From Arthrobacter agilis (GTDB lineage Bacteria > Actinomycetota > Actinomycetes > Actinomycetales > Micrococcaceae): DNA of 64,000 bases. Positions 1-64,000 of the stretch are shown piece by piece. A program made the translations under genes and the position numbers. The stretch spans positions 3,100,001 through 3,164,000 of the forward strand of contig NZ_JAUSXO010000001.1 of assembly GCF_030816075.1 (NCBI RefSeq), given 5' to 3'. Numbering within the stretch: position 1 is the stretch's first letter; each line of letters begins with the position of its first letter. Under the pieces are notes generated by a model that worked only from the letters and a program-made list of their open reading frames with translations, had not been told where the DNA came from and ran no database searches.

Positions 1-700
1 AAGCCCCCAGTTCCTCTGCCGGGATGAAGGCCAGGAAGGGCACGATGAAGGAGATCGCCGTGTCCAGCACCGGGTCGTGGAGTTTCGAGCGGACATAGAC
101 GGTGACGACGCCGATCACCAGGCCGAAGACGACGGCCACGCTCACGGCGTAGCCGAAGTCCCCGATTCCGCCCCACACCCCGGACATGCTCCCGGCCGCC
201 ACCGCGAGCGCGCTTCGCAGCAGGACCAGTGCCGTGGCGTCGTTCACCAGGCCCTCGCCCTCGAGCACCGTCACCAACCGTGGCGGCAGGCCCAACCGCT
301 TGCCGATCGACGTCGCCGCCACCGCGTCCGGGGGGCTGACCACTGCACCCAGCGCGACAGCGGCAGCGAAGTCCAGTTCCGGCAACAGCGCGTACAGCAC
401 CAGTCCCGTGATGAACGCGGAGACGAGCACCAGCACCACGGACAGGCTCGTGATCGCCCCGAGGTTGCGCCTGAAGTCGATGACCGGGACCTTGATCGCG
501 GCCGCATAGAGCAGGGGTGGGAGCACCCCCGCCAGGATCCATTCATGGGGTACGGCGACGGACGGCACGCCGGGGGCGTAGGAAAGCGCCAACCCCACGA
601 CGACGAGGATCAGCGGAGCCGCCACACCGAGCTTCTTCGAACTACTCGCGACCGCCACCATCAGGACGACCGCCACCACACCCGCTACCGCCAGCTCCAT
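1..700 (-). CDS. Na+/H+ antiporter, CPA1 type (3' end outside window)
   Basis: The minus frame is open from an ATG at 700 to the window edge and gives about 233 residues of a polytopic membrane protein. Hydrophobic segments run through the visible part. The stretch around residues 122-126 (SPPDA) and the ND pair at about 153-154 within EGEGLVNDATA are hallmarks of the electroneutral CPA1 antiporters, which exchange Na+ (or K+) for protons across the cytoplasmic membrane. Family members are usually 400-550 residues, so about half is missing off the left edge. The family is clear; the ion preference is not. It does not look co-transcribed with the next gene, which starts more than 1.3 kb upstream and is broken. 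Confidence 0.88.
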   Translation of the reverse strand, partial: MELAVAGVVAVVLMVAVASSSKKLGVAAPLILVVVGLALSYAPGVPSVAVPHEWILAGVLPPLLYAAAIKVPVIDFRRNLGAITSLSVVLVLVSAFITGLVLYALLPELDFAAAVALGAVVSPPDAVAATSIGKRLGLPPRLVTVLEGEGLVNDATALVLLRSALAVAAGSMSGVWGGIGDFGYAVSVAVVFGLVIGVVTVYVRSKLHDPVLDTAISFIVPFLAFIPAEELGA

Positions 701-733
701 CCCATCACCCTATCGAGGCTGTGCGGCCGCCTC

Positions 734-2048
734 TCAGAAGCCGTGGAGCGTCTGGTCCCGCGCGACGCTGCCGGATCCCAGCTCGGCAAGGGAAGCGTGT
801 CCACTGAGTCCGAGGGCTATGTCGAGTTCCGCAAGGAGGTTCCGGAGAACGGTCTCGGCACCCGCGGTCCCGGCCAGGGCGAGCCCGTACACCCACGGTC
901 TGCCGATGAGGACGGCGGTTGCACCGAGTGCCAGGGCGATGAGGATATCGCTGCCGGTGCGGATGCCGCTGTCGAACAGGACGGGCACCCGCCCGTCGAC
1001 CTGCCGCACGATGCCGGGCAACGTGTCCAGGGCTCCGATCGCACCGTCGATCTGCCGGCCGCCGTGATTGCTCACCACGATCCCGTCCGCTCCGGATGCG
1101 ACCGCCCGTTCGGCGTCCTCGGGGCGCTGGATCCCCTTGAGGATGATGGGAAGCGTCGTGCGATCACGCACGAAAGCCAGGTCGTCCCACGTCAGCGAGG
1201 ATCTGGAGAAGACGTCCAGGAAGGTCTCGACTGCTGCCCGCGGTTCGGGCGAGCGCAGGTTGGCCCTGAAATCCCCGGGGTGGTGACGGGTCATGCTGAC
1301 CAGGGTCCGGACCATGGCGGCATTGATCCGCGGATCCGGGCGGCGTACCGACCGTGACGGCCTCCGGGCGTCGGGCGCGGCGATGCGATCGGCGACCAGT
1401 CGGCGGAAGACGGGGTCGCTGGTGTACTGGGCGATGCCCAGTCCCTGGGCGAAAGGAAGATAGGCGAGGTCGAGATCGCGGGGGCCGCCACCCGAGGATA
1501 TGCGTGTCGAGCGTGATGACGATTGCTTCGGCTCCGGCTGCTTCCGCCCTGCCGATCAGGCTTTCGACGAGTTCGTCGGAGCTGCTCCAGTACAACTGGA
1601 ACCAGTGCGGCGCCCCCGGTGTCGCTGCGAAGGCCTGCTCGAGCGGGATCGACGCCTGGTTGGAGGCGACATACGGGATGCCGAGGGACGCGGCGGCCCG
1701 GGCGATACCGAGATCGGCGTCCCGGTGTGCGAGCTCGAGCACGCCGACAGGGGCCGCGATGACGGGGTGTGGCAGCGTCCGCCCGAACAGGTCGACGCTG
1801 AGGTCCCGTTCGCCGACGTCCTTGAGCATCGACGGGATGATGCGGACCCGCTCGAACGCTTCCCTGTTGGCGCGGGCGGTGGATTCACCGCCCGCGGATC
1901 CGGCGACATAGGCGAACGCCTTCGCCGACATGCGCCTGCGCGCTGCTGCCTCGAGGGCTGCCGGTGACGAGGGAACCACGGGCACGCGCCCCATCGCCCC
2001 GGCACGATAGATGGCTGCCTGTGTTGCTCGGCCGATGCTCGTGCGCAT
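734..2048 (-). pseudogene. FMN-dependent alpha-hydroxy-acid (lactate) oxidase/monooxygenase family, frameshifted
   Basis: Two adjacent minus-strand frames together make one 437-residue protein of the L-lactate oxidase/lactate 2-monooxygenase/glycolate oxidase family, which oxidises 2-hydroxy acids with FMN. The N-terminal part (ATG at 2048, to about residue 188) has the FMN-site stretch PVIAAPVG and the segment [10 protein letters not shown]. The C-terminal part has [11 protein letters not shown] with the catalytic His and Arg, and the phosphate-binding [10 protein letters not shown]. The frame breaks in the G5 run at 1480-1484. Removing one base restores [14 protein letters not shown], and the total length (1315 bp, one more than a multiple of three) agrees. 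It lies 89 bp downstream of a TetR gene on the same strand and may be co-transcribed. It could be a real pseudogene or a sequencing error. Confidence 0.85.
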
Positions 2049-2137
2049 GGAAACCCCTTCGTCCTCTCACCCACCGCCCATCAGAGCAGGTGGAAGAACT
2101 CTGCCATGGACGGGCCCGGTCCTGCTGGAGCGGAAGG

Positions 2138-2683
2138 CTACGCCGGGTCGATCAGCTGCTGCAGGAGGGCTCCGTACCGGCGGATGATGACGTCCTCCCC
2201 CTCGGCGAGCAGCCGCTCGTCCCCCACGACCCACAGCGCGTACATCAGCCCACCGACGAGGGCTGCGGCCAGCCGGGCACGGAGGTCGGCGTCGGGGCCG
2301 GCCAGCCGTGTCTCCAGCGGGGCGACGAAGGTCGTCTCGTGGAGGTGTCGCAGCTGCTCGCCGACGGCTCCGGCGTCGCTGGCGCGCAGGAGCGTGAGAT
2401 AGAGGGGCCGCAGGTGCCCGTCCTCCTCCAGCACGTACCGGATGAAGCGCTCGCCCAGGCCGTCCGGGTCCCCGTCGAGGAGGGGCTGGTGGTCGGGCAT
2501 CGACGGCAGGGCCTCGAGGAACAGGGCCTCCTTCGTCCCGAAGTAGTGGATGGGGAGGGCGGCATCCACGCCGGCGGCGGACGCGACCGACCTCACCGAG
2601 GCGCCCGCATAGCCCTTCTCGAGGAACAGGGAACGCGCGGCATGGAGGATCGCCGTGCGCGTCTCGGCCCTGCCCTCGATCAT
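2138..2683 (-). CDS. TetR/AcrR family transcriptional regulator
   Basis: A 181-residue protein. Residues about 8-55 form the TetR helix-turn-helix (AILHAARSLFLEKGYAGASVRSVASAAGVDA-type helices with IHYFGTKEAL as recognition helix end). The rest is a helical ligand-binding and dimerisation domain ending in a Trp/Leu-rich helix. It is transcribed away from the SDR gene at 2844. The 160-bp divergent region holds a perfect palindrome at 2774-2792, the obvious candidate operator. The lactate-oxidase-like gene follows on the same strand. Typical action would be ligand-relieved repression of the divergent SDR/esterase pair and of itself. The ligand is unknown. Confidence 0.9.
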   Translation of the reverse strand: MIEGRAETRTAILHAARSLFLEKGYAGASVRSVASAAGVDAALPIHYFGTKEALFLEALPSMPDHQPLLDGDPDGLGERFIRYVLEEDGHLRPLYLTLLRASDAGAVGEQLRHLHETTFVAPLETRLAGPDADLRARLAAALVGGLMYALWVVGDERLLAEGEDVIIRRYGALLQQLIDPA

Positions 2684-2773
2684 GCTCCAACCCTAGCTCC
2701 AGGGCTTCGCTCCGGAGCCAGGGCCGCTCCCGGCAACGGCTTCAAGGAACGATCCCCGCGGCGGGACCCTAGG

Positions 2774-2792
2774 CATTCAACGCTGTTGAATG
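2774..2792. promoter_or_regulatory. Palindromic operator candidate between TetR and SDR genes
   Basis: CATTCAACGCTGTTGAATG is a perfect inverted repeat with 8-bp arms and a 3-bp centre. It sits in the divergent intergenic region, 52 bp before the SDR start and 91 bp from the TetR start. Size and symmetry fit a TetR-family operator. Binding by the adjacent regulator is inference. Confidence 0.65.
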
Positions 2793-2843
2793 TAGCCTGC
2801 TGGAACGAGTACCCCTCCTAGCGGACCGTCGGAAGGACCAGCA

Positions 2844-3857
2844 ATGGCGCAGACGCCTGTCACCCTGACCGCCCACAGCACGATCGAGCAGTGGCTCGGC
2901 CACCCCGAGGGCGGACCGGTCCTGCGGGGATTCCTGGCGCAGGCCGGCACCGATGAGGCCGCGCTCGGCCCGGCGCGGTCCATGCCCCTGCAGCAGCTGG
3001 TCGCCCTGAGCCAGGGTGCCCTGCCCCAGACCGCCGTCGACGGGCTGGTGAAGCAGGTCAACGGGGGCGTGATCCCGGACCTGGATGCTTCCGTCTGGCA
3101 GGAACGCATCGTCCCGGGACGCTTCGAGGGACGCACCATGATCGTCACCGGCGCCGGATCGGGCATCGGCCGCGCCACCGCGTCCCGGGTGGCCCGTGAG
3201 GGTGGACGCGTGCTCGCCGTCGACATCGCCGCGGACCGCGTCGACGATCTCGCCACCTCCCTGTCCGGGCACCAGGTCGTCCCCATCGCGGCCGACCTCA
3301 CGGACACGGCGGCCGTAGCGCGGATCATCGCGGGCGCCGACGGGCGCATCGACGCCCTGGCCAACGTGGCAGGGATCAATGACGACTTCAGTCCGCTGCA
3401 CGAGGTGTCCGACGCGATGTGGGCACGGGTCTTCGCCGTCAACGTCGAGGGACTCATGCGCCTCACCCGGGCGGTCCTGCCGGTCATGCTCGACGCCGGT
3501 CGCGGGTCGATCGTCAATGTCGCCTCGGAAGCGGGCCTGCGCGGTTCCGCATCGGGCGTCGCCTACACGGCGTCCAAGCACGCCGTCGTGGGTATCACCC
3601 GCAGCGCCGCCTTCATGTACGCGAAGGAAGGCCTGCGCATCAACGCCGTCGCCCCGGGTGGCGTCGCCACCGGCATCCCCATGCCGGGAACGCCCTCGGC
3701 GTACGGCTCCTCCCGCCTGGAGGGCGCCCGCGTCAACATTCCCAGCATCGCCGACCCGGCGCACCTCGCGGCCACGATCTCGTTCCTGCTGAGCGACGAC
3801 GGTGTGAACATCAACGGGGCGATCCTGCCCTCCGACGGCGGCTGGTCGGCCGTCTGA
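2844..3857 (+). CDS. SDR family NAD(P)-dependent oxidoreductase with N-terminal extension
   Basis: A 337-residue protein. From residue 94 onward it is a classical short-chain dehydrogenase: cofactor motif TGAGSGIG at 102-109, NVAG at about 174, Ser228, Tyr241 and Lys245 (YTASK). An Asp at the end of the second strand (VDIAAD) suggests NAD(H) preference. About 90 residues precede the Rossmann domain, rich in Leu/Gln/Gly (TIEQWLGHPEGGP, QQLVALSQGALPQ, LVKQVNGG). They are not part of the standard 250-residue SDR fold and look like a separate small helical domain. The gene starts a two-gene unit with the esterase at 3939 and is probably controlled by the divergent TetR. The substrate cannot be read from the sequence. 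Confidence 0.88.
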   Translation: MAQTPVTLTAHSTIEQWLGHPEGGPVLRGFLAQAGTDEAALGPARSMPLQQLVALSQGALPQTAVDGLVKQVNGGVIPDLDASVWQERIVPGRFEGRTMIVTGAGSGIGRATASRVAREGGRVLAVDIAADRVDDLATSLSGHQVVPIAADLTDTAAVARIIAGADGRIDALANVAGINDDFSPLHEVSDAMWARVFAVNVEGLMRLTRAVLPVMLDAGRGSIVNVASEAGLRGSASGVAYTASKHAVVGITRSAAFMYAKEGLRINAVAPGGVATGIPMPGTPSAYGSSRLEGARVNIPSIADPAHLAATISFLLSDDGVNINGAILPSDGGWSAV

Positions 3858-3938
3858 CCGGACGGACGCGAAGCCGACGGACCTCCTGTCGGCGGCCTGC
3901 CTGCTGTGCCGGGTATCAACAATCGGGAAGGGTAAGGA

Positions 3939-4883
3939 ATGACGAAGATCGACCTGCGAACAAGGCTCCTGGGGCGGCTCATCGGTCTGGCATCCGTCAC
4001 CAGGCGGTCCGAGGAGCAGATCCTGGCGGACCAGCGCCGGGTGATCGGCCACAATCCGCTGACCGACCTCCTGCTCGGCGGGTTCGCCCGGGGCGTGGAC
4101 GTTCGGGACACCACGGCCGCCGGGGCCGACGGCACCATCGGGGTCCGGATCTACCACCCGCCCACGTCGAGCGGGACTCCCCCGCTGGTCGTGTTCATCC
4201 ATGGTGGAGGCTGGACCTCGGGGAGCCTCGACACGTACGACTGGTTCGCGAGCAGCATCGCCCGGGACGCACACGCCGTCGTCGCGTCCCTGGACTATCG
4301 GCTGGCGCCCGGCCATCGGTGGCCGGCCGCAGCAGAAGATGCGTACGCGGCGACCGTCGACCTAGTCGGCCGCGGGGCCGAGCTCGGTGCCGACACGTCC
4401 CGCGTCGCCGTCGTGGGCGACAGCGCGGGAGGAAACCTGGCCGCCGTCGTCGCCCTCATGGCACGGGACCGGTCAGGCCCTGCCATCGCGTTCCAGGGGC
4501 TGGTGTACCCCGCGACCGACATGACCATGGCCAGCCCGTCGATCGAGCAGAACGCGGACGCCCCGATCCTCACGAAGGCGGACATGCTGGCGTTCCGCGC
4601 CCACTACCTCAAGGATCAGGACCCGCGACACCCCTATGTATCGCCCCTGCTGGCCGACGACCTGACCGGGCTGCCGCCCGCCCTGGTGCAGGTGGCCGAA
4701 CACGACCCCCTCCGCGACGACGGTCTCCGGTACGCCGCGGCCCTCCGGGAGGCGGGGTCCGCCGTGCGGACGACGACCTACTTCGGGATGCCCCACGGCT
4801 TCATGGCGTTCCCACGGATCAGCAGGGCCGTTCCACAGGCCCTCGGCGAGCTGTGCCAGGAGCTGCGCGGCGCCCTGGCCTAG
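3939..4883 (+). CDS. Alpha/beta hydrolase, hormone-sensitive-lipase-like esterase
   Basis: A 314-residue serine esterase of the HSL (lipase family IV) group. It has the oxyanion-hole motif HGGGW at residues 88-92 and the nucleophile elbow GDSAGG with Ser162. The late acid residue is in AEHDPLRDDG and the late His in GMPHGF. There is no signal peptide, so it should be cytoplasmic and hydrolyse short acyl esters. It follows the SDR gene by 81 bp on the same strand and is preceded by GGGAAGGGTAAGG-like ribosome-binding sequence. Together they suggest a small catabolic unit: ester cleavage plus alcohol/ketone oxidoreduction. A hairpin at 4913-4934 lies just after the stop. Confidence 0.9.
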   Translation: MTKIDLRTRLLGRLIGLASVTRRSEEQILADQRRVIGHNPLTDLLLGGFARGVDVRDTTAAGADGTIGVRIYHPPTSSGTPPLVVFIHGGGWTSGSLDTYDWFASSIARDAHAVVASLDYRLAPGHRWPAAAEDAYAATVDLVGRGAELGADTSRVAVVGDSAGGNLAAVVALMARDRSGPAIAFQGLVYPATDMTMASPSIEQNADAPILTKADMLAFRAHYLKDQDPRHPYVSPLLADDLTGLPPALVQVAEHDPLRDDGLRYAAALREAGSAVRTTTYFGMPHGFMAFPRISRAVPQALGELCQELRGALA

Positions 4884-4912
4884 ATCCGGCCCGGAGGGAA
4901 TCGAGGAGTCCG

Positions 4913-4934
4913 TCGACGGCGGTCCTGCCGTCGA
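4913..4934. terminator. Hairpin after esterase gene
   Basis: TCGACGGC and GCCGTCGA are perfectly complementary 8-bp arms around a 6-base loop, 30 bp after the esterase stop and 30 bp before the next start. There is no clear T tract, so it is a plausible but not classical terminator. Confidence 0.4.
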
Positions 4935-4963
4935 GCCGTCATGACCGGTGGGAGCATTGCCCT

Positions 4964-5707
4964 GTGACTGCTTTCGACCTCCGTGCGCTGCCGGCCGGGC
5001 AGGTGGAGTTGCATGACGCGCGGCGTCGGCGGCGGTGGACCGTCGACCTGGAGCCCTTCGAGATCGGCGTGGTTCCCGTGACCCTGGCCCAGTACCAGGC
5101 GGTGAGGGGCGGTGGTGCTCACCGCCGGTCCCCCGTGACGGACGTGAGCTGGCGGGATGCGCTCAGGTTCTGCAACGAGGCGTCGGCCCGCGAGGGACTC
5201 GAACCCGCCTACACGCTGGATGGGAGCGGCCCGCGCTGGGAGACGGGCGCCTCCGGGTTCCGGCTGCCGACCGAGGCCGAATGGGAGTACGCGTGCCGGG
5301 CCGGCAGCAGCGGACCGCACTACGGACCCCTGGACCGGATCGCGTGGACGGCCGACGACGACGTGGAGGCCCCCCGACCGGTGGGGTCGAAGCAAGCCAA
5401 CGCGTTCGGCCTCCACGACACCCTCGGGAACGTCTGGGAGTGGTGCTGGGACCTCCTCGATCCGGCCCGGTACGGGGACTACCGGGTGTTCCGCGGAGGA
5501 GGGTTCGCGGACAGGGCATGGAGTGTCCGCGCGTCGACGCGACGGGGCGGAGCACCGGGGATGAGCCACCCGGACGTCGGCTTGAGGCTGGCACGGGGCG
5601 CCGCCGGGACCGGGCAGGCGGCACAGGGCTGGTCGGCCACGGCGGACACCGAGCGTGGGGCCATCCGCGGAGCGCTGCCCTCCGGGTGGACTCCCCTCCG
5701 GACCTAG
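4964..5707 (+). CDS. SUMF1/formylglycine-generating-enzyme-fold protein, active-site cysteines absent
   Basis: The start is a GTG at 4964 (the frame has no ATG nearby) with GGTGGGA eight bases upstream. It gives 247 residues. The FGE-sulfatase (SUMF1) signature is plain: PVTLAQYQAV, VTDVSWRDALRFCNE, GFRLPTEAEWEYACRAG, GLHDTLGNVWEWCWD, then YRVFRGGGF...RAS...VGLRLAR. True formylglycine-generating enzymes carry two copper-binding cysteines in the C-terminal segment. Here that segment (FADRAWSVRASTRRGGAPG) has none. The protein is therefore probably not a sulfatase activator but another member of the fold. No sulfatase gene is nearby. The C-terminal 35 residues look disordered. Confidence 0.82.
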   Translation: MTAFDLRALPAGQVELHDARRRRRWTVDLEPFEIGVVPVTLAQYQAVRGGGAHRRSPVTDVSWRDALRFCNEASAREGLEPAYTLDGSGPRWETGASGFRLPTEAEWEYACRAGSSGPHYGPLDRIAWTADDDVEAPRPVGSKQANAFGLHDTLGNVWEWCWDLLDPARYGDYRVFRGGGFADRAWSVRASTRRGGAPGMSHPDVGLRLARGAAGTGQAAQGWSATADTERGAIRGALPSGWTPLRT

Positions 5708-5718
5708 CACCGGCTCCC

Positions 5719-5754
5719 AGCCCCCTCGGCATCCTCCCGCCGGGGTGAGGGGCT
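5719..5754. terminator. Terminator-like hairpin between convergent genes
   Basis: AGCCCC...GGGGCT forms the outer stem of a GC-rich imperfect hairpin between the convergent SUMF1-fold gene (stop 5707) and the DUF3253 gene (stop 5796). It could serve both strands. There is no T tract. Confidence 0.35.
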
Positions 5755-5795
5755 CCCTCGTCATCGCTGGACGTGCCGGTGGGCCGGCGGAATCC

Positions 5796-6182
5796 TCAGC
5801 GGGGTGCCCGCAGGGTCACCGGGCCCTTCGCCGTCGAGGGATCGACGACGACGCCGCGCTGCACCATCTCCGCGAGGCCACGGTTGACGAGGCGGCGGGC
5901 GGCGCTGCGGGCCGGCTCACCGAGACCCGTGGTGCCGGTGCTGGTACCGGTGGCGACGGCCGCGGCGGCGTCCGCCGGGTCGACCGTCGTCCCGCCTGGC
6001 GCCCCGTCCAGGCGTGCGAGCAGCCACTCCTCGAGGGCGGCGTCGATGGGCTTGACCTTCCGTGCGCGGCAGGAGTCGCTGCAGTAGGCGATCGACTCCC
6101 AGTTCCGCTCCCACTTCTTCCGCCACTCGATGCGGCGGCCGCAGGAGCGGCAGGTCCTCGGCTCGCGCCCCGCACCGCTCAC
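5796..6182 (-). CDS. DUF2256 and DUF3253 domain-containing zinc-ribbon/winged-helix protein
   Basis: A 128-residue protein. The N-terminal part has four cysteines (C11, C14, C34, C38) in CRSC...YCSDSC, with a Trp-rich stretch between them; this is the DUF2256 zinc-ribbon pattern. The C-terminal 80 residues match DUF3253, a small winged-helix-like domain, here with a low-complexity Thr/Gly insert (TGTSTGTTG). The start is a GTG at 6182 that overlaps the stop of the upstream DUF1206 gene (GTGA). The pair is therefore very likely translationally coupled. Biochemical function is unknown; a nucleic-acid-binding role is only a guess from the fold. Confidence 0.8.
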   Translation of the reverse strand: MSGAGREPRTCRSCGRRIEWRKKWERNWESIAYCSDSCRARKVKPIDAALEEWLLARLDGAPGGTTVDPADAAAAVATGTSTGTTGLGEPARSAARRLVNRGLAEMVQRGVVVDPSTAKGPVTLRAPR

Positions 6183-7021
6183 ATGCGGCCGAACATGGCG
6201 CGGACGACGGCGAAGACGCCGTAGCAGATGAGCCCTATCGCGATGATCGTCAGCACGTACACGCCCATCGGGTGGTACTGGAGCGCCTTGAGGCTGCCGT
6301 CGAGTCCCGTGGACTCCTGCGGATTGCGGTGCAGGCCGGCGAGGACGAACAGCCCACCCACGAGGAGCAGCGCCAGCCCCTTTGCAACATGGCCGACGAC
6401 GCCGATCACCTCGATCAGGCGTCCGCGGCGGGTGTCCTCGAACTTCCGGAGCTCCGGCCGGAATCCGCGGCGGAGCCCCTTGACCACGAAGTGCACGCCG
6501 ATGCCGAGGACCACCGCGGCGGTGGCGAACACGAGGAGGATCCCGATGCCGGAGGCCAGGAGGGTCCGCGTGAAGTCCACCGTCGACTCGGACGAATCGG
6601 GTCCGTCGCCGAGGGCGAACCGGGCGAAGGTCCCCGCCATCGATCCGTAGATGACGGCGAGCGCGCCGGACGAGATGTGCTTGCCGATGCGTTTGCCGGT
6701 GGGCAGGTGCCGCGCCCGGAGGGTGGCCTCGCTGAGCTGCCACAGGGCCAGGCCCGCACATCCCACGGCGCAGATCCACAGGGCCGGTGTGCCGAGCTGC
6801 CCTTCGGCCACTTCCTCCAGGGCCCCGGTCGGCTCGGCCTCGCCGTTGCCGCCGAAGGCGAGGCGCACCGCGATGAAACCGATCAGGATGTGGACCACAG
6901 CGAGCGCGGCGAAGCCGAGCCGCGCGACCACATCGAGAGCGCGGGTATCGGTCGCCTGCTCGACGGCATCGGCGGCCCGGCCCACCAGCCCCTGCTGGTC
7001 GGCACTGCTGTCCGTGGTCAC
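6179..7021 (-). CDS. DUF1206 domain-containing membrane protein
   Basis: A 280-residue integral membrane protein with about six hydrophobic helices, arranged as three repeated two-helix units. Each unit carries a similar GxAxLAVVHILIGF / LVGGLFVLAG-type core, as in DUF1206. I chose the GTG at 7021 because GGGAGGA lies five bases upstream; a GTG at 7039 would add six residues. It lacks transporter or enzyme motifs that would give a function. It is the first gene of a coupled pair with the DUF2256/DUF3253 protein. Confidence 0.8.
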   Translation of the reverse strand: MTTDSSADQQGLVGRAADAVEQATDTRALDVVARLGFAALAVVHILIGFIAVRLAFGGNGEAEPTGALEEVAEGQLGTPALWICAVGCAGLALWQLSEATLRARHLPTGKRIGKHISSGALAVIYGSMAGTFARFALGDGPDSSESTVDFTRTLLASGIGILLVFATAAVVLGIGVHFVVKGLRRGFRPELRKFEDTRRGRLIEVIGVVGHVAKGLALLLVGGLFVLAGLHRNPQESTGLDGSLKALQYHPMGVYVLTIIAIGLICYGVFAVVRAMFGRM

Positions 7022-7110
7022 CCGTCCTCCCGGTGTCACCCGGAGCTCCTCCCGTCGTCGGGCAGAACTCTCCGGTGGTTGCTCCAGGATAGGAGCATAG
7101 GTGATGCGGG

Positions 7111-7194
7111 CGTCCGGCGCCGGACGTTCTACGCGGCGCAGGATAGTTGCACTTCGTTACGAAGACAGCGGCCGTAACCCTTGAGTGAAGGGTC
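7111..7194. promoter_or_regulatory. Three successive palindromes upstream of the diguanylate cyclase gene
   Basis: The region holds CGTCCGGCGCCGGACG (7111-7126, perfect 16-bp palindrome), CTTCGTTACGAAG (7153-7165, 5-bp arms, 3-bp centre) and ACCCTTGAGTGAAGGGT (7178-7194, 6-bp arms, 5-bp centre). All lie in the divergent gap between DUF1206 and the GGDEF gene. They could be operators or mRNA leader structures. No regulator is assigned. Confidence 0.4.
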
Positions 7195-7306
7195 GTGCCA
7201 CGGCAGACTGGACTCGCCGGCATCACCGGCACGTCAGCGCGCACCATGGTCTCAGCACTCCTCCAAGGTCGGTTCTTCAGCGCTGCCTCGACGACCAGGA
7301 GCATGC

Positions 7307-8869
7307 ATGCCCAACGACGACGCCGTGATCGAAGGCGGTTCCCTTCGTCTTGCACAGGAACGGGACCTCACCGCCCTGCTGGAAGCAATGGAGATCAGCG
7401 CGGACCTCCCCCGCGTGGTGGGTGAAGCCACCGAGATCCGCGGTATCGCCGAAGACCTCGGGCGACTCGATGTGGCCTTCTGGGCGGAGGTGACCGGCCT
7501 CGATGCGCTGGCCCGCACCGAGGGTGCCCCCGGGGCGCGGACGCGTGGGCAGGAGATCCTCGAGTGGGCGCGTGAACAGGGCGACGCGCGGCTGGCAAGC
7601 CGCTGCCATGCCCTGATCGCGATGATGGACCTCGTCGCCGGGCACTCGGGGTCCGGGGCCGAACAGGCGACGATCGCCGTCTCCCTGCTGGACGGCTCCG
7701 AGCTGCCCCGCCTTCGGGCGAAGTTGCTGACGCGCCAGGCCCTCGGCCTCCTGGGCGCGGGCCTCCTGCAGCACGGCTTCGACGTGTCCCGCAGGGCACT
7801 CACCCTCGCCGAGCAGCTGGACGATCATGTGCTCCTCGGCCAGTTGGCGTCCAACGCGTTCCACGCCGCACTCGACGAGGCCATGCCCGACGAAGCACGC
7901 TTCTGGATGCGACGGCTGGAGGCGGCGATCGCCGCCTCCCCCGACCTCGAGTCCGAGCTGGCCGACGTCCTCGCCCGCGGCCATCTGGCCGACACGCGCC
8001 CCTGGGACGCCCTCGATGTGCTCGAGCGGTCCGCGGACGACGACCCCGTGAACCTGCAGCCCGAGACGCGCGCCATCAGGATGCTCCTGCTGGCGCAGGC
8101 GCATCACGGGGTCGGCGATCTCCCCGCCGCGCGTTCTGCGCTCGACAGGGCGGAGCGCATCACCGCGCGTCACGCACTCGAGGAAGTCGCCTCCATGATC
8201 CTCGAGGAACGGGCTGCCATCGCGGCCTCCGGCGCGGACTTCCGCCTCGCCTACGAGCTGCACCGCCAGTTCCACCAGGCGGCGCGGAGCCGGTGGATCG
8301 AGGCCCGACGCTCCCAGGTGGATCATCTCTTCGCCGAGCAGAACGTCACCGAGGCCCTCGCGCGGGCCGAGCAGGCCGAAGCCGCCGTCGCGGTGGACCC
8401 CCTCACCAAGGTGCGCAACCGGCGCTGGGTGGAGGACTCGCTGCCCGACGTCGTCCTCACATGGCAGAGCAGCGAACCGTCGACGGGTTCACTGGCGCTC
8501 CTCGACCTCGACCACTTCAAGCAGGTCAACGACCGCTTCGGGCATCCGGCGGGCGACGACGTCCTGGTCGCCGTCGCCTCCTGCCTCGAGGCATGCCCCG
8601 GGGTGCGGCATGTGGCCCGGATCGGCGGCGAGGAGTTCCTCCTCGTGCTGCGCCAGCACGCCGATCAGGAACAGGTGGCGCAGCAGGTGCTGTCCGCCGT
8701 CCGAGGGCTCCGGTGGCCGCACATCCATTCCGGACTGCGCCTCACGGCGAGCCTCGGTTTCGCCGCATGCGTGCCGGGCTCGACGTCGGACACCCTCCTG
8801 CGCGAAGCCGACCGGAACCTCTACAGGGCCAAACGGGCAGGACGCGACCGCGCCGTCGGACTCTGGTAG
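7307..8869 (+). CDS. Diguanylate cyclase (GGDEF) with N-terminal TPR-like helical repeats
   Basis: The start at 7307 has AGGAG five bases upstream and gives 520 residues. Residues about 20-350 form helical, TPR-like repeats with many Ala/Leu pairs and a coiled stretch near 355-375. The C-terminal 160 residues are a GGDEF domain: LLDLDHFKQVNDRFGHPAGDDVL, then RIGGEEFLLVLR with the catalytic GGEEF at about 440-444. The key catalytic residues are present, so it should make cyclic di-GMP from two GTP in the cytoplasm. The RxxD inhibitory site expected just before GGEEF is not seen, so product inhibition may be absent. No transmembrane segment is visible. The helical domain is probably the sensory or partner-binding part. 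Confidence 0.9.
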   Translation: MPNDDAVIEGGSLRLAQERDLTALLEAMEISADLPRVVGEATEIRGIAEDLGRLDVAFWAEVTGLDALARTEGAPGARTRGQEILEWAREQGDARLASRCHALIAMMDLVAGHSGSGAEQATIAVSLLDGSELPRLRAKLLTRQALGLLGAGLLQHGFDVSRRALTLAEQLDDHVLLGQLASNAFHAALDEAMPDEARFWMRRLEAAIAASPDLESELADVLARGHLADTRPWDALDVLERSADDDPVNLQPETRAIRMLLLAQAHHGVGDLPAARSALDRAERITARHALEEVASMILEERAAIAASGADFRLAYELHRQFHQAARSRWIEARRSQVDHLFAEQNVTEALARAEQAEAAVAVDPLTKVRNRRWVEDSLPDVVLTWQSSEPSTGSLALLDLDHFKQVNDRFGHPAGDDVLVAVASCLEACPGVRHVARIGGEEFLLVLRQHADQEQVAQQVLSAVRGLRWPHIHSGLRLTASLGFAACVPGSTSDTLLREADRNLYRAKRAGRDRAVGLW

Positions 8870-8891
8870 CCCGTACACCCGGCGACCGGCG

Positions 8892-8925
8892 GCACCGTGC
8901 CACGCCTCCCGGCACGGCACGGTGC
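8892..8925. terminator. Bidirectional hairpin between convergent GGDEF and MerR genes
   Basis: GCACCGTGCC (8892-8901) and GGCACGGTGC (8916-8925) are perfect 10-bp arms with a 14-base loop. The hairpin sits 22 bp after the GGDEF stop and 8 bp before the MerR stop. It is well placed to end both transcripts. Confidence 0.65.
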
Positions 8926-8933
8926 TTCTCGGG

Positions 8934-9698
8934 TCAGTCCTGGCGCTCCAGCCACGCCCCGAGCGCTGCCTGCACGAGCTCGGCGCCCTGCCGGCCGCCG
9001 TAGTTCGCGGCGAAGCGCGGATCGCCGACGTACATCTCCCCCAGCCCTCGGATGTACTCGCGGGCCAGTGAGCCGTCCGCTCCGCGCGGAGTCCCGGGGA
9101 TGCCTGCGAGCCAGGCGATATGCCGGCCGGCGAGCGCCAGCGCCTCCTCACCCGTGGGCGCGATGTTCCTCGTCGCGGCGGCCGTCCAGTCGGCGTTGAG
9201 GTCCGCGACCTCCTTCCCGAAGGCGTCCTTTTCCTCCTGCGTCTTGCTGCGCCACCAGGAATCACCGTCGGCGTAGGCGTCACGGCCCCACCGCTCCTCG
9301 ACCTCCTCCCGGTAGCGCGTGTGGTCGAATCCGTTGAACATGTCTTCTGGCATGGGTTCTTCTCCCCGTTCGAGGGCCTCCACCGTGGTGAGGACCGCAG
9401 TGATCTGCCGGTCGAGCCGTTCCTGCTCGCCGCGGAGGACCTGGAGGTGGGCACGCAGGGCCGACGCCGGTGCTTCCGCGCGGGTGTCTGCCATGACCTC
9501 GCCGATAGCCGGCAACGGCAACCCCAGGGACCTCAGCAGCAGGATGCGCTGGAGGCGCACGAGCGCTGCCGAGTCGTAGTACCGGTAGCCGTTGGTACCC
9601 ACCCGGGATGGTGCGAGCAGGCCGATATCACCGTAGTGGCGCAGCGTCCGGCTCGTGGTGCCGGTCAGGCGGGCGACGGTGCTGATCGGATAGTCCAC
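8934..9698 (-). CDS. MerR family regulator with TipAS-like ligand domain
   Basis: A 254-residue protein. Residues 1-70 are the MerR winged helix (ISTVARLTGTTSRTLRHYGDIGLL, GYRYYDSAALVRLQRIL). Residues about 75-110 form the dimerisation coiled coil. The C-terminal 130 residues resemble the TipAS antibiotic-binding domain (ERWG, W-rich helices, YVGDPRFAANYGG near the end). TipA-type proteins are activators that trap thiopeptide or other multidrug ligands and over-produce themselves. The gene's own promoter has the 19-bp spacer and central palindrome expected for autoregulation by MerR proteins (9740-9770). The ligand is unknown. Confidence 0.9.
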   Translation of the reverse strand: MDYPISTVARLTGTTSRTLRHYGDIGLLAPSRVGTNGYRYYDSAALVRLQRILLLRSLGLPLPAIGEVMADTRAEAPASALRAHLQVLRGEQERLDRQITAVLTTVEALERGEEPMPEDMFNGFDHTRYREEVEERWGRDAYADGDSWWRSKTQEEKDAFGKEVADLNADWTAAATRNIAPTGEEALALAGRHIAWLAGIPGTPRGADGSLAREYIRGLGEMYVGDPRFAANYGGRQGAELVQAALGAWLERQD

Positions 9699-9739
9699 CT
9701 CTTCCTCCCTCTCCCGACGATCGGCGCCGGGAGACCTTC

Positions 9740-9770
9740 AGCCTATGAATTGACGTCGCGTCAAGGTCAA
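9740..9770 (-). promoter_or_regulatory. MerR-type autoregulated promoter
   Basis: On the minus strand, TTGACC (-35) and TAGGCT (-10) are separated by exactly 19 bp. The over-long spacer contains the perfect palindrome TTGACGCGACGTCAA (9750-9764). This is the classic geometry of promoters twisted into shape by MerR activators. It lies 42 bp before the MerR gene start. Confidence 0.75.
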
Positions 9771-9834
9771 GCGTCAGGACAGGGCGGTTTCGAGGGCGCG
9801 TCGAAGGGGCGGGGGGGGTCGGGCGGGGCAACGG

Positions 9835-10098
9835 TCAGCTGTACCAGAACCACTGCGGCGGACGCCACGACGGCGGGACCGCGTGGGCGTTGAAGGTGCC
9901 GCATTCGGAGCAGGTGTAGCTCGCGCTGGCCGGGAGGAGCCTGGTGGAGTGTCCGGCCTGGCGTGCAGGCACGAACTCTTCGAAGATCAGGTAGTCATCG
10001 GTGCGGCAGGTGGGGCAGAAAGGAATCTCACCCTTTTCGCCGAGGATGGAGGGGGATTCGCTCAGGCGTAGGCTACGCCCGTGATCAAGAGTTGTCAT
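9835..10098 (-). CDS. Small zinc-ribbon protein, function unknown
   Basis: An 87-residue protein with two CxxC knuckles, FCPTC near residue 27 and YTCSEC near residue 63. They should bind one zinc ion as a zinc ribbon. The C-terminus is Trp/Pro-rich (SWRPPQWFWYS). I prefer the ATG at 10098 because GGTGA lies five bases upstream; a GTG at 10107 would add three residues. It is divergent from the HTH gene at 10257. I do not recognise a specific family. Confidence 0.7.
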   Translation of the reverse strand: MTTLDHGRSLRLSESPSILGEKGEIPFCPTCRTDDYLIFEEFVPARQAGHSTRLLPASASYTCSECGTFNAHAVPPSWRPPQWFWYS

Positions 10099-10130
10099 GG
10101 GATTCACCGTTTCCGTCTTGCAACCGACAT

Positions 10131-10189
10131 TGGGTGCAAGTAGTAAGGGAACTTATACTCACAGGATAGCTCCGCAGTACTCATTGCGG
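10131..10189 (+). promoter_or_regulatory. Promoter and inverted repeat upstream of the HTH gene
   Basis: TTGGGT (about 10130-10135) and TATACT are spaced by 18 bp and make a plausible sigma-70-type promoter pointing at the HTH gene. Just downstream, CCGCA (10172-10176) and TGCGG (10185-10189) form an inverted repeat with an 8-bp centre. It could be an autoregulatory operator. Confidence 0.45.
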
Positions 10190-10256
10190 AAGGGTGGACA
10201 CCGCATCGCAGGTCGCCCGACTACTGGCGGAGTACTCCTGCTGGCACAATGGCCCC

Positions 10257-10691
10257 ATGACGGCCAGGGCCCCACGATCCGCAGCAGCACTTCCACCCGA
10301 GCAGGCGGGACCCCTACGCCGCGCGCTCACCGACAGCGCCGACGTGACGGTCTTCGTGGACGGCACGGCGCACCGGCTCCCGGACGAGGCGCAGGCCGCC
10401 GTCGTCGACCTCCTCGCGCGCCTGTCCGACGGCGACTCCGTGCAGGTGACCTCCGTGGCCGAACTGCTGACCACGTCCCAGGCGGCCGAGCTCGCCGGGA
10501 TCTCGCACAGCTATCTGCGCAAGCTCACGGACGCGGGCACCCTGCCGGTCGAGTACCGCGGATCGCACCGTCGCCTCCGGCGGTCCGACGTCGAGGAATG
10601 GCTCCGCGGGCAGCTGCGCCGCAGGGAACCCCTGTCCGCCCCCGCAGGCGACGAGGGAGTCCCCGGGACGGATTCGGGCGCGGCACGCTAG
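10257..10691 (+). CDS. Helix-turn-helix (excisionase/antitoxin-type) DNA-binding protein
   Basis: A 144-residue protein from the ATG at 10257. Residues about 65-120 contain the MerR-like/excisionase helix-turn-helix typical of the actinobacterial antitoxin-like HTH_17 group: LLTTSQAAELAGISHSYLRK, then a wing (GTLPVEYRGSHRRLRRSDVEEWL). The N-terminal 60 residues resemble the region that precedes this HTH in Phd-type or prevent-host-death-like proteins (VTVFVDGTAHRLPDEAQAAVVDLLARL). No PIN or other toxin gene follows; the next gene is convergent. It is therefore an orphan regulator or orphan antitoxin. An upstream in-frame GTG at 10194 is possible but poorly spaced from any ribosome-binding site. 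Confidence 0.8.
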   Translation: MTARAPRSAAALPPEQAGPLRRALTDSADVTVFVDGTAHRLPDEAQAAVVDLLARLSDGDSVQVTSVAELLTTSQAAELAGISHSYLRKLTDAGTLPVEYRGSHRRLRRSDVEEWLRGQLRRREPLSAPAGDEGVPGTDSGAAR

Positions 10692-10715
10692 AGCGCTGCC
10701 GGGCAGGGGCTCCAC

Positions 10716-11945
10716 CTAGGTGAGCTCGAACCGTGGACGGGCCCTCCACCGGCGGGCCTTGAGGGCGAGGTGCAGCTCCAGCCGCACCATCCCGGCGAGC
10801 GGGTCGACGCCGATCACGGACCGGATCCTCGTCAGCCGGTTGTAGACGCTGCTCCGGTGCAGGTGGAGCTGGGCGGCGACGTCCTGCACCGAGCCGTTCT
10901 TGTCATAGAGCAGTTCCAGGACCGGCAGCAGTTCGTCCACGTGGTCGGCCTCGCCCAGCTCGGCGAAGTGGACGCTGCCGTGCGCGGGAGCCTGCCATCC
11001 CACGGCCCCGAGGAACTGGTAGACGCCGATGTCCGCGTAGGAGGTCACGTCGCCGAGCTGCGGGTCCACCGCCGCCGCCTGTACGGTGTGCCGGGCCTGG
11101 TGGAACGCCTCGGCGAGATCGCGGGGGTCGGCGACGGGCCCACTCAGCCCGAGCACGATCCGGCCCGCCGGCCGCCCTGCCCGTTTGGCGGTCACGGTCC
11201 GGCACCGGTCGAGGACCTGCTGCAGCGCCGCCGGACCGATCCCGGCCGCGCACAGGAGCACCGAGAAGCCGGAGGCACCGGCGCTGAAGAGTACGGGTGC
11301 GACGCCGACCGTCGCCTGGAGCGCCAGGGTCCGCTGCAGGAGCGCCGCCTCGAGTGGATCGTCGCCGTCGGTGGGCGTGGCCGAGGCCGACGGTTCGTGC
11401 ACCACCGCCAGACGCCAGGGGCCGTTCCCGCCGAGCTCACGCCAGTCGCGCAACTCCTCGACCGCGGCCGCGACCCCGCGGCAGGCGGCGAGGAAGGTCG
11501 CTTCCCGCCGTGTCCGGCGCTCGGAGGACGCCGTGTCCGTCTCGAGGAGGAGTTCGGCGAGGCGGTCGATCATCGGGCGCACCGCGGGCAGCGCGGCAAG
11601 GATCCCGGAGGCGGGATCCTCACTGGACTGCTGCTGCACCCAGAGGTAGCCCACCCGGAAGCCCCGGACGAGCAGGGGCACGCAGACCCGCGCGAGCATC
11701 CCGAGGTCCTCGTTCGCGGGCACGGCGACGGCGCGCACCGCCTGGGCGATGCCGTGCAGGAGCTGCCATTCGCTGACGTCGGCGGGAACCCGCTTGCTCA
11801 GCAGGAAATTGACCCGCACGCGGTCCGCCGTGCCATGGTGGCTGCTGTAGGCGAGGAGGACGCCGTCCGGGTCCTCGAGGGAGAGATCGCGTCCGAGCGA
11901 CTGCGCGATCGACTCGACGACCTCGTCGATGGCCTGGTTCTGCAC
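10716..11945 (-). CDS. PucR family transcriptional regulator, AdeR-like activator of ald
   Basis: A 409-residue protein. The start is the GTG at 11945 preceded by GGTGGAAGG. The N-terminal 150 residues are a GAF-like sensor region and the middle a GGDEF-like degenerate domain. The C-terminal 55 residues are the PucR helix-turn-helix (VQDVAAQLHLHRSSVYNRLTRI, followed by LELHLALKA). It is divergent from alanine dehydrogenase with about 270 bp between. In Bacillus the PucR-family protein AdeR activates ald, so an equivalent alanine-responsive activator is the natural reading. Mycobacteria use an Lrp/AsnC protein (AldR) for this job, so the pairing is informative. The target assignment is inferred from adjacency. 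Confidence 0.85.
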   Translation of the reverse strand: MQNQAIDEVVESIAQSLGRDLSLEDPDGVLLAYSSHHGTADRVRVNFLLSKRVPADVSEWQLLHGIAQAVRAVAVPANEDLGMLARVCVPLLVRGFRVGYLWVQQQSSEDPASGILAALPAVRPMIDRLAELLLETDTASSERRTRREATFLAACRGVAAAVEELRDWRELGGNGPWRLAVVHEPSASATPTDGDDPLEAALLQRTLALQATVGVAPVLFSAGASGFSVLLCAAGIGPAALQQVLDRCRTVTAKRAGRPAGRIVLGLSGPVADPRDLAEAFHQARHTVQAAAVDPQLGDVTSYADIGVYQFLGAVGWQAPAHGSVHFAELGEADHVDELLPVLELLYDKNGSVQDVAAQLHLHRSSVYNRLTRIRSVIGVDPLAGMVRLELHLALKARRWRARPRFELT

Positions 11946-12211
11946 CCTTCCACCATAGGCGGGCCGATCACCGGGGACGACAATTGCCGCCCCGGGACTC
12001 GACATCTGTCGATGGCGACGCACGGCTACGCCTGCTAGTGCCCTGGGTCACAGTGGGCGCCGGGCCCGTCGTCCCGCGGACCGGCGGCAGGGGACAGCAC
12101 AGCGCCCGCCGTCGACCCCGCGAACCGTGGCGAAACCGGACGGCGGCATGGTCGAGGGGGTCCCTATGCTGGGATCATCCCCGTCCGCCCGATCGCACCC
12201 TGGAGAACCCA

Positions 12212-13324
12212 ATGATCATCGGCGTCCCCAAAGAAGTGAAGAACAACGAGTTCCGCGTCGCCATCACGGCCTCCGGCGTCCATGAGTTCCGGGCCCACGG
12301 GCACACCGTGCTCGTGGAGCGCGGGGCGGGCGTGGGCTCGAGCATCACGGACGCCGAGTACGAGGCCGCGGGCGCGGAGCTCGTCGACGCCGCGGACGAC
12401 GTGTGGGCACGCGCGGACATGGTCCTGAAGGTCAAGGAGCCGGTCGCCGCCGAGTACCACCGGTTCCGCAAGGGGCTCATCCTGTTCACCTACCTCCACC
12501 TCGCCGCGGAGCCCGAGCTGACGCGGGCGCTCCTCGAGGCCGGGGTCACCGCGATCGCCTACGAGACCGTGCAGGACGGGCGCTCCCTGCCCCTGCTCGC
12601 GCCGATGTCCGAGGTGGCCGGACGCCTCTCCGTCCAGGTCGGCGCACAGGTCATGACCGCTCCCGCCGGGGGCCCCGGCCTGCTGCTCGGCGGCGTCGCC
12701 GGCGTCCGCCCGGCGAAGGTCGTCGTCCTGGGAGCGGGCGTCGCAGGCACCAATGCGACGGCGATGGCCGTGGGCACCGGCGCCGAGGTGACCATCCTGG
12801 ACATCAACATCGCCCGCCTGCGCGAGATCGACGCCCTCTACTCCGGCCGCGTGAAGACCGTCGCGTCGAACTCGCTGGAGATCGAGAAGTCGGTGCTGGA
12901 GGCGGACCTCGTCATCGGGTCGGTGCTCATCCCCGGCGCCCGGGCCCCGAAGCTCGTGACGAACTCCCTCGTGGCCCGCATGAAGCCCGGCAGTGTCCTG
13001 GTGGACATCGCCGTGGACCAGGGCGGGTGCTTCGAGGACTCCCGCGTGACCACGCACGAGGACCCGACGTTCACCGTCCACGGCTCACTCTTCTACTGCG
13101 TGGGCAATATGCCGGGCGCCGTCCCGAACACCTCGACCTACGCGCTGACCAACGTGACGCTCCGCTACGCCGTCGCACTGGCGGACAGGGGCGTCAGGGC
13201 AGCCTTCGAGGCGGACCCGGCACTCGCCCGCGGACTGAATGTCGCCGCGGGCCAGGTGGCCCACCACTCGGTGTCGCAGGCGCACGGCCTCGAGCTGGCG
13301 GCGGACTGGGCGGCACTCGTCTAG
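12212..13324 (+). CDS. ald: Alanine dehydrogenase
   Basis: A 370-residue protein, the usual family length. It converts L-alanine and NAD+ to pyruvate, ammonium and NADH, and is commonly induced by alanine or oxygen limitation. Start MIIGVPKE at 12212 with GGAGA six bases upstream. The catalytic pair Lys75 (KVKEP) and His96 (YLHLA) is at the family positions. The Rossmann motif GAGVAGTNA and the DIAVDQGGCFEDS segment with the conserved Asp are also present, as is NMPGAVPNTSTYAL. A PucR-type regulator is divergent. Identification is firm. Confidence 0.97.
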   Translation: MIIGVPKEVKNNEFRVAITASGVHEFRAHGHTVLVERGAGVGSSITDAEYEAAGAELVDAADDVWARADMVLKVKEPVAAEYHRFRKGLILFTYLHLAAEPELTRALLEAGVTAIAYETVQDGRSLPLLAPMSEVAGRLSVQVGAQVMTAPAGGPGLLLGGVAGVRPAKVVVLGAGVAGTNATAMAVGTGAEVTILDINIARLREIDALYSGRVKTVASNSLEIEKSVLEADLVIGSVLIPGARAPKLVTNSLVARMKPGSVLVDIAVDQGGCFEDSRVTTHEDPTFTVHGSLFYCVGNMPGAVPNTSTYALTNVTLRYAVALADRGVRAAFEADPALARGLNVAAGQVAHHSVSQAHGLELAADWAALV

Positions 13325-13327
13325 TCG

Positions 13328-13375
13328 GCGCTCATCCGGTTTCGCACTCATCCGGTTCCGCACGCGTCCGGTTCG
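13328..13375. repeat. Three tandem 16-bp repeats after ald
   Basis: Units 13328-13343, 13344-13359 and 13360-13375 share the pattern GC-N-CTCATCCGGTTTC, with a few substitutions in the third. They fill most of the gap between the convergent ald and Gfo/Idh genes. I see no function; polymerase slippage is the simplest origin. Confidence 0.6.
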
Positions 13376-13389
13376 GCCGGGGCCCGGAT

Positions 13390-14457
13390 CTACTCGGAGC
13401 TGCTCCGGGCCGGGAAGGACGCGTGGACCTGCTCGATGATGCGCGTGACCGCGAGGGCGTCCTCCGCCTCCACCGGCGGAGGGCCCTCACCCCTGACAGC
13501 GGCGGCAAGACGGGCGTAGAAGAACGGATAGGCGCCCGGGCCGACCGGCAGCGGCTCGGCTCGGCCGGCGTGCGCCAGCTGCCCCCGACCGCCGCCTGCG
13601 CCGGGAGTGCCGACCGCGGCGGGAAGGTCGTCCGGGCGGACGCCCGCCGCCAGCAGATCCTCCTGCGGGTCGGAGCCCGTGATGGTCAGACCCGCGGCAG
13701 TGCCCGTGACGCGGAACCGGGGCCGGGCCAGGGGGACGAGCGTCCCGGCGTGGAGGTGGCTCCTGACGCCGCCCTCGTGATCGAGCACGAGGAACAGCGA
13801 GTCCTCCGCGGCGGCGCCCTCGCGCTCCGTTCCCAGCTCCGCGTAGACCGGGACAGCAGGACCGAAGAGCACCAGCGCCTGGTCGATGAGGTGCGGGCCG
13901 AGGTCGTACAGGACTCCCCCGCCCTCGTCCGCCGTCGCGTCCCGCTTCCACGGCTTCGTGACGGACGCCTTCCAGGACTCCATCGCCGACTCGAAGGCCC
14001 GTACACGGCCCAGGGCACCCGAGGAGACCAGCGACTGCACGGTCAGGAAATCGCCGTCCCAGCGCCGGTTGTGGAACGGGACGAGCAGCCGGCCCGCTGC
14101 CCGTGCCGCATCGGCGAGGCGCTCGCCGTCCGCGGCACGCACCACGAAGGGCTTGTCCACCACGACATGCAGTCCCCTGCCGATCGCCGCGGCAGCCAGG
14201 GGCGCGTGCGTCCTCGGAGGCGTGGAGATCACCGCAAGCCCCACCTCCGGCACGGCCCGCAGCGCCTCCTCCAGCGTCGCGGTGACGACGGCGCCCGGAT
14301 GGGCGGCGCGGGCCTCCGCCCGGCGGTCGGGGCTCCGCGTGACGATGGCGGCGAGTTCGAGGCCGGGTTCATGGGCGATCAGCGGGGCGTGGAAGACGCG
14401 GCCGCCGTGGCCGAATCCGACGAGCACGGTCGCCACCGTGCCCGGCGTCGGTCCCAT
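13390..14457 (-). CDS. Gfo/Idh/MocA family oxidoreductase
   Basis: A 355-residue NAD(P)-dependent oxidoreductase. The N-terminal Rossmann fold has VGFGHGGRVFHAPL as dinucleotide-binding loop, ISTPPRTH, and the family signature GLHVVVDKPF at about 104-113 with its Lys. The C-terminal alpha/beta domain contains GGGVLYDLGPHLIDQAL with the catalytic-type Asp/His. Such proteins oxidise or reduce sugars, inositols or other polyols. The closest character is the YvaA/oxidoreductase subgroup, but the substrate is open. It lies only 4 bp from the stop of the GAF-ANTAR gene on the same strand, so both are probably one operon. Confidence 0.88.
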   Translation of the reverse strand: MGPTPGTVATVLVGFGHGGRVFHAPLIAHEPGLELAAIVTRSPDRRAEARAAHPGAVVTATLEEALRAVPEVGLAVISTPPRTHAPLAAAAIGRGLHVVVDKPFVVRAADGERLADAARAAGRLLVPFHNRRWDGDFLTVQSLVSSGALGRVRAFESAMESWKASVTKPWKRDATADEGGGVLYDLGPHLIDQALVLFGPAVPVYAELGTEREGAAAEDSLFLVLDHEGGVRSHLHAGTLVPLARPRFRVTGTAAGLTITGSDPQEDLLAAGVRPDDLPAAVGTPGAGGGRGQLAHAGRAEPLPVGPGAYPFFYARLAAAVRGEGPPPVEAEDALAVTRIIEQVHASFPARSSSE

Positions 14458-14461
14458 ACCG

Positions 14462-15286
14462 TCAGGAAGGCTCGAAGTGGGCGCGCGGGATGGAGCCGTT
14501 GAACCCGGCGACCATTCCGGCGGCGAGCACGCGGACCTTGACGTTGCGGGCGTTGGACGCGCGGCGCAGCTTGTCGAAGGCCTCCTTCTGCGTACAGCGG
14601 TCCTGGCCCATGATGATGCCGACGGCGAGGTCGATCTCCGTGCGGGACTGCAGCACGGAGTGGAGGTCCTCCGCCGTCGCGGCCTGCTGGGCGACGCGCA
14701 CGGCCAGCTTCAGGGCCTGGGACGCCTGCAGCGCGAAGGCGCGCGCCACCCGCCGGTAGTCGTCGCTGAACACGGAGGCGTCCTCGGCGTACAGGTTGAG
14801 GGCGGCACGCGCCGACCCTTCGAGATCCAGCGGCAGGCAGAACATGGCGCCGACGCCGCGCGTGGCGACGTGCTCCATGAATCCGGACCATCGGCCCTCG
14901 GAGCGGACGTCCGGGATGAAGACCTCGTCGTGGACGCGCAGGGCATGCAGGCATGGACCGTCGTCGTGCTCGTACTGGACCTCGTCCATCGACCGGGCCT
15001 TCGCGTCGCTGCTGGCGACGGTCAGCTGCTCGTGCACCGAGCGCTGCAGGGTGACGCCGCAGTAGGTGTCACCGTCCCGGCCGAGCGTGGCCGCGGCGAA
15101 TTCGGCGAGCTCCTGGAGGAACGCCTGCACGTCGGGGTGGTCCACCAGGAGATCCTGGAGCCGGGCCGCGGCCTCCGAGGGCGGAAGGGCCTGGACCTCC
15201 TGCGCGACCATGTGCAGGTGGGGGCCGGGCACACTGCCGCCGACCGCCCCGAAGAACCCGGACATCTCTTCGGGTATCTCCTCCAT
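14462..15286 (-). CDS. GAF and ANTAR domain antitermination regulator
   Basis: A 274-residue cytoplasmic regulator. Residues about 55-205 are a GAF sensor domain (VTLQRSVHEQLTVASSD, DGPCLHALR, GVGAMFCLPLDLEG, ALNLYAE). The C-terminal 60 residues are an ANTAR RNA-binding domain (LQSRTEIDLAVGIIMGQDRCTQKEAFDKLRRASNARNVKVRVLA). ANTAR proteins bind paired RNA hairpins and prevent transcription termination. The ATG at 15286 is chosen over an in-frame GTG two codons upstream. The Gfo/Idh gene follows by 4 bp. RNA targets were not identified in the window. Confidence 0.9.
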   Translation of the reverse strand: MEEIPEEMSGFFGAVGGSVPGPHLHMVAQEVQALPPSEAAARLQDLLVDHPDVQAFLQELAEFAAATLGRDGDTYCGVTLQRSVHEQLTVASSDAKARSMDEVQYEHDDGPCLHALRVHDEVFIPDVRSEGRWSGFMEHVATRGVGAMFCLPLDLEGSARAALNLYAEDASVFSDDYRRVARAFALQASQALKLAVRVAQQAATAEDLHSVLQSRTEIDLAVGIIMGQDRCTQKEAFDKLRRASNARNVKVRVLAAGMVAGFNGSIPRAHFEPS

Positions 15287-15362
15287 GCCCACACCAGCCT
15301 CACGTCAGCACCGCGCGGGATGCCGGTGTTTTTTGCCAGTGTACAAGGGGGCTCGGACACTG

Positions 15363-15971
15363 CTATGCGCGGCCCCGCGCCGCCGCCAGGCCCACGACGA
15401 GGACGCGCCAGGAAGCGGCGAGACGGGCGTCGGACATGCCCCGGTGCTCCTGGAGATGGAGCAGGAGCCCGGCGTTCAGGAAGGCGGCCAGCTGGTAGGA
15501 CGCGAGCTCCGGGTCCTGGACCTCCAGTTCGCGCAGCAGCATGGCCAGGTGCAGCCGGATGAGCTGCTGCGTCGGATGTTCGGGGTCCGGTCCGCCCCGC
15601 TGCTCGGCGGCTCGCAGGATCTGCCCGTCGAGGAGCATCCTGCCGATACTCGCCTCCCCGAAGGCGATGAGCCGCTCCAGCGGAGCCGCTCCGGGACCGA
15701 GCGGGGGCGGCCCCGCCATGAACGCCTGCTGGAAGGAGCGCCCGGCCTCGTCGGCCAGGGCGTGCAGCAGGCCGGCGCGGCTGCCGAAGCGTCGGAAGAC
15801 CGTCCCCTTGCCGACCCCTGCGCGGCGCGCCACAGCATCGGTGGTCAACCTGTCCGGCCCGCAGGCGGCGACGATCTCGGCGGCGGCGTCGAGCAGGAGA
15901 CGCCTGTTGCGCGCCGCGTCCGTGCGCTCTCCGTCGTCGCCCGTGACCCGGAGCAATCCCTCGCCCTGCAT
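15363..15971 (-). CDS. TetR/AcrR family transcriptional regulator
   Basis: A 202-residue protein. The helix-turn-helix spans about residues 22-65 (LLLDAAAEIVAACGPDRLTTDAVARRAGVGKGTVFRRFGSRAGLL). The remainder is a helical sensor domain. It is divergent from an NADPH-dependent FMN reductase gene, and two palindromes lie between them (15973-15990 and 15998-16011). This arrangement is common for TetR proteins that sense electrophiles or quinones and control a flavin reductase, but the ligand is not evident here. Confidence 0.9.
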   Translation of the reverse strand: MQGEGLLRVTGDDGERTDAARNRRLLLDAAAEIVAACGPDRLTTDAVARRAGVGKGTVFRRFGSRAGLLHALADEAGRSFQQAFMAGPPPLGPGAAPLERLIAFGEASIGRMLLDGQILRAAEQRGGPDPEHPTQQLIRLHLAMLLRELEVQDPELASYQLAAFLNAGLLLHLQEHRGMSDARLAASWRVLVVGLAAARGRA

Positions 15972-15972
15972 G

Positions 15973-16011
15973 CCGCAACTATAGCTGCGGAATAAAACGG
16001 ACCGTGGTCCG
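15973..16011. promoter_or_regulatory. Two palindromes in the TetR/FMN-reductase divergent region
   Basis: CGGACCGTGGTCCG (15998-16011) is a perfect palindrome with 6-bp arms. CCGCAACTATAGCTGCGG (15973-15990) is an imperfect one, starting one base beyond the TetR start codon. Both fit TetR operators; the first is the better candidate. Confidence 0.6.
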
Positions 16012-16086
16012 CTTGTTCTGTGCAGACGCGGCCGCCGCGTTCCCTGCCAGCCCTGACCACGCGGTCACCCAACCCCGGGAGTACCC

Positions 16087-16647
16087 ATGTCCACCACGAT
16101 CCTCACCCTCGTCGGCAGCCTGCGGGAGGGCTCCATCAACCGCCAGCTCGCCGAGGCCGCCGCGGAGCACGCTCCCGACGCCGTCGACGTCGTCACGTTC
16201 GACGCGCTGAGCGAGATCCCGTTCTACAACGAGGACATCGACAACGACACCGACCGCCCGCAGGCCGCTGACGACCTCCGCGCCGCCGCCGCCAGGGCCG
16301 ACGCCGTCCTCCTCGTCTCGCCCGAGTACAACGGCACCATGCCCGCCGTGCTCAAGAACGCCATCGACTGGCTGTCCCGGCCGTACGGCGCAGGCGCCAT
16401 CTCGAGCAAGCCCGCCGCCGTCATCGGGTCCGCCTTCGGCCAGTACGGCGGAGTCTGGGCCCACGACGAGGCACGCCGCGCGCTCGGTGTCGCCGGCGCG
16501 TCCGTGGTCGACGACGCCAAGCTCTCCATCGGCGGCTCGATCACGCGCTTCGCCGAGGTGCACCCGAAGGACGACGCGGAGGTTGCCGGAGCGGTCACCG
16601 ACGTGCTGAACACCCTCGCAGGAGCCGTGGCACCCGTCGCCGCCTGA
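16087..16647 (+). CDS. NADPH-dependent FMN reductase / quinone reductase
   Basis: A 186-residue flavodoxin-fold protein. The FMN phosphate loop is GSLREGSINRQLA near the N-terminus, and the family signature LVSPEYNGTMPAVLKNAIDWLSRP is at about residues 78-100. Such enzymes reduce FMN, quinones or azo/chromate substrates with NAD(P)H. Here it is most likely a cytoplasmic detoxifying reductase controlled by the divergent TetR. GGGAG lies close upstream of the start. A very strong terminator follows. Confidence 0.92.
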   Translation: MSTTILTLVGSLREGSINRQLAEAAAEHAPDAVDVVTFDALSEIPFYNEDIDNDTDRPQAADDLRAAAARADAVLLVSPEYNGTMPAVLKNAIDWLSRPYGAGAISSKPAAVIGSAFGQYGGVWAHDEARRALGVAGASVVDDAKLSIGGSITRFAEVHPKDDAEVAGAVTDVLNTLAGAVAPVAA

Positions 16648-16706
16648 TGCCTGCCGGGGACGTCCCGACAGCATCGGGGGCTCGACCCCGGACAGCATGA
16701 CCGGGA

Positions 16707-16745
16707 CAGCACGATGCCGGCGCCTCCCGCGCCGGCATCGTGCTG
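16707..16745. terminator. Strong hairpin terminator (17-bp perfect stem)
   Basis: CAGCACGATGCCGGCGC (16707-16723) pairs perfectly with 16729-16745 around the loop CTCCC, followed by TTCGCCTTC. It ends the FMN-reductase transcript. On the other strand it could also end the RiPP-like operon, whose last stop is at 16824. Confidence 0.8.
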
Positions 16746-16771
16746 TTCGCCTTCGGTGCGGACCGGCCGCC

Positions 16772-16831
16772 AGTCAGTCCCGCTCGGTTCCGCTCAGTCC
16801 CGCTCGGCGCCGCTCAGTCTCGCTCAGCGCC
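16772..16831. repeat. Three tandem 20-bp repeats at the end of the small gene
   Basis: Units 16772-16791, 16792-16811 and 16812-16831 share GCTCAGTCCCGCTCGGCGCC with few changes. The last unit covers the stop codon of the 63-residue gene. It may be a slippage product that could alter the 3' end of that gene or its mRNA structure. Confidence 0.65.
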
Positions 16832-17015
16832 AGAGGCTGTCCGCCCACACGGCGTCCCGCAGGTAGTCCCGCGCCGGCCCGACCTCCCAGAGCTGGCCCT
16901 GCGACTCCAGCACGCCGTCGTTCTGCATGGACTCGATGTCCTCCGACGAGCAGCCGAGGGCCTCGGAGAGGTCCGCCTCGTCGAGGGCGAGCACGACAGT
17001 ATTCCTTGCGTTCAT
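16824..17015 (-). CDS. 63-residue small protein, possible MerR/terminase-like HTH
   Basis: The frame starts at ATG 17015 with GAAGGA upstream and codes 63 residues. The pattern LSEALGCSSEDIESMQNDGVLE...QLWEVGPARDYLRD resembles the small HTH of MerR-like or phage terminase (Nu1-type) proteins: a helix-turn-helix followed by a short wing and a YLR helix. This is a weak structural guess, not a recognised family. It is acidic (many Asp/Glu) and has one Cys. It lies 61 bp after the LanB-C-like gene on the same strand and is the last gene of the RiPP-like unit. Alternatives are a RiPP-related accessory peptide or an unrelated small protein. Confidence 0.65.
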   Translation of the reverse strand: MNARNTVVLALDEADLSEALGCSSEDIESMQNDGVLESQGQLWEVGPARDYLRDAVWADSLWR

Positions 17016-17076
17016 GATGCGTCCTTCGCTCTAAGGGGTCTGACAGGGCCGTCCTACAGGGGATCCGGGGCACTCG

Positions 17077-18027
17077 TCATGCGGTGGGCCCGGGCTTCCA
17101 GGTCCGCGCGTACAGCCCCAGTGCCGCCTCTTCCCGGGCCACGAATCCGAGCCGGTTGAGGGCCATGTGCGCCTGGTACACGGTGAGGTGCTGCGCGCTG
17201 CGGCTGACGCGGACCTTGTCCGCGCGGTAGAGGTAGGTGTCGAGGGCACGGAACCAGCGGCGTCGCCAGTTCTGCACGGCGGATTCCGAGGCGGTGGCCG
17301 CCATCAGGGCATGGAACCCGGTCGCCTTGGAGGCGACCTGCGCCGTCATCGCCTCACGGACGCCCGCGGCGCGCGGGCCGACGTCGACCGTGCAGGTGCG
17401 CAGGTGGCTGTCCCAGTAGAAGTCCCAGGAGAGCCGGCGGCGGTCCGGCCACACCGCGGACCGGGGACCGCGCATCATGCTCTGGGCCGCGTCGAACAGC
17501 ACGAGGGAGCCGAGCGCGGAGCGGCTCTGCATGCGGGGGAAGCGCTGGTTGGCCCAGATGGCCAGCTCGGAGCTGAGTTCGAAGACCTCCTCGGCGAGAT
17601 GGAGTCCCTCCACGCCGCCGTACTTCACGAGGTTGGCCTCCAACTGGGGATCGGCCGGCTCCTGGCCGCCGGAATAGTAGGTGTTGCTGGCCGGAGCAGT
17701 GATCTGCTGGCGCACGGCGAGCAGGGGCAGCGTGCGGGCGCTACGGGCCTGGAGGACCCGCTGGAAGGCCCGGAGGCGTTCGAGGACCCGGGGGTGGGCA
17801 TGGATGCTCAGCCTGATCTGGCTGACGACCCCCGTCGATGCGTCCTCGCACCGGTTGAAGTACCAGCGTTTGGCGCCGAGCGCCTGGGCCTGCGCCACCA
17901 GCGGGGTGACCAGCTCTTCGATGATGCCGTCCGCTACATCGAAGCCACCCGTCGAGAGGGAGAGATGCCACCACTGAGTGCTGACGACCGTTCGTGAGGC
18001 GGTTCGAACGGCAGTCACCTGGCTCAT
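17077..18027 (-). CDS. Stand-alone lantibiotic-dehydratase C-terminal / thiopeptide-type biosynthesis domain protein
   Basis: A 316-residue protein with AAGGAGAG five bases before the ATG. The N-terminal part has TQWWHLSLS (residues 17-25), then VADGIIEELVTPLVAQAQALG and RWYFNRCEDAS (54-64) followed by IRLSIHA. This matches the layout of the SpaB_C/thiopeptide-type bacteriocin biosynthesis domain, in which a Trp-led strand is followed by WFFxRY-D and a hydrophobic-R-L strand. In LanB dehydratases this domain performs glutamate elimination; relatives catalyse pyridine formation in thiopeptides. Here no glutamylation (N-terminal LanB) partner is present, so the reaction is unknown. It lies directly downstream of a 46-residue secreted-type peptide gene with twin WDWPK repeats, its presumed substrate. 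The family call comes from motif reading only. Confidence 0.68.
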   Translation of the reverse strand: MSQVTAVRTASRTVVSTQWWHLSLSTGGFDVADGIIEELVTPLVAQAQALGAKRWYFNRCEDASTGVVSQIRLSIHAHPRVLERLRAFQRVLQARSARTLPLLAVRQQITAPASNTYYSGGQEPADPQLEANLVKYGGVEGLHLAEEVFELSSELAIWANQRFPRMQSRSALGSLVLFDAAQSMMRGPRSAVWPDRRRLSWDFYWDSHLRTCTVDVGPRAAGVREAMTAQVASKATGFHALMAATASESAVQNWRRRWFRALDTYLYRADKVRVSRSAQHLTVYQAHMALNRLGFVAREEAALGLYARTWKPGPTA

Positions 18028-18078
18028 GGCTCTCTCCTTCAGGGTCTGTGATCACCCCCGCTGGGGCGGGCTCTGGGT

Positions 18079-18108
18079 GGGGATCCCGGGCTCTAGTCCG
18101 GGATCTCC
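18079..18108 (-). terminator. Intercistronic hairpin between peptide and LanB-C-like genes
   Basis: GATCCCGG (18082-18089) pairs perfectly with CCGGGATC (18098-18105); a G-T and two G-C pairs extend the stem to 18079-18108, with an 8-base loop. It sits 5 bp after the peptide stop and 52 bp before the next start, without a T tract. Partial terminators or processing hairpins at this position are typical of RiPP operons, where the precursor is made in excess. Confidence 0.6.
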
Positions 18109-18112
18109 CTGT

Positions 18113-18253
18113 TTACTTCGGCCAGTCCCAGCTGCCTGCCGTGATCTGGCCCTTGGGCCAGTCCCAACTTGCCGCGCTGATCGACTGCCCTGCCGGCGCC
18201 ACAGCTCCCACCACGATCAACAGGCCCGCAGTTACGCTGAATACCTTCTTCAT
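18113..18253 (-). CDS. 46-residue secreted-type precursor peptide with duplicated WDWPK repeat
   Basis: The frame starts at ATG 18253 with AGGAAGGA seven bases upstream and ends with TAA at 18113. The N-terminus MKKVFSVTAGLLIVVGAVAP is a standard signal peptide: two Lys, a hydrophobic core, then AGQSISA with a possible signal-peptidase AxA-like site. The C-terminal half is two ten-residue repeats, ISAASWDWPK and ITAGSWDWPK (8 of 10 identical), linked by GQ. The mature part would be about 19-22 residues with four Trp, two Asp, two Pro and two Lys. It is followed by a hairpin and a LanB-C-like gene and faces a divergent regulator, so a modified peptide (RiPP) or peptide pheromone is likely. I do not recognise this peptide. 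Confidence 0.8.
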   Translation of the reverse strand: MKKVFSVTAGLLIVVGAVAPAGQSISAASWDWPKGQITAGSWDWPK

Positions 18254-18630
18254 GGCAATCCTTCCTGACCCGTTCTCCGGGAGGTCGAGCTGTTTCCGCA
18301 CTGCCGTCCGCAGTGCCCGGGCTTCCCGAGGGTCGCCCCTCTCGGGCTTCCCTGTGGACCGGCTCACCCAGAATCTCTGGCGGCGGGAGGCAGTGTCCAG
18401 CCGTACGGGTGGCCGGTTGTGGACATGGCGCAAACAGGACTCGGACACACCGCGCGTGCGGCTGATACGCTGCTTCGCAGTCGGGAAATCCGCGGAATCG
18501 CGGGCCTGGACGGCGCCTTCGGTCTCGCGAAATTGCCAGCCACCCTGATCTGTCATTAACTGGACATGTCATGTTTTTCGCTTCGTGAAGGATGCCGCTA
18601 GCGACCCGGTGGCCCGGACAAGGACTGCTC
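18254..18630. promoter_or_regulatory. 377-bp divergent regulatory region of the RiPP-like locus
   Basis: No convincing gene lies here. Pointing at the regulator, TTGCCA (18533-18538) and TTAACT (18556-18561) are 17 bp apart, a good promoter. TGTCAT occurs twice, 16 bp apart (18551-18556 and 18567-18572), and GACATGTC (18563-18570) is an 8-bp palindrome overlapping the promoter end; these are possible regulator sites. In the long leader of the peptide gene, CCCGAG (18325-18330) and CTCGGG (18341-18346) form a hairpin. Confidence 0.5.
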
Positions 18631-19599
18631 ATGCTGGATGCGACATCGCTCGAGGTGTACCGGTACGCCGTCGGGCATCCCGGCTGGACGCGCGCCGAGG
18701 CCTCGGAAGCCCTCGGTCTGACCCTGCGCCGCATCGAGGCCGCGATCGCCGAGCTCTCCGACCGCCGGCTGCTCAGCGCCGAGGCAGGCAAGCCCGAGGG
18801 CCTCGTCGCGGTGTCACCCGACGTCGCCCTCGCGGACCTCGTCGACGCGGACGAACGCTCCCTGCAGGACCTCAAGGCGCGCATCAGCAGCCGGCGACGC
18901 GAGCTCTCCAGCCTCCTGCCGACCTTCCTCGAAGCGCGCAAGAGCGTCCTCGCCAGCACCTCCGTGGAGACGCTCGAGGACCCCCACCTCATCCACCGGG
19001 TGCTCATCGACTACGGGCGCGATGTCACGGAGAAGGTGTACATCGCCCAGCCCGGCCAGGGTTCGACGGCGGACGTGCACGAGGAGAGCGTGCGCAAGGA
19101 CCTCGAACTGCTGGAGAACGGTGTGCGACGGCGGACCCTGTACGACACGAGCCTGCGCGACCACGTGCCGACCCGCAGGGCCGTCGAGGCGATCGTGGCC
19201 GGTGGCGGCGAGTTCGGCGTCCTGCCCTTCATCCCCCTGCGCATGCTGATCTTCGACGAGAAACTCGCGCTCGTGGGGCGGCAGCTCACGCGCGACGACA
19301 AGGCCGCCCTGGTCATCAGGGACTCCAGCCTGATCAACATCTTCACCCTCCTGTTCGACGTCGCCTGGGAGATCAGCGAGTCCTTCCTCGCCCCCGAGCG
19401 GGTCGAATCCCCCCTGAGCAGCCTGCAGCGCTCCATCATCCAGGGACTCGCCAACGGCCTGTCCGACGAGTCGATCGCCCGTCGCCTGGACATCAACGTC
19501 AGGACCTGCCGGCGGCACATCGCGTGGATGCTGGACACCCTGCGGGCGGAGAGCCGCTTCCAGGCCGCCCTGAAGGCGCGGGAGGCGGGCTGGGTCTAG
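18631..19599 (+). CDS. TrmB-like/LuxR-type HTH transcriptional regulator
   Basis: A 322-residue protein from ATG 18631, with AAGGA seven bases upstream. Residues about 1-55 are a TrmB-like winged helix (VYRYAVGHPGWTRAEASEALGLTLRRIEAAIAEL). Residues about 60-95 form a coiled segment. The middle carries a PLD-like or effector-binding region (RRAVEAIVAGGGEFGVLPFIPLRMLIFDEKLALV). The C-terminal 60 residues are a LuxR/GerE-type HTH (LQRSIIQGLANGLSDESIARRLDINVRTCRRHIAWMLDTL). Two DNA-binding motifs in one chain are characteristic of this actinobacterial family. It is divergent from the twin-WDWPK peptide and probably controls it, perhaps in response to the mature peptide or a membrane-stress cue. 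The start is inferred from spacing; an upstream ATG at 18592 lacks a spaced ribosome-binding site. Confidence 0.85.
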   Translation: MLDATSLEVYRYAVGHPGWTRAEASEALGLTLRRIEAAIAELSDRRLLSAEAGKPEGLVAVSPDVALADLVDADERSLQDLKARISSRRRELSSLLPTFLEARKSVLASTSVETLEDPHLIHRVLIDYGRDVTEKVYIAQPGQGSTADVHEESVRKDLELLENGVRRRTLYDTSLRDHVPTRRAVEAIVAGGGEFGVLPFIPLRMLIFDEKLALVGRQLTRDDKAALVIRDSSLINIFTLLFDVAWEISESFLAPERVESPLSSLQRSIIQGLANGLSDESIARRLDINVRTCRRHIAWMLDTLRAESRFQAALKAREAGWV

Positions 19600-19666
19600 G
19601 CCGTCGGTGGCGCACTGCTGTGCAACACCTGTTGCCTGTCGGTGAACCCCCGCCTAGACTCTGGGC

Positions 19667-20971
19667 GTGACGTCCTCCAGCGAAGCCCCCGCCGACCTCC
19701 TGCCCGCCGAGACCGAAGCAGCTCTCGAACGGGCAGTCGATTCCGCCAACCGCCACGACGCACTGTTCTCGGTGCGGGCGGCCAACATCAAGCAGTCCGC
19801 GGTGCGGGACGTCTTCGACATCTCCATCCGCCCGGGGCTCGTCTCCCTCGCCGGCGGCAGCCCCTACCTGAAATCCCTCCCGCTGGAGGACCTCGGGCGC
19901 ACCGCCCAGAAGATCATCGCCGAGCACGGCCTCGAGGCCCTCCAGTACGGCGGCGGCCAGGGCATGGAGGAGCTCCGCCGGCTGGTGTGCGACGTCATGG
20001 CGGCCGAGGGGATCGAGGGTGCCAGCCCCGACGACGTCGTGATCACCACCGGCTCGCAGTCGGCGCAGGACGTCGCGGCCAAGGTGTTCTGCGATCCGGG
20101 CGACGTGATCCTCTGCGAGGACCCCACCTACGTGGGCGCCCTCAACACGTTCGAGGCCTACGAGGTGGACGTCGTCACCATCCCCATGGACGACGCCGGG
20201 TTGATCCCCGACGAGCTCGAGCGCACCATCACCGAACTCGCGGCGCAGGGCCGCGCCATCAAGCTGCTCTACACGATCCCCAGCTTCAACAACCCGAGCG
20301 GGATCACGATGGCCACCGACCGCCGCCAGCGCGTCGTCGACATCTGCCGTGCGCACAACATCCTCGTCCTCGAGGACAACCCCTACGGCATGCTGCGTTT
20401 CGACGGCGAGCCGCTGAAGCCCATGCGGGCGGGCAACCCCGACGACGTCATCTACCTGGGCTCCTTCTCGAAGATCTTCGCACCGGGCGTGCGGCTCGGC
20501 TGGGCCCTGGTGCCAAAGCACCTCTACCGGCGGTTCTACCTCGCCTGCGAGGCCGTGGTGCTCTGCCCGTCACCGCTCACCCAGATGCTCGTGACCGCCT
20601 ACCTCACGGAGTACGACTGGCGCGGCCACCTGCACTCGATGCGCGACCTCTACCGGGAGCGCTGCGACGCGATGCTCGGCGCCCTCGCGGAAGAACTGCC
20701 CGACGGCGTGCACTGGACCACCCCCGACGGCGGGTTCTTCGTCTGGGTCACCCTCCCGGAGGGCATCGACACCTATCCCCTGCTGTACACGGCGATCGAC
20801 GCCGGTGTCGTGTTCATCCCCGGCGCCGCGTTCACGCCGTCCGACGAGCCGTCCAACAAGCTCCGGCTGGCCTTCAGCGCCGTGTCCCCCGAGGACATCG
20901 TCGAGGGAGTGCGGCGCCTCGCACCGATTCTCCGGACGGCCATCGAGGAGAACGGCGCCCCGTCCGCCTGA
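19667..20971 (+). CDS. PLP-dependent aminotransferase, fold type I (LysN/2-aminoadipate-like)
   Basis: A 434-residue protein with a GTG start. The aminotransferase class I/II hallmarks are YGGGQGMEELR, ITTGSQSAQD, EDPTYVGAL, IPSFNNPSG, LEDNPYGMLRF and the PLP Schiff-base lysine Lys269 in GSFSKIFAPGVRLGW. The subgroup with these motifs includes 2-aminoadipate, kynurenine and aromatic aminotransferases of the MocR/LysN type. There is no HTH domain, so it is an enzyme rather than a MocR regulator. It follows the LuxR-type regulator by 67 bp but does not obviously belong to the RiPP-like locus. The exact substrate is undetermined. Confidence 0.9.
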   Translation: MTSSSEAPADLLPAETEAALERAVDSANRHDALFSVRAANIKQSAVRDVFDISIRPGLVSLAGGSPYLKSLPLEDLGRTAQKIIAEHGLEALQYGGGQGMEELRRLVCDVMAAEGIEGASPDDVVITTGSQSAQDVAAKVFCDPGDVILCEDPTYVGALNTFEAYEVDVVTIPMDDAGLIPDELERTITELAAQGRAIKLLYTIPSFNNPSGITMATDRRQRVVDICRAHNILVLEDNPYGMLRFDGEPLKPMRAGNPDDVIYLGSFSKIFAPGVRLGWALVPKHLYRRFYLACEAVVLCPSPLTQMLVTAYLTEYDWRGHLHSMRDLYRERCDAMLGALAEELPDGVHWTTPDGGFFVWVTLPEGIDTYPLLYTAIDAGVVFIPGAAFTPSDEPSNKLRLAFSAVSPEDIVEGVRRLAPILRTAIEENGAPSA

Positions 20972-20974
20972 TCG

Positions 20975-21190
20975 TCACCGCGGCGGACGTTTCTGCTGGC
21001 GCAGCGTCACGACGATGGAGATGAGCGCCGCCACGATCAGCAGGATGGACAGCCTCGCGACCGTGCCCAGCCCCGGGAAGGCCGCCTGCAGGGCGATCGA
21101 CGCGACGAACCCGATCAGCACCACGAGCAGGAGCCTGCTCAGCGGGTAGCGCGGACGCGGCGGGCCCTTGCCGGGAAGGGGCTGGTTCAT
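20975..21190 (-). CDS. Small two-helix membrane protein, unknown
   Basis: A 71-residue protein with a basic Pro-rich N-terminus, two hydrophobic helices (about 19-38 and 42-62) and a basic C-terminus (LRQQKRPPR). It starts 9 bp after the E2 stop on the same strand, so it is probably the last gene of the bkd operon. It is convergent with the aminotransferase, with stops 3 bp apart. No family recognised. Confidence 0.72.
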   Translation of the reverse strand: MNQPLPGKGPPRPRYPLSRLLLVVLIGFVASIALQAAFPGLGTVARLSILLIVAALISIVVTLRQQKRPPR

Positions 21191-21199
21191 GACCCCACC

Positions 21200-22828
21200 C
21201 TAGTCGAGGAGCAGCGCGGGCTCCTCAAGGATCGACGCGACGTCGGCCATGAAGCGGGCGCTCAGGTCACCGTCGACCACACGGTGGTCGAAGGAACCGC
21301 CCAGCGTCGTGATCCAGCGCGGGATCACCTCGCCGTCGAGCACCCAGGGCTTCTGCTTGATCGTGCCGAACGCCACGATCGCCACCTCGCCCGGGTTGAT
21401 GATCGGCGTCCCGGTGTCGATGCCGAGGGCCCCGATGTTGGTGATGGTCAGCGTCCCGCCCTGCATCTGGGCAGGCTGCGTCTTGCCGGCCCGCGCCGTC
21501 GTCGCGAGATCGTTCAGTGCCAGCGCCAGCTCCTTGAGGGAGAGGTCCTGGGCGTCCTTGATGTTGGGGACCATGAGCCCACGCGGTGTCGCCGCGGCGA
21601 TGCCGAGATTCATGAAGTGCTTCACGAGGATCTCGTCGTCCGCCCAGGTCGCGTTGACCGACGGATTGCGTGCGGCCGCCCAGATGACCGCCTTCGCGAG
21701 GATCAGCAGGGGTGAGACCTTGATGCCCTCGAAGTCGCGGGAGGCCTTGAGCCGCTTGACGAACTCCATGGTCCGGGAGGCGTCGACGTCCACGAAGATG
21801 CTGACGTGCGGGGCCGTGAAGGCGCTCTGCACCATCGCCCGGGCCGTCGCCTTGCGCACGCCCTTCACGGGGATGCGCTCGATCCGTCCGCCGCCGAGCA
21901 GCTTCCGGTCCGCCCAGAACGAATCGGCGCCGTCCTGTTCGGCGTCGCGCTGGGACTGGTAGCTCATGAGGTCCTGCTTCGTGACCTCGCCGGCGGACCC
22001 GGTGGCCGGGACGTCCGCCAGGTTGATGCCGAGGTCCCGGGCGGCCTTGCGGACGGGGGGCTTGGCCAGCACGCGGTTGATGAGCTGGTTCAGCGGATTG
22101 ACCCGGGCGGGCTGCTCCGCGTCCGCCGGCGGGGAGGCCTGCCGGCCGGCCGATGCCTGGGCAGGGGCGTCCTGGGGTGTGCTTCCGGGACGGACCGGTG
22201 CCTCGGGCGGAGGGGTGCTCGCCGCTCCGGGTGTCGCACCCTCCGTTCCACCGGGCGCTGCCTGCGGCTTGCGGGGGCGGCGCTTGACGGCGTCCGCCTT
22301 CGGTCCCGTGCCGACGAGTGGTCCGGGAGCGGTCTCCGAGGCGGCCGGGGCGGCGCCCGGCGCCGCGGCCGTGCCTACCCGGGGGCTCGCGTATTCTCCC
22401 GGCATCTCCGGCACGGGCACCGGAGCGTCGTCGGCGGCCCCCCGGTATCCGGTGCGGTCCTCTGTCGTCTCGGCGTCCGCCGTGAGGACCTGGCCGTCGT
22501 TCGTGCCGGAACCGCCGTCGTGCGCTGTCGTGTCCTGCGAGGCGTTAGCGCCCTGGCCGTCGCCCTGGCCGCCGGCCGGAACCGAGGCTGCGTCGTCGAC
22601 GGAGATGATGGGCGTGCCCACCTCGATGGTCTCGCCCTCGGCGACGAGCAGCTCGGCGACGGTGCCCGCGTAGGGCGAGGAGAGCTCGACGAGCGATTTC
22701 GCGGTCTCGATCTCGCAGATGATGTCGTTGACGGCCACCGTGGCACCGGGTGCCACCTTCCACTGAACGATCTCCGCCTCGGTGAGCCCCTCACCGACGT
22801 CGGGCAGGTTGAACGTATTGAGCGTCAT
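21200..22828 (-). CDS. bkdC: Dihydrolipoamide acyltransferase E2 of branched-chain 2-oxoacid dehydrogenase
   Basis: A 542-residue protein. The N-terminal lipoyl domain has the lipoylated Lys44 in EIETAKS. A long Ala/Pro/Gly/Thr-rich linker (about 80-240) follows. The E3-binding domain is at about 243-290 ([27 protein letters not shown]). The C-terminal catalytic domain ends with [10 protein letters not shown], whose His and Asp are the acyltransferase residues. It moves acyl groups from lipoamide to CoA in the cytoplasmic complex. The gene order E1a-E1b-E2, rather than a single aceE, argues for the branched-chain type. The E3 subunit is not encoded here. It starts 9 bp after the E1b stop. Confidence 0.93.
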
Positions 22829-22837
22829 GGGGGTCCT

Positions 22838-23812
22838 TCAGTATGCGAAGGCACGGTCGAGTGCCTCGAGGATGCGGTCGATGTCCGGCAGGTACTGCTC
22901 CTCCACGCGGGCCACGGGGTAGGGCATGTGGAAGCCGCCCACGCGGATGACGGGCGCTTCGAGCGAGAGGAACGCGCGCTCGGAGATGCGTGCGGCGATC
23001 TCCCCGCCGATCCCGCCGAAGGTCGGTGCCTCATGGGCCACGATCAGGCGGCCCGTGCGGGTCACCGACTCGGTGACGGTGTCGAAGTCGATCGGCGAGA
23101 TGGAGCGGAGGTCGATCACCTCGACGCTGCGCCCGTCCTCCTCCGCGGCCGCGGCCGCGGCGAGCGCCACGGGCACCAGGGGACCGTACGCGACGATGGT
23201 GGCGTCCGTCCCCGACCGCAGGACGTGGGCGGCGAACGGGTCCCCGGCCGGGGCCGACGTGTCCACCTCGCCCTTCAGCCAGTAGCGGCGCTTGGGCTCG
23301 AAGACGATGACGGGGTCCTCGCAGGTGACGGCCTGCTGGATCATCCAGTAGGCATCCTGGGCGTTCGAGGGCGTGATGATGCGCAGGCCGGCGGTGTGCG
23401 CGAAGAGCGCCTCGGGTGACTCCGAGTGGTGCTCCACGCTGCCGATCCCGCCTCCGTAGGGGATGCGGATGACGACGGGCGCGCTCAGCATGCCGTCGCT
23501 GCGGGTCCGGAGTTTCGCGAGCTGCGTCGTGATCTGGTTGAACCCGGGGAACACGAAGCCGTCGAACTGGATCTCGCAGATGGGGCGGTAGCCGCGCAGG
23601 GCGAGCCCGATCGCGGTACCGATGATCCCGGACTCCGCGAGCGGCGAGTCCACCACCCGGAGGGCGCCGAAGTCCTTCTTCAGGCCGTCCGTGACGCGGT
23701 AGACGCCACCGAGCTCACCGATGTCCTCGCCCATCAGCAGCGTCTTCGGGTCGTTCTCCAGCGACGCCCGCAGCCCTTCGTTGATCGCCCTGGCAATGGT
23801 CATCGTCGCCAT
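22838..23812 (-). CDS. bkdB: Branched-chain 2-oxoacid dehydrogenase E1 beta subunit
   Basis: A 324-residue transketolase-type subunit. Motifs: LLMGEDIGELGGVYRVTDGL near the N-terminus, DSPLAESGIIGTAIGLALRGYRPICEIQF, VIRIPYGGGIGSVEHHSESPEA, and LRSISPIDFDTV in the C-terminal domain. It pairs with E1 alpha to form the thiamine-diphosphate active site that decarboxylates 2-oxoacids from valine, leucine and isoleucine. The start codon overlaps the E1 alpha stop (TGATG), so the two subunits are translationally coupled, as expected for a 1:1 complex. Confidence 0.94.
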   Translation of the reverse strand: MATMTIARAINEGLRASLENDPKTLLMGEDIGELGGVYRVTDGLKKDFGALRVVDSPLAESGIIGTAIGLALRGYRPICEIQFDGFVFPGFNQITTQLAKLRTRSDGMLSAPVVIRIPYGGGIGSVEHHSESPEALFAHTAGLRIITPSNAQDAYWMIQQAVTCEDPVIVFEPKRRYWLKGEVDTSAPAGDPFAAHVLRSGTDATIVAYGPLVPVALAAAAAAEEDGRSVEVIDLRSISPIDFDTVTESVTRTGRLIVAHEAPTFGGIGGEIAARISERAFLSLEAPVIRVGGFHMPYPVARVEEQYLPDIDRILEALDRAFAY

Positions 23813-25029
23813 CAGGCGTGCTTCCCTTCATCGGCGAACCCGGCTTCGTACTGCTGGAAGAACCGCAGCTCCTCCTGGATCAGCGGGTGCGGTTCGGCGT
23901 AGACCGCGGCGAAGCGGTCGGCGAGGTCGGGGGACGTCATGGCCAGGACGGCCCGGCGGAGGTCCGTGGCCATGGTGGCGGCCTCGGCGCCGAGGCCGTC
24001 GAAGAACGCGTCGTCGGCCAGGCCCGCCGACCGGAGATAGGTCTCGAGGCGGGCCAGCGGATCGCGGGGCTGCCACTCCTGCTCGTCCTGGGAGAGGCGG
24101 TACTTGGTGGGGTCGTCGGCCGTGGTGTGGGCGCTCATCCGGTACGTGTAGGCCTCGATCAGCACCGGGCCCCTGCCGGAGCGGGCGTGCTCGAGCGCCC
24201 AGCGCGTGACGGCCTCGACGGCGACGACGTCATTGCCGTCCACGCGGACACCGGGGAAGCCGTAGCCCTCGGCCCGCTGGGCGAGGGGCACCTTCGCCTG
24301 CACGCTCGACGGGACCGAGATGGCCCACTGGTTGTTCTGGCAGAAGAACACCACGGGGGCGTTGAAGGACGCGGCGAACACCATCGACTCGTGGACGTCG
24401 CCCTCCGAGCTCGCACCGTCGCCGAAGTACGCGACGGACGCGCCCGGGGGCAGCGACGGGTCGGCGAGCTGGTCGCGCTGCAGGCCCATGGCGTAGCCGA
24501 CGGCGTGCAGGGACTGCGCGGCGAGCACGAGCGTGTACAGGTGGAAGTTCCGCTCGCGGGGATCCCAGCCGCCGTTCGTCACGCCCCTGAACAGGCGGAG
24601 GATCTCGGAGAGCTCGACGCCGCGGGTCAGGGCCACGCCGTGCTCCCGGTAGGTGGGGAACGCGTAGTCCTGCGGGGCGAGCGCACGGCCGGAGCCGATC
24701 TGCGCGGCCTCCTGCCCGGTGAGCGGGACCCAGAGGGCGAGTTGGCCCTGGCGCTGCAGGGCCGTGGATTCCTGGTCGAAGCGGCGGATCAGGAACATGT
24801 CGCGGTACAGCGATCGCAGGTGGTCGGCGTCGTCGACGGCGAGGTACGGCGAGAAGTCAACCTGCTCGCCGGCGATCCGCGCGCTGAGGCCGCGGGCCAT
24901 CGTCCCGTCGGGGGCGAGGACCTGCAGTGCCGTCACACCGGGTTCCGGGCGGTCGGGATCCACGGGATGCGTGGCGCGCACGACTTCCTCGACCTCGAAT
25001 TCCGCTGCCGGCAATCGACTGCTGTTCAT
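23812..25029 (-). CDS. bkdA: Branched-chain 2-oxoacid dehydrogenase E1 alpha subunit
   Basis: A 405-residue protein, the first gene of the operon. The thiamine-diphosphate motif runs from GDGASSEGDVHESMVFAAS to FCQNNQWAISVP. The upstream segments FLIRRFDQESTALQRQGQ and GQEAAQIGSG fit E1 alpha of the branched-chain type. The conserved Ser/Tyr loop YRMSAHTTADDPTKYR lies before the C-terminus and matches the phosphorylation-loop region of the mammalian homologue. GAGGAG lies six bases before ATG 25029. The promoter region (25048-25081) holds two overlapping inverted repeats that could bind an Lrp/AsnC-type BkdR. Confidence 0.94.
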   Translation of the reverse strand: MNSSRLPAAEFEVEEVVRATHPVDPDRPEPGVTALQVLAPDGTMARGLSARIAGEQVDFSPYLAVDDADHLRSLYRDMFLIRRFDQESTALQRQGQLALWVPLTGQEAAQIGSGRALAPQDYAFPTYREHGVALTRGVELSEILRLFRGVTNGGWDPRERNFHLYTLVLAAQSLHAVGYAMGLQRDQLADPSLPPGASVAYFGDGASSEGDVHESMVFAASFNAPVVFFCQNNQWAISVPSSVQAKVPLAQRAEGYGFPGVRVDGNDVVAVEAVTRWALEHARSGRGPVLIEAYTYRMSAHTTADDPTKYRLSQDEQEWQPRDPLARLETYLRSAGLADDAFFDGLGAEAATMATDLRRAVLAMTSPDLADRFAAVYAEPHPLIQEELRFFQQYEAGFADEGKHA

Positions 25030-25047
25030 CCCTGCTCCTCACCCGGC

Positions 25048-25081
25048 ACTATACATTCCGCAAGAAGAATGTTTTGCGTAA
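25048..25081 (-). promoter_or_regulatory. bkd operon promoter with overlapping inverted repeats
   Basis: On the minus strand, TATAGT (25053-25048) is a good -10 placed about 20 bp before the start codon. Upstream, ACATTC/GAATGT (25053-25072, 8-bp centre) and TTCCGCAA/TTGCGTAA (25056-25081, one mismatch) form overlapping dyads in an AT-rich stretch. There is no good -35, which suggests activation, for example by an Lrp-type regulator. None is encoded nearby. Confidence 0.5.
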
Positions 25082-25174
25082 GTCATACACCGGGGAACAT
25101 ATCTCCCGGCGGCATCTTGACCAAGCCTAGTCAGCGCGCACGCGTGGGCCTATTTAAGACGGCATCAGCCCGCG

Positions 25175-26335
25175 TCACCACGCCGCGGGACGGTGGCTGT
25201 ACTCTCCGCACAACTCGAGAAACCGGCTGTTCGCCGCCTCCTCCCCGATGGAGACGCGGACCCCCTCGGTACCGAAGGCCCTGACCGACAGGGCACGCTC
25301 CCCGGCCTTCGCGGCGAAGTCCTGGGTGTGCTCGCCGAGGGACAGCCACACGAAGTTCCCCTGCGCCTCGGGGATGGTCCAGCCCAGGTCCCGCAGGCCG
25401 TCGACCACCCGGGTCCGCTCATCGACGATGGACTGCACCCTGGCCTCGACCTCGTCGATGTGCCGGAGCGATGTCACGGCGGCGTGCTCGGCGACCTGGG
25501 ACACGGCGAACGGCACCGCGCTGACCCTCAGGTGCTCGGTGAGCCCCTGCTGGGCCACGGAATACCCCACCCGCAGGCCTGCGAGTCCGTGGGCCTTCGA
25601 GAAGGTGCGGAGGACGATCACGTTCGGGTGGTCCCGGTAGAGCGCGATCCCGTCGACGGCGTCGGCGTCCCGGACGAACTCCTGGTAGGCCTCGTCGATC
25701 ACGACGACGACATGCGCAGGCACGTTCGCGAGGAAGCCGACCACCTCGTCCCGCGTGAGGATCGGGCCCGTGGGGTTGTTGGGCGTGCAGAGCAGGACCA
25801 CGCGTGTGCGGTCCGTGATGGCCCGTGCCATGGCCTCGAGGTCGTGCCGCCCGTCGGCCCGGACCGGGACCTGCACGCCTGCGGCACCGGCGAGGCCCAC
25901 GCTGATGGGATAGGCCTCGAAGGAACGCCAGGCGTAGACCACCTCGTCGGGTGCGTCGAAGTCGTTCTGCCCGGCGAAGGTGGCGAGGATCTGGTTCAGG
26001 GCGCCGAGGCTGCCCGCCCCGGTCACGATGTCGGTGGGGGGCACGCCCAGGTACGCGGCCAGTTCGGTCCGCAGGGCCGTCGTCAGGGGGTCCGGGTAGC
26101 GGTTGATCGAGGTCTCGGCAGCGATCGCCTCGAGTACCGCGGGAAGGGGCGGCAACGGATTCTCGTTGGAGGAGAGCTTGAAGCTCTCCAACCCCTCGAC
26201 CACGACGGGAGGCTTGCCGGCCGCGTAGCGCGGGAGCTTCCCGAGGACACCGCGCGGCCGGATGCCGGGTTCGTTGCGGGGGTCCGCGTGTGCGGGGTCT
26301 GAAGGCGTTGCCGGAAGGTCATCGATCGACGTCAT
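25175..26335 (-). CDS. hisC: Histidinol-phosphate aminotransferase-like PLP enzyme
   Basis: A 386-residue class-II aminotransferase. Motifs: KLSSNENPLPPLPAV, ITAG-type GAGSLGALNQ at 106-115, CTPNNPTG at 183-190, IDEAYQEF, and the PLP lysine Lys247 in RTFSKAHGLAGLRVGY. These fit HisC (imidazole-acetol phosphate transamination in histidine synthesis) and its close paralogue used for aromatic amino acids in actinobacteria (pat/hisC2). No other his genes are nearby, and the position upstream of bkd favours the paralogue. It is 145 bp from bkdA with a separate promoter between them. Confidence 0.88.
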   Translation of the reverse strand: MTSIDDLPATPSDPAHADPRNEPGIRPRGVLGKLPRYAAGKPPVVVEGLESFKLSSNENPLPPLPAVLEAIAAETSINRYPDPLTTALRTELAAYLGVPPTDIVTGAGSLGALNQILATFAGQNDFDAPDEVVYAWRSFEAYPISVGLAGAAGVQVPVRADGRHDLEAMARAITDRTRVVLLCTPNNPTGPILTRDEVVGFLANVPAHVVVVIDEAYQEFVRDADAVDGIALYRDHPNVIVLRTFSKAHGLAGLRVGYSVAQQGLTEHLRVSAVPFAVSQVAEHAAVTSLRHIDEVEARVQSIVDERTRVVDGLRDLGWTIPEAQGNFVWLSLGEHTQDFAAKAGERALSVRAFGTEGVRVSIGEEAANSRFLELCGEYSHRPAAW

Positions 26336-26339
26336 GGGC

Positions 26340-27615
26340 TTAGCCTAGACCCGCCGCCCCGGGCCTGCGGGGGCTCCCCGGCTCCCCGGTCCGGGCCTGG
26401 GCAGGGCGCCGGCTGGCCGTGAAGGAGTAGCGGCGGGCCGTCCCGGACGCCGCCGCCGTGGCCAGCAGGGCCGCCGCCGGCGCCAGGGACGGGGCATCGC
26501 TCGCGTCCACGAGCCGCGCCCCGACCGCGTAGTTGTCCAGTGCGTGGGCGGGTCCGGGGCCCCCGGGCGCGGGCGGGCCGTCATCCCGGCGACCGGGGCC
26601 CGGTACCGGGGTGTCGAGCACGACGGTGGTCCGGTGACGGCCGTCGCCGTTGGGCAGCGCGTCGAGCCGCGGCACCATGTCGTCGTGGTGCTCGAGATAG
26701 AGGTATTCGCCCGCCCCCGCTGCCTGCATCCCCGTGGGCGAGCCGACGGTCAGGACCAGCTGGACGTCGAACCGCTCCCCCACTGCGCCCGAACCGGCCA
26801 GGTTCACGGCGTGGAGACCGCCCTGGCTGTACCCCGCGACGATGAGGGCGTCCCCGTCCCGGGCGCCCGCCCGGTCGAGGGCCTCCAGCACGGCGGCATC
26901 GGTGTACCGGCTGTCCTCCCCGACGGCCTCCGCGATCCCGCCCGCGTCGAACGGATTGCTGCCGGGCCCGCGGCCGCCTCCCGCCTGCGTGCCAGGGAGG
27001 GCGACGACGAAGACGGGGTCCGCGGGCGTACCCGCCCGGAGCACCTCGAACGTCCCCGGGTCCTCGGCCTCGACGGTGGCGAGGCGATCGAGGACTCCCG
27101 CGACCGTGCCGTCGAAGGCGACCACCGCGCCCACGTCTCCGGCCCGCACCTGGACAGGACCGACGTCCAGCAGTCCCCTGGCGACGGCTTCCCGGGCGAG
27201 GGCCCGCGCCAGCACCGCATTCCGGGTGCGGGCGGCCTCGGTGGCCGCGACGGCCACGCCGTCGGCCACCTGGTAGGCCCGCAGGCTCGCACTCAACCGG
27301 TCCCGGGTGGAGGACAGGGCCCGCCCGTCGGCCAGTGCCGACGCCCAGGCGGCGTCGAGGTGCGCGAGGGCCGCCTGGTAGGACGGTCCCGCCACACCCC
27401 CGGGCGGCTGGAGGTGGAGGATCCGCCAGGGCAGCTCGGCGAGGTCGCGGTCGAGGTAGGTGAGGGCGACGGCGATGTCCCCCGGTGTCGGCGGCGAGGA
27501 GCGCCAGCACCCGCACCGCCTCGTCGAGTTCCTCCCACTGGAACCGTATGCCGCCCACGCCGCCGCGGATGGTCAGCGGGCCGTCGTCGCCCTCCACCGG
27601 GCGGAGGCCGTCCAT
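26340..27615 (-). pseudogene. Alpha/beta-hydrolase paired with an ESX-like protein, frameshifted
   Basis: Two frames combine to a 424-residue protein. The first about 45 residues (MDGLRPVEGDDGPLTI...RVLALLAADTG) start at ATG 27615, which overlaps the stop of the WXG100-like gene (TGATG). The frame breaks in the C5 run at 27479-27483. Deleting one base restores TGDIAVALTYLDRDLAELPWRIL and joins the long C-terminal frame. That part has helical ESX-like residues (about 60-130), then a hydrolase core with FVVALPGTQ, VAGYSQGGLHAVNLA (lipase-type Ser elbow), TVGSPTG and LEHHDDMVPRLD. The tail is Pro/Gly/Arg-rich. It looks like a type VII-linked lipase-like protein. Whether it is dead or miscalled cannot be told here. 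Confidence 0.75.
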
Positions 27616-27911
27616 CAGGAGCCCGCCCACCCCGGCAGGAACTCCGCCTCACCGAGGAGCCGACCGTAGACGCCGAGGTCGGCCGCCGCCGCGTCGAGCA
27701 GGTCGATGGTCCGGGACAGCTCTGTGCAGCGCTCGGAGAGGTAGGCCCTGAAGGCCGAGCCGGCGGGCGACTCCCAGGAGAGCAGGGACACCGCCAGCGC
27801 GTGCCGGCGGACACCGTCGAGCTGCTCCGCGTGCCCCCGGAGGGCGGCCTCCATCGCCGCGACCTGCAGGCTCGGAGCACCGGGCCCTGCACCGCCTGGT
27901 CCGCCGTCCAT
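27615..27911 (-). CDS. WXG100/ESX-like small helical protein
   Basis: A 98-residue mostly helical protein. SWESPAGSAF (W46 to G51) in the loop between two helices resembles the WxG turn of ESX/WXG100 type VII secretion substrates, with W-x-S-P-x-G rather than the strict WxG. Length and helix-turn-helix hairpin layout also fit. The stop overlaps the start of the hydrolase gene, so the two are translationally coupled, as seen for ESX-like chaperone/effector pairs. No type VII secretion ATPase (EccC/EssC) is in the window. Secretion is inference. Confidence 0.68.
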   Translation of the reverse strand: MDGGPGGAGPGAPSLQVAAMEAALRGHAEQLDGVRRHALAVSLLSWESPAGSAFRAYLSERCTELSRTIDLLDAAAADLGVYGRLLGEAEFLPGWAGS

Positions 27912-28024
27912 GTCCGTCCCCCTTCCTGGCGTCCCTCCACGCTAGGAAGGGGACGCGCTCGGGGCGGCGGGGCCGGCCGGTATGTGGACAGCGGCGGCCC
28001 CCGATGCCGTGAAAGGATGGGGGC

Positions 28025-29455
28025 ATGGCTGACTCCGCACTCCCCCGGGTTGAATTCGCTGCACTGTCCCGAGAAGAGGGGACGGCGCTGACCCTCGGCC
28101 CGCTCGACGGCCGGTACCGGGAGGCGGTCGCCCCGCTCATCGATTTCCTGTCCGAGGCGGCGCTCAACCGGGACCGCGTGCACGTCGAGGTCGAGTGGCT
28201 GATCCACCTCACGCGCAACGCCGTCCTCCCCGGGACGGAACCGCTCACCGCGGAGCAGGAGGCGGGCCTCAGGGCCGTCGTCACGTCCTTCGACGCCGGT
28301 TCCGTGGCCGAACTCGGTGAGATCGAGGCCGTCACCGTCCACGACGTGAAAGCTGTGGAGTACTACATCGGGCGGCGCCTGGAGGGCCTGGGCATCGCCC
28401 GCCTGAAGCCCCTCGTCCACTTCGGCTGCACCTCCGAGGACATCAACAACCTCTCCTACGCCCTCGGGATCAAGGGCGCCGTCCTCGACACCTGGCTCCC
28501 TGCCGCACGCAGCCTCGTCGCCGCCATCGGGGACCTGGCCCGGTCCACGAGGGACACCCCGATGCTGTCCCGCACCCACGGTCAGCCCGCCACGCCCACC
28601 ACGCTGGGCAAGGAGATGGCCGTCGTCGCGCACCGCCTGACCCGGCAGCTCGAGCGCGTCGCCGCGACGGAGTTCCTCGGCAAGATCAACGGGGCCACCG
28701 GGACGTACGCCGCCCACTACGCCTCGGCCCCCCAGGCCGACTGGCAGGACGTCTCCCGGTCCTTCGTGGAGGGCCTCGGTCTGTCCTGGAACCCCCTGAC
28801 CACCCAGATCGAATCGCACGACTGGCAGGCGGAGCTGTACTCCGACGTCGCCCGTTTCAACCGGATCCTGCACAACTTCTGCACCGACGTGTGGAGCTAC
28901 ATCTCCATCGGGTACTTCGCCCAGATCCCCGTGGCGGGGGCGACGGGCTCCTCGACGATGCCCCACAAGGTCAACCCCATCCGCTTCGAGAACGCGGAGG
29001 CCAACCTCGAGATCTCCTCGGCCCTCCTCGACGTCCTGGCATCCACCCTCGTGACCTCGCGCTGGCAGCGGGACCTGACGGACTCGTCGAGCCAGCGCAA
29101 CATCGGCGTGGCCCTCGGGCACTCGCTGCTCGCCATCTCGAACGTCGCGAAGGGCCTCGCCCGGCTCGACGTGGCGGAGGACGTCCTCGCGGCCGACCTC
29201 GACGGGAACTGGGAGGTCCTCGGTGAGGCCGTGCAGATGGTCATGCGGGCAGAGGCGATCGCGGGCGTGCCCGGCCTCGACGACCCGTACGAGCGGCTCA
29301 AGGAACTGACCCGCGGCCACCGGGTGGACGCGGACCGTATGCGGGAGTTCGTCGGCAGCCTCGGCCTCAGCGACGAGGCGGAGCAGCGCCTGCTCGCCCT
29401 GTCGCCCGCACGCTACACCGGCATCGCGGCCCGCCTCGTGGACCACCTCGGCTGA
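28025..29455 (+). CDS. purB: Adenylosuccinate lyase
   Basis: A 476-residue enzyme of the fumarase/aspartase superfamily. It acts twice in purine synthesis, splitting SAICAR and adenylosuccinate to release fumarate. Signature stretches: LGPLDGRYREAVAPL at the start, EIEAVTVHDVKAVEYYI, HFGCTSEDINNLSYAL, SRTHGQPATPTTLGKEMA, and the superfamily signature GSSTMPHKVNPIRFENAE. The long form with these motifs is the E. coli PurB type rather than the shorter Bacillus type. AAAGG precedes the start. It is monocistronic in appearance. Confidence 0.97.
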   Translation: MADSALPRVEFAALSREEGTALTLGPLDGRYREAVAPLIDFLSEAALNRDRVHVEVEWLIHLTRNAVLPGTEPLTAEQEAGLRAVVTSFDAGSVAELGEIEAVTVHDVKAVEYYIGRRLEGLGIARLKPLVHFGCTSEDINNLSYALGIKGAVLDTWLPAARSLVAAIGDLARSTRDTPMLSRTHGQPATPTTLGKEMAVVAHRLTRQLERVAATEFLGKINGATGTYAAHYASAPQADWQDVSRSFVEGLGLSWNPLTTQIESHDWQAELYSDVARFNRILHNFCTDVWSYISIGYFAQIPVAGATGSSTMPHKVNPIRFENAEANLEISSALLDVLASTLVTSRWQRDLTDSSSQRNIGVALGHSLLAISNVAKGLARLDVAEDVLAADLDGNWEVLGEAVQMVMRAEAIAGVPGLDDPYERLKELTRGHRVDADRMREFVGSLGLSDEAEQRLLALSPARYTGIAARLVDHLG

Positions 29456-29584
29456 CCCGACCCGGGCCCGGAACGGGCACCGCGCCGGCGCCGAAGAGCG
29501 GCCGGACCGCTAGCACGCCGCGGCCGCCCGCGGACTGCCCGTACCTCCTTGACGCCGTCTCGCCGCGGATAGAACGCTGGATGG

Positions 29585-31027
29585 ATGGAGTGGTGGACCG
29601 GTGTCCTGACGGCGGAGGACTACGAGGTGGGCCGTCAGATCGTGCAGCGCGGCGTGGCCGCCGTGTACCTGATCGCCTTCCTGTCCGCCGTGGCGCAGTT
29701 CCCCGCGCTCCTCGGCGAGAAGGGGCTGATGCCCGTCCCGGTGTTCCTCGAGCGGGCCGGCAAGCGGGCCGGCCCCTCGCTGTTCCACCGGCACTACTCC
29801 GACCGCCTGCTGCTCACCGTCGCCTGGGCGGGCGCGGCCGTCTCCGCCCTGCTGGTCCTCGGGCTCCCGCAGGCCGGACCGCCCTGGGTGCCGCTCGTGG
29901 CGTTCCTCACCATCTGGTGGCTCTACACCTCGATCGTGAACGTGGGCCAGACGTTCTACGGGTTCGGCTGGGAGAGCCTGCTCCTCGAGGCAGGCTTCAT
30001 CGTCGCGTTCCTCGGGTCCGAAGAGGTGGCACCGCCCTTCCTCGTCCTGCTGATGATCCGCTGGCTCGTGTTCCGCCTCGAATTCGGTGCGGGGATGATC
30101 AAGATGCGCGGCGACCGCTCCTGGCGCGACCTGACGGCCCTGTACTACCACCACGAGACGCAGCCCATGCCGAACCCTGCCAGCCGGTTCTTCCACCTCC
30201 TGCCCAAGCCGCTCCACCGCATCGAGGTCGCCGGGAACCACGTCACGCAACTCGCCGTGCCGTTCCTCCTGTTCACCCCGCAGCCGGTCGCGGGCTTCGC
30301 GGCACTGGTGATGATCATCACCCAGGGCTGGCTGGTGCTGTCCGGCAACTTCGCGTGGCTCAATACGCTGACCATCATCCTGGCGTTCGGCGCCGTGCCC
30401 GATGCCTTCTACGAGGCGGTGTTCCCGGCGCTGGACATGTCCGGCGCCTACACGCCGACGCCGCTGTGGTTCACGGTCGTCGTCGTCCTCGCGATGCTGC
30501 TCCTGGCCTACCTGAGCTGGCCGTCGCTGGTGAACCTGTTCGCCCGCCGGCAACTGATGAACGCATCCTTCAACCGCTGGCACCTCGGCAACGCGTACGG
30601 CGCGTTCGGCAGCGTCACGCAGGCCCGCTACGAGGTGATCGTGGAGGGCACGCTCGACGACGTCGGCCCCGGGGCGCAGTGGCGCGAGTACGAGTTCAAG
30701 GGCAAACCGGGGGACCCGTCGCGCATGCCGCGCCAGTTCGCGCCCTACCACCTGCGGCTGGACTGGATGATGTGGTTCCTCGCCCTCGGGTCCGACGGCG
30801 GCTGGTTCACGCCGTTCCTCGTCAGGCTCCTCCGGGCGGACCCGCTGATCCTGAAACTGCTGCGGAAGAACCCGTTCGACGGCGCACGGCCCCGCTATGT
30901 GCGGGCACGGATCTTCCTCTACCGCTTCGCGACGCGGGAGGAGAAGCGGCAGACAGGGCTGTGGTGGATCCGCGAACCGCAGGGCATGCTCGTCCACCCC
31001 GCGTCACTGCGGGCCGAGGTCCCCTGA
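29585..31027 (+). CDS. Lipase maturation factor family membrane protein
   Basis: A 480-residue polytopic membrane protein. The N-terminal half has about eight hydrophobic helices; the C-terminal 150 residues form a soluble domain. LMF1-family hallmarks include QRGVAAVYLIAFLSAVAQFPALLGEKGLMP, WESLLLEAGF, RWLVFRLEFGAGMIKMRGDRSWRDLTALYYHHETQPMPNP, NRWHLGNAYGAFGSVT, WREYEFKGKPGDPSRMPRQFAPYHLRLDWMMWF. In vertebrates LMF1 helps fold dimeric lipases in the ER. The bacterial role is unknown; chaperoning of a secreted or membrane enzyme is only a guess. It is transcribed alone after purB. Confidence 0.9.
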   Translation: MEWWTGVLTAEDYEVGRQIVQRGVAAVYLIAFLSAVAQFPALLGEKGLMPVPVFLERAGKRAGPSLFHRHYSDRLLLTVAWAGAAVSALLVLGLPQAGPPWVPLVAFLTIWWLYTSIVNVGQTFYGFGWESLLLEAGFIVAFLGSEEVAPPFLVLLMIRWLVFRLEFGAGMIKMRGDRSWRDLTALYYHHETQPMPNPASRFFHLLPKPLHRIEVAGNHVTQLAVPFLLFTPQPVAGFAALVMIITQGWLVLSGNFAWLNTLTIILAFGAVPDAFYEAVFPALDMSGAYTPTPLWFTVVVVLAMLLLAYLSWPSLVNLFARRQLMNASFNRWHLGNAYGAFGSVTQARYEVIVEGTLDDVGPGAQWREYEFKGKPGDPSRMPRQFAPYHLRLDWMMWFLALGSDGGWFTPFLVRLLRADPLILKLLRKNPFDGARPRYVRARIFLYRFATREEKRQTGLWWIREPQGMLVHPASLRAEVP

Positions 31028-31052
31028 GGCCTCGCCCTGCCCTGTCGGACCG

Positions 31053-31081
31053 GGTCGGCGATGCACGGGGTGCGGCCGACC
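31053..31081. terminator. Hairpin between convergent LMF and isochorismatase-like genes
   Basis: GGTCGGC (31053-31059) and GCCGACC (31075-31081) are perfect 7-bp arms, with a smaller inner stem GCAC/GTGC. It lies 25 bp after the LMF stop and ends just before the stop of the minus-strand gene. It could serve both directions. Confidence 0.5.
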
Positions 31082-31082
31082 G

Positions 31083-31721
31083 TCAGGCGGGGACGGCCTG
31101 TGCCGCTCCGGCCGCCGCCGAGGTGCCCAGGTCGCTGCCGGGAAGTGCCCGGTCGGCGGTCAGGGCCGCGGTCCAGGCCTCGGTGGTGCCGACGGAGGCC
31201 CAGTTGGAGTTGAGCAGTGCGAGCAGGGTCGTGTGGACCGTCCTGGCGTCGGCGAAACCGGCGTCGTTCGCGATGTTGATCGCGCCGGTGGCGTCGGAGA
31301 GGACTTCCGTGGCGAATCCGAGGCCTTCCGCCTCGACGGCTGATCCGAGGATGCAGTTGTTGGTCATGTAGCCCACCAGGGTGACGGTGTCGACCTCGTT
31401 CTGGTGCAGCCACCCTGCGAGGTCGGTGCCCGCGTAGACGGACCCGTACTGCTTGACGACGCTCTTCCACGCTCCGGTGCGCCGGGTCTCGACCTCGGGG
31501 TGGAGCTCGAATTCGGGGCTGCCCGGAGCGAAGACGGGAGCGCCTTCGCCTGCGGTGTGCTGGATGACGGCGATGGGGATGCCGGCGGCGGTGGCGGCGT
31601 CGATGGCCGCCGTGATCCGCGGCAGGGACTGCTCGTGCGGGGGGTACTGGATCTCGAGGAGACCATCGAAATACTGCTGCTGGACGTCGACGAGAACGAG
31701 GGCGCGGCGGGGGTTGCTCAT
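31083..31721 (-). CDS. Cysteine hydrolase, isochorismatase-like family
   Basis: A 212-residue protein. The catalytic triad of the isochorismatase-like (nicotinamidase) hydrolases is readable: Asp in LVLVDVQQQYF near residue 12, Lys in the KSVVKQYGS segment, and Cys in GYMTNNCILGSAVEAEGLGF. Such enzymes hydrolyse nicotinamide, ureidoacrylate, N-carbamoyl or isochorismate substrates. The substrate is not clear here. A GlxA-type regulator is divergent (start 31854), and such regulator/cysteine-hydrolase pairs are common. AGGAGAA precedes the ATG at 31721. Confidence 0.9.
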   Translation of the reverse strand: MSNPRRALVLVDVQQQYFDGLLEIQYPPHEQSLPRITAAIDAATAAGIPIAVIQHTAGEGAPVFAPGSPEFELHPEVETRRTGAWKSVVKQYGSVYAGTDLAGWLHQNEVDTVTLVGYMTNNCILGSAVEAEGLGFATEVLSDATGAINIANDAGFADARTVHTTLLALLNSNWASVGTTEAWTAALTADRALPGSDLGTSAAAGAAQAVPA

Positions 31722-31853
31722 GGGGCTTCTCCTGGATCGATGGGTGACACACGTCGGGTTGGCGCTGCTTCCATCCTCCCGGGAGCAGCACCGCGCCACC
31801 AGTGGCACGCATGCCTCTGTACGATGGATCCGGGCCACACGGGAGGATGAATC

Positions 31854-32819
31854 GTGCAGATAGCGGTGTATGCCTTCGACGGCGTGACCATGTTCCACCT
31901 GGCGGTCCCGCAGATGGTCTTCGACGAAGTCACGCGGCAGGGTCTCGGAGAGTGGACGACCAGGCTGTTCTCCGACCGTCCCGGCTCGATCCGCACGGCC
32001 GAGGGCTACCGGCTGGCCGGGATCGAAGGTCCCGGGATCGCGGCGGAGGCGGATGTCGTGGTGGTCCCCTCCTGGTTCGAGGACGGGCGCGAGCCGGGCG
32101 ACACCCTGCGGGCCGTGCTGCAGGCTGCGCACCAGCAGAAGGTGACAGTCCTGGGCCTGTGTCTTGGTGCGATCGCCCTGGCGGACGCCGGCCTGTTGAC
32201 CGGCCGGCAGGCCGTCACGCACTGGCAGGCCTTTCCCGCCCTGGCGGAGCGGCACCCGGACATCCTCCTCGACCGCTCCGTCCTGTACATCGACCACGGG
32301 GACGTCATGACGTCGGCGGGCACTGCCTCGGGCCTGGATGCCTGCCTGCATGTTGTCAGGGACCGCCTCGGGGCCGACGCGGCGAACACGGTGGCCCGCA
32401 GTCTCGTCATCGCACCCCACCGCGAGGGCGGACAGGCACAGTACATCGAGCAGCCGGTGTCCCAGCGGTCCACCGACGACCCGATCGCGACCCTGCTCGA
32501 GTGGACACTGGGCAATCTGCGCGAGCCGCTCACCGTCGACCGCCTCGCGGAACAGGCGCACATGAGCCGCCGCACGTTCGTCCGCGCCTTCCGGGCCTCC
32601 ACGGGGACGACACCCTCCGCCTGGCTACGGTCGCGGCGGCTCGACGCCGCCCGTCGCCTGCTGGAGACCACGGACCGGTCGATCGATCAGATCGCCACGG
32701 ACTGCGGGTTCGGCAACGCCGTCACCCTCCGCCAGGGCTTCGCAGCCGCCTTCTCCACCACGCCGACCGGTTACAGGCGACGCTTCGACGCCCGACCCGC
32801 CACGCCACCCCTCGACTGA
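31854..32819 (+). CDS. GlxA-type transcriptional regulator (DJ-1/PfpI plus AraC domains)
   Basis: A 321-residue protein with a GTG start and GGAGGA six bases upstream. The N-terminal 170 residues are a DJ-1/PfpI glutamine-amidotransferase-like domain, with VLGLCLGAIALADAGLL carrying the nucleophile-elbow Cys. The C-terminal 100 residues are an AraC DNA-binding domain with two HTHs (VDRLAEQAHMSRRTFVRAFRASTGTTPSAWL and IATDCGFGNAVTLRQGF). This is the GlxA/FtrA regulator family. It is divergent from the cysteine hydrolase, its likely target. The effector is unknown. Confidence 0.93.
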   Translation: MQIAVYAFDGVTMFHLAVPQMVFDEVTRQGLGEWTTRLFSDRPGSIRTAEGYRLAGIEGPGIAAEADVVVVPSWFEDGREPGDTLRAVLQAAHQQKVTVLGLCLGAIALADAGLLTGRQAVTHWQAFPALAERHPDILLDRSVLYIDHGDVMTSAGTASGLDACLHVVRDRLGADAANTVARSLVIAPHREGGQAQYIEQPVSQRSTDDPIATLLEWTLGNLREPLTVDRLAEQAHMSRRTFVRAFRASTGTTPSAWLRSRRLDAARRLLETTDRSIDQIATDCGFGNAVTLRQGFAAAFSTTPTGYRRRFDARPATPPLD

Positions 32820-32862
32820 CACCAGGCGCGAGCGCGCACCCGGTCCGGCAGCCCGGCCCGCA

Positions 32863-33345
32863 TCAGTGGTGATGCTGGTGGACGACGGCGTGGCCCTTGC
32901 CGCGGCTGATGAGCCAGCGGTTCACGGGTGTCGTGATGACGAAGGCCAGTGCCAGCGAGGCGGCAAGCGCACCCCAGAACAAGGCGGAAGAGATCCCGGC
33001 ATCCATGGCGCCCGGAATGGTGAGCATGGCGGTGTTGTCGATGATCTCCATCACGGCGATGGAGACGGTGTCCGCCGCGAGGGCGACCTTCAGGGCGCTG
33101 CGCCAGGGGACGCCGACCCGGAGCACCCCGCGCATCGTCAGCGCGTACCCGAAGACGAAGGCCAGCGCGACGGACAGGACGACAGTCGCCAGGTTGTGCA
33201 GGCCCAGGCTCGTGCCGATCACCATCCCCAGCACCTCGCCGATCGCGCACCCGGTGAGGCAGTGCAGGGTCGCTGTCGCCGCCATGGACCAGGACGTCGT
33301 CGACGGCCCACCGTGACGGTGGGCCGTCTGCATGTTCTCACTCAT
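32863..33345 (-). CDS. DUF4396 domain-containing membrane protein
   Basis: A 160-residue protein with AAGGAGAA seven bases before ATG 33345. It has four hydrophobic helices (WSMAATATLHCLTGCAIGEVLGMVIG; LATVVLSVALAFVFGYALTM; ALKVALAADTVSIAVMEIIDNTAMLT; ALFWGALAASLALAFVIT). His-rich ends flank them (TAHRHGG near the start, HAVVHQHHH at the C-terminus), and a Cys pair LHCLTGC sits in the first helix. This matches DUF4396, often found with copper genes. The shared promoter region carries two CsoR-type operators, so metal (copper) or sulfide control is likely. A direct role in copper handling is inference. Confidence 0.82.
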   Translation of the reverse strand: MSENMQTAHRHGGPSTTSWSMAATATLHCLTGCAIGEVLGMVIGTSLGLHNLATVVLSVALAFVFGYALTMRGVLRVGVPWRSALKVALAADTVSIAVMEIIDNTAMLTIPGAMDAGISSALFWGALAASLALAFVITTPVNRWLISRGKGHAVVHQHHH

Positions 33346-33403
33346 CTGCTTCTCCTTCGCCGGCCCGCCGGACCACTCATCGGATCCGCCGAGGTGCTCT
33401 TGC

Positions 33404-33461
33404 TTGCTTCCATTACCCCCCAGGGGTATAAAGAGTAGCGCATACCCCCTAGGGGTATCAA
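33404..33461. promoter_or_regulatory. Divergent promoters with two CsoR/RcnR-type operators
   Basis: TACCCCCCAGGGGTA (33414-33428) and ATACCCCCTAGGGGTAT (33442-33458) are two GC-rich palindromes of the kind bound by CsoR/CstR-family repressors. Forward promoter: TTGCTT (33404-33409), 17-bp spacer, TATAAA (33427-33432), with the first operator in the spacer. Reverse promoter: TTGATA (33461-33456), 18-bp spacer, TACTCT, with the second operator in its spacer. Both genes would be repressed together. No CsoR-family gene is in the window. Confidence 0.75.
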
Positions 33462-33491
33462 GACCTGCCACCCGTTGTCCGAGGAGTCCCG

Positions 33492-35024
33492 ATGCCCATG
33501 ACGTCGCCCGCCCCACGTCCGACAGCCGCACCCCCTACCGCGAAGAGCCGGCGTCTTGGCCTGGCGTTGCTGGTGGTTGCCGGCGCCCAGCTGATGCTGG
33601 TGCTCGATGATTCGATCGCGAACATCGCGCTGCCCTCGATCCAGAACGAGCTCGGGATCTCTCCCGCGAGCCTGCCCTGGGTGATCAACGCCTACATCCT
33701 GGCGTTCGGAGGTCTGCTGCTCTTCGGCGGAAGACTCGGTGACCTCTTCGGCCGGCAGCGGATCCTGCAGATCGGCATCGGCCTGTTCACGCTCTCGTCC
33801 GTCGTCGCGGGCCTCGCACCCGCCGGCCCGGTTCTCGTCGCGGCGCGGACGGCCCAGGGGCTCGGCGCCGCGCTGACCGCGCCGAATGCCCTGGCGCTGA
33901 TCACCACGACCTTCCCTGCCGGCGAGGCCCGGAACAAGGCACTGGCCCTGTACGGCGCGATGTCGGGCCTCGGTGTGACCGTGGGCCTGCTGCTGGGAGG
34001 CGTGCTGACAGGGACGCTCGGCTGGCGGTGGGTGTTCTTCATCAACATCCCCGTCGGGCTCGCCCTCCTCGCCGGCACCCGGATCCTCGTCGACGCACGG
34101 CGGCACACGGGCAGGCTCGATCTACCTGGGGCGGCTGCCGGCACGGGCGGGATCGCAGCCCTGGTCTTCGCCATCATCCAGGGCGGTGAACAGGGCTGGG
34201 GTGGCCCGATGACGCTGATCGCCTTCGGCCTGGCCGGTGTCCTGCTGCCTGCGTTCGTCATCATCGAATCCCGCAGCACGGATCCGATGCTGCCACTGCG
34301 CCTGTTCCGGGACCGCAACCGCATCGGCTCCTACCTCGGCATGCTGTTGGTCAGTTTCGGGCCCATGGGCACCTTCTACCTGCTGACCCTCTTCATGCAG
34401 CACATCCTCTTGTACGACCCGGTCCGCACCGGACTGGCCTGGCTGCCCTTCGGCGCCGGCATCGTCGTTTCCGCCGGCATCGCCTCGAAACTCGTCGTCC
34501 GGTTCGCTCCGCGCGTCGTCGCCGTCGCAGGGATCCTCATCTCCACCGCCGCGATCCTGTGGCTGTCGACGATCACCCCGTCCTCCGGGTACGTACAGCA
34601 CCTCATGGTCGGGATCTTCGCCGTCGCCGTCGGATTCGGCCTGAGTTTCGTGCCCCTGACCCTCACCGCGGTCACCGGCGTCCGGCCGGAGGACTCGGGC
34701 ATCGCCTCGGCGCTGCTCAATGCAGCCCAGCAGATCGGCGTCGCCCTCGGCATCGCAGCGCTGTCCACCATCAGCGTCACCACCACCGAGAGCCGGCTAC
34801 CGAACGCCCTCGCGGCCCTCCACACGGCCCGCACCGCCGGCGATACCGACGCCGTGGCGAACGCCAGCCAGGCCATCGTCGACGGATACTCCACGGCCCT
34901 GAGCAGCGGAGCGCTCATCCTCGCCGCCGCCGCGCTTCTCGTGGCCCTCCTGGTCACCGCCCGCGCGCCGCACCAGCAGGAGATCGCAGGGATGCCCGGC
35001 GCCGGGCAGCAGATCAGGGGGTGA
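33492..35024 (+). CDS. MFS drug-efflux transporter, DHA2 (EmrB/QacA) type
   Basis: A 510-residue transporter with about 14 hydrophobic helices. Motif D1-like LDDSIANIALPSIQNELG in helix 1, GGRLGDLFGRQRIL (motif A) after helix 2 and GLGVTVGLLLGGVL (motif C) in helix 5 identify a DHA2 proton-driven exporter. GAGGAG lies five bases upstream. Control by the two CsoR-type operators is unusual for this class and suggests export of a metal-related, thiol or toxic compound. The C-terminus overlaps the convergent amidase gene by 11 bp. Confidence 0.92.
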   Translation: MPMTSPAPRPTAAPPTAKSRRLGLALLVVAGAQLMLVLDDSIANIALPSIQNELGISPASLPWVINAYILAFGGLLLFGGRLGDLFGRQRILQIGIGLFTLSSVVAGLAPAGPVLVAARTAQGLGAALTAPNALALITTTFPAGEARNKALALYGAMSGLGVTVGLLLGGVLTGTLGWRWVFFINIPVGLALLAGTRILVDARRHTGRLDLPGAAAGTGGIAALVFAIIQGGEQGWGGPMTLIAFGLAGVLLPAFVIIESRSTDPMLPLRLFRDRNRIGSYLGMLLVSFGPMGTFYLLTLFMQHILLYDPVRTGLAWLPFGAGIVVSAGIASKLVVRFAPRVVAVAGILISTAAILWLSTITPSSGYVQHLMVGIFAVAVGFGLSFVPLTLTAVTGVRPEDSGIASALLNAAQQIGVALGIAALSTISVTTTESRLPNALAALHTARTAGDTDAVANASQAIVDGYSTALSSGALILAAAALLVALLVTARAPHQQEIAGMPGAGQQIRG

Positions 35025-36804
35025 GTACGTCGGCCCCCGGTGCCACGTGCCCTTCCGGGAGGACGGGGGCCACGCTGCGGGCAGCGTCCCTCAGGGGAGG
35101 GGTTCGCGGAGGCGCGGCCCGTCGCGGAGCTCCACGGCGTTCGAAGGCCGCGGCGAGGCGCAGCAGGTCGGTGTCGCTGTAGGCGGTGCCGGCGAAGGTG
35201 AGTCCCACCGGCATGCCGAGGTCGGCGGTGATACCCATCGGAACGGTGACGGTAGGGATCCCGAGGTGTCGAGGAACGAGGTTTCCGTTGGAGACCCAGA
35301 CGCCGTTGCGCCAGGCGATGTCGGCGGATGCCGGATCGGAGTCGCTGTCGGCCGGCCCGATGTCCGCGGCGGCCGGGAAGACGATCGCGTCGAGCCCCTG
35401 ATCCCGCATCCAATCCTCCAGATCCAGGCGCCGGGTCGCCTGCAGGCCGTGCAGGCCCTCCTCGAGATACGGGATGGCGTGGAGGTCGCGGGTGCCGTGC
35501 CGACGAATGTGGTCGGGGTACTCGGCAATGTCGTCGTCGAATCCCGTGTACCGATCGGGTAGCGCCCGAGGGTCCGCGGGGAAGATCTGCTGTCCGTCGA
35601 CATCGGCCAGGGATGCGAGGTCGGGATCGGCGTTGGCCTGGAGGAAGTCGTGCCATGCCCACGCAGCGAGATCCACGATCTCGTGGTGCAGGTACTCGGG
35701 GCTGACGAGTCCCCTCGTCCTGATGGTCGGTGCGCCCGGCCGGTCTCCCTCGTAGTTGGAGACGACCGGGAACTCGACGTCCACGACCTCGGCGCCCGCC
35801 TGCTCGAGCTCGCCCCGGGCCTGCTGCCACAGTGCGATGATCGAGTCCCGCGTGACGATACGCTGCCCTGTCGGACCACCGATGCCCGGCGAAGAGGACG
35901 TCCCGGCTGCCGGATCCTCATTGATGTACATGCGGGGCACGCCCAGCCGCTTCCCGGCGAGGTATGCGCCGGCGGCAGCGGGATCGCGGGGTTCCAGGGA
36001 GGTGTAGGAGTCGGGGCGGAGCGTCGAGGCCGGCGGGATGGGGATCCAGGGTTGGTGGCGCCAGAAGTCGCCGCGCGTCTGCGGGTCGTCGGCGACGATG
36101 ACGTCGAGTACTTCCAGCAGATCGGCCATGGTGCGGGTATGCGGCACGACGACATCCATGGTGGGCACCAGGGGCCAGTTGCCGCGGACGGAGATGACAC
36201 CCCAGGACGGCGTGTAGGCACAGAGGCCGTTGTTGGAGGCGGGTGCGCGGCCTGACGACCAGGTCTCCTCGGCGAGTCCGAAGGCGGCGAAGCTCGCCGC
36301 GGTCGCGGTTCCGGAGCCGTTGGATGATCCGGAGGCGAAGGCGGCAGTGAGGTAGCCGGCGTTGTACGGACTGTGCGCACGACCGTACACGCCGCGCTGC
36401 ATGCCGCCGTTGGCCATCGGCGGCATGTTCGTCAGGCCGATCAGCACAGCACCCCCGGCCCGGAGCCGTTCGATGGTGAAGGCGTCGTCTTGCGCGACGA
36501 GATGCTCGAAGGCCGGCGAACCGGCGGCCACGGTGAGGCCCTTGACCTTGTAACTGTCCTTGGCCGTATAGGGGATGCCGTCCAGCGGCCCCAGGGTTTC
36601 TCCACGGGCCCGGCGGGCATCGGACGCGCGCGCCTCATCCAGCGCGGTCGGATTCATGATGATCACGGAGTTGAGGCGGATCCCGGCGTGATCGTACGTG
36701 GCGATACGCCGCAGATAGGCCGTGACCAGGTCCTCGCTGCTCGCGGCGCCGCTGACAAGCGCACTCCGGAGCCCGGCGATGGTCGCTTCGACGACGTCGA
36801 TCAT
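35014..36804 (-). CDS. Amidase (amidase signature family)
   Basis: A 596-residue enzyme. The Ser-cisSer-Lys triad is visible: Lys in PLDGIPYTAKDSYKVKG (about residue 82) and the Gly/Ser-rich loop ASGSSNGSGTATAASFAAFG (about 153-172) with both serines. This family hydrolyses amides to acid and ammonia. The start overlaps the stop of the agmatine deiminase gene (TGATG). In context it may hydrolyse a carbamoyl or acylated polyamine intermediate; the usual enzyme at that step is a nitrilase-type hydrolase (AguB), so this would be a replacement. The reaction is inferred from context only. Confidence 0.9.
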   Translation of the reverse strand: MIDVVEATIAGLRSALVSGAASSEDLVTAYLRRIATYDHAGIRLNSVIIMNPTALDEARASDARRARGETLGPLDGIPYTAKDSYKVKGLTVAAGSPAFEHLVAQDDAFTIERLRAGGAVLIGLTNMPPMANGGMQRGVYGRAHSPYNAGYLTAAFASGSSNGSGTATAASFAAFGLAEETWSSGRAPASNNGLCAYTPSWGVISVRGNWPLVPTMDVVVPHTRTMADLLEVLDVIVADDPQTRGDFWRHQPWIPIPPASTLRPDSYTSLEPRDPAAAGAYLAGKRLGVPRMYINEDPAAGTSSSPGIGGPTGQRIVTRDSIIALWQQARGELEQAGAEVVDVEFPVVSNYEGDRPGAPTIRTRGLVSPEYLHHEIVDLAAWAWHDFLQANADPDLASLADVDGQQIFPADPRALPDRYTGFDDDIAEYPDHIRRHGTRDLHAIPYLEEGLHGLQATRRLDLEDWMRDQGLDAIVFPAAADIGPADSDSDPASADIAWRNGVWVSNGNLVPRHLGIPTVTVPMGITADLGMPVGLTFAGTAYSDTDLLRLAAAFERRGAPRRAAPPRTPPLRDAARSVAPVLPEGHVAPGADVLTP

Positions 36805-37913
36805 CAGTGCACCAGGCCCGGCCCCGTAGTCGGCTGCTGCTGGGTGATGCAGTGGATCCCGCCGCCGAAGGCGAAGATGTCCCGGGCATCGACGAGTTCG
36901 ATCGTGCGGCCCGGGTAGGCGTCAGCGAGGATCTCTGCTGCGACGGCGTCGTTCGGGTCGTCGAAGGCACACAGGATGACGACGTTGTTCGCGACGTAGT
37001 GGTTGATGTAGGACCAGTCGACGAATTCGTCGTCGTGGCGGATCACGGTGGGCGCCGGGACGTCGATGATGGTGAAGTCGTTGCCGTCGGCGTCGACCGC
37101 CGCCTCGATCGATGCCCTGATCAGGCGTGTGACCTCGTAGTCGGGGTGGTGCCGGTCGTCCTGGCGGTGCACGAGGACCGATCCTGCTGCCGTGAACGCG
37201 GCGACGATGTCGACGTGGCCGCGTGTCCCGAATTCCTCGTAGTCACGGCTCAGCCCCCGGGGGAGCCACACCGCGTGCGTGGTCCCCAGGCGGTCGTGCA
37301 TCTCGGCCTCGACGCTCCGTCTCGTCGCCGTGGGATTGCGGCCCGGATCGAGCTGCACGGTCTCGGTGAGCAGGAGGGTGCCCCGTCCGTCGATGTGGAA
37401 CCCCCCGCCCTCGTTGACCAGCGCACTGGCGTGCAGGGGTGTTCCGGCGAACTCGGCGACCCGTTCCCCGACGTGCTCGTCGTTGGACCATTGTGCCCAG
37501 TCCTGTGCGCCCCACCCGTTGAAGATCCAGTCCACGGCCTCCACGCGGCCGTCGCTCCCGTGGACGAAGGTCGGCCCTGAGTCACGGATCCACGCATCAT
37601 CGAGGGGAACGCCGTGAACGGTGATGTGGGACCCGAGCATCGCCTGGGCGAGACCTGCGTCGGCAGGGTCGGCCAGCACCACGACGGCCTCGTACCGGGC
37701 GATCGTCCGGGCAACCTGCACCCAGGCGTGACGGGCCCGGCTGAGCGTGTCGCTGCCCTGCGCGCCGAAGGTGTCGTTCGCCGGCGGGAAAGCCATCCAG
37801 GAGCGGGCGTGCGGTGCCCATTCCGGCGGCATCGTGAGGGTTGCCGGCGCCTGCGCACTCCGACGGGGGGATGCGGTGTCGGACGGATGGTGGGTTGCTT
37901 CAGGGTGATTCAC
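36804..37913 (-). CDS. aguA: Agmatine deiminase / peptidyl-arginine-deiminase family
   Basis: A 369-residue protein from a GTG. Family features are MPPEWAPHARSWMAFP near residue 28, DDAWIRDSGP, NGWG, GGGFHIDG, RGHVDIVAAF and the C-terminal GGGIHCITQQQP with the nucleophile Cys. The family converts agmatine to N-carbamoylputrescine and ammonia (or peptidyl arginine to citrulline in Porphyromonas). Length and motifs fit bacterial AguA. It is flanked by an amidase, a 49-residue Cys peptide and an amine oxidase of the putrescine-oxidase type, all on one strand, which supports polyamine catabolism. Confidence 0.92.
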   Translation of the reverse strand: MNHPEATHHPSDTASPRRSAQAPATLTMPPEWAPHARSWMAFPPANDTFGAQGSDTLSRARHAWVQVARTIARYEAVVVLADPADAGLAQAMLGSHITVHGVPLDDAWIRDSGPTFVHGSDGRVEAVDWIFNGWGAQDWAQWSNDEHVGERVAEFAGTPLHASALVNEGGGFHIDGRGTLLLTETVQLDPGRNPTATRRSVEAEMHDRLGTTHAVWLPRGLSRDYEEFGTRGHVDIVAAFTAAGSVLVHRQDDRHHPDYEVTRLIRASIEAAVDADGNDFTIIDVPAPTVIRHDDEFVDWSYINHYVANNVVILCAFDDPNDAVAAEILADAYPGRTIELVDARDIFAFGGGIHCITQQQPTTGPGLVH

Positions 37914-37964
37914 GGGCTGACTCTCAGACTGGGGGCGTTGGTCGATGCGGGCGGACCCGCGGTG

Positions 37965-38114
37965 CTAGTCCGTTTCCGGACCGGAACAGTACTCGCAGCG
38001 CGGCGGGCAGGGATGATCCGCATCCCTGATGCGGTCCCGTACGGCACGGGCCGTCGGTGTTCCGTGGGACACGGTCGAGGCACGGCGGGGATCGGAACGG
38101 GGGAAGAAGGTCAT
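37965..38114 (-). CDS. 49-residue Cys-containing small protein in polyamine operon
   Basis: The frame starts at ATG 38114, preceded by AGGAGAG with a six-base gap, and codes 49 residues. It begins MTFFPRSDPRRASTVSHGTP and ends CPPRCEYCSGPETD, with cysteines at 36, 40 and 43. The cluster could bind a metal or form a disulfide. It has no signal peptide. It lies between the amine oxidase (stop 38187) and the agmatine deiminase (start 37913) on the same strand. The strong ribosome-binding site and operon position make it credible. I do not recognise it. Confidence 0.65.
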   Translation of the reverse strand: MTFFPRSDPRRASTVSHGTPTARAVRDRIRDADHPCPPRCEYCSGPETD

Positions 38115-38186
38115 GGGTGCTCTCCTGCATCTGCCTGGTGGGCGCGTTCTGGACGACGGGTCGGTCACCGCACCCCGGACCACGTT

Positions 38187-39578
38187 TCAGGCCGTGGTGC
38201 TGACGGCCTGCGCCGCCATCGCCGCCAGAATGTCCTGGGCCGTCTGCCGTCCCATCCGGATGGCTCCGTCGACGTGCTGGTAGCCTTCCGCGGCGAGGTC
38301 GGAGCTGGCCCAGTGGAGTGGGCCGACAGGGGTCAGCTGGTGGCGGCCATAGCGATGGAGGCCGCCGAGATCGTAGCTGGCGGCATAGGCCCCCCGGGTC
38401 CATTCCTCGGATGCCCAGTCGGACTCGTAGTACACCTCCGGGGTGAGTGCCTCGGCGCCGAGGAACTCGGCGATGGACTCGAGGATGCGCTGCCGCCGTT
38501 CTGCCGGTTCGAGCTCGAACATGGCGTCTGCCTTCTCGTCGGACACGAAGCCGACGAGGGTGCCACGGGGATCATCGTGGTTGGTGTTGTCGTACACCTC
38601 CTGCACGATGGAACCGGCGCCGAAGCCTGTTCCATTGAGCCCGTGCGCCCGCCAGAACGGCGTGGAATAGACGGCGTGGACCTTGATCACCAGGCCGAGG
38701 GATTGATGCTGGTGCATCTGGTGCTGTCGGCGCGGCAGGGGCGGCTCGTAGGAGATCCGTGAATACAGGTTGGGCGGCACCGCGACGACGGCGTACCTGG
38801 AGGTCACGGTGATGCCGTCCGCCACCACCTCCACCCGGGAGGAACCGTTCTCGGAGGAGTAGCGCACCGTGCGGACCGGGCTGTCGAGGAACACGGAATC
38901 ACCGAGCTCGGCGGCCATGCGCTCCGAGACGGACTGCATCCCGCCGATCACGCGCTTGTCCAGGATGAAGTCCTCGTCCACCAGGTGCGAGAACGATCCG
39001 GCCGACGACGCCATGAGGAGCGCCTGCAGGGCAGAGAAGGCGTGGGCGGGTTTGGTCAGCATCCCCCCGGCGATGAACAGACCGATGTTGTTGCAGGCCT
39101 CTTCGTCACCGGATTGCTGCCGGAGCCAGTGATGGAACGAGATGGTGTCCAGCTCGCGTGCCTGGGGGTGCTCCCAGGGTGCCGCAGGGTCCATCTGGGC
39201 GGCCAGTTCGTCGAGGATCCCGACGAGGCGGCCCATCTCCGCCTGGGTCTCGGGAAGAGCCGGGAACATGTCGCCGGTGTAGCGTGTGGCCTTCCCGTCG
39301 GAGCCGATGTACAGCGACTCGCCCTCGCGGTACCGCGGGTAGGTCCCCAGGCCGAGCTCCTCCAGCAGGGCGATCAGGGCCGTCTGATCGGGGGACACCC
39401 ATTGCCCGCCGACCTCGAGCATCGCCCCGTCGATGATGTCCGTGTGGGTGCGGCCACCCACCCTGTCACGGGCCTCGAGCACGGCCACGGTGTGTCCGGC
39501 GCGGGTGAGCTCCCGGGCTGCCATCAGGCCACAGGGACCCGCTCCGATGATGACGACGTCGCTGTCGATGTTGCGCAT
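38187..39578 (-). CDS. Flavin monoamine oxidase, putrescine-oxidase-like
   Basis: A 463-residue FAD enzyme. The dinucleotide motif DVVIIGAGPCGLMAARELTRAGHTVAVLEARDRVGGR fills residues about 7-42. LEVGGQWVSPDQ and, at the C-terminus, PLHWASSDLAAEGYQHVDGAIRMGRQTAQDIL (the FAD-closing motif) complete the monoamine/polyamine oxidase pattern. It should oxidise a primary amine to aldehyde, H2O2 and ammonia. Resemblance to actinobacterial putrescine oxidases and the operon context point to putrescine. The promoter region contains the palindrome at 39609-39627. The first gene of the unit. Confidence 0.92.
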   Translation of the reverse strand: MRNIDSDVVIIGAGPCGLMAARELTRAGHTVAVLEARDRVGGRTHTDIIDGAMLEVGGQWVSPDQTALIALLEELGLGTYPRYREGESLYIGSDGKATRYTGDMFPALPETQAEMGRLVGILDELAAQMDPAAPWEHPQARELDTISFHHWLRQQSGDEEACNNIGLFIAGGMLTKPAHAFSALQALLMASSAGSFSHLVDEDFILDKRVIGGMQSVSERMAAELGDSVFLDSPVRTVRYSSENGSSRVEVVADGITVTSRYAVVAVPPNLYSRISYEPPLPRRQHQMHQHQSLGLVIKVHAVYSTPFWRAHGLNGTGFGAGSIVQEVYDNTNHDDPRGTLVGFVSDEKADAMFELEPAERRQRILESIAEFLGAEALTPEVYYESDWASEEWTRGAYAASYDLGGLHRYGRHQLTPVGPLHWASSDLAAEGYQHVDGAIRMGRQTAQDILAAMAAQAVSTTA

Positions 39579-39608
39579 GCTGTCCTTCCGACCATGACCT
39601 ACGCCATA

Positions 39609-39627
39609 AAATGAATGACGTTCATTT
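39609..39627. promoter_or_regulatory. Palindromic operator upstream of amine oxidase operon
   Basis: AAATGAATGACGTTCATTT has perfect 7-bp arms and a 5-bp centre, 30 bp before the amine oxidase start. It looks like a TetR-family operator. No cognate TetR gene adjoins; the regulator must be elsewhere. Confidence 0.6.
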
Positions 39628-39716
39628 ATTTCGGCCTACTGTAGGGGACAGGACTCGCGTTGCACAACCTCCGGCCGCGGCCGGCGGTCAGGTCATCGGA
39701 CGGACGGACCGATCTG

Positions 39717-40247
39717 TCACGGCTCGCCGCCGCCGAGCAGGACGAGGCGCTTCGCCTGAGCGTCCCAGCGCCGGACGATCCCCGTGTGGAGCTGCTCGGG
39801 CGGGCCGTTCCGCAGGATCCCGAGGGCCGAGGTCAGCTGGTCCGCGGTGAGCCCGTGCCCGAGGGTGATGTGCGGTGTCCACGCCCCACGGACGGTGGTG
39901 GGCACGGCGTCCGGCACGCCGTCGAGGGCGAGCCAGACGCGGTGGTGCAGGTCGGTCAGCACGGTGTCGGCCACGACCTGCCGCGCGAGCACGAACTTCC
40001 GCCGGGTCGGGAAGACGAGGAAACCCGCCGTCACCAGCTGCAGCGCGTCCCCCTCGGCGGCGGAGGCGAGGCCGGCGTCGTAGCGGTCGTCGATGCGCGC
40101 GGCAGCGGCGAGCGTGATGTGCGGGGCGTTGCTGAAGGACTGGTGCTGCGACTGGTTGGGCAGGCCTGCGGCCTCCAGCGCGGCCCAGTCCTCGAGGAGG
40201 AAGGACTCCGACGCCGGTCCCAGCAGGAGTTCGACGCTATCGGCCAC
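39717..40247 (-). CDS. 2'-5' RNA ligase / cyclic phosphodiesterase family protein
   Basis: A 176-residue protein with a GTG start and AGGAGG upstream. The two HxT motifs that define the 2H phosphoesterase fold are present: PHITLAAA near residue 43 and PHITLGHG near residue 124. Such proteins open or join 2',5' or cyclic phosphates on RNA or nucleotides. The biological substrate in bacteria is usually unknown. It appears to stand alone, 75 bp downstream of the FHA gene stop on the same strand. Confidence 0.85.
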   Translation of the reverse strand: MADSVELLLGPASESFLLEDWAALEAAGLPNQSQHQSFSNAPHITLAAAARIDDRYDAGLASAAEGDALQLVTAGFLVFPTRRKFVLARQVVADTVLTDLHHRVWLALDGVPDAVPTTVRGAWTPHITLGHGLTADQLTSALGILRNGPPEQLHTGIVRRWDAQAKRLVLLGGGEP

Positions 40248-40322
40248 GCCGTGCGCGCCCTCCTGCCCGTCCTGGCCGCTCCGAGGGCGACCAGGACGGC
40301 GGGATCCCCACCTGCAGCGGGA

Positions 40323-41240
40323 TCAGCGTGGCTGCCGCCGGAAGTCGCCGACGCCCTCCGAGCCGTCCACCTCGGTGGCGCCGGTGCGGGGGTTGCGCTG
40401 CGGGCGCTGGTAGGCCAGCTCCCCGCCGTTGCGGCCACCGAACGGCCTGCCGTGATCCGCATACTCCTCACGGAAGAAGGCCAGCGCCCACCCGCCGAGC
40501 TGAATCCGGGCGCCCGTCCGGAGGACCGAGGGTTCCCGGCCGTTCACGCTGCCCGTGATCGCGCCGTGGGGAACCAGCATGTACTCGTCGTCCTCGGTGT
40601 GGAGGACCTCGGCATGGAGGCCCTCCAGTCCGTCGAGGTTCAGCATGGCGTCCTCGGCGCTGCCGATCGTGGTGCGCTCGGCGACGAGTTCGAACTCCCG
40701 CGGCACCTGCCCGTTCCAGACCTGCGAGTTCTGCACGAAGATCAGCCGCGGACGGCCGCCTCCGCGCACGTAGTGCGTCGTCGTGATGGTCCGCCGGATG
40801 CGGCGGTTCACCGTCGGCACGAGGGGGAACGGCGTGGACGGCGGGAGGAGCGACGGCGCGGAGCCCTTCTCGAGCGCCCGCCGCCCGATGCCGAGCAGCG
40901 GGGCGAGCGTCCCCGGCGAGCCGAGCCGGATGTGCGGTGAGCGGGTGATCAGCCGCTGCGCCATGGAGGTCTCCACGGCGCCGAGGCCGACCAGCAGCCC
41001 TTTGGGGCCGCTGACCGATACCGCGAGTCCGCGCCGCGCCAGCGTACCGGCGAAGGCACGCACCTGACCGATGCCCGGCAGGTTGTTCCCGCGGAACGCC
41101 GCCGGGTCATCGATGAAGATCTCGACGACGGTGCCGGCCGCATTGACGGTGCCGGTCAGCCGCGCCTCCGGCTTGCCGTCGGTGGCCGGCTCCGCCAGCG
41201 AGAAGTCGATGTCGATGTCGAGCCTGAGGGACGAGGCCAT
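40323..41240 (-). CDS. FHA domain-containing protein
   Basis: A 305-residue cytoplasmic protein. The C-terminal part contains the FHA fold: FELVAERTTIGSAEDAMLNLDGLEGLHAEVLHTEDDEYMLVPHGAITGSVNGREP, in which GS and LHAEV occupy the usual phosphothreonine-binding loops, although the classical Arg of the first loop is replaced. The N-terminal 100 residues repeat the theme LRLDIDIDFSLAEP...GTVNAAGTVVEIFIDDP, a separate domain. It is 15 bp downstream of an 83-residue gene, and both speak about the same N-terminal theme (RLTGTV / KFDGTLRI). Partner and kinase are unknown. Confidence 0.85.
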   Translation of the reverse strand: MASSLRLDIDIDFSLAEPATDGKPEARLTGTVNAAGTVVEIFIDDPAAFRGNNLPGIGQVRAFAGTLARRGLAVSVSGPKGLLVGLGAVETSMAQRLITRSPHIRLGSPGTLAPLLGIGRRALEKGSAPSLLPPSTPFPLVPTVNRRIRRTITTTHYVRGGGRPRLIFVQNSQVWNGQVPREFELVAERTTIGSAEDAMLNLDGLEGLHAEVLHTEDDEYMLVPHGAITGSVNGREPSVLRTGARIQLGGWALAFFREEYADHGRPFGGRNGGELAYQRPQRNPRTGATEVDGSEGVGDFRRQPR

Positions 41241-41255
41241 GTCCGTCGGAGCAGC

Positions 41256-41507
41256 TCAGCCCTGGGAGGTGCCGGAGCCGGCAGCGTTGTCGCTCGTGGT
41301 GATGCGCAGCGTCCCGTCGAACTTCCAGGTGGCGCGCGGGGCATCGGGGCCGATGTCGCGCGGGACCTCGATGGTCATGTCCTGGAGCGTGTAGTTGATC
41401 GCGGCGCCCCGACCGGTCAGGTAGGACCACATCTCCTCGGCGAGGTCCGTCCAGTCGCGGATGGTGTGGGATTCGCCGGTGGTGACGCTTGAGGTGTTCT
41501 CGGTCAT
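41256..41507 (-). CDS. 83-residue protein co-transcribed with FHA gene, unknown
   Basis: An acidic 83-residue protein: a disordered N-terminus, a helix WTDLAEEMWSYLTGRGAAINYTL, then strands DMTIEVPRD and RATWKFDGTLRITTSDN. The last strand resembles the N-terminal domain of the FHA protein that follows 15 bp downstream, suggesting they share a fold or interact. No family recognised. Confidence 0.75.
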   Translation of the reverse strand: MTENTSSVTTGESHTIRDWTDLAEEMWSYLTGRGAAINYTLQDMTIEVPRDIGPDAPRATWKFDGTLRITTSDNAAGSGTSQG

Positions 41508-41601
41508 GTCGATTCCTTCATCGGTGATTCAACAATGACAGACGACCTCTGACTCCGTCTGACGTGGGTACCGCCCACGATAGTCGAGGCCCCGGGCCAC
41601 G

Positions 41602-41632
41602 GGAACCCACCCGCGGCGGGCGGGCGGGTTCC
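41602..41632 (-). terminator. Hairpin downstream of the aldo/keto reductase gene
   Basis: GGAACCC (41602-41608) and GGGTTCC (41626-41632) pair perfectly and the stem continues after one mismatch. It starts 12 bp after the AKR stop. No T tract on either side. Confidence 0.45.
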
Positions 41633-41643
41633 GGTGCGGGGAG

Positions 41644-42627
41644 TCACCACTTCGGGTGGACGGTGCTCCTGAAGTGGCGGTCGTAGATACCGGCGACGTC
41701 GGCGCTGATGTCGGCTCCGAGGCCCGCGTGCCCGGCTGCGGCGGCGTTGGCGCGTGCCTGCTCGGGATTGCGCGCTCCGGGGATGACAGTGCTGACGCCG
41801 TCCTGCGCGATGATCCAGGCGAGGGCTGCCTGGGCCGTGGTGACGCCTTCCGGCACCAGGTCGGCGAACTCCCGAGCGGCCTGCAGGCCGGTCTCGTAGT
41901 CGACCCCGGAGAAGGTCTCGCCGACGTCGAACGCGGCGCCGTTCCGGTTGTAGTTGCGGTGGTCGTTCTCCGCGAAGGCCGTGTCCTTCGTGTACTTGCC
42001 GGAGAGGAGGCCGGATGCGAGGGGGACGCGCGCGATGATGCCGACGCCGGCGGCCTTCGCCGCGGGAAGGACCTCGTCGAGCGGCTTGAGGCGGAAGGCG
42101 TTCAGGATGATCTGCACGCTGGCGGTGTTGCCGCGGGAGATGGCGGCGAGCGCCTCGTCGGTGCGCTCGACGCTGACGCCGTAGTTCCTGATGACGCCGT
42201 CGCTGACGAGCGTGTCCAGGGCGTCGTACACCTCGTCGGAGCTGTAGACGGAGGTCGGCGGGCAGTGCAGCTGCACCAGGTCGAGGGCGTCGACGCCGAG
42301 GTTGGTCCGTGACCGGTCGATCCACTGGCGGAAGTTGGCGAGCGAGTAGTTCTCGGGAGTCTGGTCCACCCGGCGGCCCATCTTGGTGCCCACGAGGATG
42401 TCGGTCCCCGGGTTGTCCGCGAGGAACCGCCCGATCGTCGTCTCGCTCCTCCCGTCACCGTAGACGTCGGCCGTGTCGAAGAAGGTCACGCCCGCTTCGA
42501 CGGCCGCGTCGAGGACGGCGACGGCGTCCCTGTCCTCCACCTCTCCCCAGTCCGCGCCGAGCTGCCAGGTGCCGAGGCCGACCACGGAGACGGGACGGCC
42601 GGTTCTTCCAAGGGTTCGCTGTTCCAT
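41644..42627 (-). CDS. Aldo/keto reductase
   Basis: A 327-residue (beta/alpha)8 NADPH oxidoreductase. The catalytic residues are in place: Asp in FFDTADVYGDGRSE with its Tyr, Lys in VGTKMG, and His in VQLHCPP. The C-terminal cofactor loop is VIPGARNPEQARANAAA. It belongs to the AKR group with YqkF/YghZ-like proteins and reduces aldehydes or ketones. It is 9 bp downstream of the photolyase-like gene stop on the same strand, so the two may be co-transcribed. Confidence 0.92.
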   Translation of the reverse strand: MEQRTLGRTGRPVSVVGLGTWQLGADWGEVEDRDAVAVLDAAVEAGVTFFDTADVYGDGRSETTIGRFLADNPGTDILVGTKMGRRVDQTPENYSLANFRQWIDRSRTNLGVDALDLVQLHCPPTSVYSSDEVYDALDTLVSDGVIRNYGVSVERTDEALAAISRGNTASVQIILNAFRLKPLDEVLPAAKAAGVGIIARVPLASGLLSGKYTKDTAFAENDHRNYNRNGAAFDVGETFSGVDYETGLQAAREFADLVPEGVTTAQAALAWIIAQDGVSTVIPGARNPEQARANAAAAGHAGLGADISADVAGIYDRHFRSTVHPKW

Positions 42628-42636
42628 GCTTGAAGA

Positions 42637-44235
42637 CTATAGGCCGGGCAGTGCGGCCTGGGTCGCCGGCGCCGCCGCCGGCGACCGCTCCTCCAGCGGT
42701 GCCCGGGCACCGGTCGGTGTGCGGGTGCGAGCCGGTCGGGCCCCCTCCGCCGTCGTCGCCCCCGTGCCGGGGATCCACTGCGCCGCCTCGTGCCGCAGCT
42801 CGGACCGGCGGTCGGCCTCCATCCGGTCGAGGAGCATCACGCTCATGCGGGACCGGGGATTGCGGGCGAAGAGATCACGGTGGTCACCGACGAACTCCCA
42901 GTAGAGCGCGTCCCAGGTGAACCGCCAGGGGCCGTCCCCGAAGTCGCTCATCTTCCTGATGTAGTTGCTGCCGCTGACGTACGGCTTGGTGGTGATCATG
43001 GTGCCCGCCGCGTACTGGCTCATGGCGTAGACGTTGGGCACCATCACCCAGTCGTACGCGTCGATGAACATCTCCATGAACCACGCATAGACGGCGTCGG
43101 GCCTGGCCCGCAGCAGCAGGGCCGCGTTCCCGAGGATCATGAGGCGTTCGATGTGATGGGCGTACGCGGTGTCGAGGATGCGCGTGATCACGGTGTCCAC
43201 CGGTTCGAGCCCGGTGTCGGCGGTCCACCACCCGGGGTCGAGGTCCGCGGTGAGACCGAGCGTGTTGCCCGTCCGCATCTCCCGGCCCCGGAGCACGTAG
43301 GACGCCCGCATGTACTCCCGCCAGCCGATGACCTGCCGGAGGAAGCCCTCCACGCTGGCGATCGGCGTGCCGTGGCGTTCCGCGACGTCGAGCGCGAGAT
43401 CCACCACGTCGGCGGGGCGGAGGAGCCCGGTGTTCATGCTGGAGCTCAGGGCCGAGTGGAACAGGTACGCCTGACCGACGGCGATCGAGTCCTCGTAGGG
43501 GCCGAAGAGCTCGAAGCGCTCGGTGAGGAACGCCTCCAGGGCGTCGGAGGCCTGGCGGTGCGTGACCGGCCAGTTGAAGGATTCCGCGTTGCCGGGGTTG
43601 CCGGGGAAGGCGGACCGGACCCAGGCGATCGCGTCCTCCACCTCGGCGGGCCGCTCGAACTCGGGCAGGTCCGGCACCGCGATCTTCTTCGGGAGCTTCC
43701 TGCGGTTCTCCGTGTCGAAGCTCCACTTCCCACCCGACGGGGAGCCGTCGGACTCCACCAGGATGCCGAGCCGCCTGCGCTGCCATTCGTAGAAGGTCTG
43801 CATGCGCCAGCTGTGCGAGGAGAAGTAGGCGCCGAGGACGTCCCGCGACGTGAGGAACTGCGGCGTCTCCAGGACGCGGGCCTCGACGCCGGCGTCGGCG
43901 AGCGTGCGCGTGAGCCGGCGCTCGAGCCAGTCGTCCACGACGTCGTAGTAGGTCACCACGGTCGCCTCGCGGTCGGCGAGCACGGCGAGCACGGCGGACA
44001 GCCGTTCCTGGCTGGTGTGCTCGGCCGACGTCTCCACATAGTCCACGGCATAGCCCGCGTCCTGGACCCGGCGCGCGAAGATGGTCATCGCCGCGCGGTG
44101 CAGCACGAGTTTCTGCTGGTGGAACCGCAGGCTGCGGAACAGGAGGTCGTCCTCGAGGAACACGAAACGCGTGTCCCGGGAGGCCTCGAGATGCTCCTCG
44201 AACAGCTGGTGCGGCAGGACGAGTCGGACGTGCAC
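42637..44235 (-). CDS. PhrB-family (FeS-BCP-like) photolyase/cryptochrome homologue without cysteines
   Basis: A 532-residue protein from a GTG. The start MHVRLVLPHQLFEEH, the FAD-domain stretches QVIGWREYMRASYV, RILDTAYAHHIERLMILGNAALLL, FIDAYDWVMVPNVYAMSQYAAG and TKPYVSGSNYIRKMSD are those of the bacterial (6-4) photolyase group (PhrB/CryB, deoxyribodipyrimidine-photolyase-related). That group normally has a [4Fe-4S] cluster held by four Cys. Here the cysteine loop after RKMSD is missing (FGDGPWRFTWDALYW follows) and the whole protein has no Cys. It should still bind FAD and repair UV lesions or sense light, without the cluster. The C-terminal 45 residues are Ala/Pro/Thr-rich and probably disordered. 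Confidence 0.88.
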   Translation of the reverse strand: MHVRLVLPHQLFEEHLEASRDTRFVFLEDDLLFRSLRFHQQKLVLHRAAMTIFARRVQDAGYAVDYVETSAEHTSQERLSAVLAVLADREATVVTYYDVVDDWLERRLTRTLADAGVEARVLETPQFLTSRDVLGAYFSSHSWRMQTFYEWQRRRLGILVESDGSPSGGKWSFDTENRRKLPKKIAVPDLPEFERPAEVEDAIAWVRSAFPGNPGNAESFNWPVTHRQASDALEAFLTERFELFGPYEDSIAVGQAYLFHSALSSSMNTGLLRPADVVDLALDVAERHGTPIASVEGFLRQVIGWREYMRASYVLRGREMRTGNTLGLTADLDPGWWTADTGLEPVDTVITRILDTAYAHHIERLMILGNAALLLRARPDAVYAWFMEMFIDAYDWVMVPNVYAMSQYAAGTMITTKPYVSGSNYIRKMSDFGDGPWRFTWDALYWEFVGDHRDLFARNPRSRMSVMLLDRMEADRRSELRHEAAQWIPGTGATTAEGARPARTRTPTGARAPLEERSPAAAPATQAALPGL

Positions 44236-44316
44236 CGGGGCCGCCTTCCTGGAGGGGAACAGTCGTCGATCGCCACCCTAGCGCCCGTCCCGGACACCTC
44301 GTCCGACGCTTGACTG

Positions 44317-44328
44317 TAAGCACGCTTA
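44317..44328. promoter_or_regulatory. 12-bp palindrome between photolyase-like and FAD/Rieske genes
   Basis: TAAGCACGCTTA is a perfect palindrome in the 135-bp divergent gap, preceded by TTGACT (44310-44315). A light- or stress-responsive regulator site is possible; the factor is unknown. Confidence 0.45.
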
Positions 44329-44370
44329 GTGGTTCCGTGGGAGCACCGTTCGGCTCCTGAGAGGACCACC

Positions 44371-45858
44371 GTGAGATCACTCTGGCTCGACACCGCCCCG
44401 TCCATCCCGACCGACGCACTGCAGGACGGCGCCGCGTACGACTCCGTGGTGGTGGGGGCCGGTCTGACGGGCCTGACGACGGCACTCCTGCTCGCCCGGG
44501 CCGGGCACCGCGTGGCGATCCTCGAGGCGCGCACCGCCGGGGCGGTGACCACCGGCAACACCACGGCTAAACTCTCGCTCCTTCAGGGCACCAGCATCTC
44601 CACCATCCTCAAGCACCACGACGCCGAGCTCGCGCGCGCCTATGTGGTCGGTAACCGCGAGGGCCAGAGCTGGCTGCTGCGCTTCTGCGACGAGCACGGG
44701 ATCGGCTACGAGCGGCGCGACGCCGTGGACTACGCGACCACCGACACCGGCGCCCGCAAACTCACCTCGGAACATGAGGCGTGCATCGAGGCCGGCCTCG
44801 AGACCGAGCTCGGCAACGCCGCAACGCTTCCCTTCCCCGTGCGGAAGACGCTGCGCCTGAAGGACCAGGCGCAGTTCCACCCCCTCGAGGTCCTCGCCGG
44901 CCTGGCCTCGGAGTTCCGGCGGCACGGCGGCGCGCTGATCGAGGGCGTCCGCGTCGAGGGTGTCGCGAAGACCGGGGCCGACGGCGTCGAGCTGAAGACC
45001 AGCGCGGGGGCTGTGACGGCGTCGAACGTGGTGCTCGCCACGGGCATCCCGATCCTGGACCGGGGCGGGTACTTCGCCGTGCTGCAGCCCATGCGCTCCT
45101 ACTGTGTGGCACTCACCGTGCACGACGACGTCCCCGAGGACATGTACCTCAGCGCGGACTCCCCCACCCGCTCCCTCCGCACGGCCACGGTGGACGGCAC
45201 GAAGTACCTGATCGTCGGCGGCAACGGCCACCGGGTGGGCCATAGCTCCAACACCCAGGCCAGGGTGGACGATCTCACGCGCTGGGCACAGGAGTACTTC
45301 CCCACAGTGCGGCCCGCCTACGCCTGGTCCGCCCAGGACTACACCCCCGCCGCTGCCGTGCCGTACGTCGGCAAGGTCCCCGCCGGCGGCGGCCACATCT
45401 ACGCGGCGACCGGCTACAACAAGTGGGGCATGACGAACGCCGTCGCCGCGTCCCTCGCGCTCGCCGGCGAGATCCTCGGCGGCAACATGCCGTGGGCCGA
45501 GACGCTCTACCGCACGAAGGTCAGCCCGGCCGACGCCCTGCAGACAGCACAGGCGAACGCCGTCGTCGGCATGGATCTGGTGACCGGCTGGCTCTCCGGC
45601 CTCGCAACGTCGTCGACGTCCGCGCCGGCCGAGGGCGAGGGGCGCGTGATCCGCGAGGGAGCACGCCCCATCGGCGTCTGCACGGTCGACGGCGTGCAGC
45701 ACCGCGTCTCCGCGGTATGCCCGCACCTGAAGGGCATCCTCACCTGGAACGACGCCGAGCGCTCGTGGGACTGCCCGCTGCACGGGTCGCGGTTCACCGC
45801 GGACGGGAAGCTGCTGGAGGGGCCGTCGACGTCGGACCTGGCGGACACCCGGAGGTGA
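44371..45858 (+). CDS. FAD-dependent oxidoreductase with C-terminal Rieske [2Fe-2S] domain
   Basis: A 495-residue protein; the GTG at 44371 follows GAGGACC. The N-terminal FAD motif is SVVVGAGLTGLTTALLLARAGHRVAILEA. The DAO-type body includes HPLEVLAGLA and AATGYNKWGMTNAVAAS. The C-terminal about 100 residues are a Rieske domain, with CPHL and CPLHG as the Cys-His pairs that ligate the cluster. The fusion is known in several bacteria as glycine/D-amino-acid-oxidase-like plus Rieske. Substrate unknown. It is divergent from the photolyase-like gene. Confidence 0.92.
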   Translation: MRSLWLDTAPSIPTDALQDGAAYDSVVVGAGLTGLTTALLLARAGHRVAILEARTAGAVTTGNTTAKLSLLQGTSISTILKHHDAELARAYVVGNREGQSWLLRFCDEHGIGYERRDAVDYATTDTGARKLTSEHEACIEAGLETELGNAATLPFPVRKTLRLKDQAQFHPLEVLAGLASEFRRHGGALIEGVRVEGVAKTGADGVELKTSAGAVTASNVVLATGIPILDRGGYFAVLQPMRSYCVALTVHDDVPEDMYLSADSPTRSLRTATVDGTKYLIVGGNGHRVGHSSNTQARVDDLTRWAQEYFPTVRPAYAWSAQDYTPAAAVPYVGKVPAGGGHIYAATGYNKWGMTNAVAASLALAGEILGGNMPWAETLYRTKVSPADALQTAQANAVVGMDLVTGWLSGLATSSTSAPAEGEGRVIREGARPIGVCTVDGVQHRVSAVCPHLKGILTWNDAERSWDCPLHGSRFTADGKLLEGPSTSDLADTRR

Positions 45859-45985
45859 CCCGGTAGCCCGCCGCCGCCCTGGCGGAGAGCGGGAGACACC
45901 CGTGTGACCGAACGGGTGAGGGCCCTCTGCGCCAGGAGGCGGAGAACCCACGGCGCGTCACACGTCGGCGGCGCACGCTTCGACG

Positions 45986-46387
45986 ATGACGACGAAGAAG
46001 AGTGGAACCCAGGAACTGCACGAGTACCTCGACCGCAGTGTCGATCGGATCCTCGAGGACGGGACGCGTGCCGAAGCGCGCACCCTCCAGGCGATGGCGG
46101 AGGCCGCCCGGGCGTTGAATCCCGGTGCCTCGGCGGCCCTCGTCGATTGGGACGGCCCCGAAGTGGCACGACTACGGGCGTTCGGCATCGTGCACGGCGT
46201 CCTGGTCCGGGACCTGCCGGCTGACCTGCAGGAACATCTCCTCACCCGGTTGCGCGGTGGTCGCACCGACGGACCCGCGGCTGTCCGAGACGGCGCAGGG
46301 CCCCTGGAACCGCGCGGCAGCGGCGGGATGGTGCGGAGCCGACGTCATCGGGCCGCGTCGAGCAGTGCGATGGCCCGCGGCAGGTAA
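45986..46387 (+). CDS. Hypothetical protein overlapping the BTAD gene; possible 3' frameshift
   Basis: A 133-residue frame. Residues 1-92 look like a genuine helical protein (TQELHEYLDRSVDRILEDGTRAEARTLQAMAEAARAL, DWDGPEVARLRAFGIVHGVLVRDLPADLQEHLLTRL). The last about 40 residues are Arg/Ser/Gly-rich and run 43 bp into the convergent BTAD gene. From about 46255, the next frame reads TDPRLSETAQGPWNRAAAAGW, which looks more natural. A one-base shift near the end is therefore possible. No family recognised. Confidence 0.5.
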   Translation: MTTKKSGTQELHEYLDRSVDRILEDGTRAEARTLQAMAEAARALNPGASAALVDWDGPEVARLRAFGIVHGVLVRDLPADLQEHLLTRLRGGRTDGPAAVRDGAGPLEPRGSGGMVRSRRHRAASSSAMARGR

Positions 46388-48063
46388 TGGTCGAGGTGGG
46401 CGCGGGCGCTCAGGGCCAGCAGCGAGCGGGCGAAGAACTCGGCCCGGGGACCGTCACCGGCTGCGCCCGCCTGCTCGGCCGAGGTGGTGAGGATCGCCGC
46501 CTGGACCGCCGCGTACGTGTCCGTGGCCCGCCGGCTACGGGTGAGGGCCTGGTCGATCCATGCGCGGGCCTCGGTGCGCCTGCCGTGCGCTGCATGGGTC
46601 AGGGAGATGGCTCGTGCTGTGGCTCCCTCCCAGCAGGGGTCGCCCAGGCTGCAACTCAGGGCGTAGGCCTCGTCGAGCCGGGTGCGCGTCGTCGGGGTGA
46701 TGCCCCCGTCGGCGAGTTCGGTCTCCGCCAGCACCGCTGTGGGCCAGGGCCGGAACGCCACCCACTGGAGGGTCTCGGCCCGGACGAGGGAGGCGTCCGC
46801 CCAGGCCTGCGCCCGGGCGATGTCCCCGGCCGCGAGGAGCACCCACGCGCCGGTTCCGAGCGTCCAGGCTTCCCGGCGGGCGCTCCGCGCGCGTCGGGCG
46901 AGGTCCAGGGCCCGCGTGTAGGCCTGGCCCGCCTCGTCGAACTTCCCCCAGTCGCCCAGGTTGAAGCCGCGGATCGAGAGGATCCCGGCGAGCAGGGAGG
47001 GATCATCGCCCGCATGGACCTCCGCGCGCTGCAGGTGCTCCGCCGCGGAGGGCCGCCGGCCGGCAAGGGCGTCGACGTATCCCAGTTCGCGCAGCGCCTG
47101 GGCAGCCACCCGGTCGTCGCCGATCGACGCCGCGATCGTGGCGCTCCGGTGCAGCAGCGTGACCCCCTCGTCATCGTGGCTGCGGACCGAGTGGACCAGC
47201 GCCGACCCGAGCTCGAGGAGGCACGCGGCGGCGAGCTGCTGATCACCGACGTCCTCGCCGTCCTGGGACGCCCTGCGCAGGAGCTCGACGCCCGCCTCCG
47301 CCGCACCCGCCGCCAGGGCCGCACGCCCGGATTCCAGCGAGGAGACGACCACGGCCCGACGCGACACCCCCGGAGGTGGGGCGGCGAGCCGCGGCCTGGC
47401 GGCATCCCTCAGCGCCGTGGTGGGCTCGTGTCCCAGTTCCCGCCGGAAGAGCTCGGTGGTGGCCGTGACATGCGCGGCGGCGACGTCGTCGGCACCCATC
47501 GCGACGAGGCCCTGAAGGAGCAGCACATGCGTGCCCTCGTCGAAGACGGCGCGCTGCACGCCCAGGGTGGCAAGATCCACCGCCCGGGAGAACGCGCCGC
47601 CGGTCAGCCGGCGCCTGACCTCGGCCCGCAGCGCGGTATCGACCTGACCGGCGACCCGGTGCCGCTGGATCATGAGCCAGGTGTCGAACTCCGGTGAACA
47701 CCGGGGGTCGACGCCGGCGAGCAGCCCGGTCGCATACGACAGGTCGACGGTGCCGGAGTCCAGTTCGTGCAGGTCCACCACGGTGTCGGCAGGCAGTCCG
47801 GGTACGACGGGGTCACCGGTGAACGACTCCGCGCTGCCGAGGGCGCGTCGCAGTCCGGCGAGGCACCAGCGCAGTGCACCCAGGGGGTCATCGGCCGACG
47901 GGAAGAGCTCGGCACTCAGCTCCCGGCGGGTCAGGGGGCGATCGGCCATCAGGATGCGGGCGAGCAGCGCCCAGGACTGATGACCGCGCACCGGCCTCTC
48001 CGCACCGGAGGCGTCCAGGATCACGGGACGCCCGATGAGTCGAATCTCCACGGCAGCCACCAT
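46345..48063 (-). CDS. BTAD/SARP-type transcriptional regulator with TPR-like C-terminus
   Basis: A 572-residue protein. Residues about 5-95 form the OmpR-like winged helix of SARP regulators (EIRLIGRPVILDASG, HQSWALLARILM, LTRRELSAELFPSADDPLGALRWCLAGLRRAL). Residues about 100-230 form the bacterial transcriptional activation domain. The remaining 330 residues are helical TPR-like repeats. No ATPase motif is seen. It is divergent from a DUF4242 gene, the most likely target. Trigger unknown. Confidence 0.88.
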   Translation of the reverse strand: MVAAVEIRLIGRPVILDASGAERPVRGHQSWALLARILMADRPLTRRELSAELFPSADDPLGALRWCLAGLRRALGSAESFTGDPVVPGLPADTVVDLHELDSGTVDLSYATGLLAGVDPRCSPEFDTWLMIQRHRVAGQVDTALRAEVRRRLTGGAFSRAVDLATLGVQRAVFDEGTHVLLLQGLVAMGADDVAAAHVTATTELFRRELGHEPTTALRDAARPRLAAPPPGVSRRAVVVSSLESGRAALAAGAAEAGVELLRRASQDGEDVGDQQLAAACLLELGSALVHSVRSHDDEGVTLLHRSATIAASIGDDRVAAQALRELGYVDALAGRRPSAAEHLQRAEVHAGDDPSLLAGILSIRGFNLGDWGKFDEAGQAYTRALDLARRARSARREAWTLGTGAWVLLAAGDIARAQAWADASLVRAETLQWVAFRPWPTAVLAETELADGGITPTTRTRLDEAYALSCSLGDPCWEGATARAISLTHAAHGRRTEARAWIDQALTRSRRATDTYAAVQAAILTTSAEQAGAAGDGPRAEFFARSLLALSARAHLDHYLPRAIALLDAAR

Positions 48064-48230
48064 CTGTCGAGTACCTGTCTCCGGCCCCTACTCTTCGCCT
48101 TCTCCGTGTGACGTCCCGTGTGACCGAACCCCGGCTGCGGGATCCCGCCGGCACACGCCGCGTCACCGGGCGCTCGAAGAAGCTGGGGGCGCCGTCGAAT
48201 CCCGACGGCACATCAGCGGAGGAGAATGCA

Positions 48231-48509
48231 ATGCCGAAGTACCTGATCGAGCGGGACCTGCCGGGCCTGGGGCTGATGTCCCCGGACGAGCTGGCTGCGA
48301 CTGCCGCCCATTCCAACAGCGTGCTCGCCTCGATGGCTCCCGCCGTCCAGTGGCAGCACAGCTACGTCACCGGCGAGAAGATGTACTGCGTCTACCTCGC
48401 CCCTGACGCCGAGGCCGTCCGGGAGCATGCCCGGCGGGGCGGGTTCCCGGCGGACGCGGTCAACGAGGTGAGCGGGATCATCGACCCGGCAACCGGCGAG
48501 GCCGCCTGA
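48231..48509 (+). CDS. DUF4242 (SCO4226-like, nickel-binding) protein
   Basis: A 92-residue ferredoxin-like protein; GGAGGAGAA precedes ATG 48231. The pattern PKYLIERDLPGLGLMSPDEL...SNSVLASMAPAVQWQHSYVTGEKMYCVYLAPDAEAVREHARRGGFPADAVNEV is that of DUF4242. SCO4226 of Streptomyces binds nickel in this fold. The role in the cell is unknown. It is divergent from the BTAD regulator and ends at an 18-bp stem terminator. Confidence 0.88.
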   Translation: MPKYLIERDLPGLGLMSPDELAATAAHSNSVLASMAPAVQWQHSYVTGEKMYCVYLAPDAEAVREHARRGGFPADAVNEVSGIIDPATGEAA

Positions 48510-48520
48510 CGGATGTGCAC

Positions 48521-48569
48521 CCCGTCCTCCTCGGGCCGATCCCACCGGGACCGGCCCGAGGAGGACGGG
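48521..48569. terminator. Very strong terminator hairpin (18-bp perfect stem)
   Basis: CCCGTCCTCCTCGGGCCG (48521-48538) is complementary without mismatch to 48552-48569, around a 13-base loop, starting 12 bp after the DUF4242 stop. No T tract, but the stem is exceptionally stable. Confidence 0.75.
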
Positions 48570-48645
48570 ACGGGGTGGCCGGGCGGCGGATGTCCAGACG
48601 GATCGTCACGGACGCTGCCCCGGGGTGTCGGCGTACTCTCGATGG

Positions 48646-49071
48646 ATGGAACAGGCGGACATCAGCTTCCGGACGCGCAAATGGGTCCGGCCCGAGGACC
48701 TGAACGCGAACGGCACACTGTTCGGTGGGAGCCTGCTCAAATGGATCGACGAGGAAGCGGCGATCTACGCGATCATCCAGCTGGGTAACCGGCGTGTCGT
48801 CACCAAATACATCTCGGAGATAAACTTCGTGAGCTCGGCGACCCAGGGGGACCTGGTCGAGATGGGCCTCGCTGCCACGAGGTTCGGCAGGACGTCGCTC
48901 TCCATGCGTGCCGAGGTCCGCAACATGATCACCCGGCAGACCATCCTGAAGATCGACGAGATCGTCTTCGTGAACCTCGGTGACGACGGCAAGCCCACGC
49001 CGCACGGATACCACGCCATCACCTACGAGCGGGACCGCATCCCGACCGAGCACCTCGACGGATCGCGCTGA
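48646..49071 (+). CDS. Acyl-CoA thioesterase, hotdog fold (YciA-like)
   Basis: A 141-residue hotdog-fold protein. The active-site region NANGTLFGGSLLKWIDEEAAIYA, with Asn, Gly-rich turn and acidic catalytic residue, is characteristic of YciA/BFIT-type thioesterases. They hydrolyse acyl-CoA to fatty acid and CoA. The Asp in WIDE lies on the central helix. The start at 48646 has no strong ribosome-binding site; a GTG at 48625 is an alternative. Confidence 0.92.
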   Translation: MEQADISFRTRKWVRPEDLNANGTLFGGSLLKWIDEEAAIYAIIQLGNRRVVTKYISEINFVSSATQGDLVEMGLAATRFGRTSLSMRAEVRNMITRQTILKIDEIVFVNLGDDGKPTPHGYHAITYERDRIPTEHLDGSR

Positions 49072-49193
49072 AGCCGGTCGGCCCTCCGGGCGCGACGGCG
49101 GAAGCCGGACCCGTCCTTGATCCGTCCGAGCGCTGACGGCGGCCGGCACCGATTCCGCCGCGGCTGGGAGCGGGCTCTGGCGCACAGGACCAT

Positions 49194-49211
49194 CGTCAAT
49201 ATAGGTTGACG
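49194..49211. promoter_or_regulatory. Inverted repeat upstream of serine hydrolase gene
   Basis: CGTCAATATAGGTTGACG has perfect 6-bp arms around TATAGG, 29 bp before the next start. The centre could itself be a -10 element, so a repressor bound here would block the promoter. Confidence 0.5.
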
Positions 49212-49239
49212 TTGTACCGGTTCTGGGAGGGAGCGTGCG

Positions 49240-50241
49240 ATGACGACTGGATGGGCGGGAGATCCGCACCTCGTGCACGCCGTCGGCCGGGGTCTCCGCT
49301 CGACTCCTGCAGCCGTGGCAGTGGTCACCCCCGAGGGCGGGATGACTGCCGCAGCGGAATCCGACCACCGCTCCACCTTCGAGATCGGGTCGATCTCGAA
49401 GGCGCTCACCGGGATGCTGTACCGCGATGCCGTGGAGCGCGGCCTCGTCGCACCGACGACCGTCCTTCGCGACCTGCTGACCCTCGAGGAGCACGCAGGA
49501 ATCGGCTCCGTGAGCCTGGAGTCCCTGGCCACCCACCGGTCCGGGCTTCCGGGCCTGCCACCGGGGATGCACCCGCTCCGGCGCACCCTCGGGCTCTGGG
49601 TCAGCGGTGAGAATCCCTACGGCGACTCGCTCGCCGAACTGCTGGACCAGGCGCGGGACGTGCGCGTCGGCGCCCCTCGACCCAGGTACTCCAACCTGGG
49701 GTTCCAGTTGCTCGGGCACGCCGTGGCGGCGGCGGCCGGCAGCAGCTACGCACAGCTCCTGCGGGACGTGCTGGGGCCGGGGTTCTCGACTCCCGCTTCC
49801 CGGCAGGACCTCGGGCCCGCGGACCTCACGGGATCCGATCGCCTGGGGCGTCCCATGCACGCGTGGGTCGGTGAAGCCGTCGCTCCCGCGGGGGGCGTCC
49901 GCGCGACCATCGGCACGATGCGCGGCTTCCTCCAGGCGCTCCTCGACGGGACACCCCCCGGCATGTCGGCGCTCGATCCCGTCGTGGACTTCGCGCCCCG
50001 GGTCGGCATCGGCGCGGGATGGATCACCCTCGAGCACCACGGCCGGACCATCACCTGGCACAACGGCAGTACCGGCGGCTTCAGCAGCTGGATCGGGCTC
50101 GACAGGGCCGCGGGCACAGGAGTCGTGGTGCTTGCGGCGGTCCACCGGTCCGTCGACCGGCAGGGATTCCGGCTCCTCGAGGAATTCGTGGCATCCGGGG
50201 TCGCGCAGTCCCCTCCCGTCGACGACCGGCCGGGGGGCTGA
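49240..50241 (+). CDS. Serine hydrolase, beta-lactamase/class C (AmpC-like) family
   Basis: A 333-residue protein with GGGAGG just upstream. The active-site triad motifs are FEIGSISKALTG (SxxK) near residue 48, PRYSNLGFQLLG (YxN) near 150 and WHNGSTGGF (HNG in place of KTG) near 271. Family members act as esterases, D-aminopeptidases or penicillin-binding proteins. There is no clear signal peptide, so it is probably cytoplasmic and more likely an esterase than a resistance enzyme. Confidence 0.9.
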   Translation: MTTGWAGDPHLVHAVGRGLRSTPAAVAVVTPEGGMTAAAESDHRSTFEIGSISKALTGMLYRDAVERGLVAPTTVLRDLLTLEEHAGIGSVSLESLATHRSGLPGLPPGMHPLRRTLGLWVSGENPYGDSLAELLDQARDVRVGAPRPRYSNLGFQLLGHAVAAAAGSSYAQLLRDVLGPGFSTPASRQDLGPADLTGSDRLGRPMHAWVGEAVAPAGGVRATIGTMRGFLQALLDGTPPGMSALDPVVDFAPRVGIGAGWITLEHHGRTITWHNGSTGGFSSWIGLDRAAGTGVVVLAAVHRSVDRQGFRLLEEFVASGVAQSPPVDDRPGG

Positions 50242-50264
50242 CCCGGTGCACCGGCAGGGCCGGT

Positions 50265-51458
50265 TCAGCGATCCCGCGGGATCCGCCGTACCGACGCCGT
50301 GGTGCTGACGACGAAGATCACCACGGACGCCAGGAGGACGAGCAGCGCCGGCGTCCAGGATCCGGAGGCCTCGTGGACGAGACCCAGCAGCGGAGGCGCC
50401 GTCGCGGCCAGGCGATAGCCCGACCCCTGGACGACGGCGGACATGCGGCCCGCCGAGATCTGGTCCCGGGCCAGGCGGATGGTGGTGAGGAAGATCACCG
50501 TGGCGCCGCCGCCCTGGGCGATGCCGCCGCTGATGGACCAGAGCCACCAGAGCCCGGGGGCCAGGAGCAGACCGAGCGGGACGGTGATCCATAACGCCCC
50601 CAGGGTGACGGCCACTGCCGTCGTGCTCATGAACCTGGTGGCCACGGGCACTCCGAGGGCCCCCACGATGGCGAGGACCTGGAAGATGGAGGACGCGGCA
50701 CCGGCTCCGGTCACGGACATCCCCAGCTCGTCGTGCAGATAGCTGGGCAGCCATGCCGTGACGCCGTAGTAGGAGAACGCCTGCATGGCGAAGGCCACGG
50801 CCAGGCCCGCGGTGATCCAGCCGGATCCGCGGACGGGCGGAAGCGCGGTGTCGCCCGAGCGCTCGGGGGAGACACGGAACGCCTTCCCCGGGCCGACGGC
50901 CAGGGTCCAGGAGGAGACGGCCACCGCGGCGAGGATTGCGGCGGCGGCGAGCGCAACCCGCCACCCGGCCGCCTCTGCCAGAGGCGCGGTCGCCGCCGAC
51001 GTCAGGAAGGCCCCGATGTTCAGCGCGGCCGTGTAGATCCCCATGGCGAAACCCTGCCGCGCCAGGGGGACATCACGGCGGATGATCAGCGGCACCGCGA
51101 TGTTGCCCACCGTGATGGCCAGTCCGATCAGCACGGTGCCGACCATCACCAGCAGGGAACCGCCCGCCGAACGCACCACCACCCCCGCCATCACCCCGAG
51201 GAGGGTCAGCGTCACGGCGAACTCGACGCCGAATCGTCGGGCCGCCGAGGACGCGAGCGGTGCGGCGAGGGCGAAGCACAGCACGGGGATGCTGGTGAGC
51301 AGCCCCAGCACGGCGGGCGGGAACTGCAGGTCCGCCTGGATCAGGTCCGCCACCGGGGCGACGGCCACGAACGGCCCCCTCAGGTTGAGGGCCACCAGCC
51401 CGATGCACGCCAGCAGGACACGGCTGCCGGGGTTCCTGGCCGGGGTCCGGCCGCTCAC
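50265..51458 (-). CDS. MFS transporter, CynX/NimT family
   Basis: A 397-residue 12-helix transporter with a GTG start. The opening RVLLACIGLVALNLRGPFVAVAPVADLI, with the LRxPF motif, and FALAAPLASSAARRFG are typical of the CynX/NimT (cyanate or 2-nitroimidazole) subfamily. The ligand is not evident. It is convergent with the serine hydrolase gene, with 23 bp between stops. Confidence 0.88.
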   Translation of the reverse strand: MSGRTPARNPGSRVLLACIGLVALNLRGPFVAVAPVADLIQADLQFPPAVLGLLTSIPVLCFALAAPLASSAARRFGVEFAVTLTLLGVMAGVVVRSAGGSLLVMVGTVLIGLAITVGNIAVPLIIRRDVPLARQGFAMGIYTAALNIGAFLTSAATAPLAEAAGWRVALAAAAILAAVAVSSWTLAVGPGKAFRVSPERSGDTALPPVRGSGWITAGLAVAFAMQAFSYYGVTAWLPSYLHDELGMSVTGAGAASSIFQVLAIVGALGVPVATRFMSTTAVAVTLGALWITVPLGLLLAPGLWWLWSISGGIAQGGGATVIFLTTIRLARDQISAGRMSAVVQGSGYRLAATAPPLLGLVHEASGSWTPALLVLLASVVIFVVSTTASVRRIPRDR

Positions 51459-51641
51459 GGGGCGGGACGCGGGGTGGGCGCTTTCATCGCTTCAAGTGCT
51501 ATCACGACCGACAGGTGCAGGACGCTCCGGTGGAGCCGGGATCACCTCACCGCTTTCTGCTTGCATCCCGGAGCCGCGACGCGATCGCTTCGACCACCCG
51601 CCCCCGAGCCACGCCTCCGCCTCGCGCCCGCCGCGAACGGG

Positions 51642-53252
51642 TCAGCGGGCGGAGCCGGTCACCGAGGGCTCGTCGTCGTCCGCCGTGATGAGGATGTTGC
51701 CCTCCGAGATGGACTCGGACAGCACATCGTGTTCCACGGCGGTGGCGAGCGGCTTCTCCTTGACGAAGCACATCAGCACGGTGGCGATCAGTGCCAGCGG
51801 GACCATCCAGATGAAGATCGGGGTCAGGGCGTCGTTGTAGGACGAGATGACGGCGTCCTTGATCGGCGCCGGGAATCCGGCGACCAAAGCGGGCGTCAGC
51901 GAGTTCGCCCCGGCCGACCCTCCTCCGGTCGCCGCGGCGGGCAGCCGATCGGTGAGCAGTTCGGTGAGCCGGCTGGCGAAGAGGCTCCCGACCACCGCTG
52001 ATCCGAGCGTGGCGCCGATCTGGCGGAAGAAGTTGTTCGACGCGGTGGCGGTCCCGACCTCGCGCAGAGGGAAGGAGTTCTGGACGATGAGCACCATGAT
52101 CTGCATGCTCAGCCCCAGACCGAGGCCCATCACCGCCAGATACACGCAGATATCCCACAGCGGCGATCCGGGGTCCAGGGTGGACAGCAGCCCGAGGGCC
52201 ACCGCGACCAGCACGCCGCCGGCGATGGGCATCCACTTGTAGCGACCGGTGCGGCTGACCAGCTGGCCCGAGACGACCGAGGCGATCAGGAGTGCGCCCA
52301 TCATGGGGATCATGAGGAGGCCCGACGTGGTGGCGTCGACACTGAAGGCCATCTGGAGGTACGTCGGCAGGTAGCCGATCGCCCCGAACATGGCCACGCC
52401 GATGAACAGGCCGGCGACGGTTGCGAGGTTGAAGTTGAGGTCCTTGAATAGGTGCAGCGGGATGATCGGCTCGGCCGTCCGGCGTTCGACGAGGACGAAC
52501 GCGGCAGCACTCACCAGGGTGACCGCGATGAGGCCCAGGATGACCGGATCGCCCCACTCGTACTTGCTCCCGCCCCAGGTGGCGAAGAGGACCAGGGCCG
52601 TCGTTGCAACGGCCAGCAGCACCATGCCGCCCAGGTCCAGGCGCGGCCGTCCGGCGTGCCGGGGCAGTTTGAGGAAGAACACGGCTCCGGCCAGCGCCAG
52701 CAGCCCGAGCGGGATGTTGATCCAGAACACCCAGCGCCAGCCGGGACCCTCGGTGAACCAGCCACCGAGCAGGGGGCCGGCGACCGAGGCAATGGCGAAG
52801 ACCCCACCCATCATCCCCATGTACTTGCCGCGTTCGCGTGCGGGGACGACGTCGGCGATGACCGCCTGGGAGAGGATCATCAGACCGCCGCCGCCCAGTC
52901 CCTGGATGACACGCGCTGCGATGAGCACGCCCATGCCGTTGGCCAGTGCACCGACGACCGACCCGATCATGAACAGCACGATGGCGGCCATGAGCAGCGC
53001 CTTGCGCCCCATCAGGTCCCCGAGCTTGCCGTAGATCGGCATGGTGATGGTCGAGGTGAGGATGAAGGCGGTGATGACCCACAGCATGTTGTCGACGCCG
53101 TTGAGCTCACCCACGATCGTGGGCAGTGCCGTGCTGAGCACGGTCTGGTTGAGCGAGGCGAGGAGCATCGAGAGCATCAGGCCGATGAAGAGCAGCACCA
53201 TGTGCTGTTTCCCTTCGGCCGGCGCCGCGGCGGGAACGGCTTCGGTTTTCAC
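51642..53252 (-). CDS. MFS multidrug exporter, DHA2 (14-helix) type
   Basis: A 536-residue exporter from GTG 53252, whose first codon overlaps the stop of the upstream TetR gene (GTGA). Helix-1 motif LLASLNQTVLSTALPTIVGEL, motif A YGKLGDLMGRKALL and motif C GVFAIASVAGPLLGGWF identify the EmrB/QacA family, which expels lipophilic drugs or dyes in exchange for protons. The last 30 residues are acidic and cytoplasmic. Regulation by the coupled TetR repressor is likely. Confidence 0.93.
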   Translation of the reverse strand: MKTEAVPAAAPAEGKQHMVLLFIGLMLSMLLASLNQTVLSTALPTIVGELNGVDNMLWVITAFILTSTITMPIYGKLGDLMGRKALLMAAIVLFMIGSVVGALANGMGVLIAARVIQGLGGGGLMILSQAVIADVVPARERGKYMGMMGGVFAIASVAGPLLGGWFTEGPGWRWVFWINIPLGLLALAGAVFFLKLPRHAGRPRLDLGGMVLLAVATTALVLFATWGGSKYEWGDPVILGLIAVTLVSAAAFVLVERRTAEPIIPLHLFKDLNFNLATVAGLFIGVAMFGAIGYLPTYLQMAFSVDATTSGLLMIPMMGALLIASVVSGQLVSRTGRYKWMPIAGGVLVAVALGLLSTLDPGSPLWDICVYLAVMGLGLGLSMQIMVLIVQNSFPLREVGTATASNNFFRQIGATLGSAVVGSLFASRLTELLTDRLPAAATGGGSAGANSLTPALVAGFPAPIKDAVISSYNDALTPIFIWMVPLALIATVLMCFVKEKPLATAVEHDVLSESISEGNILITADDDEPSVTGSAR

Positions 53253-53884
53253 AGGAGTTTCCTTTGTACGGAGTGGAAGAGGGAGAGAGCGGGTGCGAGA
53301 TCCTCGGGCGCAAGACCGGCAGCGGGACTGTAGCGGCCTGACGCGATGGTGAAGCGCAGGGGGATGCTGGCCGTCATGACGACGAGACGCACGATGTCGT
53401 CCACATCGCCCGGCATGCCTTCCTCCCTGATCTCCGCCGCCCAGTGCGGGTTCTCGGCCAGGAGTCCGGCCAGGGCCCCGCGCACCAGGTCCTCGGCCTC
53501 GTTCATGCGCTCGATGAGACGGTGGATCATGTGGGGGTACATGCGCGTCAGCTCGCGGCGCCGCACCTGGTCCACACCCTCGTGGGCGCTGCTGGCAACC
53601 ACCAGCAGGAGCCGTGAGACCTGGCCGAGGACGTCCTGCCGGAAGGAGAAATCCTCGAGCAGGGCCGGGTCCATCACCGGCGTCCGCAGGCCCAGCACCG
53701 CGTCCTCCTTGGAGGGGAAGTAATTGAAGAAGGTGCGCTGCGACACCCCTGCGCGGTCGGTGATCAGCTCGACCGTGGCGGAGTCCAGCCCCCGTTCCAG
53801 GACGAGGGCGACCGCGGCCTGATGCAGGGCCAGGCGTGTCTCCGCCTTCTGGCGATCGCGGAGGGAGGGGAGGTCCGAGCTCAT
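53249..53884 (-). CDS. TetR family repressor of the adjacent efflux pump
   Basis: A 211-residue protein. The HTH (ETRLALHQAAVALVLERGLDSATVELITDRAGVSQRTFFNYFPSKEDAVLG) is at residues about 14-62. It is the first gene of an operon with the DHA2 exporter and is translationally coupled to it. A perfect 8-bp-arm palindrome at 53892-53911 lies directly before its start, so autorepression of the operon is the natural model. The inducer is unknown. Confidence 0.92.
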   Translation of the reverse strand: MSSDLPSLRDRQKAETRLALHQAAVALVLERGLDSATVELITDRAGVSQRTFFNYFPSKEDAVLGLRTPVMDPALLEDFSFRQDVLGQVSRLLLVVASSAHEGVDQVRRRELTRMYPHMIHRLIERMNEAEDLVRGALAGLLAENPHWAAEIREEGMPGDVDDIVRLVVMTASIPLRFTIASGRYSPAAGLAPEDLAPALSLFHSVQRKLL

Positions 53885-53891
53885 CCAGATA

Positions 53892-53911
53892 TTCTTGCAC
53901 AACTGCAAGAA
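53892..53911. promoter_or_regulatory. TetR operator at the efflux operon promoter
   Basis: TTCTTGCACAACTGCAAGAA has perfect 8-bp arms with a 4-bp centre, starting 8 bp upstream of the TetR start codon. Next to it, ACTGCATG is repeated (53911-53926), which gives further half-site-like copies of CTGCA. Confidence 0.75.
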
Positions 53912-53961
53912 CTGCATGACTGCATGACTGCACCGCAGAGCGTGCTGTCTGCCGTGCCGGT

Positions 53962-54732
53962 CTAACGAACGCGCCCGATGAAGTCCCCGACCCATCGCGT
54001 GGTCTCGGCCCGGTCCAGGTGGAAGCCGTGGCGACCGCCGGGCACCTTCACCAGCGTGGCGCGCGGGATCGCGTGGAACAGGTCCTTCGCATGGCCGGAC
54101 GGCGTCAGTGCATCCTCCGTCCCATGCAGGACGAGAGTCCTTGCCGCGATGGCCGCGAGGCCCTCGCGCGCGTCGTGGTCCCTGCTGGCCCTGAAATGTC
54201 CGCGCTTCGCAGCCGTCGAGGCACGGGAGGTGAAGAACGCCCGGACATCGTCCGGGTGGTGCCGCGCCCACGCGGGGTCGAAGAAGTAGGGCTCCATCCG
54301 GGCGGGGTCGCCGCTGTACAGGGCGTCCGTCGCCTCCCGCGAGCGCTGATGACCTGCCGGTCCGCCGGCCGCCGTGGCGGCCAGGACGAGGGCGCCCACC
54401 CGGTGCGGATGGTCGATCGCCACCCATTGGGCGACCCGGCCGCCCATCGAATGCCCGTACACATGCGCCCGGTCGGCTCCGGCCGCGTCCAGGACGGCTG
54501 CAGCGTCCGCGGCGAACAGCCGGGTGGAGTAGGCGCCAGGGTCCCCTTCGGCGCTGCGACCGACACCGCGGTGGTCGAACCGGATCACCCGGAACGTCCG
54601 CGCCAGCTCCTGGACGACGGGATTCCAGCCATCGGCACCCGTCGCCTGGCCCGCGATCAGCAGGAGGGGCTCACCCCGGCCTTCCGCCGTCCACGCCAAC
54701 TGCACGCCATCGGCGCCCGCTGCGACGGCCAT
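53962..54732 (-). CDS. Alpha/beta hydrolase
   Basis: A 256-residue protein with the catalytic triad of the fold: Ser in YGHSMGGRVA (about residue 94), Asp in HGTEDALTP and His in GGRHGFHLD. IRFDHRGVGRS is the usual oxyanion-side motif. It resembles the 3-oxoadipate-enol-lactonase/haloperoxidase-like group, but the substrate cannot be fixed. It is divergent from the IclR gene. A 256-bp gap (54733-54988) between them holds no recognisable element beyond presumed promoters. Confidence 0.9.
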   Translation of the reverse strand: MAVAAGADGVQLAWTAEGRGEPLLLIAGQATGADGWNPVVQELARTFRVIRFDHRGVGRSAEGDPGAYSTRLFAADAAAVLDAAGADRAHVYGHSMGGRVAQWVAIDHPHRVGALVLAATAAGGPAGHQRSREATDALYSGDPARMEPYFFDPAWARHHPDDVRAFFTSRASTAAKRGHFRASRDHDAREGLAAIAARTLVLHGTEDALTPSGHAKDLFHAIPRATLVKVPGGRHGFHLDRAETTRWVGDFIGRVR

Positions 54733-54988
54733 GCGCTCCTCCTCCTACTCCGTTCCCTGGTCGACCGCACGGTGCGTGGACGCCGAACCGCGCCCCTCCT
54801 CCCCGCGTACCGTCCCGCCGCAGCGAAGGCGCACCCCCGCGGCACGCCCCGCCCGCCGACGAGCAGCCACATCCAGTGTGGGTCATGCGCCCGGCGGCCT
54901 GGTCGACCGTGGGCCGCCCGCCGCGCCCGGGTTTCGGGGCCGTCGGGCCGAATTGATCCCGGCTCCCCCTGCGCATAGCGTCAGGTGC

Positions 54989-55786
54989 ATGGTGTCGAAC
55001 GACGCAGGACGGTCCAACCCGAACAACCCCCTCCTGGTGCTGGGCAAGATCACGGCGATCCTGGACGCGTTCAGCCTCTCCCGGCCGACCCTGACCCTCG
55101 GGGAGATCCGGGAGGCGACGTCGATGCCCACCTCGACGGTCCAACGGCTGGTCACCAACCTCGTCGCGCAGGGCCTGCTCGACCGGGAGGAGGACGCCTT
55201 CCGCATCGGGATGAAGCTGGCGTACTGGGCTGCCCCGGCCACCCGCGGCGTCCCCATGGTCGACCTTTTCATGCCCTTGCTCAAGGAGCTGCGGGACCGC
55301 ACGGGCGAGACGGCCTGCTTCTTCCAGGCCGAGCAGACGTACCGGGTGTGCGTGGCGATGGCCGAGACACACCACGCGCTACGCCGCGAGATGCACGTCG
55401 GGAAGATCCTCCCGCTCCATGCCGGCTCTCCGGGGCAGGTCCTCCTGGCCTGGAACGCCGACCTCCTGGAGCGGACGCTCGCTGCTCCTCTGGCGACCCT
55501 GACCGAGAACACCCTCACCGATCCCGCCGACCTGCTCGCCGCCGTGGAACAGACCCGGCGGAACGGATTCTCCATCACCGTGGGACAGCGCGACGACGCA
55601 GCATCCGGGTTGTCCGCGCCGGTGTTCGACTCGGTGGGCGGCCTGGTGGGTGCGGTGCTGATCAGTGGCCCGACCCTGAGGATGCCCTACGCGGTCTGCG
55701 AAGGGTGGGTCGAGGAGCTCCTCTCGGTGGCGGAACGGATGACGAGGCTCTACGGCGGCCGGTTCCCCGACGAGATCCCGGCCTGA
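54989..55786 (+). CDS. IclR family transcriptional regulator
   Basis: A 265-residue protein. The winged helix spans residues about 15-75 (LLVLGKITAILDAFSLSRPTLTLGEIREATSMPTSTVQRLVTNL). The C-terminal effector domain has LHAGSPGQVLLAW and a typical VGAVLISGPTLRM end. It is convergent with the CoA-transferase/lyase/permease operon, which it probably controls through a ligand from that pathway. A terminator at 55796-55823 separates them. Confidence 0.92.
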   Translation: MVSNDAGRSNPNNPLLVLGKITAILDAFSLSRPTLTLGEIREATSMPTSTVQRLVTNLVAQGLLDREEDAFRIGMKLAYWAAPATRGVPMVDLFMPLLKELRDRTGETACFFQAEQTYRVCVAMAETHHALRREMHVGKILPLHAGSPGQVLLAWNADLLERTLAAPLATLTENTLTDPADLLAAVEQTRRNGFSITVGQRDDAASGLSAPVFDSVGGLVGAVLISGPTLRMPYAVCEGWVEELLSVAERMTRLYGGRFPDEIPA

Positions 55787-55795
55787 GGCCCTGCC

Positions 55796-55823
55796 GGGCC
55801 GATCCGCGTCCTCGGATCGGTCC
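55796..55823. terminator. Hairpin between convergent IclR and lyase genes
   Basis: CCGATCCG (55799-55806) and CGGATCGG (55813-55820) are perfect 8-bp arms; wobble and GC pairs extend the stem to 55796-55823 around a 6-base loop. It follows the IclR stop by 9 bp. Confidence 0.6.
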
Positions 55824-55862
55824 ACGACCGGGCCGTGGTGACGAGGAAGCGGTTGCGCGGGG

Positions 55863-56825
55863 TCAAGCGGTGCGGCTCGCGGTGTCGAACGCCGGCGAAG
55901 GGAGCACCCAGTCGAAGGCGCGGGCCGTGGAGTGCGCGCCCTGGCCGGCCCGGGAGCGGTTCGGTTCGCCGAGGTCCGCCAGCAGTCCCTCGCCGAGCCT
56001 GACGAGATCCCCGAAGAGGGCCGGCGTCAGCCAGGACGGCCGGGTCGCGAAGAGGAGGTCCTCGCTCGAGGTGTTCCCGCTGGCCCCGGGGGCGAAGGGG
56101 CATCCGCCGAGGCCGCCGAGGGCGCCGTCGACCATGGTGGCGCCCGCGCGGATGGCGGCGAGGGTGTTCGCGACGCCGAGGCCCCAGGTGTCGTGCCCGT
56201 GGAACGCGATGCGCCGTGCGGGGGATTCGGTCCGGACCAGTGAGACGAGGTCCTCGACCTGCTGGGGTACCGCCTGACCGAGCGTGTCGCAGATGACGAT
56301 GTCCTCTGTCCCGTCGGCGCGCGCGTCGTTGGCGATCTCCAGGACCCGTTGGGGATCGACCGGGCCGTCGAAGGGGCAGGTGAAGGACGTGGCCAGGCAG
56401 AGCTGGATCCGGCCGTCGACGGAGAGCGTCCGGTGGACGGCTTCCGGAAGGGCCTCGAGGCTCGCGTCGGTGCTGCGCCCGATGTTCGCCTGGTTGTGCG
56501 CGTCGCTGACGGACAGGCAGTACTGGATGTTGCGTGCGCCTGCTTCGGTGGCCCGGGCGACATGGCCCGGTGTGGCCACCCAGATCCAGCACTTCTCCAA
56601 CTCCTCGGGTGTCAGTGCGCGGACGACGTCGAGGGTGTTCGCCATGGGCGGCACCTTGTCGGGCCGGGCCATGGAGCCGAGCTCGATGGAGGGCACTCCT
56701 GCCTCCAGCAGGGCACGGACCACCTCGACCTTGCGCTCCGTGGGCAGGATCTTGCCGGTGAGCTGGAGTCCGTCCCGCAGGGTGACGTCGCGCAGTTCTG
56801 CGTGGGGCGTGAAGGTGTGTGTCAT
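55863..56825 (-). CDS. HMG-CoA-lyase-like aldolase (hydroxymethylglutaryl-CoA lyase family)
   Basis: A 320-residue TIM-barrel lyase of the HMGL family. The motifs LRDVTLRDGLQLTGKILPTERKV, VPSIELGSMARPDKVPPMAN, AFHGHDTWGLGVANTLAAI with its metal-binding His pair, and the signature GGLGGCPFAPGASGNTSSEDL with the catalytic Cys are all present. Such enzymes split 3-hydroxy-acyl-CoA thioesters (HMG-CoA to acetyl-CoA and acetoacetate, or related substrates). The start overlaps the CoA-transferase stop (ATGA), so the products are probably made together. A substrate like HMG-CoA or a citramalyl-CoA-type thioester is inferred. Confidence 0.9.
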   Translation of the reverse strand: MTHTFTPHAELRDVTLRDGLQLTGKILPTERKVEVVRALLEAGVPSIELGSMARPDKVPPMANTLDVVRALTPEELEKCWIWVATPGHVARATEAGARNIQYCLSVSDAHNQANIGRSTDASLEALPEAVHRTLSVDGRIQLCLATSFTCPFDGPVDPQRVLEIANDARADGTEDIVICDTLGQAVPQQVEDLVSLVRTESPARRIAFHGHDTWGLGVANTLAAIRAGATMVDGALGGLGGCPFAPGASGNTSSEDLLFATRPSWLTPALFGDLVRLGEGLLADLGEPNRSRAGQGAHSTARAFDWVLPSPAFDTASRTA

Positions 56826-58072
56826 GCGGGCAGGTGCTCCTTGGATGCGGTGGCTTCGGCGATCTGCGTCTCGTCCATCCCCAGCAGCCCGGTGAGGACC
56901 TCGCTGGTGTTCTGGCCGAGCTCGGGACCGAGATGACGGATGGGCAGGGAGTGCTCGCCGATGACCGGGACGATGCCCGGGAAACCGACCCGCGTCGGTT
57001 CCTCCTCCCCCGTGGACACCTCGAAGGTCTGGATCATGTCCCGGGCGAGGTATTGCTCGTCGGTACTGATGTCGGCTGCCGTGTAGATGGGCCCGGCGGG
57101 CACCCCGGCCTTCCCCAGTGCTGCGAGCGCCTCCGCGGAGGATCGCTGCATGCACCACCGGCCGATGGCTTCGTCCAGTTCCTCACGGCGCGCCCAGCGG
57201 TCGGCGTTCGTCTGGAGGGCCGGATCCGAGGCCAGGTCGGGTCTGCCGATGGTCTCCATGTAGCGCTGGTAGATCGAGTCCCCGTTGCCGGCGACGACGA
57301 TGCTCGCCCCGTCGGAGCACAGGTACGCGTTGGAGGGCGCGATCCCTTCCATGCGGCCGCCGACGCGTTCGCGCTCGACGCCGTAGGCCTGGTAGTCGGG
57401 GATGAGGGATTCCATCATGGAGAACATCGCCTCGTGCAGGGCGACGTCGATGACGCGTTCCCGCAGGGCGACCGGCTCCGTGCCGGCGCCCGTCCGGACT
57501 TCACGCTGGTACAGGCTCATGACGACGCCGAAGGCGGCATACAGCCCGGCGATGGAATCCCCGATGGACACGCCGACGCGGACCGGGGCGCGGTCGGGGT
57601 CGCCGACGAGGTTGCGGAAGCCGCTGAACGCCTCGGCGACGGCCGCGAATCCGGGCCGGCGGGACAGTGGGCCCGTCTGCCCGAACGCGGAGATCCGGCT
57701 GATGATCAGGCGGGGATTGATCTCGTTGAGCACCTCCGGCCCGATTCCCCACTTCTCCAGCGTGCCGGGGCGGAAGTTCTCCAGCACCACGTCGCACTCA
57801 CGGACGAGGGCTTTGACGGCCTCGCGTCCGGCCTCGGACCGGAGGTCCAGGACGACGGACTTCTTGTTCCGGTTGATCGTGCGGTACAGCATCGACGTCG
57901 AGCCCTTGATCAGGCGCCAGTTCCGGAGCTCGTCGCCCGTGCCGGGGCGCTCCACCTTGATGACCTCGGCTCCGAAATCGGCGAGCAGGCGCCCTGCTGT
58001 GGGTGCGGCGATGTAGTTGCCCAACTCCAGGACTCGGATGCCGTCCAGCGGCTTGATCGACGGTGTGGTCAT
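56822..58072 (-). CDS. CaiB/BaiF-type (class III) CoA-transferase
   Basis: A 416-residue family III CoA-transferase. N-terminal PLDGIRVLELGNYIAAPTAGRLLADFGAEVIKVERPGTGDELR is typical, with the catalytic Asp expected in the segment around RSEAGREAVKALVRECDVVLENFRPGTLEKWGI. It moves CoA between acids. The gene sits between a GntP permease and an HMGL-family lyase, so it should activate the imported hydroxy acid for cleavage. Donor CoA ester unknown. Confidence 0.92.
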   Translation of the reverse strand: MTTPSIKPLDGIRVLELGNYIAAPTAGRLLADFGAEVIKVERPGTGDELRNWRLIKGSTSMLYRTINRNKKSVVLDLRSEAGREAVKALVRECDVVLENFRPGTLEKWGIGPEVLNEINPRLIISRISAFGQTGPLSRRPGFAAVAEAFSGFRNLVGDPDRAPVRVGVSIGDSIAGLYAAFGVVMSLYQREVRTGAGTEPVALRERVIDVALHEAMFSMMESLIPDYQAYGVERERVGGRMEGIAPSNAYLCSDGASIVVAGNGDSIYQRYMETIGRPDLASDPALQTNADRWARREELDEAIGRWCMQRSSAEALAALGKAGVPAGPIYTAADISTDEQYLARDMIQTFEVSTGEEEPTRVGFPGIVPVIGEHSLPIRHLGPELGQNTSEVLTGLLGMDETQIAEATASKEHLPA

Positions 58073-58128
58073 GAGCTTTCCTCTTCCTGGTCCAACGACG
58101 GATGGTTCTGCTGTTTCGGCCTGCGGTG

Positions 58129-59592
58129 TCAGATGAAGATGCCGAGCACCAGGGTGCAGCCCAGGGCCACCACCGAGGCCAGGGAGACGCCGAGGGTGCA
58201 GGATTTCAGCGTTCCCTTGGTGGTCTGGCCCAGCATCGACTGCAGCAGCCAGAAGGTGTTCGACGTGACGTGGACGACGAACAGTGAGCCGGCGCCGGCT
58301 GCCAGTGCAATCAGTACCGGGTTCAGGCCGATCTGACCTGCAACCGGTGCGAGGATGCCCGCCGCGGTGATGGCGGAGATGGACACCGAGCCGACAGCGA
58401 TGTGGAGTGCCGCGGCGATGATCCACACCGTGATCAGGGGGGCGAAGGAGTTGGCCGTGAAGTACTTGCCCAGGATGTCCCCCATGCCGCTGGTGGCGAC
58501 GATGGCCGCGAGCGATCCACCGGCACCCGTCAGGATGAGGATCTGGCCCGACTCCCGGAACCCGTTGACGACCGCCGCCTCGACACGCTTCCGGCCGATC
58601 GTGAAACGACCCACGTAGCTCGTACCCAGCAGCCCGATGAGCAGGGCGATGACCGGGGCGGAGACGAAGTCGACCACGGGGCTGGAGAAGTCCACCATTT
58701 TCAGGATGGATCCGATGGCGATCAGCGCCAGTGCGAGCAGCATCGGTGCGAAGAGCAGGACGAGGCTGGGCTCGTTGGGCGCACGACCGCCCGAGGTGCG
58801 GGCGTCGTGGGGCAGCAGGCCGACCCGCGTGCCGCGTCCGTCCACCAGCGTGCCCGCCTTCTCGTTGCCGGACAGCTGCGACGAGCGCGGGGCGGCAGCG
58901 CCTTCGAGCTCGGCGGATTCCGCCCCGGCCGCAGCGAATTCTTCATCGGTCTGCTCGTCCGAGTCGACCTTCCACAGGCCACGGGTGATGAGCAGGTTCA
59001 TGATGAAGAGGGAGATGAGGATCGTCGGGACGATCACGATCAGGCCGAAGATCAGCATCTCCCCCAGGGGCACGCTCAGCAGGCCGGCGAGGGCGACCGC
59101 CGCGACGCCGGGCACCATCAGGACGATGCCGCATTCCAGGCTGATCGCCATGGCGGTCGCCATCTTCGCCGTGCCGTACTTGCCGAGGGCGGGTGCTATC
59201 CGTCGTGCCAGCGGAGCGCTCATCACCAGGAGGACGTCCAGGAAGATCGACTGAAGGACAGTGCCGATCGTCAGTCCGAAGGCGTACGGGACACCGCGCG
59301 GCCCGAACACCCGCAGGAGGCTGTCGACGAGCCGCCGGATGGCGCCCATCTCGTTGAGGATGGAACCCATCAGGACGCCCCAGGCGATGAGCAGTCCGAC
59401 TTCAAGCATGATGTCGCCGAAGCCCTGCATGATCGTGTCGGTCGTCCCGCCGGGCCCCATGCCCGTCGCCAGGCCCAGACCGGCCGCGCCCACGACCAGG
59501 GAGACCGCAGGGTTGAGGCGGAGTCTGACGATCATGAAAACGATTGCCAGGATCGCCACCGCCGTGATGGTCAAAATCATCCAGTCTGCCAT
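58129..59592 (-). CDS. GntP-family permease
   Basis: A 487-residue polytopic transporter; AAGGAGGG precedes ATG 59592. About twelve hydrophobic helices, with a long hydrophilic loop (about residues 220-275) unusual in length and rich in Asp/Glu/Arg. GntP-type stretches include NPAVSLVVGAAGLGLATGMGPGGTTDTIMQGFGDIMLEVGLLIAWGVLMGSIL and GSLFVVHVTSNTFWLLQSML. GntP members import gluconate and other hydroxy acids with protons. First gene of the operon; the palindrome CTTAC/GTAAG lies upstream. Confidence 0.88.
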   Translation of the reverse strand: MADWMILTITAVAILAIVFMIVRLRLNPAVSLVVGAAGLGLATGMGPGGTTDTIMQGFGDIMLEVGLLIAWGVLMGSILNEMGAIRRLVDSLLRVFGPRGVPYAFGLTIGTVLQSIFLDVLLVMSAPLARRIAPALGKYGTAKMATAMAISLECGIVLMVPGVAAVALAGLLSVPLGEMLIFGLIVIVPTILISLFIMNLLITRGLWKVDSDEQTDEEFAAAGAESAELEGAAAPRSSQLSGNEKAGTLVDGRGTRVGLLPHDARTSGGRAPNEPSLVLLFAPMLLALALIAIGSILKMVDFSSPVVDFVSAPVIALLIGLLGTSYVGRFTIGRKRVEAAVVNGFRESGQILILTGAGGSLAAIVATSGMGDILGKYFTANSFAPLITVWIIAAALHIAVGSVSISAITAAGILAPVAGQIGLNPVLIALAAGAGSLFVVHVTSNTFWLLQSMLGQTTKGTLKSCTLGVSLASVVALGCTLVLGIFI

Positions 59593-59649
59593 CGGCCCTC
59601 CTTGTCCCGAACGCCGACCCACCTGGTGATGTGCCGTGCGTCACTCCAA

Positions 59650-59666
59650 CTTACTCACTATGTAAG
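59650..59666. promoter_or_regulatory. Palindrome upstream of GntP operon
   Basis: CTTACTCACTATGTAAG has 5-bp arms and a 7-bp centre, 58 bp before the GntP start. It could be the IclR site. Confidence 0.45.
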
Positions 59667-59755
59667 CACGCGCTCATCTTGTGGGTCAAAGAAGAGAGGA
59701 GGGCGGGTTCTGCGGGGTTGATGCCTGGAGAGTGCGGGGCGGTGTACGGCGCGGG

Positions 59756-60175
59756 TCAGCGCCGTGCGTCGCGCGCTGCCATCTCCTTCAGCAGGTCGCG
59801 CAGCTCGGTGAGGAGGGCTGTGTCGACGGGCATGGGCTCCTCCACGGCATCCTGCGCCGCAGCGTGGGCCCGCAGGCGCGCGTTGGCGCGGTTCATCGGC
59901 ACGACGAAGAGGAAGTAGACGACGGCGGCCGTGATGAGGAAGGTGACCAGTGCGGTGATGACCGCGCCGATGTCGACGAACGTCGCGTCGTTGCCGGGCC
60001 GGATGCGGAAGCCGAGGCCCGTCGCGTCGATCCCGCCCGCGGAGGCCACGATCGGGTTGACGATGTTCGCCGTGAAGGCGCCGACGAGTGCCGTGAAGGC
60101 ACTGCCGATGACGACGGCGATCGACAGTTCGATGACGTTGCCGCGCAGGATGAAGTCGCGGAAGCCCTTGATCAT
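59756..60175 (-). CDS. mscL: Large-conductance mechanosensitive channel
   Basis: A 139-residue protein, normal MscL length. The N-terminal amphipathic helix and TM1 (KGFRDFILRGNVIELSIAVVIGSAFTALVGAF) and TM2 (ALVTFLITAAVVYFLFVVPMNR) are unmistakable; the periplasmic loop is about 30 residues. The C-terminal helix bundle LLTELRDLLKEMAA closes it. It releases solutes during hypo-osmotic shock. Downstream of a TetR gene (60246) on the same strand. Confidence 0.96.
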   Translation of the reverse strand: MIKGFRDFILRGNVIELSIAVVIGSAFTALVGAFTANIVNPIVASAGGIDATGLGFRIRPGNDATFVDIGAVITALVTFLITAAVVYFLFVVPMNRANARLRAHAAAQDAVEEPMPVDTALLTELRDLLKEMAARDARR

Positions 60176-60245
60176 GGGGTCCTCTCGGGGTCGTGGACGG
60201 GGTGGGCGATCAGCGCGCGCACCCGGGCGGTCGCGATAGGTGCGC

Positions 60246-60803
60246 TCAGGAGCCCGCGTGCGGGTCGCCCCGGCGGGAGACGATCAGGTCGACGACGTCG
60301 AGCAGTTCCTCGATCTTGCCGCGGCTGGTGCGCCCGGCGCCGTCCGTGGCGAAGAACGCCGCGTCGTAGTAGAGCCCGTCGCCGAGCAGCTTGACGGCGC
60401 GCGCGGCCGTGCGGTCGCCGAGCTGCGCCTGGAGCGCGTCGAGCCACCCCTCCTGGATCTCGGCCAGGGAGGATTTCGCCGTCGGGTGGCCCTGCTGGGC
60501 GAGCCGTGCCATGGACACGAGGGCCCGGTCGAGCGCACTGTCCTCGAAGACCGAGGTACGGACGTAGTAGCGCGCCGCGCCATCCACGGCCGAGGCCATG
60601 GCCTCTCGGTCCTTCTCGGCGAGTCCGCGGAGGCGGTCTGCAAGACCGTCCACCAGGGCCTCCTTCGAGGGGAAGTGGTAGAGCAGCCCGCCCTTGGAGA
60701 CGTCCGCCGCAGCGGCCACCGCCTCCATGGTCGCGGCCCGCTCCCCGTCGCGGATCAACGCGTTTTCGAAGCTGTCGAGGATGCGCTCGCGGGAACTGGA
60801 CAC
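60246..60803 (-). CDS. TetR family transcriptional regulator
   Basis: A 185-residue protein from a GTG. HTH at residues 5-50 (ERILDSFENALIRDGERAATMEAVAAAADVSKGGLLYHFPSKEALVDGL). It is divergent from a DHA2 MFS exporter, with a 61-bp gap containing the inverted repeat at 60837-60852. Repression of that exporter is the likely role. Confidence 0.92.
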   Translation of the reverse strand: MSSSRERILDSFENALIRDGERAATMEAVAAAADVSKGGLLYHFPSKEALVDGLADRLRGLAEKDREAMASAVDGAARYYVRTSVFEDSALDRALVSMARLAQQGHPTAKSSLAEIQEGWLDALQAQLGDRTAARAVKLLGDGLYYDAAFFATDGAGRTSRGKIEELLDVVDLIVSRRGDPHAGS

Positions 60804-60828
60804 CCGCTCATGATACCGGTCACTTTTC

Positions 60829-60856
60829 TTGTACTGTACCGGCTGGACGGTATAGC
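60829..60856 (+). promoter_or_regulatory. Promoter and TetR operator of the MFS gene
   Basis: TTGTAC (-35) and TATAGC (-10) are 16 bp apart. TACCGGCTGGACGGTA (60837-60852), with 5-bp arms and a 6-bp centre, fills the spacer, so a bound repressor would block polymerase. Transcription would start within a few bases of the MFS start codon, giving a leaderless or near-leaderless mRNA. Confidence 0.65.
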
Positions 60857-60864
60857 CTTGAGGG

Positions 60865-62442
60865 ATGACAACAACACCCTCCGCTTCCGCACGTGTGTCC
60901 GAGGTGAACCCGCGTGCCGTTCAGATCCCCACCCCCGTCCTTGCCGGCCGCCGCGAGTGGTTCGCCCTCGCCGTGCTGATGCTGCCGGTGTTGCTCGTCT
61001 CGGTGGACAACACCGTGCTGAGCTTCGCCCTGCCGGAGATCTCCCGCCATTTCGCCACGAGCGGCACCACCCTGCTCTGGATCGTGGACAGCTACCCGCT
61101 CGTCCTGGCGGGACTTTTGGTCGCGATGGGCAGCTTCGGTGACCGTTTCGGCCGACGTCGCCTGCTCATCATCGGTGCGGCGGGCTTCGCCCTGTTCTCC
61201 GTCGCCGCCGCTTTCGCCCCCACCGCAGGCTTCCTCGTCGCCTCCCGCGTGGGACTCGGCGTCTTCGGTGCCATGCTCATGCCCTCGACGCTCTCGCTGA
61301 TCCGCAACATCTTCACCGACCGCAACCAGCGCCGCATCGCCATCGCCGTCTGGGCCGCAGGCTTCTCGGCCGGCGCGGCCCTCGGCCCCCTGCTCGGCGG
61401 CGTACTGCTCGAACACTTCTGGTGGGGTTCCGTCTTCCTCCTCGCGGTCCCCGTGCTCGTGCTCATGCTCGTCCTGACCCCCGTCGTCGTTCCCGAATCG
61501 AAGGACTCCAACCCGGGGCGTGTCGACTACGCGAGCATCGTCCTGTCCATCGGGACCATGCTGCCGGTGGTCTACGCCATCAAGAACCTCGCGAAGGGCG
61601 GCCCGCTGCTCGTCTCCGTGACGGCCGCGTTCATCGGCCTCGCCGCCGGCACCGTCTTCGTGACGCGCCAGTTGCAGCGGCGCGACCCCATGCTCGACGT
61701 GCGCCTCTTCACGGTGCGCGCCTTCACGGGCGCCGTCCTGGTGAACCTGCTCGCGATCTTCTCGCTCGTGGGGTTCCTGTTCTTCGTGTCGCAGCACCTG
61801 CAGCTGGTGCTCGGCTTCACCCCGCTCGATGCCGGGCTCGTGCTGCTGCCGGGGCTGGTGATGACGATCGTCGCGGGCCTCGCCGTCGTGCCGCTCGCCC
61901 GGCGCCTGCCGCCGCACGCCGTCGTCTCGGTGTCACTGCTCTTCTCCGCCGTGGCGTACTCCATGATCGCGCTGCTCGGGGAGGGTGGGTCCGCCGGCTT
62001 CCTCATGGTCGCGTTCGTGGTGCTCGGCGTGGGCGTGGGCGCATCGGAGACCGTGTCCAACGACCTCATCCTGTCCACCGTCCCGGCCGACAAGGCCGGC
62101 GCCGCGTCCGCCGTCTCGGAGACCGCCTACGAGGTGGGTTCCGTCCTCGGTACCGCCGTGCTCGGGAGCATCCTGCTGGCGTCCTACCAGCGGAACCTGC
62201 TGCTGCCCTCCGGCCTCAGCAGCGCCCAGGCGGAGTCCTCCACCGAGACGCTCGGCGGCGCCGTCGAGGTGGCCACCCAGCTCGGCCCCACCAGCGCGTC
62301 ACTCCTCCGGGACTCGGCGTTCCACGCCTTCGACAGCGGCGTCACTGTCACGTCCGGCATCGCGGCCCTGCTCATGGTCGGCGCCTCGGTCCTCGCGGCG
62401 TGGAGCCTGCGCAGCACGACGGCGGAGCGCGTCGACCACTAG
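60865..62442 (+). CDS. MFS multidrug exporter, DHA2 type (SmvA/QacA-like)
   Basis: A 525-residue, about 14-helix exporter. SVDNTVLSFALPEISRHF with the helix-1 Asp (as in QacA for cationic drugs), MGSFGDRFGRRRLLIIGAAGFALFS (motif A) and AAGFSAGAALGPLLGGVLLEHFWW (motif C) are present. It should expel lipophilic cations such as quaternary ammonium compounds. A divergent TetR gene and operator control it; a hairpin with a GGAA loop follows. Confidence 0.93.
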   Translation: MTTTPSASARVSEVNPRAVQIPTPVLAGRREWFALAVLMLPVLLVSVDNTVLSFALPEISRHFATSGTTLLWIVDSYPLVLAGLLVAMGSFGDRFGRRRLLIIGAAGFALFSVAAAFAPTAGFLVASRVGLGVFGAMLMPSTLSLIRNIFTDRNQRRIAIAVWAAGFSAGAALGPLLGGVLLEHFWWGSVFLLAVPVLVLMLVLTPVVVPESKDSNPGRVDYASIVLSIGTMLPVVYAIKNLAKGGPLLVSVTAAFIGLAAGTVFVTRQLQRRDPMLDVRLFTVRAFTGAVLVNLLAIFSLVGFLFFVSQHLQLVLGFTPLDAGLVLLPGLVMTIVAGLAVVPLARRLPPHAVVSVSLLFSAVAYSMIALLGEGGSAGFLMVAFVVLGVGVGASETVSNDLILSTVPADKAGAASAVSETAYEVGSVLGTAVLGSILLASYQRNLLLPSGLSSAQAESSTETLGGAVEVATQLGPTSASLLRDSAFHAFDSGVTVTSGIAALLMVGASVLAAWSLRSTTAERVDH

Positions 62443-62468
62443 GCCTCGACGCCCGCGACCACGCGCGG

Positions 62469-62498
62469 AAGGGTCCGTTCCGGAAGGAACGGGCCCTT
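62469..62498 (+). terminator. Terminator hairpin after MFS gene
   Basis: AAGGGTCCGTTCC (62469-62481) pairs with GGAACGGGCCCTT (62486-62498) with one G-T wobble around a GGAA tetraloop, 27 bp after the stop. Confidence 0.75.
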
Positions 62499-62559
62499 TC
62501 CCGCTGCTGCGCACCCGGGGCCGTTGTCCGCCGGGGCGGTGGGGTGGAACAGTGGGTCC

Positions 62560-63132
62560 ATGGTGATCGAGGTGCGAGCCGCGACGGTCTTCGCCGACGT
62601 CGCAGCAATGGTGGGACCGAGACGCCCGGATGCGAACGTCTGCTGGTGCCTCAGCTACCGCATCCCGGCCAAACAGAACGCCGCGCTGGCCGGGCGGGAC
62701 CGCGGCGCCCTCGTGCAGGACCTGTGCGCGCAGGATCCGCCGCCGGGCGTCCTCGCGTACGAGGACGGGGACGTGGTCGGCTGGGCCGCCATCCACCCGC
62801 GCGCCGACACGGGCTTCGCCCGCAACCGCAGGATCCCGCACGTCGACGATCTCGACGTCTGGTCGGTGTGGTGCATCCGGGTACGGCCCGGCCATCGCGG
62901 CAAGGGCCTCTCGCATCGGCTGCTGGACGGCGCCGTCGACTTCGCGCGTTCCTACGGCGCGCCCGCCATCGAGGGGTACCCCGTCGACAACGGGGACCGG
63001 AAGGTGGACCTGACCATGGCGTACGTCGGCACGCGGAGTCTCTTCGACCGGGCCGGCTTCACGAAGGCGGCCGACACCACGTCGGTGGTGAACGGCTTCC
63101 CCCGTGTCCTCATGCGGCTCGAGCTGCCCTGA
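62560..63132 (+). CDS. GNAT family N-acetyltransferase
   Basis: A 190-residue protein. The acetyl-CoA-binding motif A is VWCIRVRPGHRGKGLSHRLLDGAVDFARSYG, with the R/Q-x-x-G-x-G/A pyrophosphate loop as RPGHRGKG. The N-terminal CWCLSYRIP is Cys/Trp-rich. The substrate (amino acid, antibiotic or protein amine) is unknown. The ATG at 62560 has no strong ribosome-binding site. A hairpin follows. Confidence 0.88.
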   Translation: MVIEVRAATVFADVAAMVGPRRPDANVCWCLSYRIPAKQNAALAGRDRGALVQDLCAQDPPPGVLAYEDGDVVGWAAIHPRADTGFARNRRIPHVDDLDVWSVWCIRVRPGHRGKGLSHRLLDGAVDFARSYGAPAIEGYPVDNGDRKVDLTMAYVGTRSLFDRAGFTKAADTTSVVNGFPRVLMRLELP

Positions 63133-63154
63133 CGTGGTGGCTGCGGGGTCGATG

Positions 63155-63180
63155 GATGCCGGCGGTCGGCCGGCGGCATC
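63155..63180. terminator. Hairpin between convergent GNAT and TetR genes
   Basis: GATGCCG (63155-63161) and CGGCATC (63174-63180) are perfect 7-bp arms around a GC-rich 12-base loop, between stops at 63132 and 63199. Confidence 0.5.
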
Positions 63181-63198
63181 GTCGGCGACGGACCGCGA

Positions 63199-63780
63199 TC
63201 ACGGCCGTGACCACGCCCGTGACCATTCGGACAGGGCAGTGGTGACGCTCCCGACGAGGCGGGTGAAGCTGCGCTCCGTATCGACGGGGAGGGCGAAGGC
63301 GCCGCCCGTCTCGAGGGCGACGAAGCCGTGCAGGGCGGACCGCAGGAAGCGCGTGGCGTCGACGGCGTCACTCTCGTGCAGGTCGTAGCCGGCGAGCACG
63401 CTGAACACGATGTCGACGACGGCGGAGGACGCCGCCTCGTCCGCGGCGTCTCCCGGGGCGGGGGCGCGGATGGTCAGCGGGTACTGCCCGGGGTGCTCGA
63501 GCGCCCAGGTGCGATAGGCCGCTGAGACTCCCGCGATCGCGTCGTCGCGGGAGCGTCCGACGGCGGCCTGACCGAGGGCCAGGGCCAGATCCTCCTTCGC
63601 ACGGATCATGAGGGCGCGTTCGAGCCCGGGCATGCCGTCGACGTGCTTGTAGAGGGACGGCGCCCGGACGCCCAGGCTCTCCGCGAGCGCCGCCAGGCTC
63701 AGGGCGCCGGGCCCCTGATCGTCGATCAGGCGCGCTGCGCGTTCGACGACGGCGGCGGTGCTCAGCCCGGCCCTAGGCAT
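63199..63780 (-). CDS. TetR family regulator with WHG/TetR_C-type sensor domain
   Basis: A 193-residue protein. HTH at residues 8-50 (AAVVERAARLIDDQGPGALSLAALAESLGVRAPSLYKHVDG). The C-terminal helical domain has YRTWALEHPGQYPLTI and RFLRSALHGFVALE-type helices of the WHG TetR group. The start lies within the last codons of the upstream hydrolase gene (8-bp overlap), so the two are probably one operon. Confidence 0.92.
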   Translation of the reverse strand: MPRAGLSTAAVVERAARLIDDQGPGALSLAALAESLGVRAPSLYKHVDGMPGLERALMIRAKEDLALALGQAAVGRSRDDAIAGVSAAYRTWALEHPGQYPLTIRAPAPGDAADEAASSAVVDIVFSVLAGYDLHESDAVDATRFLRSALHGFVALETGGAFALPVDTERSFTRLVGSVTTALSEWSRAWSRP

Positions 63781-64000
63781 GGTGCCCGAGCGTCCGGAGG
63801 AATCCGACGACGGCTGCCGCGGTCGGCTCCGGCTGCTGCGACTGCGGGTAGTGCCCGGCGTCCGGGATCATGACCATCGACCCGCCGAGCGCCCCGGTGA
63901 TCCACCGGGCCTCGGCCTGCGGATCCTTGAAGTCCGGGTCCTTCTCCCCCATGATCACGAGCGTCGGCGCCTGCACTGCCGGCAGGCTCTCGGCGGCCGG
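63773..64000 (-). CDS. Alpha/beta hydrolase (5' end outside window)
   Basis: The last about 75 residues of a hydrolase of the alpha/beta fold. LVIMGEKDPDFKDPQAEARWI carries the late catalytic Asp and MIPDAGHYPQSQQPE the catalytic His, in the order typical of this fold. The nucleophile Ser lies beyond the right edge. Its stop (TAG at 63773-63775) overlaps the TetR gene start region. Confidence 0.85.
   Translation of the reverse strand, partial: PAAESLPAVQAPTLVIMGEKDPDFKDPQAEARWITGALGGSMVMIPDAGHYPQSQQPEPTAAAVVGFLRTLGHHA

Follow-up and report, generated by a model that had tools for sequence, protein, structure and literature searches.

We lean towards the view that a locus of the soil bacterium Arthrobacter agilis encodes a pheromone-type peptide-signal system with a TrmB/LuxR-type receptor. 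The locus lies on an Arthrobacter-type chromosome, within the whole 64,000-nucleotide stretch of DNA that was analysed (hereafter the window). On the minus strand, a gene for a 46-aa Sec-like peptide that holds SWDWPK twice (18113-18253) comes first, then a gene for a stand-alone LanB C-terminal-domain (Lant_dehydr_C) protein (17077-18027) and a 63-aa ORF (16824-17015), and a TrmB/LuxR-type regulator is encoded divergently on the plus strand (ORF 18592-19599, probable start 18631). The initial annotation had described these same components, namely a two-repeat peptide, a LanB-C-like protein, a 63-residue ORF and a divergent two-HTH regulator, and this description was confirmed. It had also offered two inferences: either the peptide is acted on by a C domain standing alone, or it is secreted as a signal that the regulator reads. 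The second is the better supported, by a WDW peptide and a regulator in an azole-RiPP cluster and by Trp-tail ORFs elsewhere (see below), and reading by the regulator is predicted from the sequence.

In the proposed system, the first gene would yield a small precursor, the useful part of which would be a short oligopeptide with W-[DE]-W at its core; the candidate forms of the signal are SWDWPK and ASWDWPKGQITAGSWDWPK. In A. agilis, the precursor would exit via the Sec pathway, and cleavage would release one or two copies. The signal would then act on or re-enter the cytoplasm; its receptor would be the divergent regulator, which may govern both divergent promoters via CATGTCC boxes. Two conserved boxes on the minus strand are candidate operator or promoter elements: ACATGTCCAGTTAATGACA, towards the regulator (18551-18569), and CCATGTCC..GGACAC, towards the peptide gene (18393-18428), the latter seen in the agilis-group alignment. 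A genome-wide search for the operator box returned one exact site only, and thus no regulon is visible outside the locus. A site with 2 mismatches, possibly a chance match, is flanked by an XRE-like regulator and an SDR-like gene (C1:1305932-1305950 of the same genome).

The peptide gene and the enzyme gene co-occur in relatives, as the initial annotation had required of its reading. Of 48 distinct operon loci, 47 have a [WY]xW peptide ahead of the enzyme, versus none of 19 orphan paralogues, and such peptides appeared in 58 of 2500 shuffles. A pure signal leaves this tight linkage to LanB-C unexplained. Among the relatives' peptide genes, the W-x-W core is kept while the leader and the copy number vary: the peptides are Sec-like with 1-6 copies, Sec-like and ending in ..WDW, or leaderless, down to MKSWDWF, with Sec-like denoting a home-made residue rule rather than the output of a signal-peptide predictor. 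The leaderless ORFs, of 7-17 residues and with Shine-Dalgarno-like sequences, belong to one genus (g32); such forms could not take the Sec route. The codons for D and K are invariant across 15 agilis-type loci, and the P codon changes only silently. None of eight WDW or Trp-tail peptides matched an NCBIfam model at the curated cut-off.

The similarity of the enzyme to LanB C domains, also posited by the initial annotation, is borne out by a profile match to PF14028 (Lant_dehydr_C, elimination domain; E 2.3e-14), which is the only domain found in the protein; its Pfam family and its fold over the whole protein are those of LanB elimination domains and their stand-alone relatives. The enzyme is present in 40 of 197 family genomes, in 39 of them together with a strong match to the regulator and in 1 alone, and the other 157 have neither. 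No further copy was found in the genome, nor any in the plasmids of PLSDB. The absence of an N-terminal partner likewise held up: the LanB N-domain profile (Lant_dehydr_N, PF04738) had no match in this genome and matched 4 of the 197, two of them (G005 and G022) among the 40 enzyme carriers, although a very diverged N domain could escape this profile, and G022 itself scored under the cut-off in the 197-genome search.

The relative G022 carries an azole-RiPP cluster, which we take to be goadsporin- or thiopeptide-like, that bears on the role of the peptide. Like the window locus, it holds a Sec-like peptide (ending LPLLDWDWK), a LanB-C protein (33% identical to that of the window) and a related regulator (36% identical); unlike the window locus, it adds YcaO, LanB-N, two Ser/Cys-rich precursors, ABC and MFS genes and two nitroreductase-like proteins, one of them just under the Pfam cut-off. 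Peptide gene and regulator are about 12.5 kb apart there and not divergent. Since the WDWK peptide sits inside a cluster with precursors of its own, it looks like a signal rather than the LanB substrate. The window protein looks like a part retained from an azole-RiPP cluster in which a signal of this kind was employed. As such a remnant, it would now most likely bind, tailor or sequester the WDW peptide; this is the weakest step of our explanation.

We regard it as rather unlikely that the locus is instead a minimal RiPP pathway, in which the LanB-C protein would turn either the WDW peptide or the product of the 63-aa ORF into a modified end product and the regulator would just control the cluster. 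The position of the enzyme gene directly 3' of the peptide gene at operon loci fits such a pathway. So does the 63-aa ORF, which in relatives is best conserved in its tail, YLRDAAWAD..W (RDAVWADSLWR here), likewise containing Trp and Asp; this ORF was not seen at three loci (L016, L070 and L072), and no second copy was found in this genome. Passages of two papers describe the roles of the NisB elimination residues R786, R826 and H961 (PMC4979651, PMC4341554), which in our alignment correspond to S74, K135 and H287. The His is thus kept, as it is in 47 of 50 operon enzymes versus 3 of 19 orphans, which favours a modifying enzyme, but both Arg are lost, and the position aligned with R786 varies across the family (S/H/N/K/R and others). 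Against a minimal pathway also stand the missing LanB-N partner, the separate precursors in G022, where the WDW peptide nevertheless occurs, and a peptide core with no constant Ser/Thr or Cys. A coupling between enzyme His287 and the peptide Asp, suggested by loci L089 (Q287 with WGW) and L072 (R287 with WAW), would have supported modification, but was rejected because L088 combines Q287 with WDW.

The signal reading draws further on relatives of the regulator. The window regulator combines an N-terminal winged helix, a PLD-like middle domain and a C-terminal GerE helix-turn-helix, as do TrmB/LuxR-type regulators; its best Foldseek matches are TrmBL2, and the Pfam TrmB match by itself is weak. 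A divergent Sec-like ORF with Trp within its last 12 residues adjoins 15 of 68 related regulators in the class; the corresponding figures are 1 of 140 for other genes and 20 of 1360 for shuffles. The 68 loci are not independent, as some genomes contribute several and some genomes are closely related. Several of these ORFs bear 2-3 copies of a Trp motif. In a wider scan of 17 signature-positive, peptide-less regulator loci, Trp-tail ORFs were convincing at L159 and L165 and doubtful at L156. The remaining 53 of the 68 regulators lack a divergent ORF of this kind, which, with the distance and orientation in G022 and the single exact operator site, weighs against the signal reading. Passages of a paper on luxR in Arthrobacter UMCV2 (PMC9659744; 16 genes) make no mention of TrmB.

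This regulator class also has relatives adjoining other kinds of genes, as would be expected if the regulator sensed something else and the peptide were a secreted antimicrobial, surface-active or host-directed product, a role to which we give a low probability. Sec-like leaders in many species would suit export of such a product, but the leaderless 7-17-residue versions of g32 and the lone short cores would be unusual in a toxin, and no immunity or dedicated export gene was found among the genes at the window locus.

The intercistronic stretch between peptide and enzyme genes (18028-18112, minus strand) contains a hairpin (18082-18105) and the element CCCGCCCCAGCGGGGGTGATCACA (18047-18070), relatives' versions of which end in GTRACCA. 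Across 37 intercistronic sequences, RNAalifold gave a weak consensus with one 4-bp stem (-4.1 kcal/mol), and the element folded no better than shuffles; therefore, we claim only sequence conservation. Rfam assigned no family to the stretch, giving two sub-threshold chance matches to human lncRNA families, and nothing at the gathering threshold for the G022 cluster and L016. It is extremely improbable that the short ORF acts as an attenuator whose translation lets charged tRNA-Trp control the downstream gene, as in the trp leader: very short Trp-containing ORFs before a conserved, partly structured gap would fit, but what separates the core Trp codons is a codon for Asp or Glu in every format except two, neither Sec-like leaders nor as many as six copies would be expected, the downstream gene is not one of tryptophan metabolism, and no T run follows the hairpin.

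Compared with class I lanthipeptide dehydratases, the elimination domain is present here and the glutamylation domain was found neither in the protein nor in the genome; NisB, MibB and MadB elimination domains share the Pfam family and the whole-protein fold. TbtD, PbtD and TsrE/TsrL are likewise stand-alone proteins of the same fold, but the genes read around the window locus include no azole-RiPP cluster (YcaO, LanB-N, Ser/Cys precursor), and one YcaO gene is about 1.6 Mb off. PEARLs bear a Lant_dehydr_N-type ligase domain, which the window protein, with PF14028 only, does not. As in RRNPP quorum sensing, a small propeptide gene adjoins a cytoplasmic regulator; RRNPP receptors, however, have TPRs, whereas the window regulator matches GerE and TrmB-like folds and no TPR domain. 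TrmB-type regulators with a LuxR helix-turn-helix share its fold and domain order, and the window regulator differs in being paired with a W-x-W peptide. Very short peptide genes also adjoin cytoplasmic regulators in the Rgg/SHP and leaderless communication peptide (LCP/RopB) systems of Firmicutes (PMC10518010, PMC8092268, PMC13361665), and Rgg systems also govern a small RiPP in Streptococcus mutans. Their receptors are of the Rgg/RopB kind, whereas the system proposed here has a TrmB/LuxR-type regulator, and Trp-motif repeats and Sec-like precursors also occur. Titles and abstract openings in the open PMC literature, a scope outside which subscription papers and preprints fall, yielded no paper on this peptide-regulator pairing.

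Actinomycetota signals are typically enzyme-made small molecules, according to passages of one paper (PMC10075063), and for the genome of one Streptomyces isolate, passages of a paper from 2024 report no strong signalling-peptide gene candidates (PMC11019849). We tentatively suggest that TrmB/LuxR-type regulators with Sec-like or leaderless Trp-motif peptides may form a widespread, unnamed actinobacterial signalling class, which in Arthrobacter relatives would have a peptide gene of down to seven codons, tied to a LanB C-domain repurposed for signal handling. Should the signal reading fail, the locus would remain an example of a partnerless LanB C-domain next to a conserved W-x-W peptide. What marks the gene pair is a Trp-tail, in many cases repeated, next to a TrmB/LuxR regulator; it would supply short synthetic peptides for immediate testing, might provide ways of switching silent RiPP clusters, and would model the reuse of a RiPP-enzyme domain. 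Similar peptide-regulator pairs in other actinobacteria hint at an overlooked peptide language of the group.

The locus singled out in the initial annotation is real and conserved. On the minus strand, the 46-residue peptide gene (18113-18253) is followed, after a gap of 85 nt, by the gene for the 316-residue LanB C-domain protein (17077-18027) and by a 63-residue ORF (16824-17015), and the TrmB/LuxR-type regulator is encoded divergently on the plus strand (18592-19599, probable start at 18631). Ordinary genes flank the locus, namely those for FMN reductase, TetR and GAF-ANTAR regulators, aminotransferases, alanine dehydrogenase and 2-oxoacid dehydrogenase. The genome is a single contig of 3.86 Mb, it is close to Arthrobacter agilis-group species, and the enzyme is 86-94% identical in named Arthrobacter records. 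An Arthrobacter-type locus also lies on a contig titled Vibrio cholerae 35D (L010), probably as foreign DNA in that assembly. At another locus (L146, G080:C6:369000-382500), about 9 kb with sugar-metabolism-like genes separates the regulator from the peptide-enzyme operon; the distance in genome G146 is the same.

The peptides come in several formats. By our own rule (an early K/R plus a hydrophobic stretch), Sec-like peptides carry WDWPK twice in the window, L001-L011, L015 and L077, once in L012 and L079-L081, and three times in L073, or end in WDW (L053-L055, L057, L058, L090-L094), WDWKN (L088) or WGWPQKT (L089). WEWPK is repeated three times in L013, L014, L086 and L087, and WDWPQ six times in L074, as an array of 5.7 copies of a 33-bp unit, and four times in L075. 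Leaderless forms are MKSWDWF (L076, L078), MMKSWDWF (L082), MKKATAPVSIKSWEWF (L069, L084, L095), MEKATGSTVSIKSWEWF (L083, L096), MTTKVWDWI (L085), MKMASKVWDWI (L097) and MTSKVWDWL (L098); Haematomicrobium L016 has MEATFSQILRSGGIYDWPTVA and L072 has MTASAARRIWAWPESWPILGRK. The short ORFs are preceded by Shine-Dalgarno-like sequences, and the distance from stop codon to enzyme start is similar for short and long ORFs (76-148 nt over all). Across 15 agilis-type peptide loci, the D and K codons are invariant and all changes in the P codon are silent. The peptide-enzyme gap holds a conserved element with weak folding support. In the agilis group, the divergent region contains two conserved boxes with a CATGTCC core, similar boxes occur in genus g32 among the loci listed, and the regulator-side box has one exact site and one site with 2 mismatches in the genome.

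Regulator relatives (E <= 1e-25) were found in 155 of 394 class genomes, and 69 of their loci (L156-L224), a part of the listed matches with several per genome, were read. Of the 68 testable regulators, 15 adjoin a divergent Sec-like ORF whose last 12 residues include Trp; at the other 53, none was found. Under the same rule, 20 of 1360 block shuffles and 2 of 141 other long ORFs were positive, or 1 of 140 without the window's own regulator (15/68 versus 1/140, Fisher 2e-7, overstated since the loci are not independent). The single non-self match is at LanB-containing L104 (plus-strand gene at 1171), where the ORF ends in GGFGDEWI. Under a stricter rule, 13 of 69 loci had a divergent Sec-like ORF, and in 12 of these Trp fell within the final 14 residues (shuffles, 9/1380); the match at L221 looks like chance. 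The tails include DSSWG, DPIWG, DNIWM, DSLWD and DLPWTK, and some recur: GDSGWG, GVIGWD and GDMGWQ twice each, DTGWG three times. A sensor signature, P154-G155-D170, picked after looking, is present in 16 of 20 Trp-paired regulators (a list made by hand), 17 of 49 others and 13 of 17 Arthrobacter-type regulators (Fisher 0.001). More distant TrmB/LuxR-type regulators (L147-L149, E near 1e-31 to 1e-32) adjoin protease-like ORFs that appear secreted by eye.

For the enzyme, alignment places NisB H961, R786 and R826, whose roles are described in PMC4979651 and PMC4341554, at H287, residue 74 and K135, respectively. H287 is present in 47 of 50 operon enzymes, the exceptions being L072, L088 and L089, and 3 of the 19 orphans have it as well. 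At position 74, the window's enzyme has Ser and the other operon enzymes have S, H, N, K or R. All 19 orphans keep W193, W205, R255, W258 and Y265, and 17 keep H208. Because several of these residues also occur in LanB-cluster proteins L070 and L071, they are constraints outliving H287, not new inventions. Orphan paralogues in g32 (L047-L052, L056, L059, L061-L068; as many as six matches in genome G171) lack an adjoining regulator or W-x-W peptide and mostly lack H287. That the enzyme binds a Trp-rich peptide, or performs a new reaction on one, is a guess; glutamate elimination is unlikely.

The relative G022 (L151) points to a possible origin. At one end of an azole-RiPP cluster there, a Sec-like peptide ending in LPLLDWDWK precedes an ABC gene, about 12.5 kb from a regulator 36% identical to that of the window; further members of the cluster are YcaO, LanB-N and LanB-C, two nitroreductase-like proteins and an MFS gene, together with two Ser/Cys-rich precursors, encoded at 7064 and 7295, which are the evident LanB substrates. 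Given this content, and LanB-N matches in only 2 of 40 enzyme genomes (G005, G022), the Arthrobacter operon looks like a reduced cluster that retained peptide, regulator and C domain. A second azole-RiPP cluster (L152) has two precursors rich in Ser/Cys and, near a response-regulator-like gene, a Sec-like peptide of another kind that ends in LLPDDFLCKLFRSC. By eye, the 63-residue ORF starts (ADLSEALG) like the precursor leaders of L151 and L152 (EDLSEGLE, DLGDALS), and it may descend from such a precursor. The window's genome has a YcaO-family gene about 1.6 Mb away (G000:C1:1505990-1507096).

Of the two earlier proposals, that the lone C domain acts on the peptide or that the peptide is a secreted signal read by the regulator, the second is the better supported. 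The 12.5-kb separation in G022 and the 53 of 68 regulators lacking such a peptide slightly lower the confidence. Beyond this locus, the TrmB/LuxR-paired peptides form a candidate class.
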